DNA of 64,000 nucleotides from Acidobacteriota bacterium (GCA_947467605.1 CANIII010000009.1:78626-142625); one strand, 5' to 3'. Shown: positions 1-64,000, counted from the first letter of the stretch. Notes: generated by a model not told the origin, from the sequence alone. Translations and numbers: made by a program.

Positions 1-2
1 GC

Positions 3-572
3 GGCGGTGGTGGCGGCGGCTTTGGCGGTCGCGGTGGTGGCGGTGCGCAGACGCGCGTCACGAAGGAAGTGGGCCTGAACCGCGCCGTGTGGAACGTGCA
101 GGGCAAGGACGGCTTCACGATGCCGCCAGGTTCGTATCAGGTGCGACTCACCGTGGACGGCAAGGCGCAGACCCAACCGTTCAAGGTGCTGATCGATCCG
201 AACGTGGCCGCGAGCGGTGTGACGCCTGCGGATCTGGTGGAGCAGTATCAGCACAACCTGGCAATGCGCGCGTTCAGTGCCGACGTCACGGCGTTGGTCA
301 CCCGGGTGCGCAACGCGCGCACGGCCGCCAAGACCGGCCCGGCCAACAAGCTCGCGTCGATCGACGAGATCTACTCGCAGCTCACGACCTGGCCCGAAGG
401 CGTGCGCTACGCGCGTCCAGGTCTGCAGGATCACACGCAGTACCTCAATGGCCTCGGTACGCGCGTGGACCAGAAGGTTGGTCGCGACGCCATCGAGCGC
501 CTCGCGCAGCTGAAAAAGGAATACACGCGGCTCAAGACGCTCGTGGATCGGCTGCTCGGCCCGACACAGTAG
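3..572 (+). CDS. C-terminal fragment of a VPS10/sortilin-like secreted protein (5' truncated by window edge)
   Basis: Open from window start in frame; Gly-rich linker GGGGGGFGGRGGGG then a beta-domain (PPGSYQVRLTVDGKAQTQPFKVLIDP) resembling the C-terminus of the sortilin-like protein at 12129-15143. Confidence 0.65.
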   Translation, partial: GGGGGGFGGRGGGGAQTRVTKEVGLNRAVWNVQGKDGFTMPPGSYQVRLTVDGKAQTQPFKVLIDPNVAASGVTPADLVEQYQHNLAMRAFSADVTALVTRVRNARTAAKTGPANKLASIDEIYSQLTTWPEGVRYARPGLQDHTQYLNGLGTRVDQKVGRDAIERLAQLKKEYTRLKTLVDRLLGPTQ

Positions 573-585
573 GAACATCCTGCAG

Positions 586-625
586 AAAAGCCGGGAGTTA
601 ATTCCGAATTAACTCCCGGCTTTTT
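586..625 (+). terminator. Intrinsic (rho-independent) terminator
   Basis: Perfect 18-bp inverted repeat AAAAGCCGGGAGTTAATT-CCG-AATTAACTCCCGGCTTTT followed by T, 14 nt after the stop codon of the preceding CDS. Confidence 0.93.
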
Positions 626-650
626 AGGACTACAATCCCGCCACACCCTC

Positions 651-1748
651 ATGGATGAAACGGTTTCGGCGGCTACTTCTGTCGTGCAGCCACCTCCCGA
701 GGTCCTTACCGAGCGGATGTCCTTCACGGGCAGCGGCGGGGAGTACTTCCGGATCTGGATCGTCAACATCGCGCTCACCATCGTCACGCTCGGGATCTAC
801 TCGGCGTGGGCGAAGGCGCGGCGGCTCGAGTATTTCTACCGGAACACGCGTTTAGGTGGGAGCGGTTTCGACTATCACGGCACGCCGATCGCGATCTTGA
901 AGGGCCGCATCATCGGCGCGATCCTCTTCGGCGCCTACAGTTTCTCGGCGCGTCTGGGACCGAGATACCTGCTGGGATCGATCGTCGTCATTGCGCTGGT
1001 GATGCCGTTCCTGCTGAACCGCGCCTTACGGTTTCGATTTGCCAACAGCAGCTATCGCGGCGTCCGGTTCGGTTTTCACGGATCCACCGCAGAGGCCTAT
1101 CGGGTCTTTCTGCTGTGGCCCCTGGCGGCCCTGTTGACGCTGGGTATTCTGTGGCCGGTCGCGCACCGCCGGATCAAACAATACGAACACGCGCACGCGA
1201 CGTACGGACGTACGCCGTTCAACATTGGCGTGAAGATCGCGCCCTTCTACGGTGTCTATGTCGCGGCGTGGCTCATGATGACCGCGACGGTCCTGATGGC
1301 CGGCGCCGGCTTCGCCGTCGCCTTCATGTCGGTGATCGCCAAGAACGGCGGCAAAATGCCGGCGACACCGCCCGCGTTCAACATTCCCCTGATGATCGGT
1401 ATTGCGGTCGTGTACATCACCGGCATCATCGGGACCCAGGCGTTTGTGACCTGCCGCATCCAGAGTCTTGTCTGGAACCACACGGGCCTCGGCGATCGGC
1501 ATTCCTTTACCTGTGAACTGGGCGCCGGGAAATTCATGGGGCTGCTGCTCACCAACACGCTCGCGATCGTCGGCACGCTGGGGCTCTTCACGCCGTTTGC
1601 GCAGGTGCGGATGGCGCAGTTCATGATCAATGGCATGTCGATGATTTCGCGCGGCACGCTCGACGACGTGGCTGCGGATACCGACACGACGGTGAGCGCG
1701 CTCGGCGAAGAGTCTGTCGGCTTCTTCGACTTCGATATCTCGTTCTGA
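651..1748 (+). CDS. DUF898 / YjgN family multi-pass membrane protein
   Basis: FTGSGGEYFRIWIVNIALTIVTLGIYSAWAKARRLEYFYRNTRLGGSGFDYHG motif of the YjgN/DUF898 family; multiple TM segments. Confidence 0.9.
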   Translation: MDETVSAATSVVQPPPEVLTERMSFTGSGGEYFRIWIVNIALTIVTLGIYSAWAKARRLEYFYRNTRLGGSGFDYHGTPIAILKGRIIGAILFGAYSFSARLGPRYLLGSIVVIALVMPFLLNRALRFRFANSSYRGVRFGFHGSTAEAYRVFLLWPLAALLTLGILWPVAHRRIKQYEHAHATYGRTPFNIGVKIAPFYGVYVAAWLMMTATVLMAGAGFAVAFMSVIAKNGGKMPATPPAFNIPLMIGIAVVYITGIIGTQAFVTCRIQSLVWNHTGLGDRHSFTCELGAGKFMGLLLTNTLAIVGTLGLFTPFAQVRMAQFMINGMSMISRGTLDDVAADTDTTVSALGEESVGFFDFDISF

Positions 1749-2776
1749 TGCCGATTGCCTGCGCCTACTTCGACGGCGCCAGCGCCCGGCGCCATGAGGT
1801 CGATCTCGACATCGTCGATGGCCGTGTCGTCGTGGGTGGCGATGGCATCGCCCGCGATGAGCCGCTCGACGCGATGCAATTCAGCCAGGCGCTCGGCGCC
1901 ACGGCGCGGATCGTGCGTTTTCCTGACGGTGCCACGTGCGAGGTGACGGACGTCGCCGCGCTCGGCGCCATGCTCACAGCGGCGGGAATTGCAGAAACCC
2001 GAGTCGCTGCCGCGACCAACGCCAAGCGACTTGTGGCGATCGGTGTCGCCGTCATTGTCGTCACGCTGGCGTTGGGCTATCGATACGGCGTGCCCGTGGC
2101 CGCGGGGTTCGTGGCGCATCGACTGCCCGTGCCGGTGCTGACGCAGTTGGGGCGCCAGACGCTGTCGACGCTCGACAGCATTGCCTTTGCGCCGAGCGAC
2201 GTCCCGCTCGCACGGCAAGCCCAGATCGCGCAGGAGTTCAACGCGCTTCGGCATGTGGCGACGAGTCGCGTGCGCCTGCGGATTCTGTTTCGCAAGAGCG
2301 AGGTGCTTGGCGCCAACGCGATTGCGCTGCCGTCCGGTGACATCGTCGTGACTGATGCGCTCCTGCCGCTGATCCACGACGATCGCGAACTGATGGGCGT
2401 CCTGCTTCACGAGAGCGGGCACGTGCTGCGGCGACATGGCGTGCGCATGCTGCTCGAGAGTTCTGTGGTGTCACTCGTGCTCGCCTGGTACGTTGGCGAC
2501 GTCAACACGCTCATCGTGACGGCGCCAACGGCAGTGCTGCAGGCCAAATACTCGCGCGACTTCGAGCGCGCAGCAGATGATGACGCGATCGCGGGGATGC
2601 ACTTGAATGGCATACCACCGGCGCTGCTCGCGGATGCGCTGGAGCGACTGGACTCGGAACGAATCGAGAAACTGACGGACGGTCAACGCGTGGCCAGGTC
2701 GACGGGCCTCGCGTCGAAATATCTCTCAAGTCACCCGGCGACCGCCGAACGGCTGCAGTTGCTCCGCAACCGATGA
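1748..2776 (+). CDS. M48-family zinc metallopeptidase with N-terminal membrane region
   Basis: LLHESGHVLRRHG (HExxH) plus downstream FERAADDDAI motif; start overlaps upstream stop. Confidence 0.88.
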   Translation: MPIACAYFDGASARRHEVDLDIVDGRVVVGGDGIARDEPLDAMQFSQALGATARIVRFPDGATCEVTDVAALGAMLTAAGIAETRVAAATNAKRLVAIGVAVIVVTLALGYRYGVPVAAGFVAHRLPVPVLTQLGRQTLSTLDSIAFAPSDVPLARQAQIAQEFNALRHVATSRVRLRILFRKSEVLGANAIALPSGDIVVTDALLPLIHDDRELMGVLLHESGHVLRRHGVRMLLESSVVSLVLAWYVGDVNTLIVTAPTAVLQAKYSRDFERAADDDAIAGMHLNGIPPALLADALERLDSERIEKLTDGQRVARSTGLASKYLSSHPATAERLQLLRNR

Positions 2777-3685
2777 CTACTTAATCGTCTTCTGCACTGG
2801 TCCGTCTTTCTTGGACCAGTCTTCGAACGACCCGTCATACAGCTTCACCGTGATGCCGAGTGTGCGTGCCGCGAACACGACGCCCGTGGCCTGCTGACCG
2901 ATGTGGCAGTACGCGACGACCGTGTCGCCCGGCTTGACGCCCGCCTCGTCGAACATCGCCTGCAGCTCAGTCGCCGGCTTCAGCGTGTTGTCGGCCTTCG
3001 TGAGCGTTGAGTAGGGGATGTTCTTCGCGCCTTCGATGTGACCGGTCTTGTGCGGGGCGGTCTGTGAACCACCCGTCTGCGTGCCGTCGTAAAAGGCTTT
3101 GTCGCGGGCATCCACGATCACGTACTTCGGTGTGTTGAGATGCGCCTTCACGAAGTCGGCATCCACGATCGGCGACGCCATCTTCAACACAGAGATCGAA
3201 CCCGTCTTCGCAGCCGGCACGTCTGCGGTGACGGGTTTGCCGTCGCGTTCCCATTGCGCCAAGCCACCATCAAGCAATGACGTCCGCGCGCCGAAGCCGG
3301 CGGCTTGCAGTGTGAGTACCACGCGCGTTGCGGGCGTCACCTGCGCCTGGCCGAAGATGACGACGATGCGCGAGTTGTCGGAGATACCGAGCGACTCAAG
3401 CTTTGTTTTGAGTTCATCCGGCGGTGGCAGTTCGAGGGTCAGGCTGCCGGCAGGCCCCGTCGCAGAGATCGCGGCACGCGTGACCAGGCGGGATCCTGGC
3501 ACATGTTTCGTGGCGTACTCTGCCGCATCGCCCATGTGGAGCAGCACCAGATCAGTGTCGTTGAGGTGCTGCGCGAGCCAGGTCGTCGAAACCAGCAGGG
3601 AGTCGCGCGGTGTCTGTGCGCGGAGAGCCGCAGGAACGACGAGCGGGAGCATCAGCAGGAGGCAGATCTTCGTCAAAAGGCGCAT
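2777..3685 (-). CDS. Secreted thiosulfate sulfurtransferase (two rhodanese domains)
   Basis: Signal peptide, two rhodanese-like repeats, active-site loop CHIGQQAT. Confidence 0.88.
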   Translation of the reverse strand: MRLLTKICLLLMLPLVVPAALRAQTPRDSLLVSTTWLAQHLNDTDLVLLHMGDAAEYATKHVPGSRLVTRAAISATGPAGSLTLELPPPDELKTKLESLGISDNSRIVVIFGQAQVTPATRVVLTLQAAGFGARTSLLDGGLAQWERDGKPVTADVPAAKTGSISVLKMASPIVDADFVKAHLNTPKYVIVDARDKAFYDGTQTGGSQTAPHKTGHIEGAKNIPYSTLTKADNTLKPATELQAMFDEAGVKPGDTVVAYCHIGQQATGVVFAARTLGITVKLYDGSFEDWSKKDGPVQKTIK

Positions 3686-3736
3686 GGTGTTCAGAGTCTA
3701 GCGCGACTCGTTTCGGGATTACGATACGGACCAGAG

Positions 3737-5758
3737 ATGAACACTCGAAGTGTTGTGATCAGCGTCGCTGCTGTGGTTGCTGCCTGTGCGGGCCTCGTCG
3801 CGCAGGGGGCCCAGGCGCCGCCTGCACCTGCCGCACAGAACGCGCCCATGGTCCGCACGGCCTCGATTTCCGGTCGCGTTGTGGACGCCGATACCGGCGA
3901 GGCCGTGATTGGTGCGGTTGTGAAGCTGCAGATGCGCACCCTCGCTGCGGCCGCGGGCCGCGGTGCGGCGGGTGGGCGCGGTGCGCTGCCCCTGTCGGCC
4001 GCGGAGCAGGCGGCCGCGAACGGTACCCTTTTCGTCATGGGCGACAGCGACGGTCGCTTCGTGTTTCATGACCTGCCGAAAGGCCCGGCGCAGCTGTCGG
4101 TCACGGCCTCCGGCTACGTCGACAATGGGGGCGGCGTCTTGCGTCGTCCGCCCATGCTCGACGACGGCCAACATCTCGGTGGCATCTCGCTCACGCTGGC
4201 GAAGGTCGCGTCTATTTCCGGTGTGATCACCGACGAAGCTGGTGAGCCGCTGGTGGGCATTACCGTGCGCGCGTTGTCGCGCATGGTGCCCATGGGGGCG
4301 CCGACCTACAAGCTCACGGGGGATGCGCGCACGGATGATCGCGGCATGTACCGCATCGATGGCCTCTTTCCTGGCAAGTACTTCGTCCTCGTGCCCCAGA
4401 CGCCAACCACCGTGCCGATCGCAAATCTCGAGAAGAACTCCGATGGGCTCGGTGGGTTGATGAGCGCCGTGAATCCATTTATCGAGGCGCTCACTGGCGG
4501 CGCGCAGACGTCGATGGGACCAACCGGCGTTCGCGTCAACGACCAACTGTGGCAGACGGGCGCCGGTGTGGGCGGAGCCGTTTCATCCGCGCCACCGCCG
4601 CCGGTTAACGGGCGAGTGGCCACGTATCAAACGACGTTCTATCCGGGCGCGACGCAATTGCCGCAGGCGGGATTGATCACCGTTCGCTCAGGCGAAGATC
4701 GCGTGGGCGTGGATTGGCAGGTTCGGCCGACGGCATCCGCGCGCGTCGCCGGTGTGTTGTCCGGGCCCGACGGTCCAGCGGCCAACATCAGCATTCGTCT
4801 TGTGAACTCGCCGGGCACGAATGATGACGACGCGCTGCCGGTGGCCATGACCACCACGAGTGGCGATGGCTCGTTTGCATTCATGGGCGTGCCGGCCGGG
4901 TCGTACATCGCCAAGGCGCAGCAGACCAAGAGTGCGTCGGCGATGCCGGCGGGGCTCATGGCCGGCTTGCCGCCCGAGGCGGCCGAGCTGATGGCGCAGA
5001 TGAACCAGCGCACCGCCGGCGCAGGTGGCGAGATGAATCTGTTGCGCGCGCCGGTGTCGGTGACCGATCGCGACGTGGTGGGGCTGTCATGGGGATTGCG
5101 GCCGGGCGCGCATGTGAGTGGTCGCGTACTGTTCGAAGGCGCAGCGACACCGCCGACGAGTCAGCAGCTGCAGAACATGCAGGTGTCGCTCGCCTCGGTC
5201 ATGCCCGGATCGCCGTCGCCATTCGGTCCGTCGACATCGAAGCTCACGACAGACGCGCAGTTCAAAACGGGCTCGCAGGCGCCGGGCACGTATTTCGTGA
5301 GTCTCACCGGTGTGCCCGCCGCGTGGATGCTCAAGTCGATCACCGTCGGCGGTCGCGACGTCTCGACGTCCGGCCTGGAGATTGGTGATGTCGACCTTGC
5401 AGATGCCGTCATCATGTACACCGATCGCATTTCATCGCTGACCGGTCTGGTGCACGCCGACGCGTCGCCCTTGCCCAATGCCACCGTTATCGTGATCCCC
5501 TCTGACTATCGCGTTGGCATTGCGACCGGTGCGATCGGCCGTCGCCAGATCACGCAGGCGGTGCCGGCCACCGGCACCTACAACATCGCGCGGCTTCCGC
5601 CGGGTGACTATCTTGTGGCCGCGGTCGTCGATGATGCGATGGCCGGCGATCGCGATCAGAACTTCTATGACGCGTTGGCGCGCGTCGCCAAGCCGGTCAC
5701 GATTACGGCCGGCGAGAAGAAGTCGCTCGATCTGACGATCACGGTGAAGATCCGATGA
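3737..5758 (+). CDS. Secreted carboxypeptidase-regulatory-like domain protein
   Basis: Signal peptide MNTRSVVISVAAVVAACAGLVAQ; repeated ISGRVVDADTGEAVIGAVVKL / ISGVITDEAGEPLVGI modules; start moved from ORF start 3305 to ATG 3737 because of the signal peptide. Confidence 0.85.
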   Translation: MNTRSVVISVAAVVAACAGLVAQGAQAPPAPAAQNAPMVRTASISGRVVDADTGEAVIGAVVKLQMRTLAAAAGRGAAGGRGALPLSAAEQAAANGTLFVMGDSDGRFVFHDLPKGPAQLSVTASGYVDNGGGVLRRPPMLDDGQHLGGISLTLAKVASISGVITDEAGEPLVGITVRALSRMVPMGAPTYKLTGDARTDDRGMYRIDGLFPGKYFVLVPQTPTTVPIANLEKNSDGLGGLMSAVNPFIEALTGGAQTSMGPTGVRVNDQLWQTGAGVGGAVSSAPPPPVNGRVATYQTTFYPGATQLPQAGLITVRSGEDRVGVDWQVRPTASARVAGVLSGPDGPAANISIRLVNSPGTNDDDALPVAMTTTSGDGSFAFMGVPAGSYIAKAQQTKSASAMPAGLMAGLPPEAAELMAQMNQRTAGAGGEMNLLRAPVSVTDRDVVGLSWGLRPGAHVSGRVLFEGAATPPTSQQLQNMQVSLASVMPGSPSPFGPSTSKLTTDAQFKTGSQAPGTYFVSLTGVPAAWMLKSITVGGRDVSTSGLEIGDVDLADAVIMYTDRISSLTGLVHADASPLPNATVIVIPSDYRVGIATGAIGRRQITQAVPATGTYNIARLPPGDYLVAAVVDDAMAGDRDQNFYDALARVAKPVTITAGEKKSLDLTITVKIR

Positions 5759-7692
5759 CCGCACGTCTCAGCGCGCTGGTCATCGTCGCCGCGCTCGCAC
5801 TCTCGGGCGTTGCCGCATCCGCACAGGTCCGCGATACGACCAAGACGCCCGTTGGCACCGCGTCGATCAGCGGCGTGGTCGTGAGCGCCACGTCACCAGA
5901 GACGCCGGTGCGCCGCGTGCTCGTCACGCTCGGCGGTGGCTCGATCAAAGTGCCGAGTGCCGCGATTACTGACGATGCCGGCGCGTTTCAGTTTGTGAAT
6001 TTGCCAGAGGGTGCCTACACACTGGTGGCCACCCGGCCGGCCTATGTGACATCGGCGTACGGCGCCAAGACGTTCGGTCGCGGATCCGGTGTGCCGGTCT
6101 CGGTGCGCGCCGGCCAGAACGTGACAGGCCTCACGTTGAAGATGCTGCACGGTAGCGTGATCGCCGGCGTCGTGCGCGATCCGCTCGGTCGGCCCGCGCC
6201 GGATGTCGAGATCATCGCGATGGCGGTGCAGACCGTGAATGGCCGCCGCCGCACCACGCCGGTGCTGCAGCAGTCGCGGACGGATGGCCGCGGCGAATAT
6301 CGTGTCTACGGGCTCGCACCTGGCGACTACCTGATCCGCGCGCAGCCCAACTCGCGCATCGATCAGGGTGGCATCCGCCAGACGACTGCCGCCGAAGTGG
6401 ACTGGGCGAAGGCCGCGTCGGCGAAGTCGGGATCAGCGGGAGTGGCCGCAGAGATTCCTGCGCCGCCGCCGAGCGGTCGACCTGTCGCCTATACGCCGAC
6501 GTACTACCCCGGCAGCGTGGACGCCGCGCAAGCCGGCGTCGTGTCACTCGGCGCAAATGAAGAGCGCGCCGGCATCGACTTCACCACACTACTCGTGCCT
6601 GTCGCGTCGATCTCGGGCACGGTCGTCGGACCTGACGGACAGCCGCCGCGCAACGCGCAGGCGCAACTCGCGCCCGCGCAAGGATCGACCACCACGTCAC
6701 TCGACATGCTGATCGGCATGGCCGGTGCGGGTGGCGGTGTTCGCATTGGCGCGGATGGTCGGCTGAGCGCCAGCGGCATCGCGCCAGGGCGATACCGATT
6801 GCTCATCAGAGGGTCACTCGCCGGACCGGGCGGCCCTGCGGGGATCTCGCTGCCCGGTGCGGCAGGCGCACTCGCGAGCAGCATCGCATCGAGCATGCTC
6901 GGTGGTCGCGCCGGTGGCCCCACGTTGTGGGCCGCCGAGGAGCTGACCATCGATGGCCACGACATCACGGGCCTGTCGCTGCAACTCCAAACCGGTGTGA
7001 GTGTTTCCGGAAAGATTGTCTTTGAAGGCGATGACCCACAAGCGCCGGCCGATCCGTCACGTGTGACGGTGGCCGCGAACGACGCCGCGCGCGAGTCTCG
7101 GTCGGCGATGGATATGCTCGCCGGGATGCTGCAGGGCAGCGGCGGCAGCGGGTTGAAGGATGGCAGTTTCACCGTCGGTGGTCTGCCGCCAGGTGCGTAT
7201 CGACTCACCTTTGGCGCGCCGGGCACCATGGCGATGCTCGGCATGACGACGGGTTCGAGCGGGTGGGTGCTCAAGTCGGCGATGCTCGGTGACGTCGACA
7301 TTGCCGACGGCCTGATCGACGTGAAGCCGGGCCAAGACGTCTCAGGGATCGTGGCGACATTCACGAAGATGGCCACGCAAATCTCCGGGCGGTTGCAGGA
7401 TGCCGCGGGTGGCGCGGTCTCGGGATTCCCGATCGTCGTGTTCTCCACGGACCGCGCGCGATGGAGCGCCGGGTCGCGACGCATCGTCTCCGCGAAGCCG
7501 GCGAGCGACGGCACTTACAAGATCACCGGTCTGCCTCCCGGAGAGTATTTCCTGGCTGCGCTGACGGACCTCGATCCGAATGATTTGTACGATCCGGCGT
7601 TCCTTGAAGGTCTCGTCGGGAGTGCCTTCAAGATCACCCTCGCTGACGGTGAGAAAAAAGTGCAGGACCTGCGGATGGGGAGCGGGTCATAG
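5755..7692 (+). CDS. Secreted carboxypeptidase-regulatory-like domain protein, paralogue of upstream gene
   Basis: ATGA overlap with upstream gene; signal peptide; ASISGVVVSATSPETPVRRVLVTL; VVGPDGQPPRNAQ modules. Confidence 0.85.
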   Translation: MTARLSALVIVAALALSGVAASAQVRDTTKTPVGTASISGVVVSATSPETPVRRVLVTLGGGSIKVPSAAITDDAGAFQFVNLPEGAYTLVATRPAYVTSAYGAKTFGRGSGVPVSVRAGQNVTGLTLKMLHGSVIAGVVRDPLGRPAPDVEIIAMAVQTVNGRRRTTPVLQQSRTDGRGEYRVYGLAPGDYLIRAQPNSRIDQGGIRQTTAAEVDWAKAASAKSGSAGVAAEIPAPPPSGRPVAYTPTYYPGSVDAAQAGVVSLGANEERAGIDFTTLLVPVASISGTVVGPDGQPPRNAQAQLAPAQGSTTTSLDMLIGMAGAGGGVRIGADGRLSASGIAPGRYRLLIRGSLAGPGGPAGISLPGAAGALASSIASSMLGGRAGGPTLWAAEELTIDGHDITGLSLQLQTGVSVSGKIVFEGDDPQAPADPSRVTVAANDAARESRSAMDMLAGMLQGSGGSGLKDGSFTVGGLPPGAYRLTFGAPGTMAMLGMTTGSSGWVLKSAMLGDVDIADGLIDVKPGQDVSGIVATFTKMATQISGRLQDAAGGAVSGFPIVVFSTDRARWSAGSRRIVSAKPASDGTYKITGLPPGEYFLAALTDLDPNDLYDPAFLEGLVGSAFKITLADGEKKVQDLRMGSGS

Positions 7693-8603
7693 CCCGCATC
7701 GTCTCGCTCCTGTTACTGCTGGCTGCGCCGCTCGTCGCGCAAGCGCCGACACGCCCACCACCAACACGCACACAGGTGGCGCTCCTCGGCACAGGCACAC
7801 CCAATGACGATCCAAATCGTTGGGGACCGTCGGTCGCGATCATCGTTGACGACCAGGTCTATCTCGTGGACGCCGGCGTTGGTGTGGTGCGTCGCGCAGC
7901 GGCCGCGCGAGCGGCGGGCGTTGAGGCGCTGAAGGTCACATCACTCTCGCGTGTATTTCTCACGCATCTGCATTCTGATCACACGCTCGGTCTCCCAGAC
8001 CTCATGTTCTCGCCTTGGGTCCTCGAACGTCCGACGCCGCTCGACGTCTTCGGCCCGAAGGGCACCGCGGCGATGACCGCGCATCTCGAAGCGGCCTGGC
8101 AGGACGACATCGCTGTGCGCCTCTACGGCCTCGAGCCGCAGCACACGCGCAACTATCGCGCCGTCGTGCATGAAACGACCTCGGGAGTCGTTTTTCGGGA
8201 TTCGAAAGTCGCGGTGACGGCCATCGCCGTGGCGCATGGTTCTTGGCCGGAAGCGTTTGCCTACAGTTTTCAAACGCCGGATCGCCGCATCGTCGTTTCG
8301 GGAGACACCGTGGCGTCTGACGCGATCGCTGCAGCGTGTAGTGGCTGCGATTTCCTCATTCACGAGGTCTACTCAGCCGAAAAGTTCAAGACCCGGCCGC
8401 CTGAGTGGCAGACCTATCACAAGGCGTTTCACACCTCGACGACTGAGCTGGCGGCCGTCGCCACCAAGGCCCGGCCCGGCACACTCGTCCTGTACCACCA
8501 GCTGTTCTGGGGCGCGACCGATGACGACCTGCTCGCTGAGATTCGCGCAGCTGGCTACCTGGGCCGAGTCGTCTCGGGAAAAGACCTGCAAATCCTCAAG
8601 TGA
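7689..8603 (+). CDS. Secreted MBL-fold metallo-hydrolase (start codon uncertain; GTG 7776 is the first canonical start)
   Basis: LTHLHSDHTLG (HxHxDH); in-frame signal-peptide-like sequence IARIVSLLLLLAAPLVAQA lies upstream of GTG 7776. Confidence 0.8.
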   Translation: MARIVSLLLLLAAPLVAQAPTRPPPTRTQVALLGTGTPNDDPNRWGPSVAIIVDDQVYLVDAGVGVVRRAAAARAAGVEALKVTSLSRVFLTHLHSDHTLGLPDLMFSPWVLERPTPLDVFGPKGTAAMTAHLEAAWQDDIAVRLYGLEPQHTRNYRAVVHETTSGVVFRDSKVAVTAIAVAHGSWPEAFAYSFQTPDRRIVVSGDTVASDAIAAACSGCDFLIHEVYSAEKFKTRPPEWQTYHKAFHTSTTELAAVATKARPGTLVLYHQLFWGATDDDLLAEIRAAGYLGRVVSGKDLQILK

Positions 8604-8711
8604 CAGAAAAGACACTCAAGAGTGTCGGCGGTTCGACGATTACAGCTGTGTGTAGACCGAGGTGTCTGCGCCTGTGCCGGAGCTTCTCCGCGCTGAAGTC
8701 GGAGAATATCG

Positions 8712-9161
8712 ATGCGAATCGGGAAGACAGTCGCCTGTGCGACGTTGGTCTGGTCGTTGGCCGCGTCAGCCTCGGTGAAAGCCGCGGGCGATGACCCACA
8801 GGATTTACTGCATCCCCTGCGCGTCAGCGAATCGATCAGCGTCAGAGTTGATCGGCCCAAACCGTTGCCCTTGTTCTACGCCGGCTACGCCGCGTTGCAG
8901 CTCGGGGACGTGCTCAGCACGACGTCGGGCCTTCAGGCCGGCGCTCGTGAGAAGAATCCACTCATGCAGTCGGTCGCCGGTTCCACCTTCAAGCTCTCCG
9001 TCGTGAAGATCGCCGCGACGTCGCTGACGATGTACTGCGCTGAGAGTCTCTGGCGCCAAGGACACCGCAAAGGGGCGATTGTCGCCATGGCCGTGACGAC
9101 GGTGCTGTCGGGTTATGTGCTGATGAACAACATGCGCGTGCGCGCGCAGCTGGCGCGCTAG
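8712..9161 (+). CDS. Hypothetical membrane protein with signal peptide
   Basis: MRIGKTVACATLVWSLAASASVKA signal-like N-terminus; C-terminal hydrophobic segments. Confidence 0.65.
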   Translation: MRIGKTVACATLVWSLAASASVKAAGDDPQDLLHPLRVSESISVRVDRPKPLPLFYAGYAALQLGDVLSTTSGLQAGAREKNPLMQSVAGSTFKLSVVKIAATSLTMYCAESLWRQGHRKGAIVAMAVTTVLSGYVLMNNMRVRAQLAR

Positions 9162-9853
9162 GTCCGCGCGAGGCGCTTCGCCGTGCGGAACGCGTCGCGA
9201 AGCATCATCGGAGTGAGCCGGCCGGTGTGGGTGTTCTGCCGGCTGGGATGATAGGCGCAGACGATAAGGGGTGCGCCGGGAATGCGAATGACGCCGCCAT
9301 GCTCGAACAGCGGTTTCTTCGGAAGGCGCCATCCACGAGCCTTGAAGAGACGCAGCACCGCCTCAAACGCGATCCGCCCGAGCGCCACATAGACCTTTAG
9401 ATGGGGCAGTGAATCAACCTCGGCAGCCAGGTGGGGCTCACATTCAGCGATCTCCTGTGGCGTGGGTGTGTTGTCAGGTGGCGCGCAGCGCACCGCGGCA
9501 GCAATCCAGGCGTCATGCAGTTCAAGGCCGTCGTCGATCGATTGCGACGTCGGAATGTTCGCGAAGCCGTTGGCGTGCATGGCCGTCATCAGGAAGTCTC
9601 CTGAACCGCCGACGCCATCACCAGTGAAGTTCCGCCCGGTCCGATTGGCACCGTGCGCGGCCGGCGCCAGTCCGAGGACGAGCACGCGGGCCTGCGGGTC
9701 GCCGAACCCAGCCACGGGTCTTCCCCAATAGGTCTCGTCGCGATAGGCCGCGCGTCTCTCACGCGCGATGCGTTGGCAGTAGGTGCGCAGACGCGGGCAG
9801 CGCTCGCACGTCACGATGTTGTGGCGGACCTCGGCCAGATTCATCTTCACCAT
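9158..9853 (-). CDS. Family-5-type uracil-DNA glycosylase
   Basis: CERCPRLRTYC cysteines, VLVLGLAPAAHGANRTGRNFTGD and VCAYHPSRQNTHTGRLT motifs. Confidence 0.9.
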   Translation of the reverse strand: MVKMNLAEVRHNIVTCERCPRLRTYCQRIARERRAAYRDETYWGRPVAGFGDPQARVLVLGLAPAAHGANRTGRNFTGDGVGGSGDFLMTAMHANGFANIPTSQSIDDGLELHDAWIAAAVRCAPPDNTPTPQEIAECEPHLAAEVDSLPHLKVYVALGRIAFEAVLRLFKARGWRLPKKPLFEHGGVIRIPGAPLIVCAYHPSRQNTHTGRLTPMMLRDAFRTAKRLART

Positions 9854-9888
9854 TGGCGAGTGGCAGATTACTCCACTACGATGAACGC

Positions 9889-10338
9889 ATGGTGACCGAC
9901 CGACTGGCGAATGCCGCCCTGTATCGTGCCCTCGGCCCGCGTATCGCCGCGGCCATTGACTACGTGACCACGACCGATTTCACGTCAATCGCCGACGGCC
10001 GATATGCGCTCGACGGGGATCAGCTCTTCGCGCTGGTACAGCGCTATACGTCCAAGCCACTCACCGCCGGCCGATGGGAGGCGCATCGTAAATACATCGA
10101 CCTGCAGGCGGTGCTCCAGGGCACTGAGCAGATCGGCTATGTGTCGATTGATCAGTTGCACGCCGAGCCCTACGACGCGGAGAAGGATCTGATCTGGCTC
10201 ACCGGCACGGCAGGCCAGTGGTTCACGCTGCCGACTGGGCACTTCACGCTGCTGTGGCCGGGTGACGCCCACATGCCGGGCATCGTGGCCGAGGCGTCGA
10301 GCGATGTGTTGAAAGTGGTCGTGAAGATCGCGGTGTAG
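9889..10338 (+). CDS. YhcH/YjgK/YiaL family protein (DUF386)
   Basis: WEAHRKYIDLQAVLQGTEQIGY and LTGTAGQWFTLPTGHFTLLWPGDAHMPG motifs. Confidence 0.9.
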   Translation: MVTDRLANAALYRALGPRIAAAIDYVTTTDFTSIADGRYALDGDQLFALVQRYTSKPLTAGRWEAHRKYIDLQAVLQGTEQIGYVSIDQLHAEPYDAEKDLIWLTGTAGQWFTLPTGHFTLLWPGDAHMPGIVAEASSDVLKVVVKIAV

Positions 10339-10364
10339 ACGTAGCGACGGGACGACTGAACGGT

Positions 10365-11300
10365 CTATGTGCTGGCGGCGTAGCTGTCCGCTTGTTCGTG
10401 CGCGTGATACGAGCTGCGCACGAGGGGACCGCTCTCGACGTGGCCGAAGCCGAGTTCGAGTGCGATGCGCTTGATCTCGCGGAATTCATCCGGCGTGTAG
10501 TACCGCTCCATCGTGAGATGGGCGGCGGACGGGCGGAGGTACTGGCCGACGGTCAGGATCTTCACGTCGACCTTGCGCAGATCGCGCAGCACTTCAACAA
10601 TTTCGTCCATCGTTTCGCCGAGGCCCACCATGATGCCGGTCTTGGTGGGAATCGCCGGCGCGATCGTGCGCGCGCGATCGAGCAACTCAAGCGCGCGGCT
10701 GTAGCGGCCGCCTGGGCGAGCGACGCGATACAGCCGCGGCACGGTCTCGGTGTTGTGATTGAGCACGTCCGGCCGTGCGTCGAGGACTTGCCGCAACGGC
10801 TCTTCCTTCCCCTGAAAATCGGGAATCAACACTTCGACGCGGCACTCGGGTCGTACCGCCTTGATCGCGCGAATCGTGTTCGCGAAATGGCTCGCGCCGA
10901 AGTCGGGGAGGTCGTCGCGATCGACACTGGTGACGACGACGTAGGCGAGTTGCATTTCACCGACAGCGCGCGCGAGTTTGGCCGGTTCGTTGAGGTCGAG
11001 CTGGTTGGGGGCGCCGTGCGTCACGTTGCAGTAGCCGCAGGCTCGCGTGCACACGTCGCCCATCACCATGAAGGTCGCGGTGCCGTGATGCCAGCACTCG
11101 CCGATGTTGGGGCAGTGCGCTTCTTCGCAGACCGTGTTGAGGTTCAGCTCGCGCATCAGGCCGCGAATCTTCAGGTAGTTGTCGGAACCGGGCGCCTTCA
11201 CCTTGAGCCACTCAGGCTTTGGCGACCGTGAGAGGAGGGCATCCTTCACGTGGCGTCCACGAATCAGCGTCACAGGCGTACCGAGGTTAGAAGCGCTCAT
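10365..11300 (-). CDS. lipA: Lipoyl synthase
   Basis: CEEAHCPNIGECW and CTRACGYC double Cys motifs plus C-terminal SGPLVRSSYHA. Confidence 0.98.
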   Translation of the reverse strand: MSASNLGTPVTLIRGRHVKDALLSRSPKPEWLKVKAPGSDNYLKIRGLMRELNLNTVCEEAHCPNIGECWHHGTATFMVMGDVCTRACGYCNVTHGAPNQLDLNEPAKLARAVGEMQLAYVVVTSVDRDDLPDFGASHFANTIRAIKAVRPECRVEVLIPDFQGKEEPLRQVLDARPDVLNHNTETVPRLYRVARPGGRYSRALELLDRARTIAPAIPTKTGIMVGLGETMDEIVEVLRDLRKVDVKILTVGQYLRPSAAHLTMERYYTPDEFREIKRIALELGFGHVESGPLVRSSYHAHEQADSYAAST

Positions 11301-11323
11301 CGATTGCCTCTATTATGGCCCGT

Positions 11324-12037
11324 ATGCCTGCTCCTCGTCTCTCGATCACCTGGCTCGGCCACGCCACGTTTGTCATCGGCTTGCCCAACGGCACCCGCAT
11401 TCTTCTGGACCCCTGGCTGGGCAACCCGAAGTGCCCGCCGGCGTTGTCGAAGCCGGATGCGCTCAAGCCCATCGACCTGATTCTGGTCACGCACGGTCAC
11501 AGCGATCACCTGACGGATGTGGTCTCGTCGCATCGGGCGACGGGCGCGCCGATTGTCGCGCCGTACGAACTGGCGTTGTACTTGAAAGGGCAAGGGGTTC
11601 AGGGAGTGCTCGAGATGAACATCGGCGGCACACAGGATGCCGCGGGTGTGCGCATCACGATGACGCAGTCGACGCACTCGAGTTCAACGATGGCGGACGG
11701 GCATCTCGTGTATCTCGGGCCGTCGGCCGGCTACATCCTGCGCGCGCCGGATGTGCCGACGATCTACATCTCGGGGGATACCGGTCTCTTCGGTGACATG
11801 AAGATGATCGGTGAACTCTACCGACCGCAGATCGCTTTTCTCCCGATAGGCGATCTCTACACGATGGGCCCCGACACCGCCGCGATTGCTGCGCAGTGGC
11901 TCAACGTACGACAAGTCGTGCCCATGCATTGGGGGACGTTCGGTGCGCTGACAGGGACCCCAGCCGCGCTGAAGGCGCTGCTCGATCCGCACAATATTGA
12001 AGTGCTGGAAATCGCGCCGGGCGAAACCGCGCGCTAG
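11324..12037 (+). CDS. UlaG-like metal-dependent hydrolase (MBL fold)
   Basis: ITWLGHATFVI, VTHGHSDH, MHWGTFGAL; ATG 11324 preferred over 11315, which lies inside the apparent -10 box. Confidence 0.9.
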   Translation: MPAPRLSITWLGHATFVIGLPNGTRILLDPWLGNPKCPPALSKPDALKPIDLILVTHGHSDHLTDVVSSHRATGAPIVAPYELALYLKGQGVQGVLEMNIGGTQDAAGVRITMTQSTHSSSTMADGHLVYLGPSAGYILRAPDVPTIYISGDTGLFGDMKMIGELYRPQIAFLPIGDLYTMGPDTAAIAAQWLNVRQVVPMHWGTFGALTGTPAALKALLDPHNIEVLEIAPGETAR

Positions 12038-12044
12038 ATCAATC

Positions 12045-12119
12045 ACCGTGAAGAACGTAAAGATCGTAAAGTCAGATTTTTGAAAATCAAAACTTCACGT
12101 TCTTCACGTCCTTTACGGT
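12045..12119. repeat. Long imperfect hairpin built from CGTGAAG/CGTAAAG-type repeats between convergent genes
   Basis: 28-nt arms ACCGTGAAGAACGTAAAGATCGTAAAGT / ACTTCACGTTCTTCACGTCCTTTACGGT (23 of 28 matched) with inner GATTTT-TG-AAAATC. Confidence 0.8.
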
Positions 12120-12128
12120 TAACTACTC

Positions 12129-15143
<3,015 letters not shown>

Positions 15144-15203
15144 GTGGTGAACCTCCAGGCAGGGGAGCAAAACCGGCCTCATTCTACCGCAGGTAGTACG
15201 GGT

Positions 15204-15947
15204 CTACGTCGCGAGTCGCTCAAACACGCGTTCGGCGGACTGCGGCACGGTGAGGCCCGCGGTGTCGATCGTCATATCGGCTTTCGCATACAGGGCTTCG
15301 CGGCTCGTGACGAGGTCACGCAGCGCTTCGCGCGCCTGCGGATGCTGGCGCATGGGACGACGATCGCCTTGTTTCATGACGCGATCCCAATAGTCGGAGG
15401 GGCGCGCGCGCAACCAGATGGTGGTCGTGGTGTGGCGGAGCAGCGTGAAGGACTCGGGCGATGTCACGAGGCCGCCGCCAACCGCGATGACCATCGGCGC
15501 AGGGGCGTTCAGGAGTTCTGCGAGCACGTCGTGCTCGACCTTGCGGTAGTACTGCTCGCCATGGAGCGAGAAGATCTCACCAAGCGCGAGGCCCGCGCGT
15601 TCTTCAATCTTCCGGTCGAGCTCAACGAAGGGCACATGCATTCGCCGCGCAAGCCGCTTGCCGATCGATGTCTTACCCGCGCCGCGCAGGCCGAGGAGCG
15701 CGATGGGCTTCGACTGCGCGTGCGTCGTCGTGGTCGTGACCAGCTCCGCCGGCGTCGTCGCCAGCGCATCGGCGAGATGGGCGAGGCGACGCACGGAAAT
15801 GTTTGCGCGCCCCGACTCGACATCCATCAAAAACCGCGTCGACAGACCCGACGTCTCCGCGAGCGCGCGGAGCGTCAGCCCGCGCGATTGCCGCAGGTCA
15901 CGGGCGCGCTGACCAAGAGTCTCGAGGAGGGCAGAGGCGGCATCCAT
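15204..15947 (-). CDS. boxR: BoxR/BzdR-type regulator: XRE HTH plus shikimate-kinase-like domain
   Basis: HTH RARDLRQSRGLTLRALAETSGLSTRFLMDVESGRANISVRRL fused to kinase-like GLRGAGKTSIGKRLA...FVELDRKIEE; divergent from boxCB. Confidence 0.9.
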   Translation of the reverse strand: MDAASALLETLGQRARDLRQSRGLTLRALAETSGLSTRFLMDVESGRANISVRRLAHLADALATTPAELVTTTTTHAQSKPIALLGLRGAGKTSIGKRLARRMHVPFVELDRKIEERAGLALGEIFSLHGEQYYRKVEHDVLAELLNAPAPMVIAVGGGLVTSPESFTLLRHTTTTIWLRARPSDYWDRVMKQGDRRPMRQHPQAREALRDLVTSREALYAKADMTIDTAGLTVPQSAERVFERLAT

Positions 15948-15967
15948 ATGAGAGAAGCAATGTGCAG

Positions 15968-16001
15968 TATATCGCTCATTGTTGCCGTTGTGAGCATTAT
16001 A
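15968..16001. promoter_or_regulatory. Candidate BoxR operator (imperfect inverted repeat)
   Basis: TATATCGCTCA-N12-TGAGCATTATA, 9 of 11 arm positions matched, in the boxR/boxC divergent intergenic region. Confidence 0.55.
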
Positions 16002-16006
16002 TTTCG

Positions 16007-16036
16007 TTGACTCAAACCCGACCTCGCCGGTAGGAT
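16007..16036 (+). promoter_or_regulatory. Candidate sigma70-type promoter of boxC
   Basis: TTGACT-N18-TAGGAT, ten nt before ATG 16047. Confidence 0.6.
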
Positions 16037-16046
16037 TTCTCCACAC

Positions 16047-17708
16047 ATGGCTACAGCTGTCTCGAAAATCGGCCCCCTGTCGTTTGAAACAGATCCCGGC
16101 AAATATCGTCATTGGAAGCTCACCTTTGATGGCCCGGTGGCGACGCTGGGGATGGATGTGCAGGAAGACGGCGGCCTGTCGCCCGACTACAAGCTCAAGC
16201 TCAACTCGTACGACCTCGGCGTCGACATCGAGCTCAACGACGCCCTGCAGCGCATTCGGTTCGAACATCCGGAAACGCATACGGTCGTCATCACCAGCTT
16301 GCGCGAGCGGATCTTCTGTGCCGGCGCGAACATCTTCATGCTGCGCGGCTCCACGCATGCCTGGAAGGTCAACTTCTGCAAGTTCACGAACGAGACGCGC
16401 TGCAGCATGGAAGACTCGAGCGCACACTCGGGTATCAAGTTTCTGGCTGCACTGAACGGGATTTGCGCAGGTGGCGGTTACGAACTTGCGCTGGCCTGCG
16501 ATGAGATCGTGCTTGTCGACGATTCGAATTCTGCCGTGAGCCTGCCGGAAACCGCGCTCCTCGCTGTGCTCCCCGGCACCGGCGGCCTCACCCGCGTCGT
16601 TGACAAACGCAAAGTGCGCCGTGACTTGGCCGATATCTTCGGCACTCTGGCCGAAGGCGTGAAGGGCAAGCGCGCGGTGGAATGGCGCCTGGTCGACGCG
16701 GTCTATCCGCTGAGCAAGTTCAAGGATGCGGTGAAGGAACGCGCGCTGAAGATGGCGCAGTCATCCGACCGCCCGACGAGCGGTCCCGGCGTCACGCTCA
16801 CGCCGTTGAACGCGCAGGTCGCCGAGAGCGGCAGTGTGGAGTATTCATCGGTCTCGCTGACCGTCGATCGCGCGAAACGCACGGCCACGATCATCGTCCG
16901 CGCCCCGCAGGCGGCGGTCGAGTCCTCGGTGGATGCAATCATGGCCGCCGGCGCCGAGTTCTGGCCGCTGCGCGTGTTCCGCGAACTCGAAGATGTGATT
17001 CTGCGCCTGCGCACGAATGAGCCGGAAGTCGGCACCGTGGTGCTGAAGGCTGAAGGTGATCCCGCGCTCGTCATGCAGGCCGACGAGGTGCTCCTCGCGA
17101 ACAAGGATCATTGGTTCGTGCGAGAGACGATCCACTTCATCAAGCGCACTCTCAAACGTGTCGACCTGACGGCGCGCAGCTTCTTCGCGATCATCGAACC
17201 GGGCAACGCGTTCGCCGGCACGCTCTTCGAGCTCGCCCTGGCCGCCGATCGGTCCTACATGTTGAATGACGACGACCAGGCGAACCGGATTCAGCTGTCG
17301 CCGGTCAACGCCGGCCTCTATCCGATGAGCAACGACATCACGCGACTGCAAGCCCGCTTCTACGGCGAACCGGCCAAGGTCGGTGAAGTCCTCGCGCATG
17401 ATGGCGCATTTGATCCGACCGAGGCCGACGAGGCGGGGCTCGTCACATCGGCGCCCGATTCTATTGATTGGGACGACGAAGTGCGCATGGCGATCGAAAC
17501 CCGCGCGACTCTGTCGCCCGATGCACTGACCGGCATGGAAGCGAACCTGCGCTTCGTGGGGCCAGAGACGATGGAGACGCGCATCTTCGGCCGACTGACC
17601 GCGTGGCAGAACTGGATCTTCCAGCGCCCGAACGCCGTCGGCCCGAAAGGTGCGCTCACGTCATACGGCACGTCGGACCGCGCTGAATTCGATTTTGGTA
17701 GAACGTAA
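16047..17708 (+). CDS. boxC: 2,3-epoxybenzoyl-CoA dihydrolase (benzoyl-CoA-dihydrodiol lyase)
   Basis: About 553 aa crotonase-like protein with FCAGANIFMLRGSTHAWKVNFCKFTNETR and NGICAGGGYELALACDEI, characteristic of BoxC. Confidence 0.95.
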   Translation: MATAVSKIGPLSFETDPGKYRHWKLTFDGPVATLGMDVQEDGGLSPDYKLKLNSYDLGVDIELNDALQRIRFEHPETHTVVITSLRERIFCAGANIFMLRGSTHAWKVNFCKFTNETRCSMEDSSAHSGIKFLAALNGICAGGGYELALACDEIVLVDDSNSAVSLPETALLAVLPGTGGLTRVVDKRKVRRDLADIFGTLAEGVKGKRAVEWRLVDAVYPLSKFKDAVKERALKMAQSSDRPTSGPGVTLTPLNAQVAESGSVEYSSVSLTVDRAKRTATIIVRAPQAAVESSVDAIMAAGAEFWPLRVFRELEDVILRLRTNEPEVGTVVLKAEGDPALVMQADEVLLANKDHWFVRETIHFIKRTLKRVDLTARSFFAIIEPGNAFAGTLFELALAADRSYMLNDDDQANRIQLSPVNAGLYPMSNDITRLQARFYGEPAKVGEVLAHDGAFDPTEADEAGLVTSAPDSIDWDDEVRMAIETRATLSPDALTGMEANLRFVGPETMETRIFGRLTAWQNWIFQRPNAVGPKGALTSYGTSDRAEFDFGRT

Positions 17709-17726
17709 CTGTGAAGGGCGTGAAGA

Positions 17727-19151
17727 ATGATCTCCGCTGAGAAAATTCCCAATAACGTCGACCTCCATATGAACAAGCGCCTGCAGCGGGCGCTGGAGCA
17801 TTGGCAGCCGGCCTACATTCAGTGGTGGAAGGACATGGGCCCGCAGGGGTTTCAGCACTACCACCAGGTGTATGTCCGCACGGCCATCAGCGTGGATTCT
17901 GCCGGGTGGGCGCACTTCGAGTACGTGAAGTTGCCCGAGTACCGATGGGGCATCTTCCTCGCCGATCCGGTGGTCAACCGCACGATCGGCTTTGGCGATT
18001 TCTACGGTCAGCCCGTCTGGCAGGAAGTCCCCGGCGAGTTCCGCAATCAGCTCCGTCGTCTGATCGTGACGCAGGGCGATACAGAGCCCGCGAGCGTCGA
18101 ACAGCAGCGGTGGCTCGGCCATCGGTGCCCGAGCCTGTACGACTTGCGCAACCTGTTTCAGGTGAACGTCGAAGAGGGCCGTCATCTCTGGGCGATGGTC
18201 TATCTGCTGCATTCGTACTTCGGCCGCGACGGCCGTGACGAAGCCGAAGATCTGCTCGCGCGCCAGAGTGGCAATCGCGACAAGCCCCGCATTCTTGATG
18301 CATTCAACGAGCCGATCGACACGTGGCTCGACTTCTTCATGTTTACGATGTTTACGGACCGCGACGGCAAGAGCCAGCTGCTGTCGCTCTCGGAGAGTTC
18401 GCTCGATCCGTTGTCGCGGACCACGCGATTCATGCTGACCGAAGAGGCGCATCACATGTTTGTCGGCGAAACGGGCATCACCCGCATCGTCAAGCGCACC
18501 GCCGAATTGATGCGGAGCGAAGAGATCGGTTTCTCGGGCGACGTACGGAAGCTCGGCGGCATTGACCTTGACATGATTCAGCGCCACATCAATCTGTGGT
18601 TCTCGCTGAGCCTCGACCTACACGGCAACGAGATCTCGACCAACGCGGCGGCGTATTTCTCGAATGGCCTGAAGGGTCGCGCCGAAGAAGACAAGTGGTC
18701 GGAACATCGAGTGATTGAAGACATCTACAAGCTCGAGGCGGTGGAGAACGGCGAGGTCAAGAAGATCGACGTGCCGATGCGCAATGCCATGAACGAAGTG
18801 CTGCGCGACTGGTATGTCGACGATTGTCTCGGCGGCATTGGCCGGTGGAACAAGGTGCTCGAGGACCATGGCCTGTCGGATCGCTTGAAGCTGCCGGATC
18901 GGAAGTTCAATCGAGGGATTGGGCAGTACGCCGACGTGCACTTCACGCCGGACGGAAGCTACCTCACGAAGGAAGAATGGGCGCGACGGAAGCACGAGTG
19001 GCTACCGACGCCAGCCGACAAGATCTACTTGCTCAGCATCATGAATACCCCGATCTACGAGCCGGGCAAGTTCGCGAACTACATTGCTCCGCCAACGCGA
19101 GGCGTCAAGGGCCGCCCGATCGACTTCGAATACGTCAGGACGGAAATGTGA
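17727..19151 (+). CDS. boxB: Benzoyl-CoA 2,3-epoxidase, diiron oxygenase component
   Basis: NNVDLHMNKRLQRALEHWQPAYIQWWKDMGP; diiron motifs EEGRH and TEEAHHMFVGETG. Confidence 0.96.
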   Translation: MISAEKIPNNVDLHMNKRLQRALEHWQPAYIQWWKDMGPQGFQHYHQVYVRTAISVDSAGWAHFEYVKLPEYRWGIFLADPVVNRTIGFGDFYGQPVWQEVPGEFRNQLRRLIVTQGDTEPASVEQQRWLGHRCPSLYDLRNLFQVNVEEGRHLWAMVYLLHSYFGRDGRDEAEDLLARQSGNRDKPRILDAFNEPIDTWLDFFMFTMFTDRDGKSQLLSLSESSLDPLSRTTRFMLTEEAHHMFVGETGITRIVKRTAELMRSEEIGFSGDVRKLGGIDLDMIQRHINLWFSLSLDLHGNEISTNAAAYFSNGLKGRAEEDKWSEHRVIEDIYKLEAVENGEVKKIDVPMRNAMNEVLRDWYVDDCLGGIGRWNKVLEDHGLSDRLKLPDRKFNRGIGQYADVHFTPDGSYLTKEEWARRKHEWLPTPADKIYLLSIMNTPIYEPGKFANYIAPPTRGVKGRPIDFEYVRTEM

Positions 19152-19942
19152 AGATCCAGACCGACGTGCGCAGTGGTGTGGCAGTGTTGCGGCTGAATGA
19201 CCCGCCGGCGAATACCTATAGCTACGAGATGATGCGTGAGCTGGACGCCGCGATTCTTGACGCCCGCATGAATCGTGATGTGCATGTGATCGTGCTGATT
19301 GGCGCGGGCGAGAAGTTCTTCTGCGCCGGCGCGAACATCGGCATGCTCAAGGATGCGGATCCGGAGTTCAAGTACTACTTCTGCCTCCATGCCAATGAAA
19401 CACTCGGCCGCCTGGAACAGACGCCGAAACTCGTGATCGCCGCGCTCAACGGCCATACCGTGGGCGGCGGTCTGGAGGTCGCGATGGCAGCGGACCTCCG
19501 CATCGCGAAGAAGGACGCCGGCAAGATCGGCCTGCCGGAAGTCTCCCTCGGCGTCTTGCCCGGCACGGGCGGCACGCAGCGTCTCGCACGGCTCGTCGGT
19601 AAGTCACGCGCGATCGACCTCATGATTCACGGCAAGCTGATGTCGATGGACGATGCGGCGACCATCGGGTTGATCAACGAAGTGTGGGGCGAGGCCGAAC
19701 TGAACGGCCGGTCCTTTGAAGACGCCATCATCGACTACGCGACACAGTTCGTGCCGCCGAACAAGGCGAGCCGCGCCGTCGGCCGCATCAAGCGCGCCGT
19801 CATCTCGGGCCTCGAAGCCGGATTCAGCGAAGGCCTTGCCATGGAACGCGAAATGCAGCAGCTGCTATTTGAGAGCGACGATGCCAGAGAAGGCATCGCC
19901 GCGAGTCTCGAAAAACGCAAGGCGAAGTTCACGGGGCAGTAA
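19148..19942 (+). CDS. Enoyl-CoA hydratase/isomerase
   Basis: GTG start overlapping boxB stop (ATGTGA); FFCAGANIGML, NGHTVGGGLEVAMAADLRIA, PGTGGTQRL. Confidence 0.92.
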   Translation: MKIQTDVRSGVAVLRLNDPPANTYSYEMMRELDAAILDARMNRDVHVIVLIGAGEKFFCAGANIGMLKDADPEFKYYFCLHANETLGRLEQTPKLVIAALNGHTVGGGLEVAMAADLRIAKKDAGKIGLPEVSLGVLPGTGGTQRLARLVGKSRAIDLMIHGKLMSMDDAATIGLINEVWGEAELNGRSFEDAIIDYATQFVPPNKASRAVGRIKRAVISGLEAGFSEGLAMEREMQQLLFESDDAREGIAASLEKRKAKFTGQ

Positions 19943-19947
19943 GGACA

Positions 19948-19985
19948 CCGACAGATTTTCAAAGAGTTCTTTGAAAACCTGTCGG
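19948..19985. repeat. Strong intra-operonic hairpin
   Basis: CCGACAGATTTTCAAAGA-GT-TCTTTGAAAACCTGTCGG, 17 of 18 pairs. Confidence 0.85.
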
Positions 19986-20045
19986 GTCTGATCTTGCTCT
20001 CCCCATGGCCCCCCATGGCCCTCCATGTTGAGAGGTTTTGTGACA

Positions 20046-21494
20046 ATGATGCTCGGCAAAAAGCAGCTCCTGATCAATGGCGAATGGCGCGATGCGTCCA
20101 CGGGCAAGACGATGCCGGTGATCAATCCAGCAACCGAGGAAGTGATCGCGGAGGTCGCGAATGCGTCGGTCGAGGATGTTGATGCGGCGGTGACATCCGC
20201 CCGAGCAGCGTTTGAGGGGCCGTGGGCGAAGATCTCGGCCCGCGAGCGAGGGCGCTTGCTGTGGAAGCTCGGCGAGCGGCTGATGGAGCACGCCGACGAG
20301 GTCGCGAAGCTCGAGACGCTGCACAACGGCAAGCCGATCTTTGAGTCGCGGCAGATCGAGATTCCGATGTCGGCCGAGTGCTTGCAGTATTTCGCCGGCT
20401 GGGCGGACAAGGTGCACGGCGAGACCGTGCCGGTGAAGGGGAACGCGCTCGTCTACACACGACGCGAGCCGCTCGGTGTGGTGGCAGCCATCGTGCCGTG
20501 GAATTTTCCGTTGATGCTCGCCGTGTGGAAGGTTGCGCCGGCATTGGCGATGGGTAATACCGTCGTGCTGAAGCCGGCGAGCCAGACGCCGCTGACGGCG
20601 CTGGCGCTCGGCCAGATGGCGCTCGATGTTGGATTTCCTCCCGGCGTGCTCAACGTCATCACCGGCAGTGGATCGACGTGCGGTCAGGCGATCGTGGAGC
20701 ATCCTGGCATCGACAAGATTGCGTTCACCGGTGACACGTCAACCGGTAAGGGCATCATGCGGAGCGCGGCGGAAACGATCAAGCATGTGACGCTCGAGCT
20801 CGGCGGGAAGTCGCCGAACATTGTGTTCGCCGATGCTGATATCGAGTCTGCCGTGCGGGGCGCGACGGTCGGCATCTTCTACGGCAAGGGTGAAGTCTGC
20901 GCAGCCGGTTCGCGTCTGCTGGTAGAGGCGTCGATCAAAGATCAGTTCCTGGAGAAAGTGGCGGCGCGTACGAAGAAGATGAGCGTCGGCGATCCGATGG
21001 ATCCGAAGACGCGCTTCGGCGCACTGTCGTCCAAGTCGCACTTTGAGCGCGTGCTCGGCTACGTCGAGACCGCGAAGCAGGAAGGTGCCACGTTGCTCGC
21101 CGGTGGTGAGCGCGCGGACATCGGGACGGGCAAGGGCTACTTCATGCAGCCCACGGTGTTTGGCAATGTCACCACCGACATGACGATCGCGAAGGAAGAG
21201 ATCTTCGGGCCGGTACTCGCGGCCATCGAATTCGCTGACGTCGAGGATGCGATCGCCATCGCCAACAACTCGATCTACGGTCTGGCGGCGGGCATCTGGA
21301 CCAAAGACATCAAGAAAGCCCACTATGTGGCGGCAAAGTTGAAGGCCGGCACGGTGTGGGTGAACACCTACAACGTCTATGACACGGCCATGTCGTTCGG
21401 CGGCTACAAGCAGAGCGGCTTCGGCCGGGAAATGGGCATGCACGCGCTCGACTACTACACGCAGCTCAAGAGCGTGTGGGTGGATCTGAACTAG
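20046..21494 (+). CDS. NAD(P)-dependent aldehyde dehydrogenase, generic superfamily type
   Basis: VPWNFPLMLAVWKVAPALAMGN, FTGDTSTGKGI, LELGGKSPNIVFADAD, catalytic GEVCAAGSRLLVE. Confidence 0.93.
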   Translation: MMLGKKQLLINGEWRDASTGKTMPVINPATEEVIAEVANASVEDVDAAVTSARAAFEGPWAKISARERGRLLWKLGERLMEHADEVAKLETLHNGKPIFESRQIEIPMSAECLQYFAGWADKVHGETVPVKGNALVYTRREPLGVVAAIVPWNFPLMLAVWKVAPALAMGNTVVLKPASQTPLTALALGQMALDVGFPPGVLNVITGSGSTCGQAIVEHPGIDKIAFTGDTSTGKGIMRSAAETIKHVTLELGGKSPNIVFADADIESAVRGATVGIFYGKGEVCAAGSRLLVEASIKDQFLEKVAARTKKMSVGDPMDPKTRFGALSSKSHFERVLGYVETAKQEGATLLAGGERADIGTGKGYFMQPTVFGNVTTDMTIAKEEIFGPVLAAIEFADVEDAIAIANNSIYGLAAGIWTKDIKKAHYVAAKLKAGTVWVNTYNVYDTAMSFGGYKQSGFGREMGMHALDYYTQLKSVWVDLN

Positions 21495-22351
21495 TGACGC
21501 CTGTCATCGACGTCCACATCCACGTCCAGCCCTTTCACATGATGAAGCCGGACGTCCGCGAGACGTTCTGGAAGGGCAAGAAGGATCGTGCGGGTCTTGA
21601 GGCGTTGGCGGAGGATCCGAAAAGGCTCCTTGCGCAGATGGATGTCGACGGCATCGAGCAGGTTGGGCTCATCAACTACGTCAGTCCGGATCTGATGGGT
21701 TTCACGGACGACTGCAACGAGTGGATTCTGAAATATGCCTCGGCGGCGCCGGATCGGCTGTTGGCGTTTGGGTCCGTGCACCCGGGTTTCACGGACGACG
21801 TGGCCGGACGGGCATCACAACTCGTCGACAAGGGCGTGCGGGCGTTCAAAGTGCATCCACCGCATCAGCAGTTTGAAGCCAACGCCTATCTCGGTCCGCT
21901 GCCGCAGCTGTCGGAGTTGTATCAGGTGGCACAGGATGCCGGGCTGCCGGTCACTGTTCATACCGGGACGTCAATCTTCCCGGGTGCGCGAAGCCGGCTC
22001 GGTAATCCGATGGACGTCGATGACGTGGCCGTGGACTTTCCGAAGTTGAAGATCCTCCTCGCGCATGGCGGTCGTCCGCTGTGGATGGAAGAGGCGTTCT
22101 TTGTTGTGCGCCGGCATCCGAATGTGTTTCTCGAGTTGTCGGGGATTCCGCCGCAGCGTCTGCTTGAGTGGTTTCCGCGCCTCGAGGAACTGGCCCCGAA
22201 GACGGTGTGGGGCACCGACTGGCCGAGCCCAGGCATTTCGTCGTTGCGCAAGAACGTCGATGAATTTCTGACCTTGCCGCTCAGTGATGCAGCGAAGTCG
22301 GCGATCCTGCACGAGAATGCGCGCCGTGTGTTTTCTTCCGTGAAACGGTAA
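21494..22351 (+). CDS. Amidohydrolase family 2 (ACMSD-like TIM barrel)
   Basis: GTG start overlapping upstream TAG; VIDVHIHVQP, AFKVHPPH, VHTGTS, ILLAHGG, WGTDWPSPG. Confidence 0.85.
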   Translation: MTPVIDVHIHVQPFHMMKPDVRETFWKGKKDRAGLEALAEDPKRLLAQMDVDGIEQVGLINYVSPDLMGFTDDCNEWILKYASAAPDRLLAFGSVHPGFTDDVAGRASQLVDKGVRAFKVHPPHQQFEANAYLGPLPQLSELYQVAQDAGLPVTVHTGTSIFPGARSRLGNPMDVDDVAVDFPKLKILLAHGGRPLWMEEAFFVVRRHPNVFLELSGIPPQRLLEWFPRLEELAPKTVWGTDWPSPGISSLRKNVDEFLTLPLSDAAKSAILHENARRVFSSVKR

Positions 22352-23554
22352 ATGTCCGCATCGTTGCGCGCCGGCTGGCGCGACGGTCTGTTGGCGTGGA
22401 GCCTCTGCTTCGCCCCCCGGCTTGCGTTGTTCGTGGCCGCTTGGCCGACCGTGCGGCTCGACAGCTCGAGTGTGCAGTTTCTGAACGGCACGCTGATCAC
22501 CGACCTCAGCACGCCGATGTGGCCGCCGGCCTACGAAGCGTTCGCCGAAGTGCTGTGGCGTCTCGTAGGCGGCAATCTGTTTGCGTTCGGCGTCGGACAT
22601 CTGGCGGTGCACGCGCTGGTGGGCGTCTTCGTCCTGAGCGTCTGCCGCTCGTTGCAATTGTCGATGCGCGCGAGTTGGCTGGCGGTGCTGGCGACGGCGC
22701 TGCTGCCGTACTACGTCTCGGCGTCGATCACGCAGGTGGACATCGGCGTGCTGGTATCGGTCGCGGCCGCATTCACTGCGGCCATGTGCCGCTGGCGGCT
22801 GTCGCAGCCGCGCCCGTCGCACATCCTTTCGACGGGTGCGATGGCCATGCTGCTGTTTCTCACGCGGGCCAATGCGCTGACGATGATTGTCGCTGTGTAT
22901 GCGGTGGTCCTCTACCGCCCGGGTCATCAGCAGCGCCGGAACGTGCTCGCCTCGGCAGCCGTCCTGCTGGTGTTGCTCTGTGTGTGGAGCACGGTGACGG
23001 AGATCCGCTTCGGCGCATTTACGCCGTTCCCGGCGAATGTGGGATCGAATCTTTGGGTCGGCAACCACACAGGCGTGGAGGTGACGCTCGCGAGCCGGTC
23101 GTTTAACCCGACTGACGTGTCAGGGCCGCAGCCGCCCAGTGATCCGTTCTATGACGCCGATGCTGTGGCCACCCGCGCGGCAAAGGAGTTCATGTGGGCC
23201 CACCCGGGCGAAACGGTCATGAATGCGGTTCGCAAGGGCCGGCGGTACTTTGACTGGCGCCTCGACGCGCTCAATCCGCATTCCACGCTGCAGGAGTGGG
23301 CGTATTCGGCGCCGTACCTGCTGATGTTGGTGCTGGGGGCCGTGGGCGCGCGAGAGTGCTGGCGGACCAATCGGGTCGCCGTGGCGGTGATCAGCGCCGT
23401 CGTATTCGGCTACCTGGCACCGCATCTGGTGGCCTACGGGATGATTCGACATCGGATGTCCGTGGAGTGGGCCATGCTGATCATGGCGGCCGTCGGCGCG
23501 GATGTGTTGGCGCGCGCGGCCTCGACGACATATTCTCTACGTCTCGATGACTGA
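22352..23554 (+). CDS. Multi-pass membrane protein, possible GT-C-type glycosyltransferase
   Basis: Many hydrophobic segments; overall arrangement (WPPAYE, LFLTRANALT) suggests dolichyl-phosphate-mannose-type GT-C. Confidence 0.6.
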   Translation: MSASLRAGWRDGLLAWSLCFAPRLALFVAAWPTVRLDSSSVQFLNGTLITDLSTPMWPPAYEAFAEVLWRLVGGNLFAFGVGHLAVHALVGVFVLSVCRSLQLSMRASWLAVLATALLPYYVSASITQVDIGVLVSVAAAFTAAMCRWRLSQPRPSHILSTGAMAMLLFLTRANALTMIVAVYAVVLYRPGHQQRRNVLASAAVLLVLLCVWSTVTEIRFGAFTPFPANVGSNLWVGNHTGVEVTLASRSFNPTDVSGPQPPSDPFYDADAVATRAAKEFMWAHPGETVMNAVRKGRRYFDWRLDALNPHSTLQEWAYSAPYLLMLVLGAVGARECWRTNRVAVAVISAVVFGYLAPHLVAYGMIRHRMSVEWAMLIMAAVGADVLARAASTTYSLRLDD

Positions 23555-24716
23555 CGGCCTGCTCGCCTGGCGCGCTGAATTCCCAATTCTTGAGACCTGC
23601 ACGTACCTGGTCAGTCATTCGCTGGGGGCCATGCCGCGCGGGGTGCGCGACGAATTGCGCCAGTTTGCTGATGAATGGGACCACCGCGGCGTCCGAGCGT
23701 GGCATGAAGGCTGGTGGGAACTCGGCCGCGAAACCGGCAATCTGCTCGCACCGATCCTTGGCGTGGCGCGCGACACGATCACCATGCATCAGAACGCGAC
23801 CGTCGCTCAGCTCATCGCCGCGTCGTGTCTCTCGTTTGATGGTCCCCGCCGGAAGATCGTGCTGCAGGATCTCGATTTTCCGACCAACCACTACCTGTTC
23901 GAAGGGTTCCGACGGCAGGGGGCGGAGATCATCTATGTGCCGTCCGACAATCGCGTGCGCGCGCCGATCGATCGGCTCGTCGATGCGATCGATGAACAGA
24001 CGGCGCTTGTGCCGATCTCGCTGGTCCTGTTCCGTAGCGCGTGCCTGCAGGACGTCCGCGCCGTTATCGAGAAAGCGCATCGCGTCGGCGCGCTCGTCAT
24101 TCTCGACATCTATCAGGCCGCCGGCACCATTCCCCTCGATCTCGCTGCGCTCAACACCGACTTTGCCGTCGGCGGATCCGTGAAGTGGCTCTGCGGCGGT
24201 CCGGGCGCCGGCTACCTCTATGTGCGGCCGGATCTGATTCCTCGACTCAAGCCCGCCAACGTAGGATGGGCGGGCCACGCGTCGCCGTTTGGATTTGAAA
24301 CCGGCGAGATTCGCTACGCCGAGGGTGTCGAGCGCTTCCAGAGCGGCACGCCGAACATTCCCGCGCTGTACTCCGCGCGCGCCGGCTACAAGATCGTTGG
24401 CCAGATCGGCGTGACCGCGATTCGAGAGAAATCGTTGCGCTTGACTCGGCGCTTGATGGATGCCGCCGCGCAGCACGGCTGGGCGCTCAATACGCCGGAT
24501 CGCGACGCGGAACGCGGGGGCTCGGTCGTCATCGACGTGCCGAACGGCGCGGCCGTCACTCAGCAACTGATTGCGCGTGGTGTGATCGTCGATCACCGGC
24601 CCGATGCCGGCATCCGTATGGCGCCGCATTTCTATTCCACCGCTGATGAAGTGGATGAAGCGGTGGAACTGCTCGAAGAGCTTTCAACCGTGAAGCACGT
24701 GACGGACGTGAAGTAG
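23547..24716 (+). CDS. Kynureninase-like PLP-dependent enzyme (aminotransferase class V fold)
   Basis: GSVKWLCGGPGAGYLYVRPDL lysine region and VDHRPDAGIRMAPHFYSTADEVD C-terminus typical of the kynureninase branch. Confidence 0.8.
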   Translation: MTDGLLAWRAEFPILETCTYLVSHSLGAMPRGVRDELRQFADEWDHRGVRAWHEGWWELGRETGNLLAPILGVARDTITMHQNATVAQLIAASCLSFDGPRRKIVLQDLDFPTNHYLFEGFRRQGAEIIYVPSDNRVRAPIDRLVDAIDEQTALVPISLVLFRSACLQDVRAVIEKAHRVGALVILDIYQAAGTIPLDLAALNTDFAVGGSVKWLCGGPGAGYLYVRPDLIPRLKPANVGWAGHASPFGFETGEIRYAEGVERFQSGTPNIPALYSARAGYKIVGQIGVTAIREKSLRLTRRLMDAAAQHGWALNTPDRDAERGGSVVIDVPNGAAVTQQLIARGVIVDHRPDAGIRMAPHFYSTADEVDEAVELLEELSTVKHVTDVK

Positions 24717-24728
24717 GATTTTCGAAAA

Positions 24729-25580
24729 ATGATGAAGATACAGACAGTGACCGTGCTTGGCGCCGGGACGATGGGGCATGGGATTGCCCATGGGGCGATC
24801 ACCTCAGGATTTGAGACACGGCTCTTCGATGTGTCGGACGTGCAGCTGGCCAAGGCGCGCGGTCAGATCGAAGCGATTCTCAAGAAGAGTGTCGAGCTCG
24901 GCAAGCTGGCGACCAACGACGTCGATGCCGCGATGTCGCGATTGACCACCACCTCCGATGTCGGGTCTGCGCTCGCCGGTACGGAGTTTGTGATTGAGGC
25001 CGCGCCTGAGAAGGTCGACCTCAAGGTGAAACTCTTTGCTGACATCGAAGCCCACGCGCCCGCCACGGCCGTCGTCGCCACGAATACTTCGGCGCTGAGC
25101 ATCACAGAGATCGCCGGCACGCTGTCGCAGCCGTCACGCGTCGGCGGCATGCACTTCTTCAATCCCGTGCACAAGATGAAACTCATCGAGATCGTCCGTG
25201 CGCTGGAAAGCAGCGAGGCGACGCTCGAGACCATCGAGGCCGTGTCGCGTGCGATGGGGAAAGAGACGGTGCTCGTGCGCGAGGCGCCGGGCTTCATCAC
25301 GACACGGGTCAACGCGTCGATCGGCAACGAGGCGTTCTACATGCTCATGGAAGGTGTAGCGTCCGCATGTGATATCGACAAGGCCTTGAAGCTCGGGCTG
25401 AATCATCCGATGGGGCCGTTCGAGCTCGTCGATCTGGTCGGGCTCGACACGCGGTTGAGCATCCTGGAGTATTTGCACAAAAGCATGGGCGAAAAGTACC
25501 GGCCGTGTCCATTGCTCGCGCAGTATGTGAAGGCTGGCCGGCTGGGCAAGAAAGTGGGCAGGGGGGTCTATGAGTACTGA
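24729..25580 (+). CDS. 3-hydroxyacyl-CoA (3-hydroxybutyryl-CoA-type) dehydrogenase
   Basis: VTVLGAGTMGHGIAH Rossmann motif; GGMHFFNPVHKMKLIEIV; NHPMGPFELVDLVGLDT. Confidence 0.95.
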   Translation: MMKIQTVTVLGAGTMGHGIAHGAITSGFETRLFDVSDVQLAKARGQIEAILKKSVELGKLATNDVDAAMSRLTTTSDVGSALAGTEFVIEAAPEKVDLKVKLFADIEAHAPATAVVATNTSALSITEIAGTLSQPSRVGGMHFFNPVHKMKLIEIVRALESSEATLETIEAVSRAMGKETVLVREAPGFITTRVNASIGNEAFYMLMEGVASACDIDKALKLGLNHPMGPFELVDLVGLDTRLSILEYLHKSMGEKYRPCPLLAQYVKAGRLGKKVGRGVYEY

Positions 25581-26931
25581 TCGCAAGGAACTCGACCGTC
25601 GTGAATTTCTCAAAGTGGGCGGCGCGGCCGCGGTGACTGGCGCGATTGTGGCCGGTCGTGAGGCCGTGGGCGCGGCGCCGCAGCAGAGCTACAGCAAATG
25701 GCCATTTGCCGTGGCGCCGATCCCGATGGTCCGCATCGGGTTTGTCGGTGTGGGGCTGCAGGGCACCAGCCATGTCGAGAATCTGGTGCAGATTCCCGGC
25801 TGCCGCGTGACCGCGATCTGTGACGTCGACAAAGCGCGAATCGCGATTGCCAGCAAGGTGATCACCGACGCCGGACACCCGGCGCCCAAGGTCTATGACC
25901 GCGGCCCGCGCGACTTCGAGCGGCTGTGCGAGACCGAGGAACTCGATCTGGTCTACACCGCCACGCCATGGGAATGGCACGTGCCGGTCATGCTCGCGGC
26001 GATGAAGAACGGCAAGCACGCGGCCACCGAAGTGCCGGCCGCGATGTCGGTTGACGACTGCTGGGCCATGGTCGAAGCGGCTGAGAAATATCAGAAGCAC
26101 TGCGTGCTGCAGGAGAACTGCAACTACGACCGTCCCGAGATGATGGTCTACAACATTGTTCGTCAGGGGTTGCTCGGTGAAGTGATTCACGCGGAGGGCG
26201 CCTATCTGCACGACTTGCGCTCGATCAAGTTCGAAGATCGGAGCGAGGGCCTGTGGCGCCGCGCGTGGGCGACGAAGGTGAACGGCAACCTGTATCCGAC
26301 GCACGGGCTCGGGCCGATCGCCAACTGCCTCGACAACAATCGCGGCGACCGATTCGACTACATGGTCTCGATGAGCGGCCCCTCACACGGGCTGCAGGAT
26401 TGGCGCAAGGAACACGTCGCGGCCGATTCACCGAAGCAGAACGAGAAATACGTCTGCGGCGACATCAATCTGTCGCTCATTAAGATGCAGAGCGGCAAGA
26501 CCGTTATCGTGCAGCACTCAACGAACCTCCCGCGCCCGTACAGCCGGATCAATCTCGTGCAGGGCACGAAGGGCCTGTTCATGGGCTACCCGAACCGTCT
26601 TTACATTGAAGGGAAGAGCCCGCGCAAGGACGTGTTCGAGAACATCGATGTGCCGAAGTCGCCGTATCAGCATCCCTTGTGGGCAGAGATCGAGCAGAAG
26701 GCGGCGGGCGCGGGGCACGGTGGCATGGACTTCATTGAAGACTATCGACTGATCAAGTGTCTCAACGAAGGGAAGCCAACCGATTTCAACGTGTACGACG
26801 CAGCGTCCATCAGTGCGGTGGTGGGTCTGAGTGTGCAGTCGGTCGCGAAGAACGGTCAGCCCGTGTCGTTCCCCGATTTTACCCGCGGCAAGTGGAAGAC
26901 CTCCGCGCCGTGGGAGATCGTTCGCGCCTGA
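25570..26931 (+). CDS. Tat-exported Gfo/Idh/MocA-family oxidoreductase
   Basis: DRREFLKVGGAAAVTGAIVAG Tat-like signal; IGFVGVGLQGTSHVENLVQIPGCRVTAICDVD; WEWHVPVMLAAMKNGKHAATEVPAA. Confidence 0.9.
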   Translation: MSTDRKELDRREFLKVGGAAAVTGAIVAGREAVGAAPQQSYSKWPFAVAPIPMVRIGFVGVGLQGTSHVENLVQIPGCRVTAICDVDKARIAIASKVITDAGHPAPKVYDRGPRDFERLCETEELDLVYTATPWEWHVPVMLAAMKNGKHAATEVPAAMSVDDCWAMVEAAEKYQKHCVLQENCNYDRPEMMVYNIVRQGLLGEVIHAEGAYLHDLRSIKFEDRSEGLWRRAWATKVNGNLYPTHGLGPIANCLDNNRGDRFDYMVSMSGPSHGLQDWRKEHVAADSPKQNEKYVCGDINLSLIKMQSGKTVIVQHSTNLPRPYSRINLVQGTKGLFMGYPNRLYIEGKSPRKDVFENIDVPKSPYQHPLWAEIEQKAAGAGHGGMDFIEDYRLIKCLNEGKPTDFNVYDAASISAVVGLSVQSVAKNGQPVSFPDFTRGKWKTSAPWEIVRA

Positions 26932-26935
26932 GGCG

Positions 26936-27766
26936 ATGACGACACACGCCGCCACCGTGCACCGCGCGCTCGTGCTGGCACGAGGCGCGGGCACGCGCAT
27001 GCGCGCGCCGGAAGACCTCGCGTCGCTCTCGGCCGCACAGCAGCAGGCTGCGGCCGCCGGCCACAAGGCGTTGATGCCGATTGGCGAGCGCCCCTTCCTC
27101 GACTTCGTCCTGAAGGCACTGACAGACGCCGGCATCACAGAGGTCGGGCTCGTCGTCGCACCGGACCATCAGGCGATGCGCGCCGCATACCCGGACGATC
27201 GCGGGCCGGGCGGAGTGCCGCTGTCGTGGTTGGTGCAGGCGGAGCCAAAGGGCACGGCCAATGCGGTGCTTGCCGCAAGGGCGTGGGCCAGCGACGCCGG
27301 GTTTCTCGTGATGAACGGAGACAACCTCTATCCCGTGCCGGCGCTGCAGGCGCTGATGAGTCTCAACGGACCCGGCCTCGCAGGGTTCGACCGCGCCAGT
27401 CTCGTCGCAACCGGCAACATTCCCGCTGACCGCGTCGCCGCATTTGCGCTTCTGAATGTAGACGCCGAAGGGCGGCTGCGGCAGATTCTGGAAAAGCCCG
27501 ACATTGCAGAGATTGAGCGCGCTGGCGAACACGCGTTGATCAGCATGAACCTCTGGCGTTTTGATGCGCGCATCTTCGATGCGTGCCGGGATGTCGCGCC
27601 GTCGTTACGCGGTGAACATGAACTGCCGTCCGCCGTCATGGGCGCAGTCGCTGCGGGAGCGGCATTTACCGTCGTGCCGGCGCTCGGACCGGTTCTGGAT
27701 CTCTCAAGCCGCGGTGATGTGGCGGAAGTCACGCGACGACTGCTGTCCGCGGTGCCAACGGCATGA
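26936..27766 (+). CDS. Sugar-phosphate nucleotidyltransferase (NTP_transferase family)
   Basis: ALVLARGAGTRMRAP, HKALMPIGERPFLDFVLKALTDAGI, FLVMNGDNLYPV. Confidence 0.85.
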   Translation: MTTHAATVHRALVLARGAGTRMRAPEDLASLSAAQQQAAAAGHKALMPIGERPFLDFVLKALTDAGITEVGLVVAPDHQAMRAAYPDDRGPGGVPLSWLVQAEPKGTANAVLAARAWASDAGFLVMNGDNLYPVPALQALMSLNGPGLAGFDRASLVATGNIPADRVAAFALLNVDAEGRLRQILEKPDIAEIERAGEHALISMNLWRFDARIFDACRDVAPSLRGEHELPSAVMGAVAAGAAFTVVPALGPVLDLSSRGDVAEVTRRLLSAVPTA

Positions 27767-29085
27767 GCGTGCTGACGCGCGACAACGTGCTCGAGATTAA
27801 GACAGAGCTCCGGGCCCGCGTCGAGCGGATACTGGTGGCCAATGACGTCATGTCGGCGCTGCGCTGGTGGTGGGTACCGGGCCGCGTCGAGGTCTTCGGC
27901 AAGCACACCGACTATGGCGGTGGCCCGTCGTTGATGGGCGCATTGCCGCGCGGTTTTCTGATGGCGGGCGCACCGCGCACCGATCACCGCCTTCGTATCT
28001 TCGATGCGGGCGATGGCTCACGGTTTGAACTGGATCTGTCCACAGGACAGACGATGCCGGCCCAGGTGACCGGGTGGCGACGCTACGCCAACATTCTCGC
28101 GCGACGCCTTGCGCGCGACTTTCCGGGCGCCTCGCTCGGCGCCGATCTGGCACTCGCCAGCGATTTGCCGCGCGCGTCCGGGATGAGCAGCTCCTCGGCA
28201 CTCGTCGTCGGTCTGTCGCATGCACTCGTGCGGATGAGTGGTCTTGATCGCCGCGAAGACTGGCATGCCGCCATCCCGTCGTCGGTCGATCGCAGCGGCT
28301 ATTTCGCGTGTCTCGAAAATGGTTTGCCGTTCGGGGCGTTCCCCGGCGACGGTGGCCTCGGGACGTTTGGCGGCAGCGAAGACCAGACGGCCATCGTCTG
28401 TTGTCAGCCCGGGCATCTCTCGCAGTTCAGCTACATGCCGGTGCGTCATTGGCGCGACGTGGCGGTGCCGGCGTCCTGGTCGTTTGTGTTGCTCTCAAGT
28501 GGCATCGCCGCCGAGAAGGCCGGTCGCGCGCAAGCGCAGTACAACCGCGCGTCTCTCGGCGTGCGCGCGTTGATCGATCTCTGGCGTGCGCATATCGGGC
28601 CGCTCGGATCGCTGACCGAAGTGCTGTCAGCCGATCCGGAGGCGGAATCGCGTCTCGGCGCGGTGATCGATCAACACGCGAGCGGGGAGTGGCCGCCCGA
28701 GGTGTTGCACGTGCGCCTGCGTCATTTTGCGCGCGAACGCCCGCGTGTGGCGGAGGCGGCCGATGCTTTTGCCGGGGCTGACCGCACGCGCGTCGGTGCG
28801 CTGGCTGCGGCGTCGCATCACGACGCGGATACGCTGCTGCAGAATCAGCTGCCCGAGACGAACGCGCTCGTCGCATTGGCGTTGGAGCGCGGCGCGTTCG
28901 CCGCCAGCGCCTTCGGCGCCGGCTTCGGCGGCAGTGTGTGGGCTTTGGTCGATTCCGTCGATCCGGTTGCGACGACGACGTTTGGCGAGGAGTGGATGAC
29001 GGCCTACCGCGCCGCGTTTCCCGAGCGCACGGCCCTGTCGAGCTGGTTCGCCGCGAGGCCCGCGGCGCCGCTGACAGATATCTAA
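27763..29085 (+). CDS. GHMP kinase, divergent galactokinase-like
   Basis: VPGRVEVFGKHTDYGGG, DLPRASGMSSSSALVVGLSHAL, AFGAGFGGSVWALV; ATGA overlap with nucleotidyltransferase. Confidence 0.85.
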   Translation: MSVLTRDNVLEIKTELRARVERILVANDVMSALRWWWVPGRVEVFGKHTDYGGGPSLMGALPRGFLMAGAPRTDHRLRIFDAGDGSRFELDLSTGQTMPAQVTGWRRYANILARRLARDFPGASLGADLALASDLPRASGMSSSSALVVGLSHALVRMSGLDRREDWHAAIPSSVDRSGYFACLENGLPFGAFPGDGGLGTFGGSEDQTAIVCCQPGHLSQFSYMPVRHWRDVAVPASWSFVLLSSGIAAEKAGRAQAQYNRASLGVRALIDLWRAHIGPLGSLTEVLSADPEAESRLGAVIDQHASGEWPPEVLHVRLRHFARERPRVAEAADAFAGADRTRVGALAAASHHDADTLLQNQLPETNALVALALERGAFAASAFGAGFGGSVWALVDSVDPVATTTFGEEWMTAYRAAFPERTALSSWFAARPAAPLTDI

Positions 29086-29093
29086 ATCGTTCG

Positions 29094-29113
29094 GCCGGAC
29101 CTTCAGGTCCGGC
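29094..29113. repeat. REP-like hairpin
   Basis: GCCGGACCT-TC-AGGTCCGGC perfect 9-bp stem between convergent genes. Confidence 0.8.
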
Positions 29114-29118
29114 GAGGA

Positions 29119-29526
29119 TCATTTGATCGTGATCTTCCCCTGAAACTTCGTATTCGACGCGTCGTCGTGATCGTGGTACCCGCAGGTGCGGACGGTGGTC
29201 ATGTTGCTGGTTTCGATCTGGCGGCCAGCGGCCAAAAATCCGACGGAGTTGATGGGCGGGCAGTCGGTGTGTTCCGGGTGCGGGTCGGCGGTCATGTTGT
29301 GGGAGCGCGAGTCGTTGTTGATGAACAGGACGCGGCTGCCCTGAGTGATCTCGATGTTGTTCGGGCTCACGCCGGCCGATGTAATCGTGATGGTGTTGGT
29401 CACGACCGCGGTCGACAGCGTCGGCGAGGTCGGCGTGGAGGAGGACGAGGAGCTGCCGCCGCACGCCAGAGTGGCGAGGGCCGCGCCCAGCAGGCAGAGA
29501 CGGGGCAGGTGCGTCAGAGTGCGCAT
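29119..29526 (-). CDS. Cupredoxin/plastocyanin-like lipoprotein
   Basis: Lipobox-like ATLACGGSS; GVSPNNIEITQGSRVLFINNDSRSHNMTADPHPEHTDCPP; HDHDD. Confidence 0.78.
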   Translation of the reverse strand: MRTLTHLPRLCLLGAALATLACGGSSSSSSTPTSPTLSTAVVTNTITITSAGVSPNNIEITQGSRVLFINNDSRSHNMTADPHPEHTDCPPINSVGFLAAGRQIETSNMTTVRTCGYHDHDDASNTKFQGKITIK

Positions 29527-29604
29527 GGTCAATTGTAGTGGCTGAATAGACCGCCCGGCCCGGCCTCGGGTTACAATGTCCCAGCGATTTTCACAGGAGA
29601 AAGA

Positions 29605-29865
29605 ATGGCGTACATCATTACGGAACCCTGCATCGGCACCAAGGACACCGCCTGCGTGGATGTGTGTCCGGTCGACTGCATTCACCCACGGAAAGACGAA
29701 GCGGAATTTGCCGCGGCGGCCCAGCTCTTCATTCATCCCGACGAGTGCATCGATTGCGGCGCCTGCGTGCCGGCGTGCCCGGTCGAAGCGATCTTCGCTC
29801 TCGATGAGGTTCCGGAGAAGTGGAAGAGCTTCATCACGGTCAACAACGCGCATTACGGCAAGTAA
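29605..29865 (+). CDS. Ferredoxin (two Fe-S cluster motifs)
   Basis: CIGTKDTACVDVCPVDCI and CIDCGACVPACPVEAI; SD AGGAGA upstream. Confidence 0.95.
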   Translation: MAYIITEPCIGTKDTACVDVCPVDCIHPRKDEAEFAAAAQLFIHPDECIDCGACVPACPVEAIFALDEVPEKWKSFITVNNAHYGK

Positions 29866-29933
29866 CACCACACTCCTGGACGTCCCGGCTGAGGTGGTCT
29901 GCCACCCGCCGGTGACGACTGGGACCCGCGCCC

Positions 29934-30851
29934 ATGGATTTTGACCGCTCCGAGTGGGCGCGCCTGCGAGCGAACACCCCGCTGACGCTCGCGGAAGCCG
30001 ACCTCGCCGAACTGCAGGGCTTGAACGAGCGTGTCTCGCTGGCCGAAGTCGAGGCTATCTATCTCCCGCTCTCCCGGCTCCTCAATCTGCACGTTGCGGC
30101 CACGCAGTTGCTCCACAAAGCCACGGATACGTTTCTCGGCACGCTGCCGAATCCGCTGCCGTACGTCATTGGCGTGGCGGGGAGCGTGGCGGTAGGGAAG
30201 AGCACGTTCGCGCGCGTGCTGCGCGCACTGCTCGCGCGTTGGCCGGACCATCCGCATGTGGACCTGGTCACGACTGACGGCTTTCTCTATCCGAACGCCG
30301 TGCTCGAATCGCGCGGCCTCATGCAGCGCAAGGGCTTTCCCGAAAGCTACGACGTTCGTCGTCTCGTGCAGTTCATGTCCGATATCAAGGCCGGTGCACC
30401 CGTTGTGCAAGCGCCGGTCTACTCACATCAGCTGTATGACATCGTGTCTGGCGAATATCAGGTCGTCGATCGCCCCGACATCGTGATCATCGAGGGACTG
30501 AACATGTTGCAGACGGGCGATGGCGCGAGCGGCAAGGGCGCGCGCGTGTTCGTGTCTGACTTCTTCGATTTTTCGATCTACGTCGACGCGGATGAGTCCG
30601 CGATTGAGAATTGGTATGTCTCGCGCTTTCTCGCGTTGCGCGAGACCGTATTCAAAGATCCGCGGTCGTTCTTCCATCGCTACGCGTCATTGACCGAGCC
30701 GGAAGCGATTGAAACGGCGCGCGGCATCTGGCACAACATCAACGGCGTGAATCTGCGGGACAATATTCAGCCCACGCGCGAACGCGCGCGGCTGGTGCTC
30801 GAAAAAGGACCGGACCACGCCGTCAGGCGGGTTCACCTGCGGACGCTCTGA
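29934..30851 (+). CDS. coaA: Type I pantothenate kinase
   Basis: [66 protein letters not shown]. Confidence 0.96.
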
Positions 30852-31323
30852 TCTGTTCTTTGGCCGCGAGGCGCGCCGCCCTGCGGGCGTCGGCCTCGCG
30901 CGCCTTACGCTTCTCCGCTTCGGTCTCCAGAATCAGTCCCGGCACCGGCAGGCGTCCGCCCTCGCGATCGATCGCGACAAACGTCAGGTACGCATGGCTC
31001 GTCAGCTTGCGAATCCCCGTCAGCGTCTCTTCAGAACAGACTTTCACTTCCACTTCGAGCGACGTCTTGTAGGCCGCCGTGACGGTCGCCTGCAGGATGA
31101 TCATGTCGCCGACTTTGATGGAGTTGAGAAACTGCAGGCCGTCGACGGCCGCGGTAACGAGGAGGCTGCGCGTGTGCCGATGACACGCGATCGCACCGGC
31201 GATGTCGATCAGGTGCATCACCGTGCCGCCGAGGATGAAGCCCAGAGGATTGGCGTCGTTGGGGAGGACAACCTGTGTCATCTCGGTGTACGACTCGGAC
31301 GGGCGCTTGGGAGACAGAGGCAT
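30823..31323 (-). CDS. Acyl-CoA thioesterase (hotdog fold)
   Basis: [25 protein letters not shown], YcIA/BFIT-like thioesterase motif. Confidence 0.88.
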
Positions 31324-31384
31324 GCCTAATGTTAGGACAGAGGGCGGCGGTCGCGTTCACCGATCGTCGTACAGGCGAAGAGCC

Positions 31385-31398
31385 GGGGCAATCGCCCC
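31385..31398. repeat. Small GC hairpin
   Basis: GGGGC-AATC-GCCCC. Confidence 0.5.
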
Positions 31399-31420
31399 AG
31401 CCCTTGTGTTACTGCGGGAC

Positions 31421-31440
31421 GGCCGGGCTGAAGCCCGGCC
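31421..31440. repeat. REP-like hairpin
   Basis: GGCCGGGCT-GA-AGCCCGGCC perfect 9-bp stem downstream of the 31463 gene. Confidence 0.8.
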
Positions 31441-31462
31441 GCTCCACGAGCGTGGCCGCGCT

Positions 31463-34400
31463 CTACCAGTCGTAGCCAATCCAGAACGTGAACTTCGGTT
31501 TGCGGAGCGTCGCGCTGCCGCCGTCGTTCGAGAAGACGTAGTCTTCCCAGTCCTTGTTGAAGAGCGTGCGCCAGGACCAGTCGAAGTGCATGGGGTAGCC
31601 GAGGATGAACGTCTCGAGACCGAAGCCGTAGGACGCACGTGAATCCACGAGGCGCGGTCCGGTGATCGTGTACGGGGACCCGTAGAGCGGCGTGATCACG
31701 CCGGTGATCGGGTTGTAGGTGTAGTCAGCGATCGGCGTGACCTTCGTGTCTTTTCTCGAGAAGATCGTGAACGGGGTGCCGTTGAGACCGGCGCCACCGA
31801 TGTCGAAGAAGAAGTTGCCGCGAATGCCGCCCAGCACACCGAGCGGCGTGAGCATGGCTTCTACCAGCGGGAAGCGCAGCTGTGCGTTGGCGTAGAACGC
31901 CTTCTGCCCGAGCAGGCTGAGGTAGTCGTAGCCGTGCAGGTCCGCGTTGCCGCCGAAGTAGGTGAAGTCCGGGTTGGTGCCCCAGCTCTTGAACCCGCGG
32001 TACCGCATCGCCAGCAAGCCCGTCGTGCCGAGGCGCACATACTTGCGCGCCTCGCCTTCGATCGTCTGCTTCGAGAGGAGGCTGCCGATCGCCGGCGCGA
32101 ATCCGTAGTTGACCCGATACGTGCTGCCGGCCACCGGACCGAACTCCCGGAACACCGTTGTCTCGCTCGTCAGACCCAGGCCGAACGGCATCATCGTGCC
32201 GTTGCGGAAGAGCGTGGTGCCGTAGGTCTGCTGCTGGTAGCTGTCGGCGAGTGCGCCGAGCGTTGGATCGTCGTACGACTCGGAGATGTTCGAGATGCCA
32301 CCCGTCAGCTCCACGCGCGTGTAGCGATTGAGCGGGTAGATGCCAAAGAGCGTGGCACCGCGCGTGGTGCGCGAGCCGATCGAGCTGTTGCGATCGACAA
32401 AGGGCGCGAGCACCGGGTCATAGAGCGCGGCGGTCGCCGCCTGACCGTAGAAGAATGACTCCTGCGAGAACGCCTGCACGGCGTACTGGAAGCGGCGTTC
32501 AATGCTGGTGTAGGCGAACGCGAAGGTGCGATAGGTCGACATCGACGATGAGTAGAAATTCATCATCTTGTCGCCGAGCACATCGGTGAACGTCAGGTCC
32601 GTGCCGCCGTAGAAGTTGCCGCCGCTCGTGACGCCGAGGTTGACGCCCGGGCGCGTATCAAGCGAGAACTTCTCGAAGTTGCCCTTCTGGCGCATGTTCT
32701 TGCGAACCAGCGTGTGGCTGAGCGGCGCCTGGAAATCGATGACCGGGCCCGGCGCGCCGAAGTCGCTCGTGTTCGCCGTGGCAATCGGCTTCTGCCGATC
32801 CAGCACATGGATGCCGTTCTCACCCTTGTAGTAAGAGATGAACGCCGTCTTCGTCTGGTTGTTCTGTTTGATGGCGATCGGCGAGACGATGCCCGTGGCC
32901 GCGTCCGTCCACTGGGTGAGCGCGCCGGTCTTGAGATCGATCGTCCAGACGTTGGGGATCATGCCGTTGCGCGCGACTTCCGGTGTCACCGGTTTGGCCG
33001 GATCCGAGGCCGTCGAGACGAACACGACCGTGTTGGCGTCGAGGTACTTCGCGCCCGTGTCGTCATGCGTGCCGAACGTGAGCTGTTTCTTCGTGCCTGA
33101 TGCCAGGTCGAGCGAGAACAGCTTGTCGTTGCCGCTGATGCGCGCGGTGTAAATGAGGGTGCGGCCGTCTGGAGCGAACGTCGGCGAGTAGTCGGCAAAC
33201 GCGTCCTTGGTGACGTTGGTGAGTGCGCCGGTCGCCAGATCGACCACGTAGATGTCGGTCACGGCCTGCGCGAGTGCGGAGAACGCGACGCGCTTGCCAT
33301 CAGGGCTAAATGCCGGTGATTCCGGCATGTCGACCGCTTTCATTTCGATCCGCTGCGTGATCTTGCCGGTCGCGATGTTCTGGATGATCAGCGTCTTCTG
33401 CTTCTCAGTGCGGACGAAGTACGCGATCTTGTCGCCGACCGGTGCCCAGCTGATCCATGGCACGAGATTGCCGCGCAGGCCGCCGGCCGTCGCGATGTAC
33501 TCGTAGCCCTGACTGTGCGCAAAGCCGCCCGTGAGATTGCGAATGACCTGGCCGTCCTTGGCCGAGATCAGGATGATGTCGAGTTCCTGATCTTTGCGGT
33601 TGCCGGCAACCGCCGCAATGATGTCGCCGGTCGGTGATGGCTCAATGGAAATCACCGAGACGAACGGCGTCTTCTCACGACGCGGCGCGAGGTTCTTGCC
33701 GTAGTCGGTTGGCAGTTCCTTGTCGCGGAACGGCTTGAACCGGTCCTTCAGGTAGCGCTCGAACGCTTCGTCGAATTCTTCCGGTTTCAGCTTCAGCGCT
33801 TCTTCATACGCGCTCTCGCCGCCGCCGATCACGCTCTTGCGGAGTGAGAACAGGAACTGGCGCAGACCTTCCATGCCCCAGCGCCCCTGAATGAACTCGA
33901 ACGTCGCGTGGCCCATCGAGTAGGGGAGCCGGCCCGACATCGGTTCACTCTCGAGATTGCTCATGTGCGGCACGTTGTCGGAGATCGCCGCATCGCGCAC
34001 CTGCATCAGGTCGAGTGGATTCCACCCGCCAGCCATGAAGTCCGACAGGCCCTCATCAACCCACAGTGGCAATCCGCTGCTGATCAGACCGCGCGGGATG
34101 ATGTCAAACTCGAATACGTGCGTGAGCTCGTGCGTGATCGTGTGGTACAGCTGGTCCGGCGGTTCATCGATCGGCAGCACCATGCGATCGCGACCCGGTT
34201 CGGCGAACGCGAGCACGCCTTCGGGCAATTCGTCGCCCGAGATGTTCTGCTGTTGGAACTCGCTCTGGGTCTTGAAGAGCACGAGCGGAATCTTGAACGC
34301 CAGATCGTGCTTGAGCTCCGAGCTGACATGCTGGTAGGCGCTCTCGGCGTACCCGGCGATGCGCTGCAGGTGGGGCTCGACCTCCGGGTAGTAGAAGATC

Positions 34401-34576
34401 TCGAAGTGGTCGGTGGTGTAGATCGACCATTTGAACGTGTCGTATTTCACACGGTTCTTGCCGTAGTACGGCACAAATGGCGTCTGCGCGTGAGCAAGTG
34501 TGGGGAGCAGGTCCGCGCCGGTAAACATGAACAAACCGGCGAGCAGTGGCATCATGCGCAGGGTGCGCAACCGCAT
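31463..34576 (-). CDS. Secreted peptidase MA-like / WD40-like beta-propeller / outer-membrane surface-antigen protein
   Basis: Signal peptide; THELTHVFEFD with WVDEGLSDFMAGGW; TolB-like repeats (FSPDGKRVAFSA, FAPDGRTLIYTA); C-terminal beta-barrel-like region. Confidence 0.82.
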   Translation of the reverse strand: MRLRTLRMMPLLAGLFMFTGADLLPTLAHAQTPFVPYYGKNRVKYDTFKWSIYTTDHFEIFYYPEVEPHLQRIAGYAESAYQHVSSELKHDLAFKIPLVLFKTQSEFQQQNISGDELPEGVLAFAEPGRDRMVLPIDEPPDQLYHTITHELTHVFEFDIIPRGLISSGLPLWVDEGLSDFMAGGWNPLDLMQVRDAAISDNVPHMSNLESEPMSGRLPYSMGHATFEFIQGRWGMEGLRQFLFSLRKSVIGGGESAYEEALKLKPEEFDEAFERYLKDRFKPFRDKELPTDYGKNLAPRREKTPFVSVISIEPSPTGDIIAAVAGNRKDQELDIILISAKDGQVIRNLTGGFAHSQGYEYIATAGGLRGNLVPWISWAPVGDKIAYFVRTEKQKTLIIQNIATGKITQRIEMKAVDMPESPAFSPDGKRVAFSALAQAVTDIYVVDLATGALTNVTKDAFADYSPTFAPDGRTLIYTARISGNDKLFSLDLASGTKKQLTFGTHDDTGAKYLDANTVVFVSTASDPAKPVTPEVARNGMIPNVWTIDLKTGALTQWTDAATGIVSPIAIKQNNQTKTAFISYYKGENGIHVLDRQKPIATANTSDFGAPGPVIDFQAPLSHTLVRKNMRQKGNFEKFSLDTRPGVNLGVTSGGNFYGGTDLTFTDVLGDKMMNFYSSSMSTYRTFAFAYTSIERRFQYAVQAFSQESFFYGQAATAALYDPVLAPFVDRNSSIGSRTTRGATLFGIYPLNRYTRVELTGGISNISESYDDPTLGALADSYQQQTYGTTLFRNGTMMPFGLGLTSETTVFREFGPVAGSTYRVNYGFAPAIGSLLSKQTIEGEARKYVRLGTTGLLAMRYRGFKSWGTNPDFTYFGGNADLHGYDYLSLLGQKAFYANAQLRFPLVEAMLTPLGVLGGIRGNFFFDIGGAGLNGTPFTIFSRKDTKVTPIADYTYNPITGVITPLYGSPYTITGPRLVDSRASYGFGLETFILGYPMHFDWSWRTLFNKDWEDYVFSNDGGSATLRKPKFTFWIGYDW

Positions 34577-34757
34577 AGGAACACCTCGGGGAGCGGCCGG
34601 CGTGTCGTGAGTGACGCGCAACGGCATACTGACCGGCATCTTACAGCAAAGATTGTGCCTTCCCGGACCGTCGTCCCCGTAGGACACCGTATCGGCGGAT
34701 GGACGACATATACTGGCCGCCGGGAATAAAGTCGGCCGGCCCGGTGTTCCGTTATCG

Positions 34758-35402
34758 ATGGTTAACATTGGTGTTAACACGGGAGGGCGCACGGGCTCGG
34801 CGGCAGCCTCCCGATCCATGGTCTTTGGCAGGCGCGCACGTTTCTCGGCGGAGGGTCAGGACGCGTTTGAGCGCGAAGCCCTGTCGTGGATTGACGGCCT
34901 CTACGGTGCCGCCCTCCGGCTGACCCGCAACCCAGCTGATGCCGAGGATCTGGTTCAGGAAACCTACGTCAAGGCCTTCAAATCTGCCGGGAAGTTCGCG
35001 TCGGGCACCAACCTGCGTGCCTGGCTCTTCACCATCCTCCACAACCACTTCCTGAACGACCGACGTCGTGCGAAGGGCAATCCCGTGGACGTCAACAGCG
35101 AGGTGGTTGAGCGCGCCGCGGGTGACATCTCGTCTGCCGACGAGACCGCCGAGCAGGCCTTGATCCAGCGCGCCTCTGACGACGAAGTGCGCGCGGCGCT
35201 GGAGGCGGTGCCTGAGGCGTTCCGGCAGACGGTGTGGCTACGGGACGCGGAAGGATTTTCGTACGTCGAAATAGCCGAGATGCTCCGCGTGCCCGTCGGT
35301 ACGGTGATGTCGCGGATCTCACGCGGGCGGCGGTTGCTCTCCGCCGAACTGGCTCACGCGGGCCACACAGCGAGAAAGACCGAAAGAATGGGGAACGCAT
35401 GA
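34758..35402 (+). CDS. ECF-type RNA polymerase sigma factor
   Basis: [30 protein letters not shown] (region 2) and [29 protein letters not shown] (region 4). Confidence 0.95.
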
Positions 35403-36154
35403 TGCGCATGACCTGCCGGGATATTGAAGCTCAACTCGCGCCGTTCGTTGATGGCGAGATCGGGGAGGCCGAGGCCGCCCCCATTGCCGCCCACTTGGAG
35501 GCGTGCCCGACCTGTCGCCGTATGGCGACGTTGGAACGCCTCGGGCGCCAGGCGCTACACGACTGCGCGCCCCGGTTGCTCGCTCGGGTGCAGGCGCCGG
35601 CCGCACTCCGCGCGTCGGTGCGTCGTGCGATCCCGCCGCCGCGTCGCGCGTTTCGTTTCGGGTGGGTGGCGGCCAGTGCCGTTGCCACCGTGGTCGTCGC
35701 GTTTGGGCTCGTGGCAGTGGCCGGCGTCGTTCGTCCGATTCCGGTGTTTGCCGCGCAGGCCACGCTCGATCATCTGAAGTGTGTGCGCCTCGGGCCGAGC
35801 GCGACCTCGTCGGACGCCAAGGCGCTCGAGGCGTCCTGGCGGAACTGGCAGGGCTGGGACCTCCATGTCCCCACCGGGCAGCAGGGCGCGGGGCTGCGCC
35901 TCTTGGGCTACCGCCGGTGTGTGATCACAGAGGGCCGCATGGCGCACCTGCTATACGAGCGGAAGGGCGAAATCGTGTCCCTCTTTGTGCTTCCGGACGG
36001 TCCGAAAGTCGACCACGCCGAGCTTGAGATGTTTGGTCAGGACGCAGTACTGTGGACAAGTCACGGTTTGACCTACGCGCTCGTTGGGCGAGGCACCCGT
36101 GCAGACATGGCGCTTCTGGCGTCCGCGCTCAAGGGTGAGCTCGAAGGGTTCTAA
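35399..36154 (+). CDS. Zinc-finger anti-sigma factor
   Basis: Overlaps sigma stop; [10 protein letters not shown] (HxxxCxxC) then one TM segment. Confidence 0.9.
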
Positions 36155-36158
36155 TTCA

Positions 36159-36755
36159 TTGCGCACACACGCTCGACCTTCTCGTTGGCTGCCGTCGCTC
36201 GTCGTCGCGCCGGCGCTTGTCTCGGCGCTTGGGTTGGCCGCCTGTTCGCGAAACACCACGCCTCCCGAGAAGCTTGGCAGCGTCGTCAAGCCGAAGGAAG
36301 TGGTCGACGCATCGAATGCGCTGACGGAAGATCGAGCCGGCAAGCCCGCAAACTTCGCCTTTACGCTGAAAGACATGAACGGCGCGTCGGTGCAGTTGGC
36401 CAGCTACAAAGGCCGGCCACTGGTCGTCAACTTCTGGGCCACATGGTGCCCGCCCTGCAAGCTCGAGATTCCGTGGTTTATCGACTTCAAGAAGCGCTAC
36501 GGCGCCAACGGACTCGAAATTCTGGGCGTGTCGATCGACGATCCGGCTCCGGAACTCAAGGCCTTCTCAACCGAATACAAGATGAACTATCCCGTGCTGA
36601 TGGGCCTCGATCAGGAGAAGATGCTGGAGGCGTACGACGCGGTCGTCTCGGTCCCTGTGACGTGGTTCATCAAGAAGGACGGCACGGTGCAGGGGCGCAC
36701 GATCGGCATTAACACCCGCGAGTTTTTCGAAAACCAGATCAAGGCGTTATTTTGA
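36159..36755 (+). CDS. TlpA/ResA-like thioredoxin-fold lipoprotein (TTG start inferred)
   Basis: LAACSRN lipobox; NFWATWCPPCKLEIPWF; IDDPAPELKAF. Confidence 0.88.
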   Translation: MRTHARPSRWLPSLVVAPALVSALGLAACSRNTTPPEKLGSVVKPKEVVDASNALTEDRAGKPANFAFTLKDMNGASVQLASYKGRPLVVNFWATWCPPCKLEIPWFIDFKKRYGANGLEILGVSIDDPAPELKAFSTEYKMNYPVLMGLDQEKMLEAYDAVVSVPVTWFIKKDGTVQGRTIGINTREFFENQIKALF

Positions 36756-36991
36756 CCATGAAGCCCAAGCGCTCGCCCGTGACTTCCGCTCGTTTGGCGT
36801 GCGGTTGTACGGTCGGGTTTCGTGAAGGGCAGCCCGGCAGCCCCGTCACCGTGGTGGTCACGACGAAGGGGTCGGCGTGTGCACTGTCGATCCACGTGGC
36901 CGGTGTGCCGGTCTATGACCATCGCGAAGCCTTGCGCCCGGCCACGCGCCCGCTGCCGCCGCTCCAGTCCGACTTCGAAGAAGAAAACTAA
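36752..36991 (+). CDS. Small hypothetical protein
   Basis: 79-codon ORF with ATGA-type overlap with tlpA-like gene. Confidence 0.5.
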   Translation: MTMKPKRSPVTSARLACGCTVGFREGQPGSPVTVVVTTKGSACALSIHVAGVPVYDHREALRPATRPLPPLQSDFEEEN

Positions 36992-38430
36992 CTCCGCGCG
37001 AAGTCGATAAAACCCTTATCGACATCCGTATGGACGAGCGTCACGCGAACGCGGTCGCCGACGTCTGCGCCGCGTTGGCCCCGCACGAGCATGCCCTCGA
37101 TATGCGGCGCAAGCACGCGTACGAACGTGCCCTTGGGGCCGGCGCCGGTGACGATCGCGTCAAACGTCTCGCCGACCCGGTGGCTCATCACGACCGCCGA
37201 GATCCGCTTGGACATCTCCCGCTCCACCTTTCGCGACGCGTCTGCCTTCAGCGTGCAGTTGCGCGCGATGTCGTTCAGCTCGGCATCCGAGTAGGGCGAG
37301 GCCTGTTTGGCGAGCAGCGCCTTCAGGAGCCGCTGCGTGACCAGATCGGCAAACCGGCGATTCGGAGCGGTGGAGTGCGTGTAGTCCTCGACCGCGAGGC
37401 CGAAGTGTCCCTGTTCGGGGTCACCCGGTCGTTCGAGGACGTACTCACCCGGGCCCATCAGCTTGATAACGGCCAATGACAGGTCGGCAAAATGATCGGG
37501 ATCGGCCGCCTTCTGCGCCACCAGAAACTCGTTGAGCGCACGCGAGTCGGCGGCGACGGGCAGCGTGGTACCCATGGCGGCGGCGAGGGCCACGATGCGA
37601 TCCCATCGCTTGGGCGTACGCACGATGCGACGAATGGACGAAACCGCGCCGAGCGTGCGCGCCACGACTTCGTTAGACGCGATCATGAAGTCTTCGATCA
37701 GCTCCGTCGCGCGGTTCTTCTGCTGCTTCTCGACACTTGTGACCTGGTCGCCGGTAATGACCGGTCGCGTTTCGATCGTCTCGATATTCAGCGCGCCATG
37801 GCGGTAGCGCTCGACGCGCAGCGCCTGCGCGGCGGCATCCTGCAACCGCAACTGCGCGGCCAGCGCCGGCGACGCGGCGACTTTCTCGGGAGCGGGGCTC
37901 CGGCCTTCGAGCCACGCGCCGACCGCGTTGTAGGTCAGCTGCGCATGGTTGTGCACGACGGCGCGATAGATGTCGCTCGATGTCACGTGCCCATCCGCGC
38001 TGACCACAAACTCGATGACCATGGCCAGACGCGTGCCGTCCTCATTGAGCGACGTGGCGTCGGTCGAGAGTACTTCGGGCAGCATGGGAAAAATACTGAC
38101 GCCGGTATAGACCGTCGTCGTCTCGCGCGCCGCGTGTTGGTCGATGGCCGATTGCTTCGGCACATACGTGTCGACATCGGCGATGGCCACGCGCACACGC
38201 GTCGCGCCATCTGCCAAGGCGTCGGCCACTTCCAGTTGATCGAGATCGCGTGATGTGTCGTTGTCGATCGATGACCACAGGAGCGTGCGCAGGTCCGTGA
38301 TGGCGGCGGTCGCCGCAATGGCCGGCGGATGTCGTGTGAGTTCCGCCAACTGCAGTGGCACGGCGGCCGGCAGGTCGGGATCGAAGCCGTGCTCGAGCAT
38401 GAGGCGTTTCGCGATGCGGCGGAGGTCCAT
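36988..38430 (-). CDS. RNB-domain ribonuclease (RNase II/R family)
   Basis: DNDTSRDLDQLEVADAL...VRVAIADVDTYVP, FPMLPEVLSTDATSLNEDGTRLAMV, HSTAPNRRFADLVTQR. Confidence 0.92.
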   Translation of the reverse strand: MDLRRIAKRLMLEHGFDPDLPAAVPLQLAELTRHPPAIAATAAITDLRTLLWSSIDNDTSRDLDQLEVADALADGATRVRVAIADVDTYVPKQSAIDQHAARETTTVYTGVSIFPMLPEVLSTDATSLNEDGTRLAMVIEFVVSADGHVTSSDIYRAVVHNHAQLTYNAVGAWLEGRSPAPEKVAASPALAAQLRLQDAAAQALRVERYRHGALNIETIETRPVITGDQVTSVEKQQKNRATELIEDFMIASNEVVARTLGAVSSIRRIVRTPKRWDRIVALAAAMGTTLPVAADSRALNEFLVAQKAADPDHFADLSLAVIKLMGPGEYVLERPGDPEQGHFGLAVEDYTHSTAPNRRFADLVTQRLLKALLAKQASPYSDAELNDIARNCTLKADASRKVEREMSKRISAVVMSHRVGETFDAIVTGAGPKGTFVRVLAPHIEGMLVRGQRGADVGDRVRVTLVHTDVDKGFIDFARS

Positions 38431-38432
38431 GG

Positions 38433-39152
38433 TCAGAATCCCAATCGAATTTCCGCCACGAGTGGCAGATGGTCAGACGCCATCTTGGCCAACCGCGTGC
38501 GCGGCAGGCTGATGTGCCGGATCTCGACGTTGCCGAGATAGTAGATGTGATCGAGGTGGAGGAGCGGGAAAAATCCCGGGTACGTGCGACGTCGCTTCAC
38601 GTGCGGGAAGAGGTCCACGCTGCGGAGACGTTCGCCGAGGATGTCGGACGCCAGCCCGCGCGCCCATTCATTGAAGTCGCCCAGCACGATCTTCGGGCCG
38701 ACCACCCGTCGATCATGCACCCAGGTGGCAAGTCGTCCGGCCTGATACCGCCGTTCGCGCAGGGCCGTGCCGAAGTGGACGTTGTAGATCTGTACGCGTC
38801 CGGGGCCGACATCAATGGCGGCGCGCTGGCTGTTGCGTGGCTCACTGTGTTCCCAGGACAGATCGTGCTGCGCATGATCGCGAATCGGAAATCGACTCAG
38901 CACGACGTTCCCGAACTGGTGGCGGCGCAGTTCCCGTGCGGGTGCCATCACCCAGCCCATGCCGAGCGCGGCGCCGATGCTCTCGGCGTGCCCGGACCCC
39001 GACGGCCCAGGGCCGATCACTTCCTGCAGCGCGATGATGTCGGCGTTGACGGTCGCGAGTACCTCGGCGATGCGTTCGGGCTGCACACGGCGATCCATCC
39101 CGCGACTGCGGTGGATGTTGTAGGTGACGATGCGCAGATCGACAAATCGCAC
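38433..39152 (-). CDS. Endonuclease/exonuclease/phosphatase family protein
   Basis: RIVTYNIHRSRGMD, DIIALQEV, VLGDFNEW, SDHLPLVAEI. Confidence 0.92.
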   Translation of the reverse strand: MRFVDLRIVTYNIHRSRGMDRRVQPERIAEVLATVNADIIALQEVIGPGPSGSGHAESIGAALGMGWVMAPARELRRHQFGNVVLSRFPIRDHAQHDLSWEHSEPRNSQRAAIDVGPGRVQIYNVHFGTALRERRYQAGRLATWVHDRRVVGPKIVLGDFNEWARGLASDILGERLRSVDLFPHVKRRRTYPGFFPLLHLDHIYYLGNVEIRHISLPRTRLAKMASDHLPLVAEIRLGF

Positions 39153-41721
39153 TTAGCGTTTCGGCATCAGCGCACGAAGCGGCAGGATGCGCTTGTCGCC
39201 GTCGCCGAGTCGAATCGTGGGGGCGTCGCGAGACAACCGGTCGAGCAGTGCCTCACTGTACAGATCGCTCTGGTCCGCGGCTCGTGTGACGGCCACGAAG
39301 TATTCCGCCGGCGGCAAGCCGCGAAACGCATAGCGACCTCGATCATCAAGGTAGGTGAGCTTGATGTAGCGGCTCGTCGGCTGCCACTTGAGGCGATTCG
39401 TGGGAAAGGCAATGACGGCGTAGCCTTGCGCCAGATCACCGGTTTCGAGCACCGCCGTTCCCGTGAGCGTCGTGAAGACGTCCGTCAACGTGATCTCGAT
39501 CCCGTCGATGATCTCGTTGTAGTCCATGTCCTTCGGAATATCCGTGACGTCAGACCCGCGGATCGTCACTTTCTTCAGTCGCCACGGTTCGGGGAGATTC
39601 TCCACACGAATGTAGTGCAGGCCGGCCATCGCGCCCATGAGGGAGAAGTGGCGGCTGGTGTCGATCTCGCCGCTCTGGACGTCGCCAAGTGTCGACCCAT
39701 CCGACATGGGCGCGCGAATGCGCACGTCGGACTGGTCCACGGGCGGACGACTCGTCTTGCTCTCCCAATTGACGATGCCTTCGAGTCGCGCGCCGGGCGA
39801 CAGTACCATCTTCACGTCGGTGACATCGGCGCCCGAGACCGGCTGGGTCCAGATGGCGAAGTGCGACACTCCGCCGACCTGCACCGCGGCGCGCGCGCGA
39901 ATGATGTAGCGCTCCGCGAGGATGTTCGCGAACTGGAAGACGCCATCCGGGCGGATGTCGGCCTCACTGATGGCAAATGACGCGGAGCGTGAGCTGCGGC
40001 TGGGCCCGAGATTGACGGCGCCTGACAGCAACTGCAATCCGGGCGCCGAGATCTGGCCCGTGAGTCGCGCCGGTCGAATGATCTGCAGCTTGAACTTCAG
40101 CCCCCGCACGGGGACGCCCGGATCGAGCGTCACGCGCACGGCATCGTCCTGATACACCGTGCCAGGGTAGAACGTCGGGCCGTAGAAGAGCTGACCGAGT
40201 TGGTCGCCGACGCGGGCGAATGACGGGTCAAAGGCCGTGATGAAGTACTGGCCGGGCGCAAGACCGTGCAGATGGAATTCGCCGCGGTCGTCGGTCACGC
40301 TTTCGGCCGCCGTCACAAACGAGCGTTCGCCCTTGTCGTTGTAGACCGCACGCAGTGCTTCGATCAGGGCACCGGCAAACGGCGTCTCGTCGGTATCCAC
40401 GAGCATGCCGGACGCGAAGTTGTGGGGGACGAGCTGAACGTCGATCCCGTCTTTCTTTTCGCCGTCCTTCAGCACCACAAAGCTCGGTGCGATGGCAGGC
40501 GGTGTCTCCCCGAACGCGCGCGCGGCGTAGCCGGTCTTCAGCGCGGTCACCGTGAACGTCTTGCCGCGGGGAAGTTTGTCGACGGTGTACCGCCCGTCCT
40601 TGTCGGTGAGGGCGACGCGGTTGTAGCGCGGGCAACTATCCGTCTGGCCGACCGGCACGGTGGCCGGACATTCCATGATCTCGTCGGCAGTTACCACGAC
40701 GCGCGCGCGAAATCGGCCTGCCGTCCACGATCGACGTGAGTCGGCCAGAGAGCGACGCGGTTGGCGGCACCATGACCGGCACGGCGGCCGGTGGGCCAGG
40801 CTTGCCCTTGCCGGCCGGCGTCGGGACTGGCGTCGGGACAATCGGCGCCGGAGGCGCGACGGCCCTCACGGGTGGGCGGATCGGCGGCGCGATGTGCAGC
40901 GCGAAGGTCGGGACCTCCTGCGAGGGTTCGGTGCCGACCGTGATGCGTACGCTGTCGCGTGGCGCGGTGGTGCCCGGGGCAAAGGTCGTCCCGTATGTCA
41001 GCATCCCGACTTCGTCGCCGGCGTGAATGAACGCGGGATCCGTTGTCCGAATCACGTATTCACCTGGCGCGAGACCGAACAGGCGATACCGGCCGCGTTC
41101 ATCGGTCACGCTCTGCGACACCGCGATGAGGTCGCGCTGGCCATCGAGATCCGCGCTCGCGATTGCCTCAACGAGCGCGCCTCCGAGGGGCGTGTTGTCT
41201 TCGTCGAGCAGGATGCCGGTCAGGACGTGCTGTGCGGCCAGTGCCACATCCACGCCGGTTCGCTGTTCCTCGTCTTTCAGTTCAATGAGGGTTGCTGGTG
41301 TGGAGGGCGGCACTTCGCCGAAGGCGCGCGTCGCGTAGCCGGTCTTCGACACGCTGACCGTGAAGGTCTTGCCCTTGGGCAGCTTGGTGATGGTATAGCG
41401 CCCATCGGTGTCGGTGATCTCGACGCGGTTGTAGCGCTGGCAGTTATCGGTCCGGCCTTCGGGATTGTTCGGTGGGCATTCAAAGATCTCGTCGGACGTG
41501 AGCACGACGCGCGCGCGGGCGAGCGGCCGTCCGCTCGGCGCCGTCGTGACGCGACCCGAGAGCGATGCCGTCGGCAGCACCGTATTGGTCCTGGCGACCA
41601 ACGGTGTCTGTGGCAGGGGTTGAATCTGTGGTGACGGTGGCTTCGGCGTTTGCGCCAGCAGTGCGACGCCGAGGGCCGCGACCCACAGCGGCACCGCCAC
41701 GCGACGCAGGAAAGAGCGCAT
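39153..41721 (-). pseudogene. Two-module carboxypeptidase-regulatory-like protein split across two frames (frameshift at about 40700-40709)
   Basis: ORF 40636-42081 (real start ATG 41721, signal peptide MRSFLRRVAVPLWVAALGVALLAQ) runs ...VDGRPISRAR and ORF 39153-40841 resumes RARVVVTADEIMECP; paralogous module reads GRPLARARVVLTSDEIFECP continuously. Confidence 0.8.
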
Positions 41722-41742
41722 AGGTTTATTATCAACTACGCC

Positions 41743-42045
41743 ATGGCGAACTTGCGAACCGAGTTTGAGGTCGAGTGTCCCTGCTGCAGGACCACGCTGG
41801 TCATTGACGAAGGGCTGAAGCGTGTTTTGCGCCATGTGGAGCCTGAGCGCGCCGACAAGCCGAAGCTCGACGATGCCCAGCAGATTTTGGCGGAGCAGAA
41901 GGCGCGCCGAGACGCACTCTTCGAACAGTCCGCGACGGCCGAGAAGAATCGTGGCGATGTGTTGTCCCGTCGGTTTGAGGAAGCGCTGAAGGAAGCCCAG
42001 AACGAGCCGATCACGAAGCCCACGCGGGCGTTCGACCTCGACTGA
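41743..42045 (+). CDS. Small hypothetical protein with CPCC motif
   Basis: MANLRTEFEVECPCCRTTLVIDEGLKRVLRHVE; divergent from signal-peptide gene. Confidence 0.7.
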   Translation: MANLRTEFEVECPCCRTTLVIDEGLKRVLRHVEPERADKPKLDDAQQILAEQKARRDALFEQSATAEKNRGDVLSRRFEEALKEAQNEPITKPTRAFDLD

Positions 42046-42059
42046 GCGTTCGTCGGTCA

Positions 42060-42785
42060 TTAACGCGGGAGCGGGCTCCACGTACGGCGATCGTAGTAGA
42101 GCGGCTTCTGGCCGGGATGCTCACGAACAAATCGAAAGTAGCGCAGCCGCAGCCGATCAACGCGCGCGGCCGATGACCGGATCGGCCGATGCGGAATGTC
42201 GTAGAGCAACTGCGACACGCGCCACACGTTGCCGTCGGCCAGTCGCCAGTCATATCGATTCAGCACGCGCAAATCCACCGCGCCATAGCCGCGCACGCAC
42301 CCGGTTCGATCCACGTAGGGTTCAAAGTAACTCTGCGCCAGCGCTCGCAACGAACGGAAGACCGGCCTGCGCCCATGCAGCCCGGGATCGCGCGACCGCG
42401 CCACGCTGCCCCAGCGTCCGCGCGACTGGTAGATGAAGATCACGTGGTCGAGGCCATCGATCGATTCGAGACTCATCACGAGCGGTGGGTACCCGTGCTG
42501 TTCGAGCACGACGGCGGCGGTGAGGGCGGCCTCGAGGCAGTGGGCCGTGCCTGTGCGCGCGACACCGCGAAACGTCCGCAGGGTCGTCGGGTCGGGTGGC
42601 GGCTCCGTGTTGTAGGGCAGGGCATTGAGAAACGCCTGCACCCGCGCCGGCGTCGAGAGCCGGCGCACGATTCGCCACTCGTCGGCGGTGAACGCCGCGC
42701 GCGGTGGCCGCGTGTCGGCGTTACTTTCCGGGCGCAGCAGTGGCGGCACGGAGGTCAGCGAGCACAGTGGCAACAGACCAGTCAC
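42060..42785 (-). CDS. Hypothetical protein, transglutaminase/cysteine-protease-like
   Basis: GTAHCLEAALTAAVVLEQHGYPPLVMSLES...DHVIFIYQ, consistent with a Cys-His papain-like fold; overlaps 3' end of SCO gene by 65 bp. Confidence 0.6.
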   Translation of the reverse strand: MTGLLPLCSLTSVPPLLRPESNADTRPPRAAFTADEWRIVRRLSTPARVQAFLNALPYNTEPPPDPTTLRTFRGVARTGTAHCLEAALTAAVVLEQHGYPPLVMSLESIDGLDHVIFIYQSRGRWGSVARSRDPGLHGRRPVFRSLRALAQSYFEPYVDRTGCVRGYGAVDLRVLNRYDWRLADGNVWRVSQLLYDIPHRPIRSSAARVDRLRLRYFRFVREHPGQKPLYYDRRTWSPLPR

Positions 42786-43605
42786 TGCCGCCGTAGACCT
42801 TGAGGATCTTGCCGTCAGGGCCGATCAATGTCGTGCGCAAGTTGTGCGTGGTGTCGCCTGGAGCGGAGCCTTCGCGGACCACGCCCACGCCAAACTTGGC
42901 GGCAAAGCGATCGATCGTGACTTTGTCGGCGGTGAGGAACGACCAGCCGGCGGGATCCGCGCCGAGTGAGGCGGCGTGAGTCTTCAGGACCGCCGGTGTG
43001 TCGTAGTCGGGATCAAAGCTGACGGAGACCAACTTGAACTTGCCCTTGAGGAGCGGGTCGGCTGCGCCCTGCTTCTGAATCGCCACGAAGTTGCGATCCA
43101 TGAGCGGGCAGAAGTTGGGGAGCGGGCATCGCGTGTAGATGAAGGTGATCAGCGTGGCCGTGCCGCGCCACTCGGCGAAGGTGCGTCGGCGATTGTCCTG
43201 ATCGATGAGCGCGGCGTCCGGCGCGGTGTCGCCGACGTCGAGCACGCTGGCCGCCATCGACGTCGGGCTCGCACGATCGGGCATCGGCGCGGTGCCGGTG
43301 TGCGTGATCTCCACGATGCGTCCGGCGGTGTCATCGACTTCCAGCGTCCCGACGATCAGTTCGCCCGGCTCGCGGCCCTTCATGAGGTCGGCCCGCGCGA
43401 CCTGAAACGTCATGGTCATGGCCGGCATGTAGCCGACGATGTCGCCGTGTTTGATGCTGAGCGATTGTTTGGCCGCGTTGACGACCAGAATCTGTCCGCT
43501 GATCGCGTAGCGCTTGGCGTTGGAGGTCGGCGGGGTTTGCTGCGGGGCCGGTCGTGAGCAACTGACGGCACCGACGAGCATCAGCACAGCGGCGACTCGC
43601 TTCAC
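42721..43605 (-). CDS. SCO1/SenC-family lipoprotein with N-terminal copper-binding-like domain
   Basis: GTG start; SCSRP lipobox; YMPAMTMTFQV; FIYTRCPLPNFCPLMDRNF; SVSFDPDYDTPAVL. Confidence 0.93.
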   Translation of the reverse strand: MKRVAAVLMLVGAVSCSRPAPQQTPPTSNAKRYAISGQILVVNAAKQSLSIKHGDIVGYMPAMTMTFQVARADLMKGREPGELIVGTLEVDDTAGRIVEITHTGTAPMPDRASPTSMAASVLDVGDTAPDAALIDQDNRRRTFAEWRGTATLITFIYTRCPLPNFCPLMDRNFVAIQKQGAADPLLKGKFKLVSVSFDPDYDTPAVLKTHAASLGADPAGWSFLTADKVTIDRFAAKFGVGVVREGSAPGDTTHNLRTTLIGPDGKILKVYGGSDWSVATVLADLRAATAAPGK

Positions 43606-44330
43606 TGCACCCACCCGTCCTTCAGTTCGATGACGCGTGAGCCGTAGCCCGCGTTGGTTTCGGAATGCGTGACTTGAATCACTGTCGTGCCGGCATCGTT
43701 GAGCTTCTTGAACAGTTCCATGATCTCGCGGCCCTGACTCGAGTGCAGATTGCCGGTCGGCTCGTCTGCGAGGATCACTTTCGGATTCGCGATGACGGCG
43801 CGCGCCACGGCGACCAGTTGCTGTTGTCCGCCAGACAGCTGGTTGGGATAGAGGTCTTTCTTGCCGACGATGGAGAAGCGATCGAGGATGTCGCAGACCA
43901 TGCTGTCGCGATCCGCTTTCTTGATGTCGCGGTACGAGAGCGGCACGTCGAGGTTTTCGTACACCGTCAGGTGGTCGAGCAGGTGATAGCTCTGAAAGAC
44001 AAAGCCGACATAGCGCTTGTGCAGGGCCGCGCGATCCTTCGGGCTGAGCCGGTGCACGGGCTGGCCGTTGAAAACGTACTCGCCCGTCCACGCGCTGTCG
44101 TGCATGCCGAGAATATGGAGCAGGGTCGATTTGCCGGCGCCGCTCGGTCCCATGATGGACACGAACTCGCCGTCTTTGATGTCGAGCGCGATTCGGCGCA
44201 GCACCCAACTGCGGCTCGTGCCATGCGCGTACGATTTCTCCAGGTTGTTGAGCGAGATGAGTGGTTCGCCGGGGGCCAGTGCGATGTCTGTGGGCGCGGA
44301 TTGCGGCGTGCTGCGTGAGAAGAACGACAT
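43602..44330 (-). CDS. ABC transporter ATP-binding protein (LolD/MacB type)
   Basis: [47 protein letters not shown]. Confidence 0.96.
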
Positions 44331-44465
44331 CTGGTGTCTCCCGGTGTCTCGTCGGTGGCGCGGATAGGATTGTACCGTGAGTCGCGGCCGAGGCCTGACC
44401 GCCGTTCACCGACGGACGGCCGCAGTTGGCCGAGCGCCCGGAGACAGTCTCCCCCTGCCCCCGTA

Positions 44466-44588
44466 ATGTCAGTCAGCAGTATGACGAAGCCGCAAAGGTG
44501 GTTAACGGGCGTGGCGATTACCGGTGGGTTCGCGGCAGTAGCCGCCGCCGTGATGTTGTGGATGCTGTTCACGGCCTTGAGCCACTAG
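44466..44588 (+). CDS. Single-TM small protein (40 aa)
   Basis: MSVSSMTKPQRWLTGVAITGGFAAVAAAVMLWMLFTALSH directly upstream of LiaI/LiaF-like genes. Confidence 0.45.
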   Translation: MSVSSMTKPQRWLTGVAITGGFAAVAAAVMLWMLFTALSH

Positions 44589-44614
44589 AACAGACGTAGG
44601 AAAGTGAGGATCCC

Positions 44615-45049
44615 GTGAGAGATGACCGTTCAGGCGTGGGGACCGGCGTGGTGCTGATCACGGTTGGCCTGTTGTTCATGGCCGACCGCCAGGGGTACGC
44701 GAGTTTCAGTCGGCTCTGGCCGATGATCCTGATCGTGCTCGGGGCCGTCACGCTGTTGTTTCCCAAGTCCTCGTGCGATGTCGGCGTGGTGGCCGGTCGC
44801 CGCGGTTCGGCGCGGCGCGAACGCAGCCGGGTCAGTGGCGGCCTCTGGATGCTGTTTGTGGGCGTGCTCCTCTTGGCCAATCAGAATCACTGGATGGCGT
44901 TCTCGCAGTCGTGGCCGCTCTTTATCGTCGCCGGTGGTCTTGCGCTGATCTTTGGCGGACTCAGCCAGCGGGCACAGGTCTCGTCGGCTCATGACACGAC
45001 GGGCACCAACAGCCACACCGACGCAGAGAGCGGAGGGCAGTGGCGATGA
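44615..45049 (+). CDS. LiaI/LiaF-TM-like (DUF5668) membrane protein
   Basis: GVVLITVGLLFMADRQGYASFSRLWPMILIVLGAVTLLF; second similar repeat. Confidence 0.8.
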   Translation: MRDDRSGVGTGVVLITVGLLFMADRQGYASFSRLWPMILIVLGAVTLLFPKSSCDVGVVAGRRGSARRERSRVSGGLWMLFVGVLLLANQNHWMAFSQSWPLFIVAGGLALIFGGLSQRAQVSSAHDTTGTNSHTDAESGGQWR

Positions 45050-45831
45050 GCGACAACACACGTTCCGGCTGGCATATCTCGCCGCAAGTCGTCTTCGGCA
45101 TCGCCATCGTGTTCTTTGGGCTGTTGCTGACGGCCGAGAACCTCGGTGTGGCGACCAATGTCACACGGGTGATTCGATTCTGGCCGATGGTCTTTACCGC
45201 CGCAGGACTGGCCATGCTGCTTGATCGCGATGCCGTCGGGTCGCGCCGGTTGTTCGGTGCCGCCCTGGTCGTCGGCGGCCTGTGGCAAACCGCCAACACG
45301 GCGTTCCATCTCCGTTGGTACATCGACGACTGGTGGCCCCTGCTGCTCGTCGGTCTCGGCGTGCTGCTCATCATGCGCGCGGTGCAGCGCGTGCCCGGAT
45401 CGTCCACTTCGCCGGATGGTATCGGGGGCACGGGTGGTGCGGCATCGACATCGATGGCCGGCGTACTGCCGATGGGCGAGGCAAGTGGACAGGGCAGTCG
45501 CGAAGACGTCGTGACGTCGTTCGCGTTCATGTCGGGCGTGAAGCGCAACATTTTCTCCGCCAGTTTTCGACGCGCGAACCTCACCGCCATCATGGGCGGC
45601 GTGGAGTTCGATCTGCGCCAGTGCACGGCCTCTGGTGGTGAATCGGTCATTGACGTATTCGCCATCTGGGGTGGGATCCAGATTCGCATTCCTGCCGACT
45701 GGCAGGTCGTGGCTGAGGTGACGCCGATCATGGGCGGCGTCGACGATCGGTCTGGCCATGTGCAGCCCACACGCCATCGTCTTGTGCTCAAGGGCATGGT
45801 CCTGATGGGCGGCATTGAGGTGAAGTCCTAG
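45046..45831 (+). CDS. LiaF-like membrane/cell-wall stress protein
   Basis: LiaF-TM N-terminus plus C-terminal FRRANLTAIMGGVEFDLRQC...VTPIMGGVDDRS. Confidence 0.82.
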   Translation: MSDNTRSGWHISPQVVFGIAIVFFGLLLTAENLGVATNVTRVIRFWPMVFTAAGLAMLLDRDAVGSRRLFGAALVVGGLWQTANTAFHLRWYIDDWWPLLLVGLGVLLIMRAVQRVPGSSTSPDGIGGTGGAASTSMAGVLPMGEASGQGSREDVVTSFAFMSGVKRNIFSASFRRANLTAIMGGVEFDLRQCTASGGESVIDVFAIWGGIQIRIPADWQVVAEVTPIMGGVDDRSGHVQPTRHRLVLKGMVLMGGIEVKS

Positions 45832-45834
45832 CTC

Positions 45835-46914
45835 ATGCCCCCGGTGCTCGGCGAGCGGCCACGGCTGCTGGTACATCTGCTGGCGTGGTCGCTCGTCGGC
45901 GTGATTCTCACGGCGCTGCTGCATCCGTTGCTCGGCGCGCCGTGGATTGCCGCGGCCGTGTTCTCGTTACCCTTGGCACTGGCCGCCGCGCCCGCGTCAC
46001 TCTCGGGTTTCTACCTGTCGCGCGCGCTACCGCTCACACCCGAGTCAGCGCTCCGTGTTGGCGCGACCACGGTCTCGGCCGCGCTCGTCACCGCCGGTGT
46101 GTGGGCCGCGCTCGGCCACCTCTGGTGGTTGGCGCTCAACGCCAGTCGCGTGGCCGAGTTCTCGCTCGGGCCGGCCCAACCGGCCGCGGTGGCGCCGCGA
46201 CTCGTGACCGTTGGGGCGATGGGCTACATCGTGTCAATGGCGATGCACTACGTGTTTCGGGCCTACGAACGCGCCGCGGCCGGCGAGCGCAGTGTGCTCC
46301 GTGCGGAAATTGCGGCACGCGAGGCCGAACTGCGCGCCCTGCGTGCGCAGATCGATCCACACTTTCTCTTCAACAGTCTCAACTCGATCTCAGGTCTGGT
46401 GGGTGTGGATCCCGTGCGCGCGCGCTCGATGTGTCAGCGGCTCGGCGATTTTCTGCGCGACAGCCTCACCTTGGGCGGTGCCGGGCAGATTCCGCTGCAT
46501 CGTGAGATCGCGCTCGTGCGCCAGTATCTCGAGATCGAACAAGTGCGATTCGGGCCGCGGCTGATGGTGGGCTCCTCCGTGTCTGCCCACGCGGGTACGG
46601 CGATGGTGCCGGCGCTGTTGCTGCAACCGCTCGTCGAAAACGCCGTCCGACACGGAATCGCCGGTCTTGTTGAGGGCGGCACCGTGAGTATCGTCGCCGA
46701 ACGCGCCGGCAATGCGGTGGTCATCGTTGTGGAGAATCCGCGCGACCCCGATGCCCGCGCACGCAAGGGCACAGGGCTCGGTCTCGACATCGTCGGCCGT
46801 CGCCTGCGTGCCGCCTTCCGCGATGACGCATCGATGGTGGTGGAGCATACCGAGACCCGCTATCGTGTCGTCGTGACTGTGCCGGCCAATCCGGCTCACG
46901 ACCAGGGAGATTGA
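45835..46914 (+). CDS. LytS/YehU-type sensor histidine kinase
   Basis: LRAQIDPHFLFNSLNSISGLV; YLEIEQVRFG; QPLVENAVRHG; GTGLGLDIVGRRL. Confidence 0.95.
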   Translation: MPPVLGERPRLLVHLLAWSLVGVILTALLHPLLGAPWIAAAVFSLPLALAAAPASLSGFYLSRALPLTPESALRVGATTVSAALVTAGVWAALGHLWWLALNASRVAEFSLGPAQPAAVAPRLVTVGAMGYIVSMAMHYVFRAYERAAAGERSVLRAEIAAREAELRALRAQIDPHFLFNSLNSISGLVGVDPVRARSMCQRLGDFLRDSLTLGGAGQIPLHREIALVRQYLEIEQVRFGPRLMVGSSVSAHAGTAMVPALLLQPLVENAVRHGIAGLVEGGTVSIVAERAGNAVVIVVENPRDPDARARKGTGLGLDIVGRRLRAAFRDDASMVVEHTETRYRVVVTVPANPAHDQGD

Positions 46915-46917
46915 AGC

Positions 46918-47664
46918 ATGAGCCGCGAGGATGTCTTGCGCGTCGTGATCGTCGACGATGAGGAGCCTGCGCGAATGGCCGTGCGCCAGGACCTGGACGC
47001 GATTGGTGGCATTGAGGTCATCGCCGAATGCGCCAATGGTTTCGAGGCCGTGCGGGTGGTCAACGAGCACCCGGTGGATTTGCTGCTGCTCGACGTGCAG
47101 ATGCCCAAGCTTGATGGGTTCGACGTGCTGGAGTTGATCGGGCGCGATGTGCCCGCGATCTTCATCACAGCCTACGACGAGTTTGCGCTGCGCGCGTTCG
47201 AGGTGCATGCGGTGGACTACCTGCTGAAGCCGTTCGCGCGCGAGCGATTGGCCGGGGCATTGGATCGTGCCCGCGCGCGTCGCGGACAGCCCGGGCCTGA
47301 TCCGGCCGCCGTCCGAGCCACCGCCCGTCCGTCGTCGGCGATGCTGGATCGTTTGGTAATCCGCGATGGCCCCAACGTGCACGTCGTGCCGGTGGAGAAG
47401 ATCGACTATCTTGAGGCGCAGGACGACTATGTCGCCGTCCACACGGGCGGAAAGTCAGTACTGAAAGAGCAGACGTTGGCGGATCTTGAACGGCAGCTCG
47501 ACGCGGGAAAGTTTGTGCGTGTGCATCGCTCCTACATCCTCAACATCGAGCGTCTGGCCCGCGTCGAGCTCTACGCCAAAGACAGCCGGATCGCGATTCT
47601 GCACGACGGCCGCAAAGTGCCCATCAGCCGCGCGGGCTACCAGCGCCTCCAGGAACTGCTGTAA
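46918..47664 (+). CDS. LytTR-family response regulator
   Basis: VVIVDDEEPARMAVRQDL receiver; KIDYLEAQDDYVAVHT...VRVHRSYILNIERL LytTR domain. Confidence 0.96.
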   Translation: MSREDVLRVVIVDDEEPARMAVRQDLDAIGGIEVIAECANGFEAVRVVNEHPVDLLLLDVQMPKLDGFDVLELIGRDVPAIFITAYDEFALRAFEVHAVDYLLKPFARERLAGALDRARARRGQPGPDPAAVRATARPSSAMLDRLVIRDGPNVHVVPVEKIDYLEAQDDYVAVHTGGKSVLKEQTLADLERQLDAGKFVRVHRSYILNIERLARVELYAKDSRIAILHDGRKVPISRAGYQRLQELL

Positions 47665-47691
47665 ATCGGGACCGGTCGCGCGCCTTTGGGC

Positions 47692-47722
47692 TTGACAGCA
47701 TAACTAACTATCTGGTTAGTTA
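47692..47722 (+). promoter_or_regulatory. TetR promoter/operator
   Basis: TTGACA (47692-47697) followed by perfect palindrome TAACTAAC-TATCTG-GTTAGTTA (47701-47722), six nt before ATG 47729. Confidence 0.8.
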
Positions 47723-47728
47723 ATAGGC

Positions 47729-48418
47729 ATGCCGCGTGTGGCCGCCGTGCCCGTTCGCACCAAAAAGAAGACGCGTGATGCCGACGTGTCGCGGGCGCGC
47801 GTCTTTGAAGCCGCCGCCGAGGAATTTGCGGCGCGCGGGTTCGACGGCGCCAAGGTGGATCGCATCGCCGAGCGCGCCGGTGTGAACAAGGCGATGCTCT
47901 ACTACCACTACACCGACAAGGCGGCGCTCTATCGCGCGGTTGTCGGCGACATGTTCGCGTCAACGGCGGCCGAGATGGCGGCGCTCCGTGAGACCGGCGG
48001 CTCGCCCGAAGTGAAGCTGGCCGCGTTTATCGACGTCATCGCCCGCGAAGGGCAGTTGCGCCCGCACTTTCCGGCGATGTGGTTGCGCGAACTCGCCGAT
48101 GGCGGCCAGCACTTGGGTGAACGCAACTTCGGCGACATCTTCGGCATCGTCTCGACGCTCGCTGCCATCTTGAAGGAAGGCGAGGCGGCCGGCCGCTTCC
48201 ACGCCTCGACGCCCTTCATGGTGCAGATGGGCATCGTCGGTCCGCTCTTCATGTTTCTCGCGACCGCACCCATGCGCAAGCGCCTCATGACGAAGATGCC
48301 CATCGCTCCGCCTGATGTCCCGCCGGCCACGCTCGTGGCGTACGTGAAGTCCATGACGATCGGCGCGTTAACCGCTGGTCGAACCAGTTCGTCCGCATCA
48401 AAAGCAGGAAAACGATGA
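47729..48418 (+). CDS. TetR/AcrR-family regulator (CecR/YbiH-like context)
   Basis: RARVFEAAAEEFAARGFDGAKVDRIAERAGVNKAMLYYHYTDKAALYRAVV. Confidence 0.94.
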   Translation: MPRVAAVPVRTKKKTRDADVSRARVFEAAAEEFAARGFDGAKVDRIAERAGVNKAMLYYHYTDKAALYRAVVGDMFASTAAEMAALRETGGSPEVKLAAFIDVIAREGQLRPHFPAMWLRELADGGQHLGERNFGDIFGIVSTLAAILKEGEAAGRFHASTPFMVQMGIVGPLFMFLATAPMRKRLMTKMPIAPPDVPPATLVAYVKSMTIGALTAGRTSSSASKAGKR

Positions 48419-49422
48419 AGCACATAACGATGGCAGTAGTGATGGGATTGGCCGTGGCGACGATCGGGTGCGGCAAAGCCGCGGAGGCCCCCCCGTCAAC
48501 GGCGTCAGGCTACGTGGAAGCGACCGACGTGCGCATCGCGTCGAAAGTCTCCGGCCGTGTGGCGGCAGTCGCCGTCCGCGAGGGACAACATGTCGACGCG
48601 GGCCAGGTGCTGGTGACGTTGGCCACAACCGACACGGATCTCGCAGTGGCACGCGCCCAGGCTGATCGCGCTCAGGCCGTCGCGCAACTGCGCCTGTTGC
48701 AAGCCGGCTCCCGCATCGAGGACGTGCATCAGGCGGAGGCACAGCAGGCGTCGGCGGATGCCGAGCGCAAGGCCGCCGACGCTGACCTCGCGTCGGCGCG
48801 AGCCGACGAAGCGCGGTTCGAGCAGCTGCTGGCGTCCAAGAGCGGCTCGGTGAAGCAGCGCGATGATGCGGTGACGCGTCGGCAGTTGGCCGAGGCGCGA
48901 CTGCGCGGAACCGAAGATCGCATTCGCGCGGCCGCCGCACTGGTCGCCCGCCTGAAGTCGGGCGCTCGCCCGGAGGAACTCGAAGGCGCGCGTGCGCGCC
49001 TCGCGTCGGTCGACGCTCAGTTGGCCACACTGGAGAACGACCGCAAGGAAGCGGTGATCACAGCGCCGACGGCTGGCACGGTGACGTCACGGCTGGTCGA
49101 GCCGGGCGAACTGGCGACGCCGCGCACACCGTTGATCGTGGTGGTGGACCTTGACCACGCGTGGGCCAATGTCTATGTTGGCGAGCCGCTCGTGCCGTCG
49201 CTGAAGATCGATGCCTCGGTCACGCTGCGCACCGATGCGGGCGAGACGCTCGTCGGCAAGATTGCGTTTGTCTCTCCGCAGGCCGAGTTCACGCCACGCA
49301 ATGTGCAGACGGCGAACGAGCGCGCCAAGCTCGTGTATCGCGTGAAGGTCCTCGTCGATAACCAGAAGGGCCTTCTGAAACCCGGCATGTCGGTCACCGC
49401 AGACTTCGGACCGGGCAAGTAA
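48415..49422 (+). CDS. HlyD-family periplasmic adaptor (YbhG-like)
   Basis: GYVEATDVRIASKVSGRVAAVAVREGQHVDAGQVLVTL; coiled coil; ITAPTAGTVTSRLVEPGE. Confidence 0.94.
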   Translation: MKHITMAVVMGLAVATIGCGKAAEAPPSTASGYVEATDVRIASKVSGRVAAVAVREGQHVDAGQVLVTLATTDTDLAVARAQADRAQAVAQLRLLQAGSRIEDVHQAEAQQASADAERKAADADLASARADEARFEQLLASKSGSVKQRDDAVTRRQLAEARLRGTEDRIRAAAALVARLKSGARPEELEGARARLASVDAQLATLENDRKEAVITAPTAGTVTSRLVEPGELATPRTPLIVVVDLDHAWANVYVGEPLVPSLKIDASVTLRTDAGETLVGKIAFVSPQAEFTPRNVQTANERAKLVYRVKVLVDNQKGLLKPGMSVTADFGPGK

Positions 49423-49426
49423 CGCT

Positions 49427-50380
49427 ATGGCGGCTGCCGTCACTCGCGCGCTCGCACTACAACATGTCGACAAGTCCTTCGGCGCGACCAAAGCCGTGGT
49501 GGATGTGTCGTTCGATGTGAAGGCCGGCGAGATGTTTGGCGTGATCGGCCCGGACGGTGCCGGCAAGACGACGACGCTGCGGATGATCTGTGGATTGTTG
49601 AAGCACGACCGCGGTGACATTCAGCTCTTCGGGGCGAATCCGTGGAAGGCCCGCGATGTCGCGACGAGCAGCATCGGCTATCTGTCGCAGCGTTTCAGCC
49701 TCTACGGCGATCTGTCGATCGACGAGAACATCGCGTTCTTCGCCCGTGCCCACAATGTGCGCGACTTCGAGAGCCGCCGCACACGGCTTCTGGCGCTGAC
49801 CGGTCTCGAGCCGTTTCGGACGCGCCTTGCGGATCGGCTCTCCGGTGGGATGAAGCAGAAGCTCGCGTTGGCCTGCACGCTGGTGCATCAGCCGCGCATG
49901 CTGGTGCTCGATGAACCAACCACGGGTGTCGACCCGGTGTCGCGACGCGAGTTCTGGAAGCTGGTCGCAGAGTTTCTGTCGGACGGTCTCACAATCATCC
50001 TCGCGACGCCCTATCTCGATGAAGCCGAGCGGTGCGGTCGCGTAGTGCTGCTCAATGAAGGCCGCGTGCTCGCGCTCGACACGCCGAGCGCGCTGCAGCA
50101 CGCAGGGCAGGGCCTGATTCTGGAAGTCGTCGTGACGCCACCGCGTGCGGCGCTGTTGGCGCTGCGGCCGGTGTTTGGCGACGACGCCGTGCAACTGTTT
50201 GGTGATCGGCTGCACGTCAACGTGGCGTCGATGGATCAGAGCGCGCGTGTGGAAGCGGTGTTGAAGCCGACGACATGTGTCGTGACGCAGGTGCGGCGCA
50301 TTCTGCCGTCACTCGAAGATGTGTTTATCGAACGATTGGCGCTGTCGCGCCGTGGTCAAAAGTCGGGAGCTGTGGCATGA
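49427..50380 (+). CDS. ABC transporter ATP-binding protein
   Basis: GVIGPDGAGKTTTLRMICGLL; LSGGMKQKLALACTLVHQPRMLVLDEPTTGVDP. Confidence 0.95.
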   Translation: MAAAVTRALALQHVDKSFGATKAVVDVSFDVKAGEMFGVIGPDGAGKTTTLRMICGLLKHDRGDIQLFGANPWKARDVATSSIGYLSQRFSLYGDLSIDENIAFFARAHNVRDFESRRTRLLALTGLEPFRTRLADRLSGGMKQKLALACTLVHQPRMLVLDEPTTGVDPVSRREFWKLVAEFLSDGLTIILATPYLDEAERCGRVVLLNEGRVLALDTPSALQHAGQGLILEVVVTPPRAALLALRPVFGDDAVQLFGDRLHVNVASMDQSARVEAVLKPTTCVVTQVRRILPSLEDVFIERLALSRRGQKSGAVA

Positions 50381-51720
50381 GCACTGTGCTGACACGTCTA
50401 ATCGGTGGGATCTGTTTGGTGGCTGGCTTGTCATCCCCGGCTTTCGCACAGACGACAGTCACGCTGTCGCTCGACGACGCACTCGCGCGCGGGAAGGCGT
50501 CGGCGCCGAGAATTGCCGAGGCCAGGGCGCGACGCGAAGCCGCGGACGCGGCGGTGGCCTCTCGCGAGTCGCTGCGAATGCCGACCGCGAGCGCAAGCGC
50601 GGGGTATCAGCGCACCAATCACGTCGATGAGTACGGTATCCCGCAGGCCGGTGGCGGAACCAAGGTCATCTTTCCCGATATTCCCGACAACTTTCGCGGC
50701 CGCGCAGATGCGTCGATGGCCGTCTACACCAGTGGACGGACCGACGCGGTGATTGCCGGCGCGACATTGGATCGCAAGGCTGCCGACGCTGACATCCGCA
50801 CGGCGGAAGCCGACGTGGCGCTCGACGTAGCCCGTGCCTACTGGGCGCTTGTGACGGCTCGCGAATCCGCGCGCGTTGTCGAGCAGGGACTCGTGCGGAT
50901 CGATGCGTACGTCTCAGACGTCAAAGCGCGCGTGGACACGGGATTTCTGCCGCCCAATGATCTGTTGGCAGCGCAGGCCCAGCGTGCCCGACAGAAGGTC
51001 GCCCTGATTCAGGCCAGAAACGCGGCGGCGATTGCGCAAGCCGACCTGTGCCGGCTCGTCGGCATCAACCTCGAGTCGACCATCACCACCTCAACCCCGC
51101 TGCTCATTCCCAACCCGTCCCCAGCGTCTCTGGCGACAATGACGGTCAAGGCACTGACGGAGTTGGCGGAGAGTGCCCGCAGCGAGCGCGCGGCGTTGAC
51201 AATTCGCGCCGACTCGGCGCGGCAGGCCGGCCTGGCCGCTGCCGCGGCCTTGAAGCCGCAGGTCGGCGTGGCCGCGGGCTTTGAAGAGTCGCGACCGAAC
51301 GCACGCATCGTCCCGCGCGTGAACGAATGGCGCGCGTCGTGGGAAGCGGGCATCAGCGTGACATGGCAGCTGTTCGACGGCGGTAAGTCGAAGGCGGATC
51401 GTGCGGCCGCGGCAGCCCAGGCGGTGGCGCTCGAGCGTCGTCGCGATGACTTCGATGCCCAGCTCGGTGTTGAAATCCGGCAGCGTCGTCTCGATGTGGA
51501 GTCTGGATGGGCGGCCCTGGATGCCTCTGCCGAAGCGGTGGCCGCATCGACCGAAGCACGACGAGTAGTGGAGGAGCGATTCAAGGCCGGCGTCGCCACC
51601 AGCACGGATGTGCTCGATGCGCAGACGTCCCTACTCGAGGCAGAACTGGAGCGCACGCGACTGGCGGCATCGTTGCGGCTGAGCGAAGCGCGGCTCCTGC
51701 GGGCCGCTGGCGGGCAATGA
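50377..51720 (+). CDS. TolC-family outer-membrane efflux protein
   Basis: Signal peptide; TLSLDDALARGKASAPRIAEARARREAADAAVASRES; duplicated coiled-coil repeats. Confidence 0.93.
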   Translation: MSTVLTRLIGGICLVAGLSSPAFAQTTVTLSLDDALARGKASAPRIAEARARREAADAAVASRESLRMPTASASAGYQRTNHVDEYGIPQAGGGTKVIFPDIPDNFRGRADASMAVYTSGRTDAVIAGATLDRKAADADIRTAEADVALDVARAYWALVTARESARVVEQGLVRIDAYVSDVKARVDTGFLPPNDLLAAQAQRARQKVALIQARNAAAIAQADLCRLVGINLESTITTSTPLLIPNPSPASLATMTVKALTELAESARSERAALTIRADSARQAGLAAAAALKPQVGVAAGFEESRPNARIVPRVNEWRASWEAGISVTWQLFDGGKSKADRAAAAAQAVALERRRDDFDAQLGVEIRQRRLDVESGWAALDASAEAVAASTEARRVVEERFKAGVATSTDVLDAQTSLLEAELERTRLAASLRLSEARLLRAAGGQ

Positions 51721-52661
51721 ACGTGGGCGCGGCGGGTGGATCAGCGATCAAGGTTGTCGAGTTGACGCGTCGTTTCGGCGATTTCATCGCCGTGGATCAC
51801 GTCAGCTTCGACGTGGCGCGCGGTGAAGTGTTTGGGTTCCTGGGCAGCAACGGCGCCGGAAAGTCGACCACGATCAGGATGTTGTGCGGACTGTTGAAAC
51901 CGACATCAGGGCAGGCGTTCGTTGACGGCGTCGATGTCGGCAAGGATCCTGAGACGGTCAAGAAGCGCATTGGATACATGTCGCAGAAGTTCTCGCTGTA
52001 CGAGATGCTGACGGTCGACGAGAACATTCACTTCTACGCGGGATTGTACGGTCTGCGAGGGGATCGTCTGGCTCAGCGCCGCCAGTTTGTGCTCGAGATG
52101 GCCGGGCTTGTCGGCAGAGAGAAGCAGCTCACGCGTGATCTGGCCGGGGGATGGCGGCAACGGCTTGCGCTCGGTTGTGCGCTCCTGCATGAGCCGCCCC
52201 TGCTGTTTCTGGATGAGCCGACCGGCGGCGTCGATCCGGTATCACGCAGAGACTTCTGGCGATTGATTGACGACCTCTCTCGCGGCGGCACCACCGTGCT
52301 GGTGACGACGCACTACATGGATGAGGCGGAACGTTGCGATCGGGTCGCCATTATCCAGGCGGGGAAGATGGCAGCGCTCGGGACCATTGCCGAGCTCAAG
52401 GCTGTGTTCGCCGATCGACCTATTTTGGAAATTCGCTCGACCGATCCGATGCGAGCCATGGCGCTCGCCGATGCTCTTCCGGCGGTGGAGAAGACGAGTC
52501 TGTTTGGCACCGCTGTTCATGCCGTGTTGCGACCCGGCGCGGATCAAGCGCACAGCGGGATCCGCGAGGCGATGGCGGCGAACGGCATCGCGATCGACGG
52601 GCTTGAATCGGTGCTGCCGTCGCTCGACGATGTGTTTCTCGACGTGGTGGACCGGTCATGA
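51717..52661 (+). CDS. ABC transporter ATP-binding protein
   Basis: GFLGSNGAGKSTTIRMLCGLL; LAGGWRQRLALGCALLHEPPLLFLDEPTGGVDP. Confidence 0.95.
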   Translation: MNVGAAGGSAIKVVELTRRFGDFIAVDHVSFDVARGEVFGFLGSNGAGKSTTIRMLCGLLKPTSGQAFVDGVDVGKDPETVKKRIGYMSQKFSLYEMLTVDENIHFYAGLYGLRGDRLAQRRQFVLEMAGLVGREKQLTRDLAGGWRQRLALGCALLHEPPLLFLDEPTGGVDPVSRRDFWRLIDDLSRGGTTVLVTTHYMDEAERCDRVAIIQAGKMAALGTIAELKAVFADRPILEIRSTDPMRAMALADALPAVEKTSLFGTAVHAVLRPGADQAHSGIREAMAANGIAIDGLESVLPSLDDVFLDVVDRS

Positions 52662-53758
52662 GACACGCCATCGCGGTCGCCATCAAGGAGTTGCGCCAGA
52701 TTCGTCGAGATCGACGGACGCTGCTGATCCTGCTGTTTATTCCGGCGTTCTTCCTCTTTCTCTATGGCTACGCGCTGAACTTCGACATTCGGCACGTGAA
52801 GCTGGCGGCGCAGGACCGCGACGGATCCGCCGAGAGTCGCGCGCTCGTGTCGGGGTTCGTGCACTCCGATTACTTCACGCTCGTCGAGTCGATCTCCACC
52901 GAGCGCGGTGCGTCAGATGCGCTGCTGACAAGCAGCGCGCGTGTTGTGCTCATCATTCCGGAAGGGTTCGGCCGGACGCAGCGTGAGGGCGGCACGCCGA
53001 CGGTGCAGGTATTGCTCGACGGCGACAACGCGACCACCGCATCGACGGTGCTGGGCTACGTCAATGCCGTGCTGCGCGAAGTGACGCCAATGCCGGCGGC
53101 GGCCGCCACGATGCTGCATCTGGCGGTGGCGCAGCCGCGTGTCTGGTACAACCCGGAGCTCAACTCGACGCTATTTCTGGTGCCGGGTCTCATTGCCTAC
53201 ATCTCGATGATCACGGCGGTGGTGGCGACGTCGATGTCCATCGTGAGAGAGAAAGAGCGCGGCACGATGGAGCAGGTGCGCATGGCACCCATGTCGACCG
53301 CATCGTTCATCATCGGCAAGACCTTGCCGTATCTCGTGTTGTCGCAGGCCTCGGCGTTCATGGTCATTCTCGCGTCGATGGCGCTCTTTGGCGTGCCGAT
53401 GCGTGGCAATTGGTGGACGCTGCAACTGCTGGTGGCCTTGTTCCTGGTCGGCGCACTCGCGACGGGGCTGTTGATATCGACGGTCGCGGATACACAGCAG
53501 GTCGCGTTTCAGATGGCGCTGTTGTCCTCGTTTCTGCCGACGTTCATCTTGTCGGGCTTCATCTTTCCGATTGCGAGCATGCCGATCGTCTTGCAGTACA
53601 TCACGTACATCGTGCCGGCGAAGTACTTCCTCGTCGCACTGCGTGGCGTGTTGCTGAAGGGCGTGTCGCTGTCGGTCATTCAGCCGCAGATTACTGCGCT
53701 CATGATTTATGCCACGGTGGTGCTGACGCTCACTGTCGCAAGGCTGTCGAGGCGATGA
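52658..53758 (+). CDS. ABC-2 type transporter permease
   Basis: AIAVAIKELRQIRRDRRTLLILLFIPAFFLFLYGYALNFDI; SGFIFPIASMPIVLQYITYIVPAKYFLV. Confidence 0.94.
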   Translation: MRHAIAVAIKELRQIRRDRRTLLILLFIPAFFLFLYGYALNFDIRHVKLAAQDRDGSAESRALVSGFVHSDYFTLVESISTERGASDALLTSSARVVLIIPEGFGRTQREGGTPTVQVLLDGDNATTASTVLGYVNAVLREVTPMPAAAATMLHLAVAQPRVWYNPELNSTLFLVPGLIAYISMITAVVATSMSIVREKERGTMEQVRMAPMSTASFIIGKTLPYLVLSQASAFMVILASMALFGVPMRGNWWTLQLLVALFLVGALATGLLISTVADTQQVAFQMALLSSFLPTFILSGFIFPIASMPIVLQYITYIVPAKYFLVALRGVLLKGVSLSVIQPQITALMIYATVVLTLTVARLSRR

Positions 53759-54873
53759 TCCATCGCATTTTCGTTCTGATGTGGAAGGAGTTCCTCGAAC
53801 TCCGTCGCGATCCGCGGCTCTTCGGTCTCATCATCGTCGCGCCGGTCGTGCAGCTGGGAGTGCTTGGCTACGCGGCCACCACCGACGTGCACCATGTGCC
53901 GATTGTTGTCGTGGACGGCGATCGCAGCCCGTCGAGTCGTCAGTTGATCGGACAGTTTTCCGGCTCCACCTACTTCGACATCGTGGCCGAGGCTTCCGCG
54001 CCGCATGACGTGGACAACTTTCTGGCCACGGGCAAGGCGTGGCTGGCCGTGGTCGTGCCGACGGGATTCGGCGATGCGTTGATGGGGAAGGGCGATGCCG
54101 CGAAATTGCACGTGCAGTTGCTCGCTGACGGCAGCGATGCCAACTCGTCAGGTTTAGCGCTGGCATATGCGTCAGCGGTCGTGTCCCAGTTCAATCAAGT
54201 CCGTGCGGCCGAATCGGGGATCACCGCACTGCCGCTCGATGGTCGCGTGCGCGTCTGGTTCAATCCGCAGCTCGAGAGCCGTGACTTCATGATTCCCGGC
54301 GTGATCGCGCTGTTGCTGCTGGTCGTGACCGCGAATCTGTCGTCGATGGCCATCGTGCGTGAACGTGAGATCGGCACGCTGGAGCAACTCAACGTGACGC
54401 CACTCAGCCGCTGGGAACTGATCATCGGCAAGATGTTGCCGTACTCGGTGATCGGATTCCTCGACGTGCTCCTCGTTGTGGCTGTGGCCGTGTTTTGGTT
54501 CGAGATTCCGTTGCGAGGGAGTGTGCCGTTACTCTTGGCCGGCAGCATCGCGTACCTGCTCTCGACACTGGGCCTGGGTCTGCTGTCTTCGTCGCTGTCG
54601 TCAACACAGCAGCAGGCGATGATGACGACCACGTTCTTCTTCATGTTGCCGATGATCTACCTGTCCGGCTTCATCTTCCCGATCGAGAACATGCCGACGG
54701 TGATCCAGTGGTTTACGTATCTGATCCCGCTGCGCTACTTCCTCGTTATCGTCCGCGGCATCTTCCTCAAAGGCATCGGCTGGGACATCCTCTGGCCCCA
54801 ATTTGTCGCCCTGACCGCGTGGGGGCTCATCGTGATCAGCCTAGCCGCCGCACGCACCAGCAAAAGAGCGTAG
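53755..54873 (+). CDS. ABC-2 type transporter permease
   Basis: MIHRIFVLMWKEFLELRRDPRLFGLIIVAPVVQLGVLGYAA; SGFIFPIENMPTVIQWFTYLIPLRYFLVIVRG. Confidence 0.94.
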   Translation: MIHRIFVLMWKEFLELRRDPRLFGLIIVAPVVQLGVLGYAATTDVHHVPIVVVDGDRSPSSRQLIGQFSGSTYFDIVAEASAPHDVDNFLATGKAWLAVVVPTGFGDALMGKGDAAKLHVQLLADGSDANSSGLALAYASAVVSQFNQVRAAESGITALPLDGRVRVWFNPQLESRDFMIPGVIALLLLVVTANLSSMAIVREREIGTLEQLNVTPLSRWELIIGKMLPYSVIGFLDVLLVVAVAVFWFEIPLRGSVPLLLAGSIAYLLSTLGLGLLSSSLSSTQQQAMMTTTFFFMLPMIYLSGFIFPIENMPTVIQWFTYLIPLRYFLVIVRGIFLKGIGWDILWPQFVALTAWGLIVISLAAARTSKRA

Positions 54874-54900
54874 GGCAAGAGCCAAACGGGGTCAGAGCCC
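54874..54900. repeat. REP-like repeat copy 1 (inverted relative to copy 2)
   Basis: GGCAAGAGCCAAACGGGGTCAGAGCCC. Confidence 0.75.
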
Positions 54901-54904
54901 GTGG

Positions 54905-56755
54905 CTACCGCAGTGAAAATGTCAGGTCCATCAGTACGACCATTGCGACCGATGCGCCGTTGAACCGGCCCGGTGTCCATCGGGTAGCGCGAACAGCCTT
55001 GATGGCCTGATCATCGAGCCCAAAGACTTTGTCGAGCGAGCGATAGATCTTGGCCTCGCCGACCGTGCCATCGCCGTTGACTACGAGCTCAACCGACACT
55101 CTGCCCTGGATCTTCGCGCGCATTGCCTCCGGTGTGTACTGCGGATGAACGCGAAGGATCGGCGCGGGGGCGTCAAATCCAGCCCCCTCCCGGTATCGGT
55201 AGGCGCCTGCGAAGAATTCGCCATCCGGAATCGGCTGAGGCGCGCCGAGTGTGTATTGCAGCTCAAAGACGACGACACATGAGACAGGCGAGAGACCGAT
55301 CTTGCAGGGCACGAACGGTGTGTTGCGCACAGCGTCCATGGCGTTTCGGTCCAGTCCGAGAGTGCTGTCGAGCGACCGCAAGATTCGTACGTCGGTCACC
55401 GTGCCGGTTGGACCGATCACGGCTTCGAGTTCGACGGTGCCCTGGATGCCGGCGCGCTCGGCGTCGGGCGTATATGCGGGCTTGACCTCGCGGATGCGAA
55501 CCGGGTTTTCTACGCCGTTGCCCGGTCGATAGGCGCCTGCGCCGAATTGTCCTGGGGGGATGGGCTGAGGGGCTTGCCGGCCTGCCGCGATGGTCGGAGG
55601 CAAGAGGTGGAGGCCTTCCGCCGCGACGTTGCGAGCCGGCTTCACCGCGGGAGATTGATTCGAGACGCTGAGGCCCGCCGCGGAGTGCGGAGCCGAGACC
55701 TCGACGCGGGCCTCCGACAGCCGCCCACCGATCGGCTCATTGATGGGGCCGCGTGACGCCAGCTGTGCTGCTGCGAGCGGCAGCTGGCCCGCCAGAACGA
55801 TGCTCGTCAGTGCCGCGCACAGATGTGACGTTCCGGATCGACGCTGCAGAGGATCGAGGATCGCGTCGAGGCGCCGGCTGATGCGATGCGGACCCGCCAT
55901 CGCAAGCGCAAGACGATGACTGAATGGGGGAGGCAGCGTGCGCGAGAGCGAGATGAGGGCGTCTGCATAGGTCGAAGCCGAGATGCCGACGCGGAGCACA
56001 AGATCATCGCAAGCGCCTTCGCGCTCGAGTTGCGCGCGCGAAGATGCGAGCCACACGAGCGGGTTCCACCACACCAACGCCGAGGCCGCCTGCGCAACGC
56101 CGTGCGCCGCGGCATCGAATCTGAGCACATGCGCGAGTTCATGCGTCAGCACGAGAGCGAGTTGTTCATCGCTCCAGCCGGGCGCGCTCGGCGGCAGCAG
56201 CAGATGCGGTCGGATGACGCCCCATGTGGCGGGCATCATCTCCGATGGCGCGATGAGCGTGGTCACGCGTCGACGAATGCCCAGTCGGCGAGTCAGCACA
56301 GACACCTCAGTCAGGAGGCGCGTGTCGGTGCACGTGGCGCATCGAGCCGTCAGCCGTCGGCGCGCGTGATGGCCACGGGCCAGGCGAAACAGAAACACGC
56401 CGGAACCCATCAGCCACAACAACGGCACCCACGGCAGGTTGCGAAGCACGTTCGGGAACGCTCGAGACTCCGGAGGTGCTGCCGCGACGAAGACACGGCT
56501 CGCGCTCGCGTCCGGCACAGAAGTGACGAGGGAGGCCGGCAACTGGATGCCATCCTCGGCCGCGATGACGGGGCGGAGGACAGGCAGGGGAATCGCCGGC
56601 ATGAGTGCACTCGTGACCGGCAACATCAGGACGGCCAGCAGGGCGGTCGTCCACACGACATGTCGCGAGGCTGCTGACGAACGCCGCATCAACGCGGTCG
56701 CGACGGTGGCCAACAGCAGAATGATCGACGTCTTGATTAGAAACACCAGCATCAT
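54905..56755 (-). CDS. M56/BlaR1-like membrane metallopeptidase fused to two TonB C-terminal domains
   Basis: LVLTHELAHVLRFD (HExxH); PAYTPDAERAGIQGTVELEAVIGPTGTVTDVRI and PQYTPEAMRAKIQGRVSVELVVNGDGTVGEAKI. Confidence 0.92.
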   Translation of the reverse strand: MMLVFLIKTSIILLLATVATALMRRSSAASRHVVWTTALLAVLMLPVTSALMPAIPLPVLRPVIAAEDGIQLPASLVTSVPDASASRVFVAAAPPESRAFPNVLRNLPWVPLLWLMGSGVFLFRLARGHHARRRLTARCATCTDTRLLTEVSVLTRRLGIRRRVTTLIAPSEMMPATWGVIRPHLLLPPSAPGWSDEQLALVLTHELAHVLRFDAAAHGVAQAASALVWWNPLVWLASSRAQLEREGACDDLVLRVGISASTYADALISLSRTLPPPFSHRLALAMAGPHRISRRLDAILDPLQRRSGTSHLCAALTSIVLAGQLPLAAAQLASRGPINEPIGGRLSEARVEVSAPHSAAGLSVSNQSPAVKPARNVAAEGLHLLPPTIAAGRQAPQPIPPGQFGAGAYRPGNGVENPVRIREVKPAYTPDAERAGIQGTVELEAVIGPTGTVTDVRILRSLDSTLGLDRNAMDAVRNTPFVPCKIGLSPVSCVVVFELQYTLGAPQPIPDGEFFAGAYRYREGAGFDAPAPILRVHPQYTPEAMRAKIQGRVSVELVVNGDGTVGEAKIYRSLDKVFGLDDQAIKAVRATRWTPGRFNGASVAMVVLMDLTFSLR

Positions 56756-57144
56756 CGCCCCTCCTTGCGCGCCGCGGCGATCCGGCGCGAGAGTTCGTCG
56801 AGTTCGGCCTTGCTCAGTGAGTGGTCCGACGTGTCGATCAGCGCCTGAACGGCGTCATTGATCGACCCATCAAAGAAGGTCCGCACCAGATGCTTGAGCG
56901 CGATGCGTCGCTCAGAGGCGCGCGGCACGATCGGATGGAAGACGTAGCGGGGGCCATCCTCCTCGTGCCAGATGTGCCCCTTCGTCTCGAGGATGCGCAG
57001 GAGCGCGCGCACAGTGGAGTAGCTCGGTGCGTCTGCGATTTCGGCCTGGATCTCTGCGGCCGTCGCTCGTTCGCGGCGATGTAACACGTCCATGATCTGC
57101 CGCTCTCTGCGGGAGAGCGAATGTGCGGATGGTCGCTGAGGCAT
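56752..57144 (-). CDS. BlaI/MecI/CopY-family repressor
   Basis: LSRRERQIMDVLHRRERATAAEIQAEIADAPSYSTVRALLRILETKGHI. Confidence 0.95.
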   Translation of the reverse strand: MPQRPSAHSLSRRERQIMDVLHRRERATAAEIQAEIADAPSYSTVRALLRILETKGHIWHEEDGPRYVFHPIVPRASERRIALKHLVRTFFDGSINDAVQALIDTSDHSLSKAELDELSRRIAAARKEGR

Positions 57145-57159
57145 CAGTATGCGAAGAAA

Positions 57160-57174
57160 TTAGCATCATGCTAA
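57160..57174. promoter_or_regulatory. Candidate BlaI operator
   Basis: TTAGCAT-C-ATGCTAA palindrome 16 nt upstream of the repressor start, plus an adjacent TTAGCA half-site (57179-57184). Confidence 0.7.
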
Positions 57175-57229
57175 TAAATTAGCAATGCCCCCAGAGCTGT
57201 GTCCCCGTTTTGGGGAAACCTGTGGAAAA

Positions 57230-57255
57230 GGGCTCTGACCCCTTAAGCTCTTGCC
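57230..57255. repeat. REP-like repeat copy 2
   Basis: GGGCTCTGACCCCTTAAGCTCTTGCC, reverse complement GGCAAGAGCTTAAGGGGTCAGAGCCC. Confidence 0.75.
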
Positions 57256-57978
57256 ATGCGGGTACATGTGGGGACGTCGGGGTACAACTATCCGGAGTGG
57301 CGGGGGACGTTCTACCCCGAGGGGTTCTCGGCGAAGAAGATGTTCGGGTTCTACTCGGAACGGTTCCACACGGTTGAGATCAACTACACGTTCTACCGGA
57401 TGCCGACTGAGAAGTTGATCACGGGTTGGGCAGCGCAGGCGCCCGCTGGATTTCAGTACACCCTCAAAGCTCCCAAGCGGATTACGCACGAGCGAAGGCT
57501 GAAAGACTGCGCGAAAGAGACCGAGATGTTTACGGGCGTCGCACGCGGACTCGGTGCCGGCCTAGCGACATTGCTATTTCAGCTGCCGCCGACGATGAAG
57601 TGTGAGTTGGCACGACTCGAAGACTTTCTCGCGACGGTACCGAAGGACATTCGCACCGCGTTCGAGTTTCGCCACGACAGCTGGCTGAACGATGACGTCT
57701 ATCAACGTCTGCGCGACGTCGGTGCGGCTCTCTGTATCGCCGACTTCGGCGACAAGACGACCCCGCTGCAGACAACCGCGCGCCATGGCTATTTCCGCTT
57801 GCGCGACGAGGGCTATCAGCCCGACGATTTGGTGCGGTGGGCCGACACGCTGGTGGCGCAAAGCGCGGCGTGGGACGACGCGTTCGTCTATTTCAAGCAC
57901 GAAGGCGAAGGGAAGGGCCCGGAGTTTGCCGCGGCGTTTGTGAAGTTGCTCGCGGCGCGAGGCATTACGACGGCATGA
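57256..57978 (+). CDS. DUF72 family protein
   Basis: VHVGTSGYNYPEWRGTFYPEGFSAKKMFGFYSERFHTVEINYTFYRMPTE. Confidence 0.96.
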   Translation: MRVHVGTSGYNYPEWRGTFYPEGFSAKKMFGFYSERFHTVEINYTFYRMPTEKLITGWAAQAPAGFQYTLKAPKRITHERRLKDCAKETEMFTGVARGLGAGLATLLFQLPPTMKCELARLEDFLATVPKDIRTAFEFRHDSWLNDDVYQRLRDVGAALCIADFGDKTTPLQTTARHGYFRLRDEGYQPDDLVRWADTLVAQSAAWDDAFVYFKHEGEGKGPEFAAAFVKLLAARGITTA

Positions 57979-58966
57979 ACGCCGCCAGAAAACGCACGAC
58001 GATCTCTTCGGCCCAGTAACCGCTTCGAGACACAAACCCGCAGTGACCACCGTCCTTCGTGAGGAGGACGCGCACGTGTGGGTTGTTCGTGACGTCGGGC
58101 CGGCGAAACTGCTCGTCTGGCACAAACGGATCGTCTTTCGCCGAGACGATCAACGTTGGCACGTTCACGCGTTCGATCAGTCGCATCGCGCTGGCCTGGT
58201 AGTAGTAGTTCCTCGCGTCACCGAATCCCGCGTGTGGCGCCGTGTAGACGTCATCAAACTGTCGAATGGTCCGCACGTCACGGAGTGGCTCCAGATTGAA
58301 GCGACCAGGCCACAGCGCGGCCTTTCGCTCCAGCCGGGACCGTAAATCACGCAGGAAGTTCCACTCATACAACGCGTTGAGCCGACGCTCGATCGCCGTG
58401 ACGCACAGAGCGAGGTCCAGCGTCGGGCTCACGGCCGCGACCGCGCGGATCGGCAGATCAGCCAGCGACGGATCGGTACTCAGCTGACCGGCGAGTCGCA
58501 GTGTGAGATTGCCGCCCAGTGAGTATCCAGCGACGCCGAAGTGGGGCTGTCCCTCAGCCGCCAAGGCACGCACGACACCAATGACATCGTCTGTGAGGCC
58601 GGAGTGGTAGAGCGTCGGCGTGAGATGTTCCGTGCCGCCGCAGTTGCGATGATTGAGCAGCACCGCGTTCCATCCACGCAGCCAGGCCTGGTGTGCCATG
58701 CCGCGCATGTAGTGACCGCTGCTTGAACCCTCAAGCCCGTGAAGCGCGACGAGCGTCGGCTGCTCGAATCGATCGGCCTGCCAGTAGCAATGCGCGAGGA
58801 CCTGCGTGTCGTCGGTGGTCTGAAAGAATCGCGCGTCAGGCTCGGGCAGGCCGGGATACGTGCGCGAACGCGCCCACGCAAAGAGCGTCATCGCGTGTCC
58901 GTTGCCAAGACCGCGACGCGGCACGAACCCGGGCAACTCGACGGCCCCTGGCGCGATGCGGCTCAT
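57965..58966 (-). CDS. YheT-type alpha/beta hydrolase
   Basis: LVALHGLEGSSSGHYMRGMAHQAWLRGWNAVLLNHRNCGG; GVAGYSLGGNLTLRL; GGHCGF. Confidence 0.93.
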   Translation of the reverse strand: MSRIAPGAVELPGFVPRRGLGNGHAMTLFAWARSRTYPGLPEPDARFFQTTDDTQVLAHCYWQADRFEQPTLVALHGLEGSSSGHYMRGMAHQAWLRGWNAVLLNHRNCGGTEHLTPTLYHSGLTDDVIGVVRALAAEGQPHFGVAGYSLGGNLTLRLAGQLSTDPSLADLPIRAVAAVSPTLDLALCVTAIERRLNALYEWNFLRDLRSRLERKAALWPGRFNLEPLRDVRTIRQFDDVYTAPHAGFGDARNYYYQASAMRLIERVNVPTLIVSAKDDPFVPDEQFRRPDVTNNPHVRVLLTKDGGHCGFVSRSGYWAEEIVVRFLAAFMPS

Positions 58967-60474
58967 CGAAGGTCGTAGATCGTGAAGCCGTGATTCGCGT
59001 ACAGCTGCGGCAGGGCCAGCTGATGTGCGGCTTCGGTGACGAGTACGGTGGCACCGTACTGCCGGCCGAGCGCTTGCGCGTCGGCAACCGACATGGCGTC
59101 GAACTGTCCGAGCGACTGTGTGCGCTCGAACACACGCATGGCGACGTGCCGGTCGTAGAGACTGATCGCGCTGTCCTTCACCGATTCCAGCACGACGTCG
59201 CGTGATGCGGCGACGCGCACACTGGTGCCGTACTTCCACGCGTGATCGGGATCGGCGAGTACCAACCAATCTGCCGGCTGTGTGCGCAGCCAGCCCATCG
59301 CGCGTGCCCAGTCATCATCTGGGATCGCCTGACGGAACAACACGCGGTCAGGGCCGCCTTCACCGACGGTGTAGAAGCCACGCCCAATCGACACCACAGC
59401 CAACACGGCGACTGCCAAGCGCGGCATCCAGCGACGCCCGACGACGCCAGTGACCCACGGGTCGGAGGTGAGCCACCAGGCAATGTAGGCCGCGGCCAGC
59501 GTGTCGATGAGCCAGAAGATGCGCGAGACTTGGAGCTGCACCGCCAGGGCCAGACGCGATTCCGAGAAGAAGACTGAGGCGACGAAGATCGCGAAGAGCG
59601 TGAGAACGCCAGCGATGATCCGACGTTCATGCGGATGGCCAAGCCGCAATTGGTCGCGGCGACGGAAAATCATCCAGACGATCGGCAGGTACGCGAGGTT
59701 GAAGAACCAGGCGTAACCCGGCCACTGCGACACGAAGATGTAGTCCTTGTCCGCGAACACGTCGGTCCAGTCGCGGTCCATGATCCACTGGGGCGGCACA
59801 TGCAGCACGGGCAGCCAATCGTGGGGTAGCCAGCGCGCGAGCAGCACCGCCACGAGCAGGCCACCAAAGATGGCCGGCTCACGATCGCGCACGAGTGGCT
59901 CGAACATCACGCCGCCAACGATCAGCGCTGCGAACCAGCACGCCGTCGTCGGATGAATGGCGGCCGCGATGAGCCACAGCGCCAGTGTCCATGCCCAACG
60001 ATTCTTCAGTGAGAGCGCCAGTGCGAACACACCGACGCCGAACGCCAGTTGGCGAGGGTGCATGTAGCCCTCGAGCGTGTTGGCGCCGGTCTTGGCGATG
60101 CGGTGTCTCAGCGTCAGCAGCGCGAGAAACGCCGCTGTCGCCCACGAGGAGAATCCCAGCAGGCGCGCCAGTTGTTCGGCTGCCAGACACAAGACGACGA
60201 GCGAGACGACGTAGAGCAGAAGGAAGAGCGAGGGGAGTGGCAATCCTGTGGTGCGTGATGCGCCGGCCAGCCCTTCATCGACAGCCGTCAGCTTCGCTTG
60301 CGATTCGAGCAGATCGCGATCGCGCGGGAACCAGTCGGGGTGCAGACGGAGTTGTGTGGCTGGCTCGTAGAACGCCTGATCACCGATGCCGTACCGATAG
60401 CCGCCGCTATTGGCCGTGGCGAGCAGAACAAAGACGATCGCGATAACGCCCAGAAGCGCGGCGCGACGTGCCAC
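58963..60474 (-). CDS. Multi-pass membrane protein (GT-C-like or unknown), GTG start inferred
   Basis: About 12 hydrophobic segments; VARRAALLGVIAIVFVLLATANSGGYRYGIGDQAFY N-terminus; GTG overlaps stop of the DinB gene. Confidence 0.7.
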   Translation of the reverse strand: MARRAALLGVIAIVFVLLATANSGGYRYGIGDQAFYEPATQLRLHPDWFPRDRDLLESQAKLTAVDEGLAGASRTTGLPLPSLFLLLYVVSLVVLCLAAEQLARLLGFSSWATAAFLALLTLRHRIAKTGANTLEGYMHPRQLAFGVGVFALALSLKNRWAWTLALWLIAAAIHPTTACWFAALIVGGVMFEPLVRDREPAIFGGLLVAVLLARWLPHDWLPVLHVPPQWIMDRDWTDVFADKDYIFVSQWPGYAWFFNLAYLPIVWMIFRRRDQLRLGHPHERRIIAGVLTLFAIFVASVFFSESRLALAVQLQVSRIFWLIDTLAAAYIAWWLTSDPWVTGVVGRRWMPRLAVAVLAVVSIGRGFYTVGEGGPDRVLFRQAIPDDDWARAMGWLRTQPADWLVLADPDHAWKYGTSVRVAASRDVVLESVKDSAISLYDRHVAMRVFERTQSLGQFDAMSVADAQALGRQYGATVLVTEAAHQLALPQLYANHGFTIYDLR

Positions 60475-60974
60475 TAGATGCCTTCGTCTGCCGTGGGGCC
60501 GTAGATGGGCGGCAGCGGCACATTCTGAAGGCGCAGATACACGGTGAGCTGGCCGCGGTGATGAATCAGATGGCTGATGGCGAAACTCTTGAACGCCGCG
60601 ATGCGCGGCATCGACATCACGATCGCGCCATCGCGCTTCAGCGACCACGGCACCATCAGCTCCCCGTCCGTCGCTGCAAGGAGCTTGGCCCGCGAGTCCT
60701 TCACAAACCCATCGAACGTCGTCAGCACGTCGGCCAGTGCTGTTTTCTCAGCGTTTCTCGTTCCAGCGCTGGTCGCCGTGTCGTAACCGTCATACAGGAG
60801 GATGGCCACACCCCAGCGGGGGATCTGCGAGATGTGCGTGCACAAGCCGCCGAGGGTGAATGACTTGTCGTGCGGACGCCAAGAAAAAGCCGCCTCCGGC
60901 GCGCGCTCAAGCACGCGCCGGGTGACGGCCATTTCGTTGTCGAACTCCGGGAGGAGCGTGTCGACCAGCGCCAC
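60474..60974 (-). CDS. DinB-family protein
   Basis: LLPEFDNEMAVTRRVLERAPEAAFSWRPHDKSFTLGGLCTHI; ISHLIHHRGQLTVYLR. Confidence 0.92.
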   Translation of the reverse strand: MALVDTLLPEFDNEMAVTRRVLERAPEAAFSWRPHDKSFTLGGLCTHISQIPRWGVAILLYDGYDTATSAGTRNAEKTALADVLTTFDGFVKDSRAKLLAATDGELMVPWSLKRDGAIVMSMPRIAAFKSFAISHLIHHRGQLTVYLRLQNVPLPPIYGPTADEGI

Positions 60975-60979
60975 GCGGG

Positions 60980-61555
60980 CTACTTCTTTCCGAAGTCGAC
61001 CTTGGGCGCATCCTTCGCGCTTTCGGGGGCCGCGAAGTACGGGTACTCGGCCTTGAAGCCGAACATCTTGCCTGTCATGTTGGCCGGAAAACTGTTGCGC
61101 AGCGTGTTGTAGCCCTGCACCTGCTCGTTGTAGCGCATGCGCGACACGGCCAGGCGATTCTCCGTGCCCGACAGCTCATCCATCAGACGCATGAACGTCG
61201 CATCGCTCTTCAGCGTCGGATAGTTCTCGACGACGACGAGCAAACGCGCGAGCGCGGAACTTTCCGCATTGCCCGCAGCAATCTTGTCAGCGGGCGTCGT
61301 CGCGCCGGCCATTTTGGCGCGCGCATCGGCGATGTTGCTGAAGACTGTGCTCTCCTGCGCCGCGAATCCCTTCGTCGTCTCGACAAGGTTCGGGATCAGG
61401 TCATGCCGCCGCTGCAGCTGATTCTCGACTTCCGACCAGGAGCCTTTGATGCTTTGTTCGGCCGCCGTGAACTTGTTGTACGAGCAGCCCGACAGCATCA
61501 CCACGGTCATCAATGCCGCGGTCAATCCTGCCAACTTCTTCATCTGTGCCTTCAT
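60980..61555 (-). CDS. LemA-family lipoprotein
   Basis: LSGCSYNKFTAAEQSIKGSWSEVENQLQRRHDLIPNLVETTKGFAAQES. Confidence 0.96.
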   Translation of the reverse strand: MKAQMKKLAGLTAALMTVVMLSGCSYNKFTAAEQSIKGSWSEVENQLQRRHDLIPNLVETTKGFAAQESTVFSNIADARAKMAGATTPADKIAAGNAESSALARLLVVVENYPTLKSDATFMRLMDELSGTENRLAVSRMRYNEQVQGYNTLRNSFPANMTGKMFGFKAEYPYFAAPESAKDAPKVDFGKK

Positions 61556-61576
61556 CGCGTCTCTCCTTGAAACACT

Positions 61577-62371
61577 CTACCAGCTCCCTGAGGAGCCGCC
61601 GCCACCGGAACTGCCACCACCAAACCCACCGAATCCGCCACCACCGCCGAATCCACCGCCGCCGAATCCACCGCCACTCCAGCCACCCCGCGATCGTCCG
61701 CCGCCCGAGAGCATCGAGCCGAGAATGAACCCCATCATCCCGCCGCCACCGCGGCTCACGAGGATCAGGATGATGATAATGATGATGAGCGTGCTGAGCC
61801 CTCCGCCCTTGTTACGTGAGCTGCCGCGCTGAGGTTCGTCGGCCGGCACGTCGCTCAGTGTGACGCCACGTTCAGCCGCCACACGATTGATCACCTGCGT
61901 TGTCGCGGCGAGCAGGCCTTCGCCGTAGGCGTTCTTGCGAAACGCCGGCAGCATGGCGGTGCGGATGATGTCGCCGCAGTAGCCGTCTGTGAGTGTGCCT
62001 TCGAGGCCGTAGCCGACCTCAATGCGGGCGCGGTGGTCGTTGACCGCGACGAGAATCAGCGCACCGTTGTCTTTCCCCTTGGCGCCGATGCCCGCGCGCT
62101 CATAGAGCTTGACCGCAAATTCTTCGATCGATCCGTAGGGCGCAAAGGTGGGGACGGTGGCGACAATGATCGCGTCGCCGGTGGCGGCCTGGAGGGCGCG
62201 AATACGCCGATCCATTTCCTGCGCCGTGCCCTGATCGATGACGTTGGCGAGGTCATTGACTGGTTGCGTCAGCACTGGCAGCGCCGGCGTTTGCGCGCGC
62301 GCGACGGCCGGTGCCAGCGCGATGAGCGCCAGAACGACCGCGAGGAGTCTTCGCAGAATCACGCGTGCCAT
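61577..62371 (-). CDS. TPM-domain (YgcG) protein with Gly-rich tail
   Basis: PVNDLANVIDQGTAQEMDRRIRALQAATGDAIIVATVPTF...VAVNDHRARIEVGYGLEGTLTD; tail GGGFGGGGFGGGGGFGGFGGG. Confidence 0.93.
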   Translation of the reverse strand: MARVILRRLLAVVLALIALAPAVARAQTPALPVLTQPVNDLANVIDQGTAQEMDRRIRALQAATGDAIIVATVPTFAPYGSIEEFAVKLYERAGIGAKGKDNGALILVAVNDHRARIEVGYGLEGTLTDGYCGDIIRTAMLPAFRKNAYGEGLLAATTQVINRVAAERGVTLSDVPADEPQRGSSRNKGGGLSTLIIIIIILILVSRGGGGMMGFILGSMLSGGGRSRGGWSGGGFGGGGFGGGGGFGGFGGGSSGGGGSSGSW

Positions 62372-63045
62372 CCGTCGACGAACGCCCAGACGTGTTCGCA
62401 GGCCGAGAGGTACTGCGCCATGCGCGGCAGGAGCGCGCGCGCGCCGTCCGGCTGGGTTTCGAGCGCGAGTACCGCGCTGAGCACGTCAGCATCTTTGCCG
62501 AAGCGCGTTGACGCGTACGTGGCGAGATCAACACCGGCGTGGCCGTCGAGGGTCGCGACGTGCGAGAGCAGCACATGCAGCGGCATGGCCGAGGCCACGA
62601 GTCGCCGCGCGAGTTGGTCGCTGTGTCCGGCCGCATCCACCCACGCCTGGCGCAGATGAATGAGGTGTCCCTTCGCCTGTGCTTCGCAGGCGCGCCGGAG
62701 TTCCTCGGGTCGAACGGAGATGCCCGCGAAGGGCGGTGCGCCCATGATCACAACGTGCCGGTCGATGATCGCCTGATATTCAATGGGGAAGGCGTCGAGC
62801 GATCGCTGAAACTCATCGGCCGTGAGCAGGAGCGGTGTCTCAAGCCCACTCTTGTGCCACGTCTCAGTCAACACGCTGAGCGCGTCGAGGTCGGCGGCCT
62901 CGATCGATGTTGAGAACGCGGCGCTGCGCTGTGGGGCGTAGGCGACCACCGAGACGAGGCGCGTTCCGAAGACGCGTGAGAGATCCGCCGCGAGCGCCGT
63001 GAAGGCGCGTCGGACGGGTGTCGACAGCTCCAGCGAAATTGCCAT
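62359..63045 (-). CDS. Hypothetical nucleotidyltransferase-like protein
   Basis: Begins MAISLELSTPVRRAFTALAADLSRVFGTRLVSVVAYAPQ; no clear catalytic motif. Confidence 0.6.
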   Translation of the reverse strand: MAISLELSTPVRRAFTALAADLSRVFGTRLVSVVAYAPQRSAAFSTSIEAADLDALSVLTETWHKSGLETPLLLTADEFQRSLDAFPIEYQAIIDRHVVIMGAPPFAGISVRPEELRRACEAQAKGHLIHLRQAWVDAAGHSDQLARRLVASAMPLHVLLSHVATLDGHAGVDLATYASTRFGKDADVLSAVLALETQPDGARALLPRMAQYLSACEHVWAFVDGWHA

Positions 63046-63069
63046 GCACCCATTGTAGGATGTCCGGAG

Positions 63070-64000
63070 ATGCGTCTGCGCACGCTCAAAGTCGGCTGCT
63101 TCGGCGGCGGCACCGGGCTTCCCAGTCTTCTCGGCGGGCTGAAAACCAATCCGTGGGTGGATTTGCACGCGGTCGTCACCATGTTCGACAGCGGTGGTTC
63201 ATCGGGCCAACTGCGCGACGAACTCGGCGTGCTGCCGCCTGGTGACGTGCTCAAGTGCGCCCTCGCGCTCGCGCGCAGTGAAGCCGAGGCGCGCAAGATC
63301 CTGTTGTCGCGTCTGCCGATGCTTGAGCACGGAAAGCTCGCGGGGCACACGGGTGGCAATCTGCTGCTCTCGATGATGGAGCAGTACAGCGGCGACTTTC
63401 TGGCGGCCATTGAAGGCCTGCGCCTCCTGCTGGGCTGCCGTGGAGCGGTCTGGCCGATCACGACAGAACGCGCCACGCTCTGCGCGACCTACGTCGGCGG
63501 CAGTTCCACACGCGGGGAAGTCGAAGTCGATCGAGGGCAGAGTGACGGCCAGCGCATCGATCGCGTCTACCTCGACCCGCCGGTCGCGATCCATCCCGTC
63601 GTCGCCGACACGATTCGCGGACTCGACGCCATCGTCATCGGTCCGGGCAGTTTCTACACGAGCCTGATGCCCATCTTCCTCGCGGACGGATGCCGCGAAG
63701 CGATTCAGTCGGTTCAGGGGCCGGTCATCCTCATCGCGAATCTGCTGACCGAAGGTCGAGGGATGGCGCATTTCACCGCGGCGGAAGAGGCGCGGCTGAT
63801 GAGCGCGGCCATCGGGCGGCCGATCGATGTGGTCGTCTGGAACAACGAAGCGCCGAGTCAGGAAATTCTGGAGTTTTATCGCGCCGAGCACAAAGCCCCG
63901 ATGCTGCTGGGTGAGATGCCCGCCGAGACGTTGGTCGTGCAGGGTGCCTTCTGGCGGGGCCGATTCGCACGCCATCATCGTAGACGGCTCAGGGCGGCCG
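63070..64000 (+). CDS. yvcK: YvcK/CofD-like gluconeogenesis factor (3' truncated by window edge)
   Basis: KVGCFGGGTGLPSLLGGLKTNP; VTMFDSGGSSGQLRDELGVLPPGDVLKCALAL; IGPGSFYTSLMP; no stop in frame before window end. Confidence 0.9.
   Translation, partial: MRLRTLKVGCFGGGTGLPSLLGGLKTNPWVDLHAVVTMFDSGGSSGQLRDELGVLPPGDVLKCALALARSEAEARKILLSRLPMLEHGKLAGHTGGNLLLSMMEQYSGDFLAAIEGLRLLLGCRGAVWPITTERATLCATYVGGSSTRGEVEVDRGQSDGQRIDRVYLDPPVAIHPVVADTIRGLDAIVIGPGSFYTSLMPIFLADGCREAIQSVQGPVILIANLLTEGRGMAHFTAAEEARLMSAAIGRPIDVVVWNNEAPSQEILEFYRAEHKAPMLLGEMPAETLVVQGAFWRGRFARHHRRRLRAA

Follow-up and report, generated by a model that had tools for sequence, protein, structure and literature searches.

The DNA analyzed here (the window; 64,000 nucleotides, one strand, from an Acidobacteriota bacterium) harbors a conserved box-operon variant, apparently undescribed so far, in which a gene for a PLP enzyme of the kynureninase family lies downstream of boxC and boxB. 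It is possible, and is proposed here tentatively, that the box operon took in a kynureninase-family enzyme from outside the standard clade, which kept kynureninase chemistry and whose released acid is coupled to aromatic-acid breakdown.

Organization of the Operon

The host genome comprises 3.66 Mb on 32 contigs and is ∼94% complete. The operon runs in the order boxC-boxB-ECH-ALDH-amidohydrolase-membrane protein-PLP enzyme-HCDH, all genes being co-directional (plus strand) and overlapping or closely spaced; every gene named in the original prediction was found in that order on the same strand. The boxC (2,3-epoxybenzoyl-CoA dihydrolase, 16047–17708) and boxB (benzoyl-CoA 2,3-epoxidase diiron subunit, 17727–19151) products were identified as equivalogs, matching TIGR03222 with 867.6 bits (cut-off 712.3) and TIGR03225 with 735.7 bits (cut-off 499.1). 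The enoyl-CoA hydratase-type protein (ECH, 19148–19942; ECH_1, E = 5.9e-51) has a GTG start at 19148 that, as read from the sequence, overlaps the boxB stop. It is followed by an aldehyde dehydrogenase (ALDH, 20025–21494; Aldedh, E = 5e-190), an accessory metal-dependent hydrolase of the Amidohydro_2 type (21476–22351; PF04909, E = 5e-38), a multi-pass membrane protein (22352–23554) with weak PMT_2 (GT-C) similarity (PF13231, E = 0.002, below cut-off), the kynureninase-family PLP enzyme (23547–24716, 389 aa; KYNU_C and Aminotran_5 above cut-off), and a 3-hydroxyacyl-CoA dehydrogenase (HCDH, 24729–25580; 3HCDH_N, E = 1.3e-57). The ORF of the PLP gene opens at 23502, and the ATG at 23547, giving an 8-base overlap with the membrane-protein gene, is the likelier start. 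Just upstream of the operon, in divergent orientation, lies a boxR-type regulator with a helix-turn-helix and a shikimate-kinase fold (15204–15950, minus strand, start approximate; HTH_31/HTH_3 and SKI in Pfam), tblastn homologues of which adjoin boxC in most relatives. The gene order is not due to chance, as many other members of the host's order share it.

The ECH and ALDH genes are separated by 82 bases holding a strong hairpin (19948–19985; 18-nt arms, 94% complementary, fold z-score −5.0), a possible processing or partial termination site judging from its predicted fold, and a single transcript for the whole operon is therefore not certain. The corresponding gap in a genome of the same genus (L074:1836–1930) is palindromic too, but differs in sequence.

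Family and Active-Site Residues of the PLP Enzyme

The best PDB match of the PLP enzyme was the Pseudomonas fluorescens kynureninase 1qz9 (E = 6.5e-52), the best cysteine desulfurase reaching only ∼2e-16; on these scores, assignment as a cysteine desulfurase or epimerase was ruled out, and the predicted kinship with kynureninase rather than with those groups was upheld. KYNU_C (PF22580) was found with 65 bits (cut-off 27). With the curated kynureninase model TIGR01814, the enzyme scored 147.5 bits against a cut-off of 246.4, and its whole clade fell under that value, whereas standard kynureninases in 13 relatives scored 287–474 bits. The label "kynureninase-like" thus holds at the family level and not at that of the curated model: by sequence, the protein is a kynureninase-family enzyme, yet not a standard kynureninase. 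Its named relatives include an Acidobacteria MAG protein (54% identity), in keeping with a probable origin of the genome in the order Vicinamibacterales of the Acidobacteriota. A quick maximum-likelihood tree set the PLP clade apart from standard kynureninases (SH-aLRT 99), with long branches meeting at the base and an uncertain deep placement. An AlphaFold model built with three sequences had a pLDDT of 51 and was left out of the evidence.

In P. fluorescens kynureninase numbering, the enzyme keeps Ser36, Phe129, Asp201, Lys227 (the PLP lysine), Trp256, Thr282, and Arg375 (substrate carboxylate), and Lys227, Asp201, Trp256, Phe129, and Arg375 are conserved across its clade. Asp132 is replaced by Asn, His204 by Gln, and Tyr226, which touches the aniline ring in MD simulations (PMC11704957), by Val. 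A loss of kynureninase residues, named beforehand as an observation that would count against the prediction, was accordingly found at these three positions and not at the five conserved ones. His204→Gln, Cys224→Gly, Tyr228→Trp, and Pro380→His were clade-wide (60 of 60 members compared). Compared with KynU (EC 3.7.1.3), therefore, the enzyme shares the fold-type I PLP family, KYNU_C, the PLP lysine, Asp201, Trp256, Arg375, and 1qz9 as best match, and differs in its score below the curated cut-off, its three replaced residues, and its separate clade.

Linkage of the PLP Gene to boxCB in Related Genomes

The box-linked branch, defined as copies at least 58% identical to the PLP enzyme of the window, formed a single clade (SH-aLRT 100), inside which five copies without box neighbours are nested, and was confined to the host's order in the genomes sampled. 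A PLP gene of this branch was present in 26 of 100 genomes of the order, and 20 of these 26 also had BoxB (Fisher p = 7e-5, kinship not corrected). The PLP gene and boxB lay on one contig in 15 genomes across five families, 14 bp to 22 kb apart; in the other five genomes with both, they were on separate contigs of fragmented assemblies. The PLP gene directly followed boxB in three genomes of two families, and in three families (f1, f3, and f15) the arrangement was boxC-boxB-(ECH)-ALDH-(amidohydrolase)-PLP-HCDH, in some cases with extra inserted genes. The check on conservation of gene order that was proposed with the original prediction thus came out positive, the box linkage being kept across several families. 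The dependence of the PLP gene on box genes is not absolute, as the PLP gene is retained in the absence of box genes in Luteitalea-like genomes and in G019. G016 and G028, which are complete or nearly complete genomes, keep it and have neither TDO (tryptophan 2,3-dioxygenase) nor BoxB.

The PLP Clade in Tryptophan Clusters of the Phylum

Members of the PLP clade (E ≤ 1e-60) were found in 81 of 396 genomes and 63 of 211 genera of the phylum, and 40 of these loci were fetched for neighbour analysis. TDO lay within ∼2.3 kb of the PLP-clade gene in 17 of the 40, and such loci usually held homologues of the ECH of 2-aminobenzoyl-CoA clusters, a flavin monooxygenase, or an aromatic CoA ligase; an aromatic-type amino-acid permease was near the gene in five of the fetched loci. 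The TDO-linked copies also lack Asp132, His204, and Tyr226. As TDO and 2-aminobenzoyl-CoA-pathway genes adjoin them, the likely chemistry of this branch is kynurenine cleavage, and since it is the sister of the box-linked branch, the chemistry of the clade is probably that of kynureninase. The box branch differs from the TDO branch by further changes, e.g., His173→Leu and Leu279→Gln. Members of the clade without His204 and Tyr226 occur in tryptophan/2-aminobenzoyl-CoA clusters of many phylum families (L152–L190, e.g., L154:4557–11441), where they probably replace standard kynureninase. Such clusters of other phylum families, in which the sister PLP branch is accompanied by TDO, a ligase, ECH, and a flavin monooxygenase, resemble known anthranilate degradation through 2-aminobenzoyl-CoA (PMC4539516). 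In the host genome, the genes for ring attack that neighbour the PLP gene are boxCB instead, and ligase and monooxygenase were not found.

Genome G092, with a clade member ∼8 kb from TDO, was not counted as evidence for kynureninase function because a second PLP protein of the His/Tyr type directly follows TDO there. At L067:15699–16856, TDO is directly followed by a distant protein of the kynureninase type that has His204 and Tyr226 and matched no NCBIfam model at E ≤ 1e-20.

A search for TDO elsewhere in the host genome, proposed with the original prediction, located it on another contig, unlinked to the operon. TDO-family proteins were present in 13 of 26 box-branch genomes versus 16 of 74 others (p = 0.01, kinship not corrected). 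A short TDO-like protein (L120:2384–3094, L119:2955–3620) is encoded by 11 of the 100 genomes, of which nine carry a box-branch PLP gene and two do not; on reading the alignment, a loop region is missing and His and Arg motifs are kept, which we take to be, by role, the heme-His, the Arg, and the second His. No KynB-type formamidase, the formamidase family searched, was found in the host genome (∼94% complete). The 2-aminobenzoyl-CoA monooxygenase domain was likewise not found there, apart from an OYE-type half match, and neither the flavin monooxygenase/reductase nor the ligase of that route was found (no TIGR02262 match above cut-off).

BoxB, BoxC, and the Possible Supply of an Aromatic Acid

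BoxB matched the Azoarcus evansii structure (PDB 3per) over nearly its full length (E = 2.5e-179), and its iron ligands and the residues described as forming the benzoyl pocket (PMC5489048) are conserved. The pocket residues were essentially invariant in 36 BoxB sequences, PLP-linked or not, and because the pocket is unchanged, there is no sign of BoxB adaptation to a 2-amino ring. A shift in BoxB/BoxC specificity between PLP-linked and ligase-linked operons was also considered and rejected, as the BoxB differences were few and outside the pocket residues. A kynurenine/anthranilate route in which BoxB/BoxC epoxidation receives 2-aminobenzoate from the kynureninase-like enzyme, or obtains the CoA ester from it directly, is in our estimation improbable.

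The BoxA reductase (TIGR03224, E ≤ 1e-40) was absent from all 100 genomes (the host and 99 relatives), whereas BoxB was above cut-off in 41; BoxB in these genomes therefore probably uses a reductase other than BoxA, as far as model searches can tell. With TIGR02262 (benzoate-CoA ligase; cut-off 375 bits), no protein of the host genome scored above 244 bits, the three highest matches being fatty-acid, malonyl-type, and acetate ligases, and no benzoate- or anthranilate-type aromatic-acid-CoA ligase was found in this ∼94% complete genome. The absence is not specific, as the ligase is missing as well from several genomes that have box genes but no PLP gene. The operon thus shares with the box pathway of Azoarcus/Aromatoleum evansii the boxR, boxC, and boxB genes, the iron ligands and benzoyl pocket of BoxB, and, in the lower part of the pathway, ECH and HCDH, and differs from it in the lack of BoxA in the genomes searched and of a benzoate-CoA ligase in the host genome, in a generic ALDH in the expected place of BoxD, and in the kynureninase-family gene inside the operon.

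A working kynureninase could have no more than regulation in common with the box operon; its anthranilate would then return to tryptophan or be excreted, and the box enzymes would act on benzoyl-CoA alone, e.g., from phenylpropanoid β-oxidation. The identity of the BoxB pocket to that of benzoyl-CoA epoxidases is consistent with this, as are the presence of ECH and HCDH, the frequent lack of a ligase also where the box operon has no PLP gene, and the missing aromatic-acid ligase, which fits a box route fed by acyl-CoA β-oxidation. Shared regulation leaves the place of the PLP gene beside boxCB in five families unexplained, however, including its position directly after boxB in three genomes and a linkage that holds even without ECH, ALDH, and amidohydrolase; we regard it as rather unlikely.

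Alternatively, the box-linked branch may have left kynureninase chemistry, cleaving another amino-keto acid or using CoA instead of water, and such thiolysis would yield aroyl-CoA directly and account for the missing ligase. The enzyme 2-amino-4-ketopentanoate thiolase, also a PLP enzyme, is a precedent for thiolysis. The clade-wide loss of Asp132, His204, and Tyr226 and the changes specific to the box branch, such as those of His173 and Leu279, point in this direction, as does the distribution of the benzoate-CoA-ligase family, present in one of the 20 genomes that combine the PLP gene with BoxB versus 10 of the 23 that have BoxB but no such PLP gene (p = 0.005, kinship not corrected). The TDO-linked sister branch, however, has the same three losses and is often beside a ligase, as expected of a hydrolase, and no CoA-binding feature was noted in the enzyme; the departure from kynureninase chemistry appears unlikely.

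Accessory Genes and the Originally Predicted 3-Hydroxyanthranilate Branch

The ALDH fits no specific BoxD model, its closest models being of the betaine-aldehyde type. A copy 75% identical to it is found in box operons that do not contain the PLP gene in G092 and G096 (where it adjoins benzoate-CoA ligase) and also in G049, on account of which the ALDH is, on sequence grounds, a probable functional stand-in for BoxD; the alternative of an aminomuconate-semialdehyde dehydrogenase was rejected for the same reason. Box operons with no PLP gene contain ECH and HCDH too, and HCDH is directly downstream of the PLP gene in nearly all box-linked loci. The amidohydrolase is present in some box-linked operons only, with its metal-type residues (H14, H16, H162, H197, and D248) invariant in seven box-linked copies. 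It matched the uncharacterised structure 3irs, and no ACMSD structure was among its PDB matches up to E = 5, so that the predicted ACMSD-like label is valid for no more than shared membership in the broad Amidohydro_2 superfamily. For the membrane protein, no homologue was found in the relatives' loci searched; such a protein with weak glycosyltransferase (PMT_2) similarity was seen only in the host genome. Elsewhere in the window, 11315–12037 encodes a metal-dependent hydrolase of the PRK00685 type, and ligase-type box operons have a protein matching this model encoded between their boxB and ALDH genes (L128:8390–9091).

Superficially, the enzyme classes fit a 3-hydroxyanthranilate/2-aminomuconate branch within the operon, made up of kynureninase, ACMSD, and aminomuconate-semialdehyde dehydrogenase. 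The search for 3-hydroxyanthranilate 3,4-dioxygenase (3-HAO, PF06052) that had been proposed gave no hit in the host genome or in any genome with a box-branch copy, and in the host's order 3-HAO accompanies standard kynureninases (G035, G061). With an amidohydrolase unlike ACMSD, an ALDH that belongs to box operons having no PLP gene, and no aminomuconate enzymes found, the likeness to the ACMSD branch is limited to the amidohydrolase superfamily and an ALDH, and this reading is largely refuted and highly improbable. The pathway originally predicted was thus half right, retaining the kynureninase kinship and the box linkage and losing its ACMSD/3-hydroxyanthranilate part.

Proposed Function and Significance

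From the gene identities, the family assignment, the residue changes, and the conserved linkage, all of which are observed, we infer a substrate, a hydrolytic activity, and an entry of the product into the box route. In the proposed coupling, the PLP enzyme would most likely hydrolyse L-kynurenine or a close aroyl-alanine, giving alanine and an aromatic acid that would enter the box route as such or as the CoA ester. BoxB, with a reductase other than BoxA, would epoxidise the CoA-bound ring, BoxC would open it, the ALDH would oxidise the semialdehyde, and ECH and HCDH would take the chain towards 3-oxoadipyl-CoA. The proposal as a whole is favoured by the kinship with 1qz9, the kept residues, the TDO-linked sister branch, the co-occurrence with BoxB, and the TDO in the genome; against it stand the replaced Asp132, His204, and Tyr226, the unchanged BoxB pocket, the ligase, KynB, and monooxygenase that were not found, G016 and G028, and the unlinked TDO.

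Among 5.39 million open papers, none was found to name kynureninase, benzoyl-CoA, and boxB together; kynureninase and benzoyl-CoA co-occur in two, one reviewing aromatic amino acids and the other dealing with the rumen. Four aerobic routes of anthranilate degradation are described, via catechol, gentisate, 3-hydroxyanthranilate, and 2-aminobenzoyl-CoA (PMC4539516), epoxidation not being among them, and BoxB/BoxC epoxidation of a 2-aminobenzoyl unit, if true, would be a fifth. The thiolytic version, if true, would add to the kynureninase family a reaction new to it.

The operon arrangement is genuine and conserved, and it hints at a new connection between the degradation of amino acids and that of aromatic rings. 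If functional, the inferred biochemical coupling would link aromatics derived from amino acids with ring opening of the epoxide type, in a bacterial phylum that is widespread. Regardless of the coupling, the phylum appears to use, within tryptophan clusters, a kynureninase clade without typical residues including Tyr226, which makes the roles of these residues directly testable.
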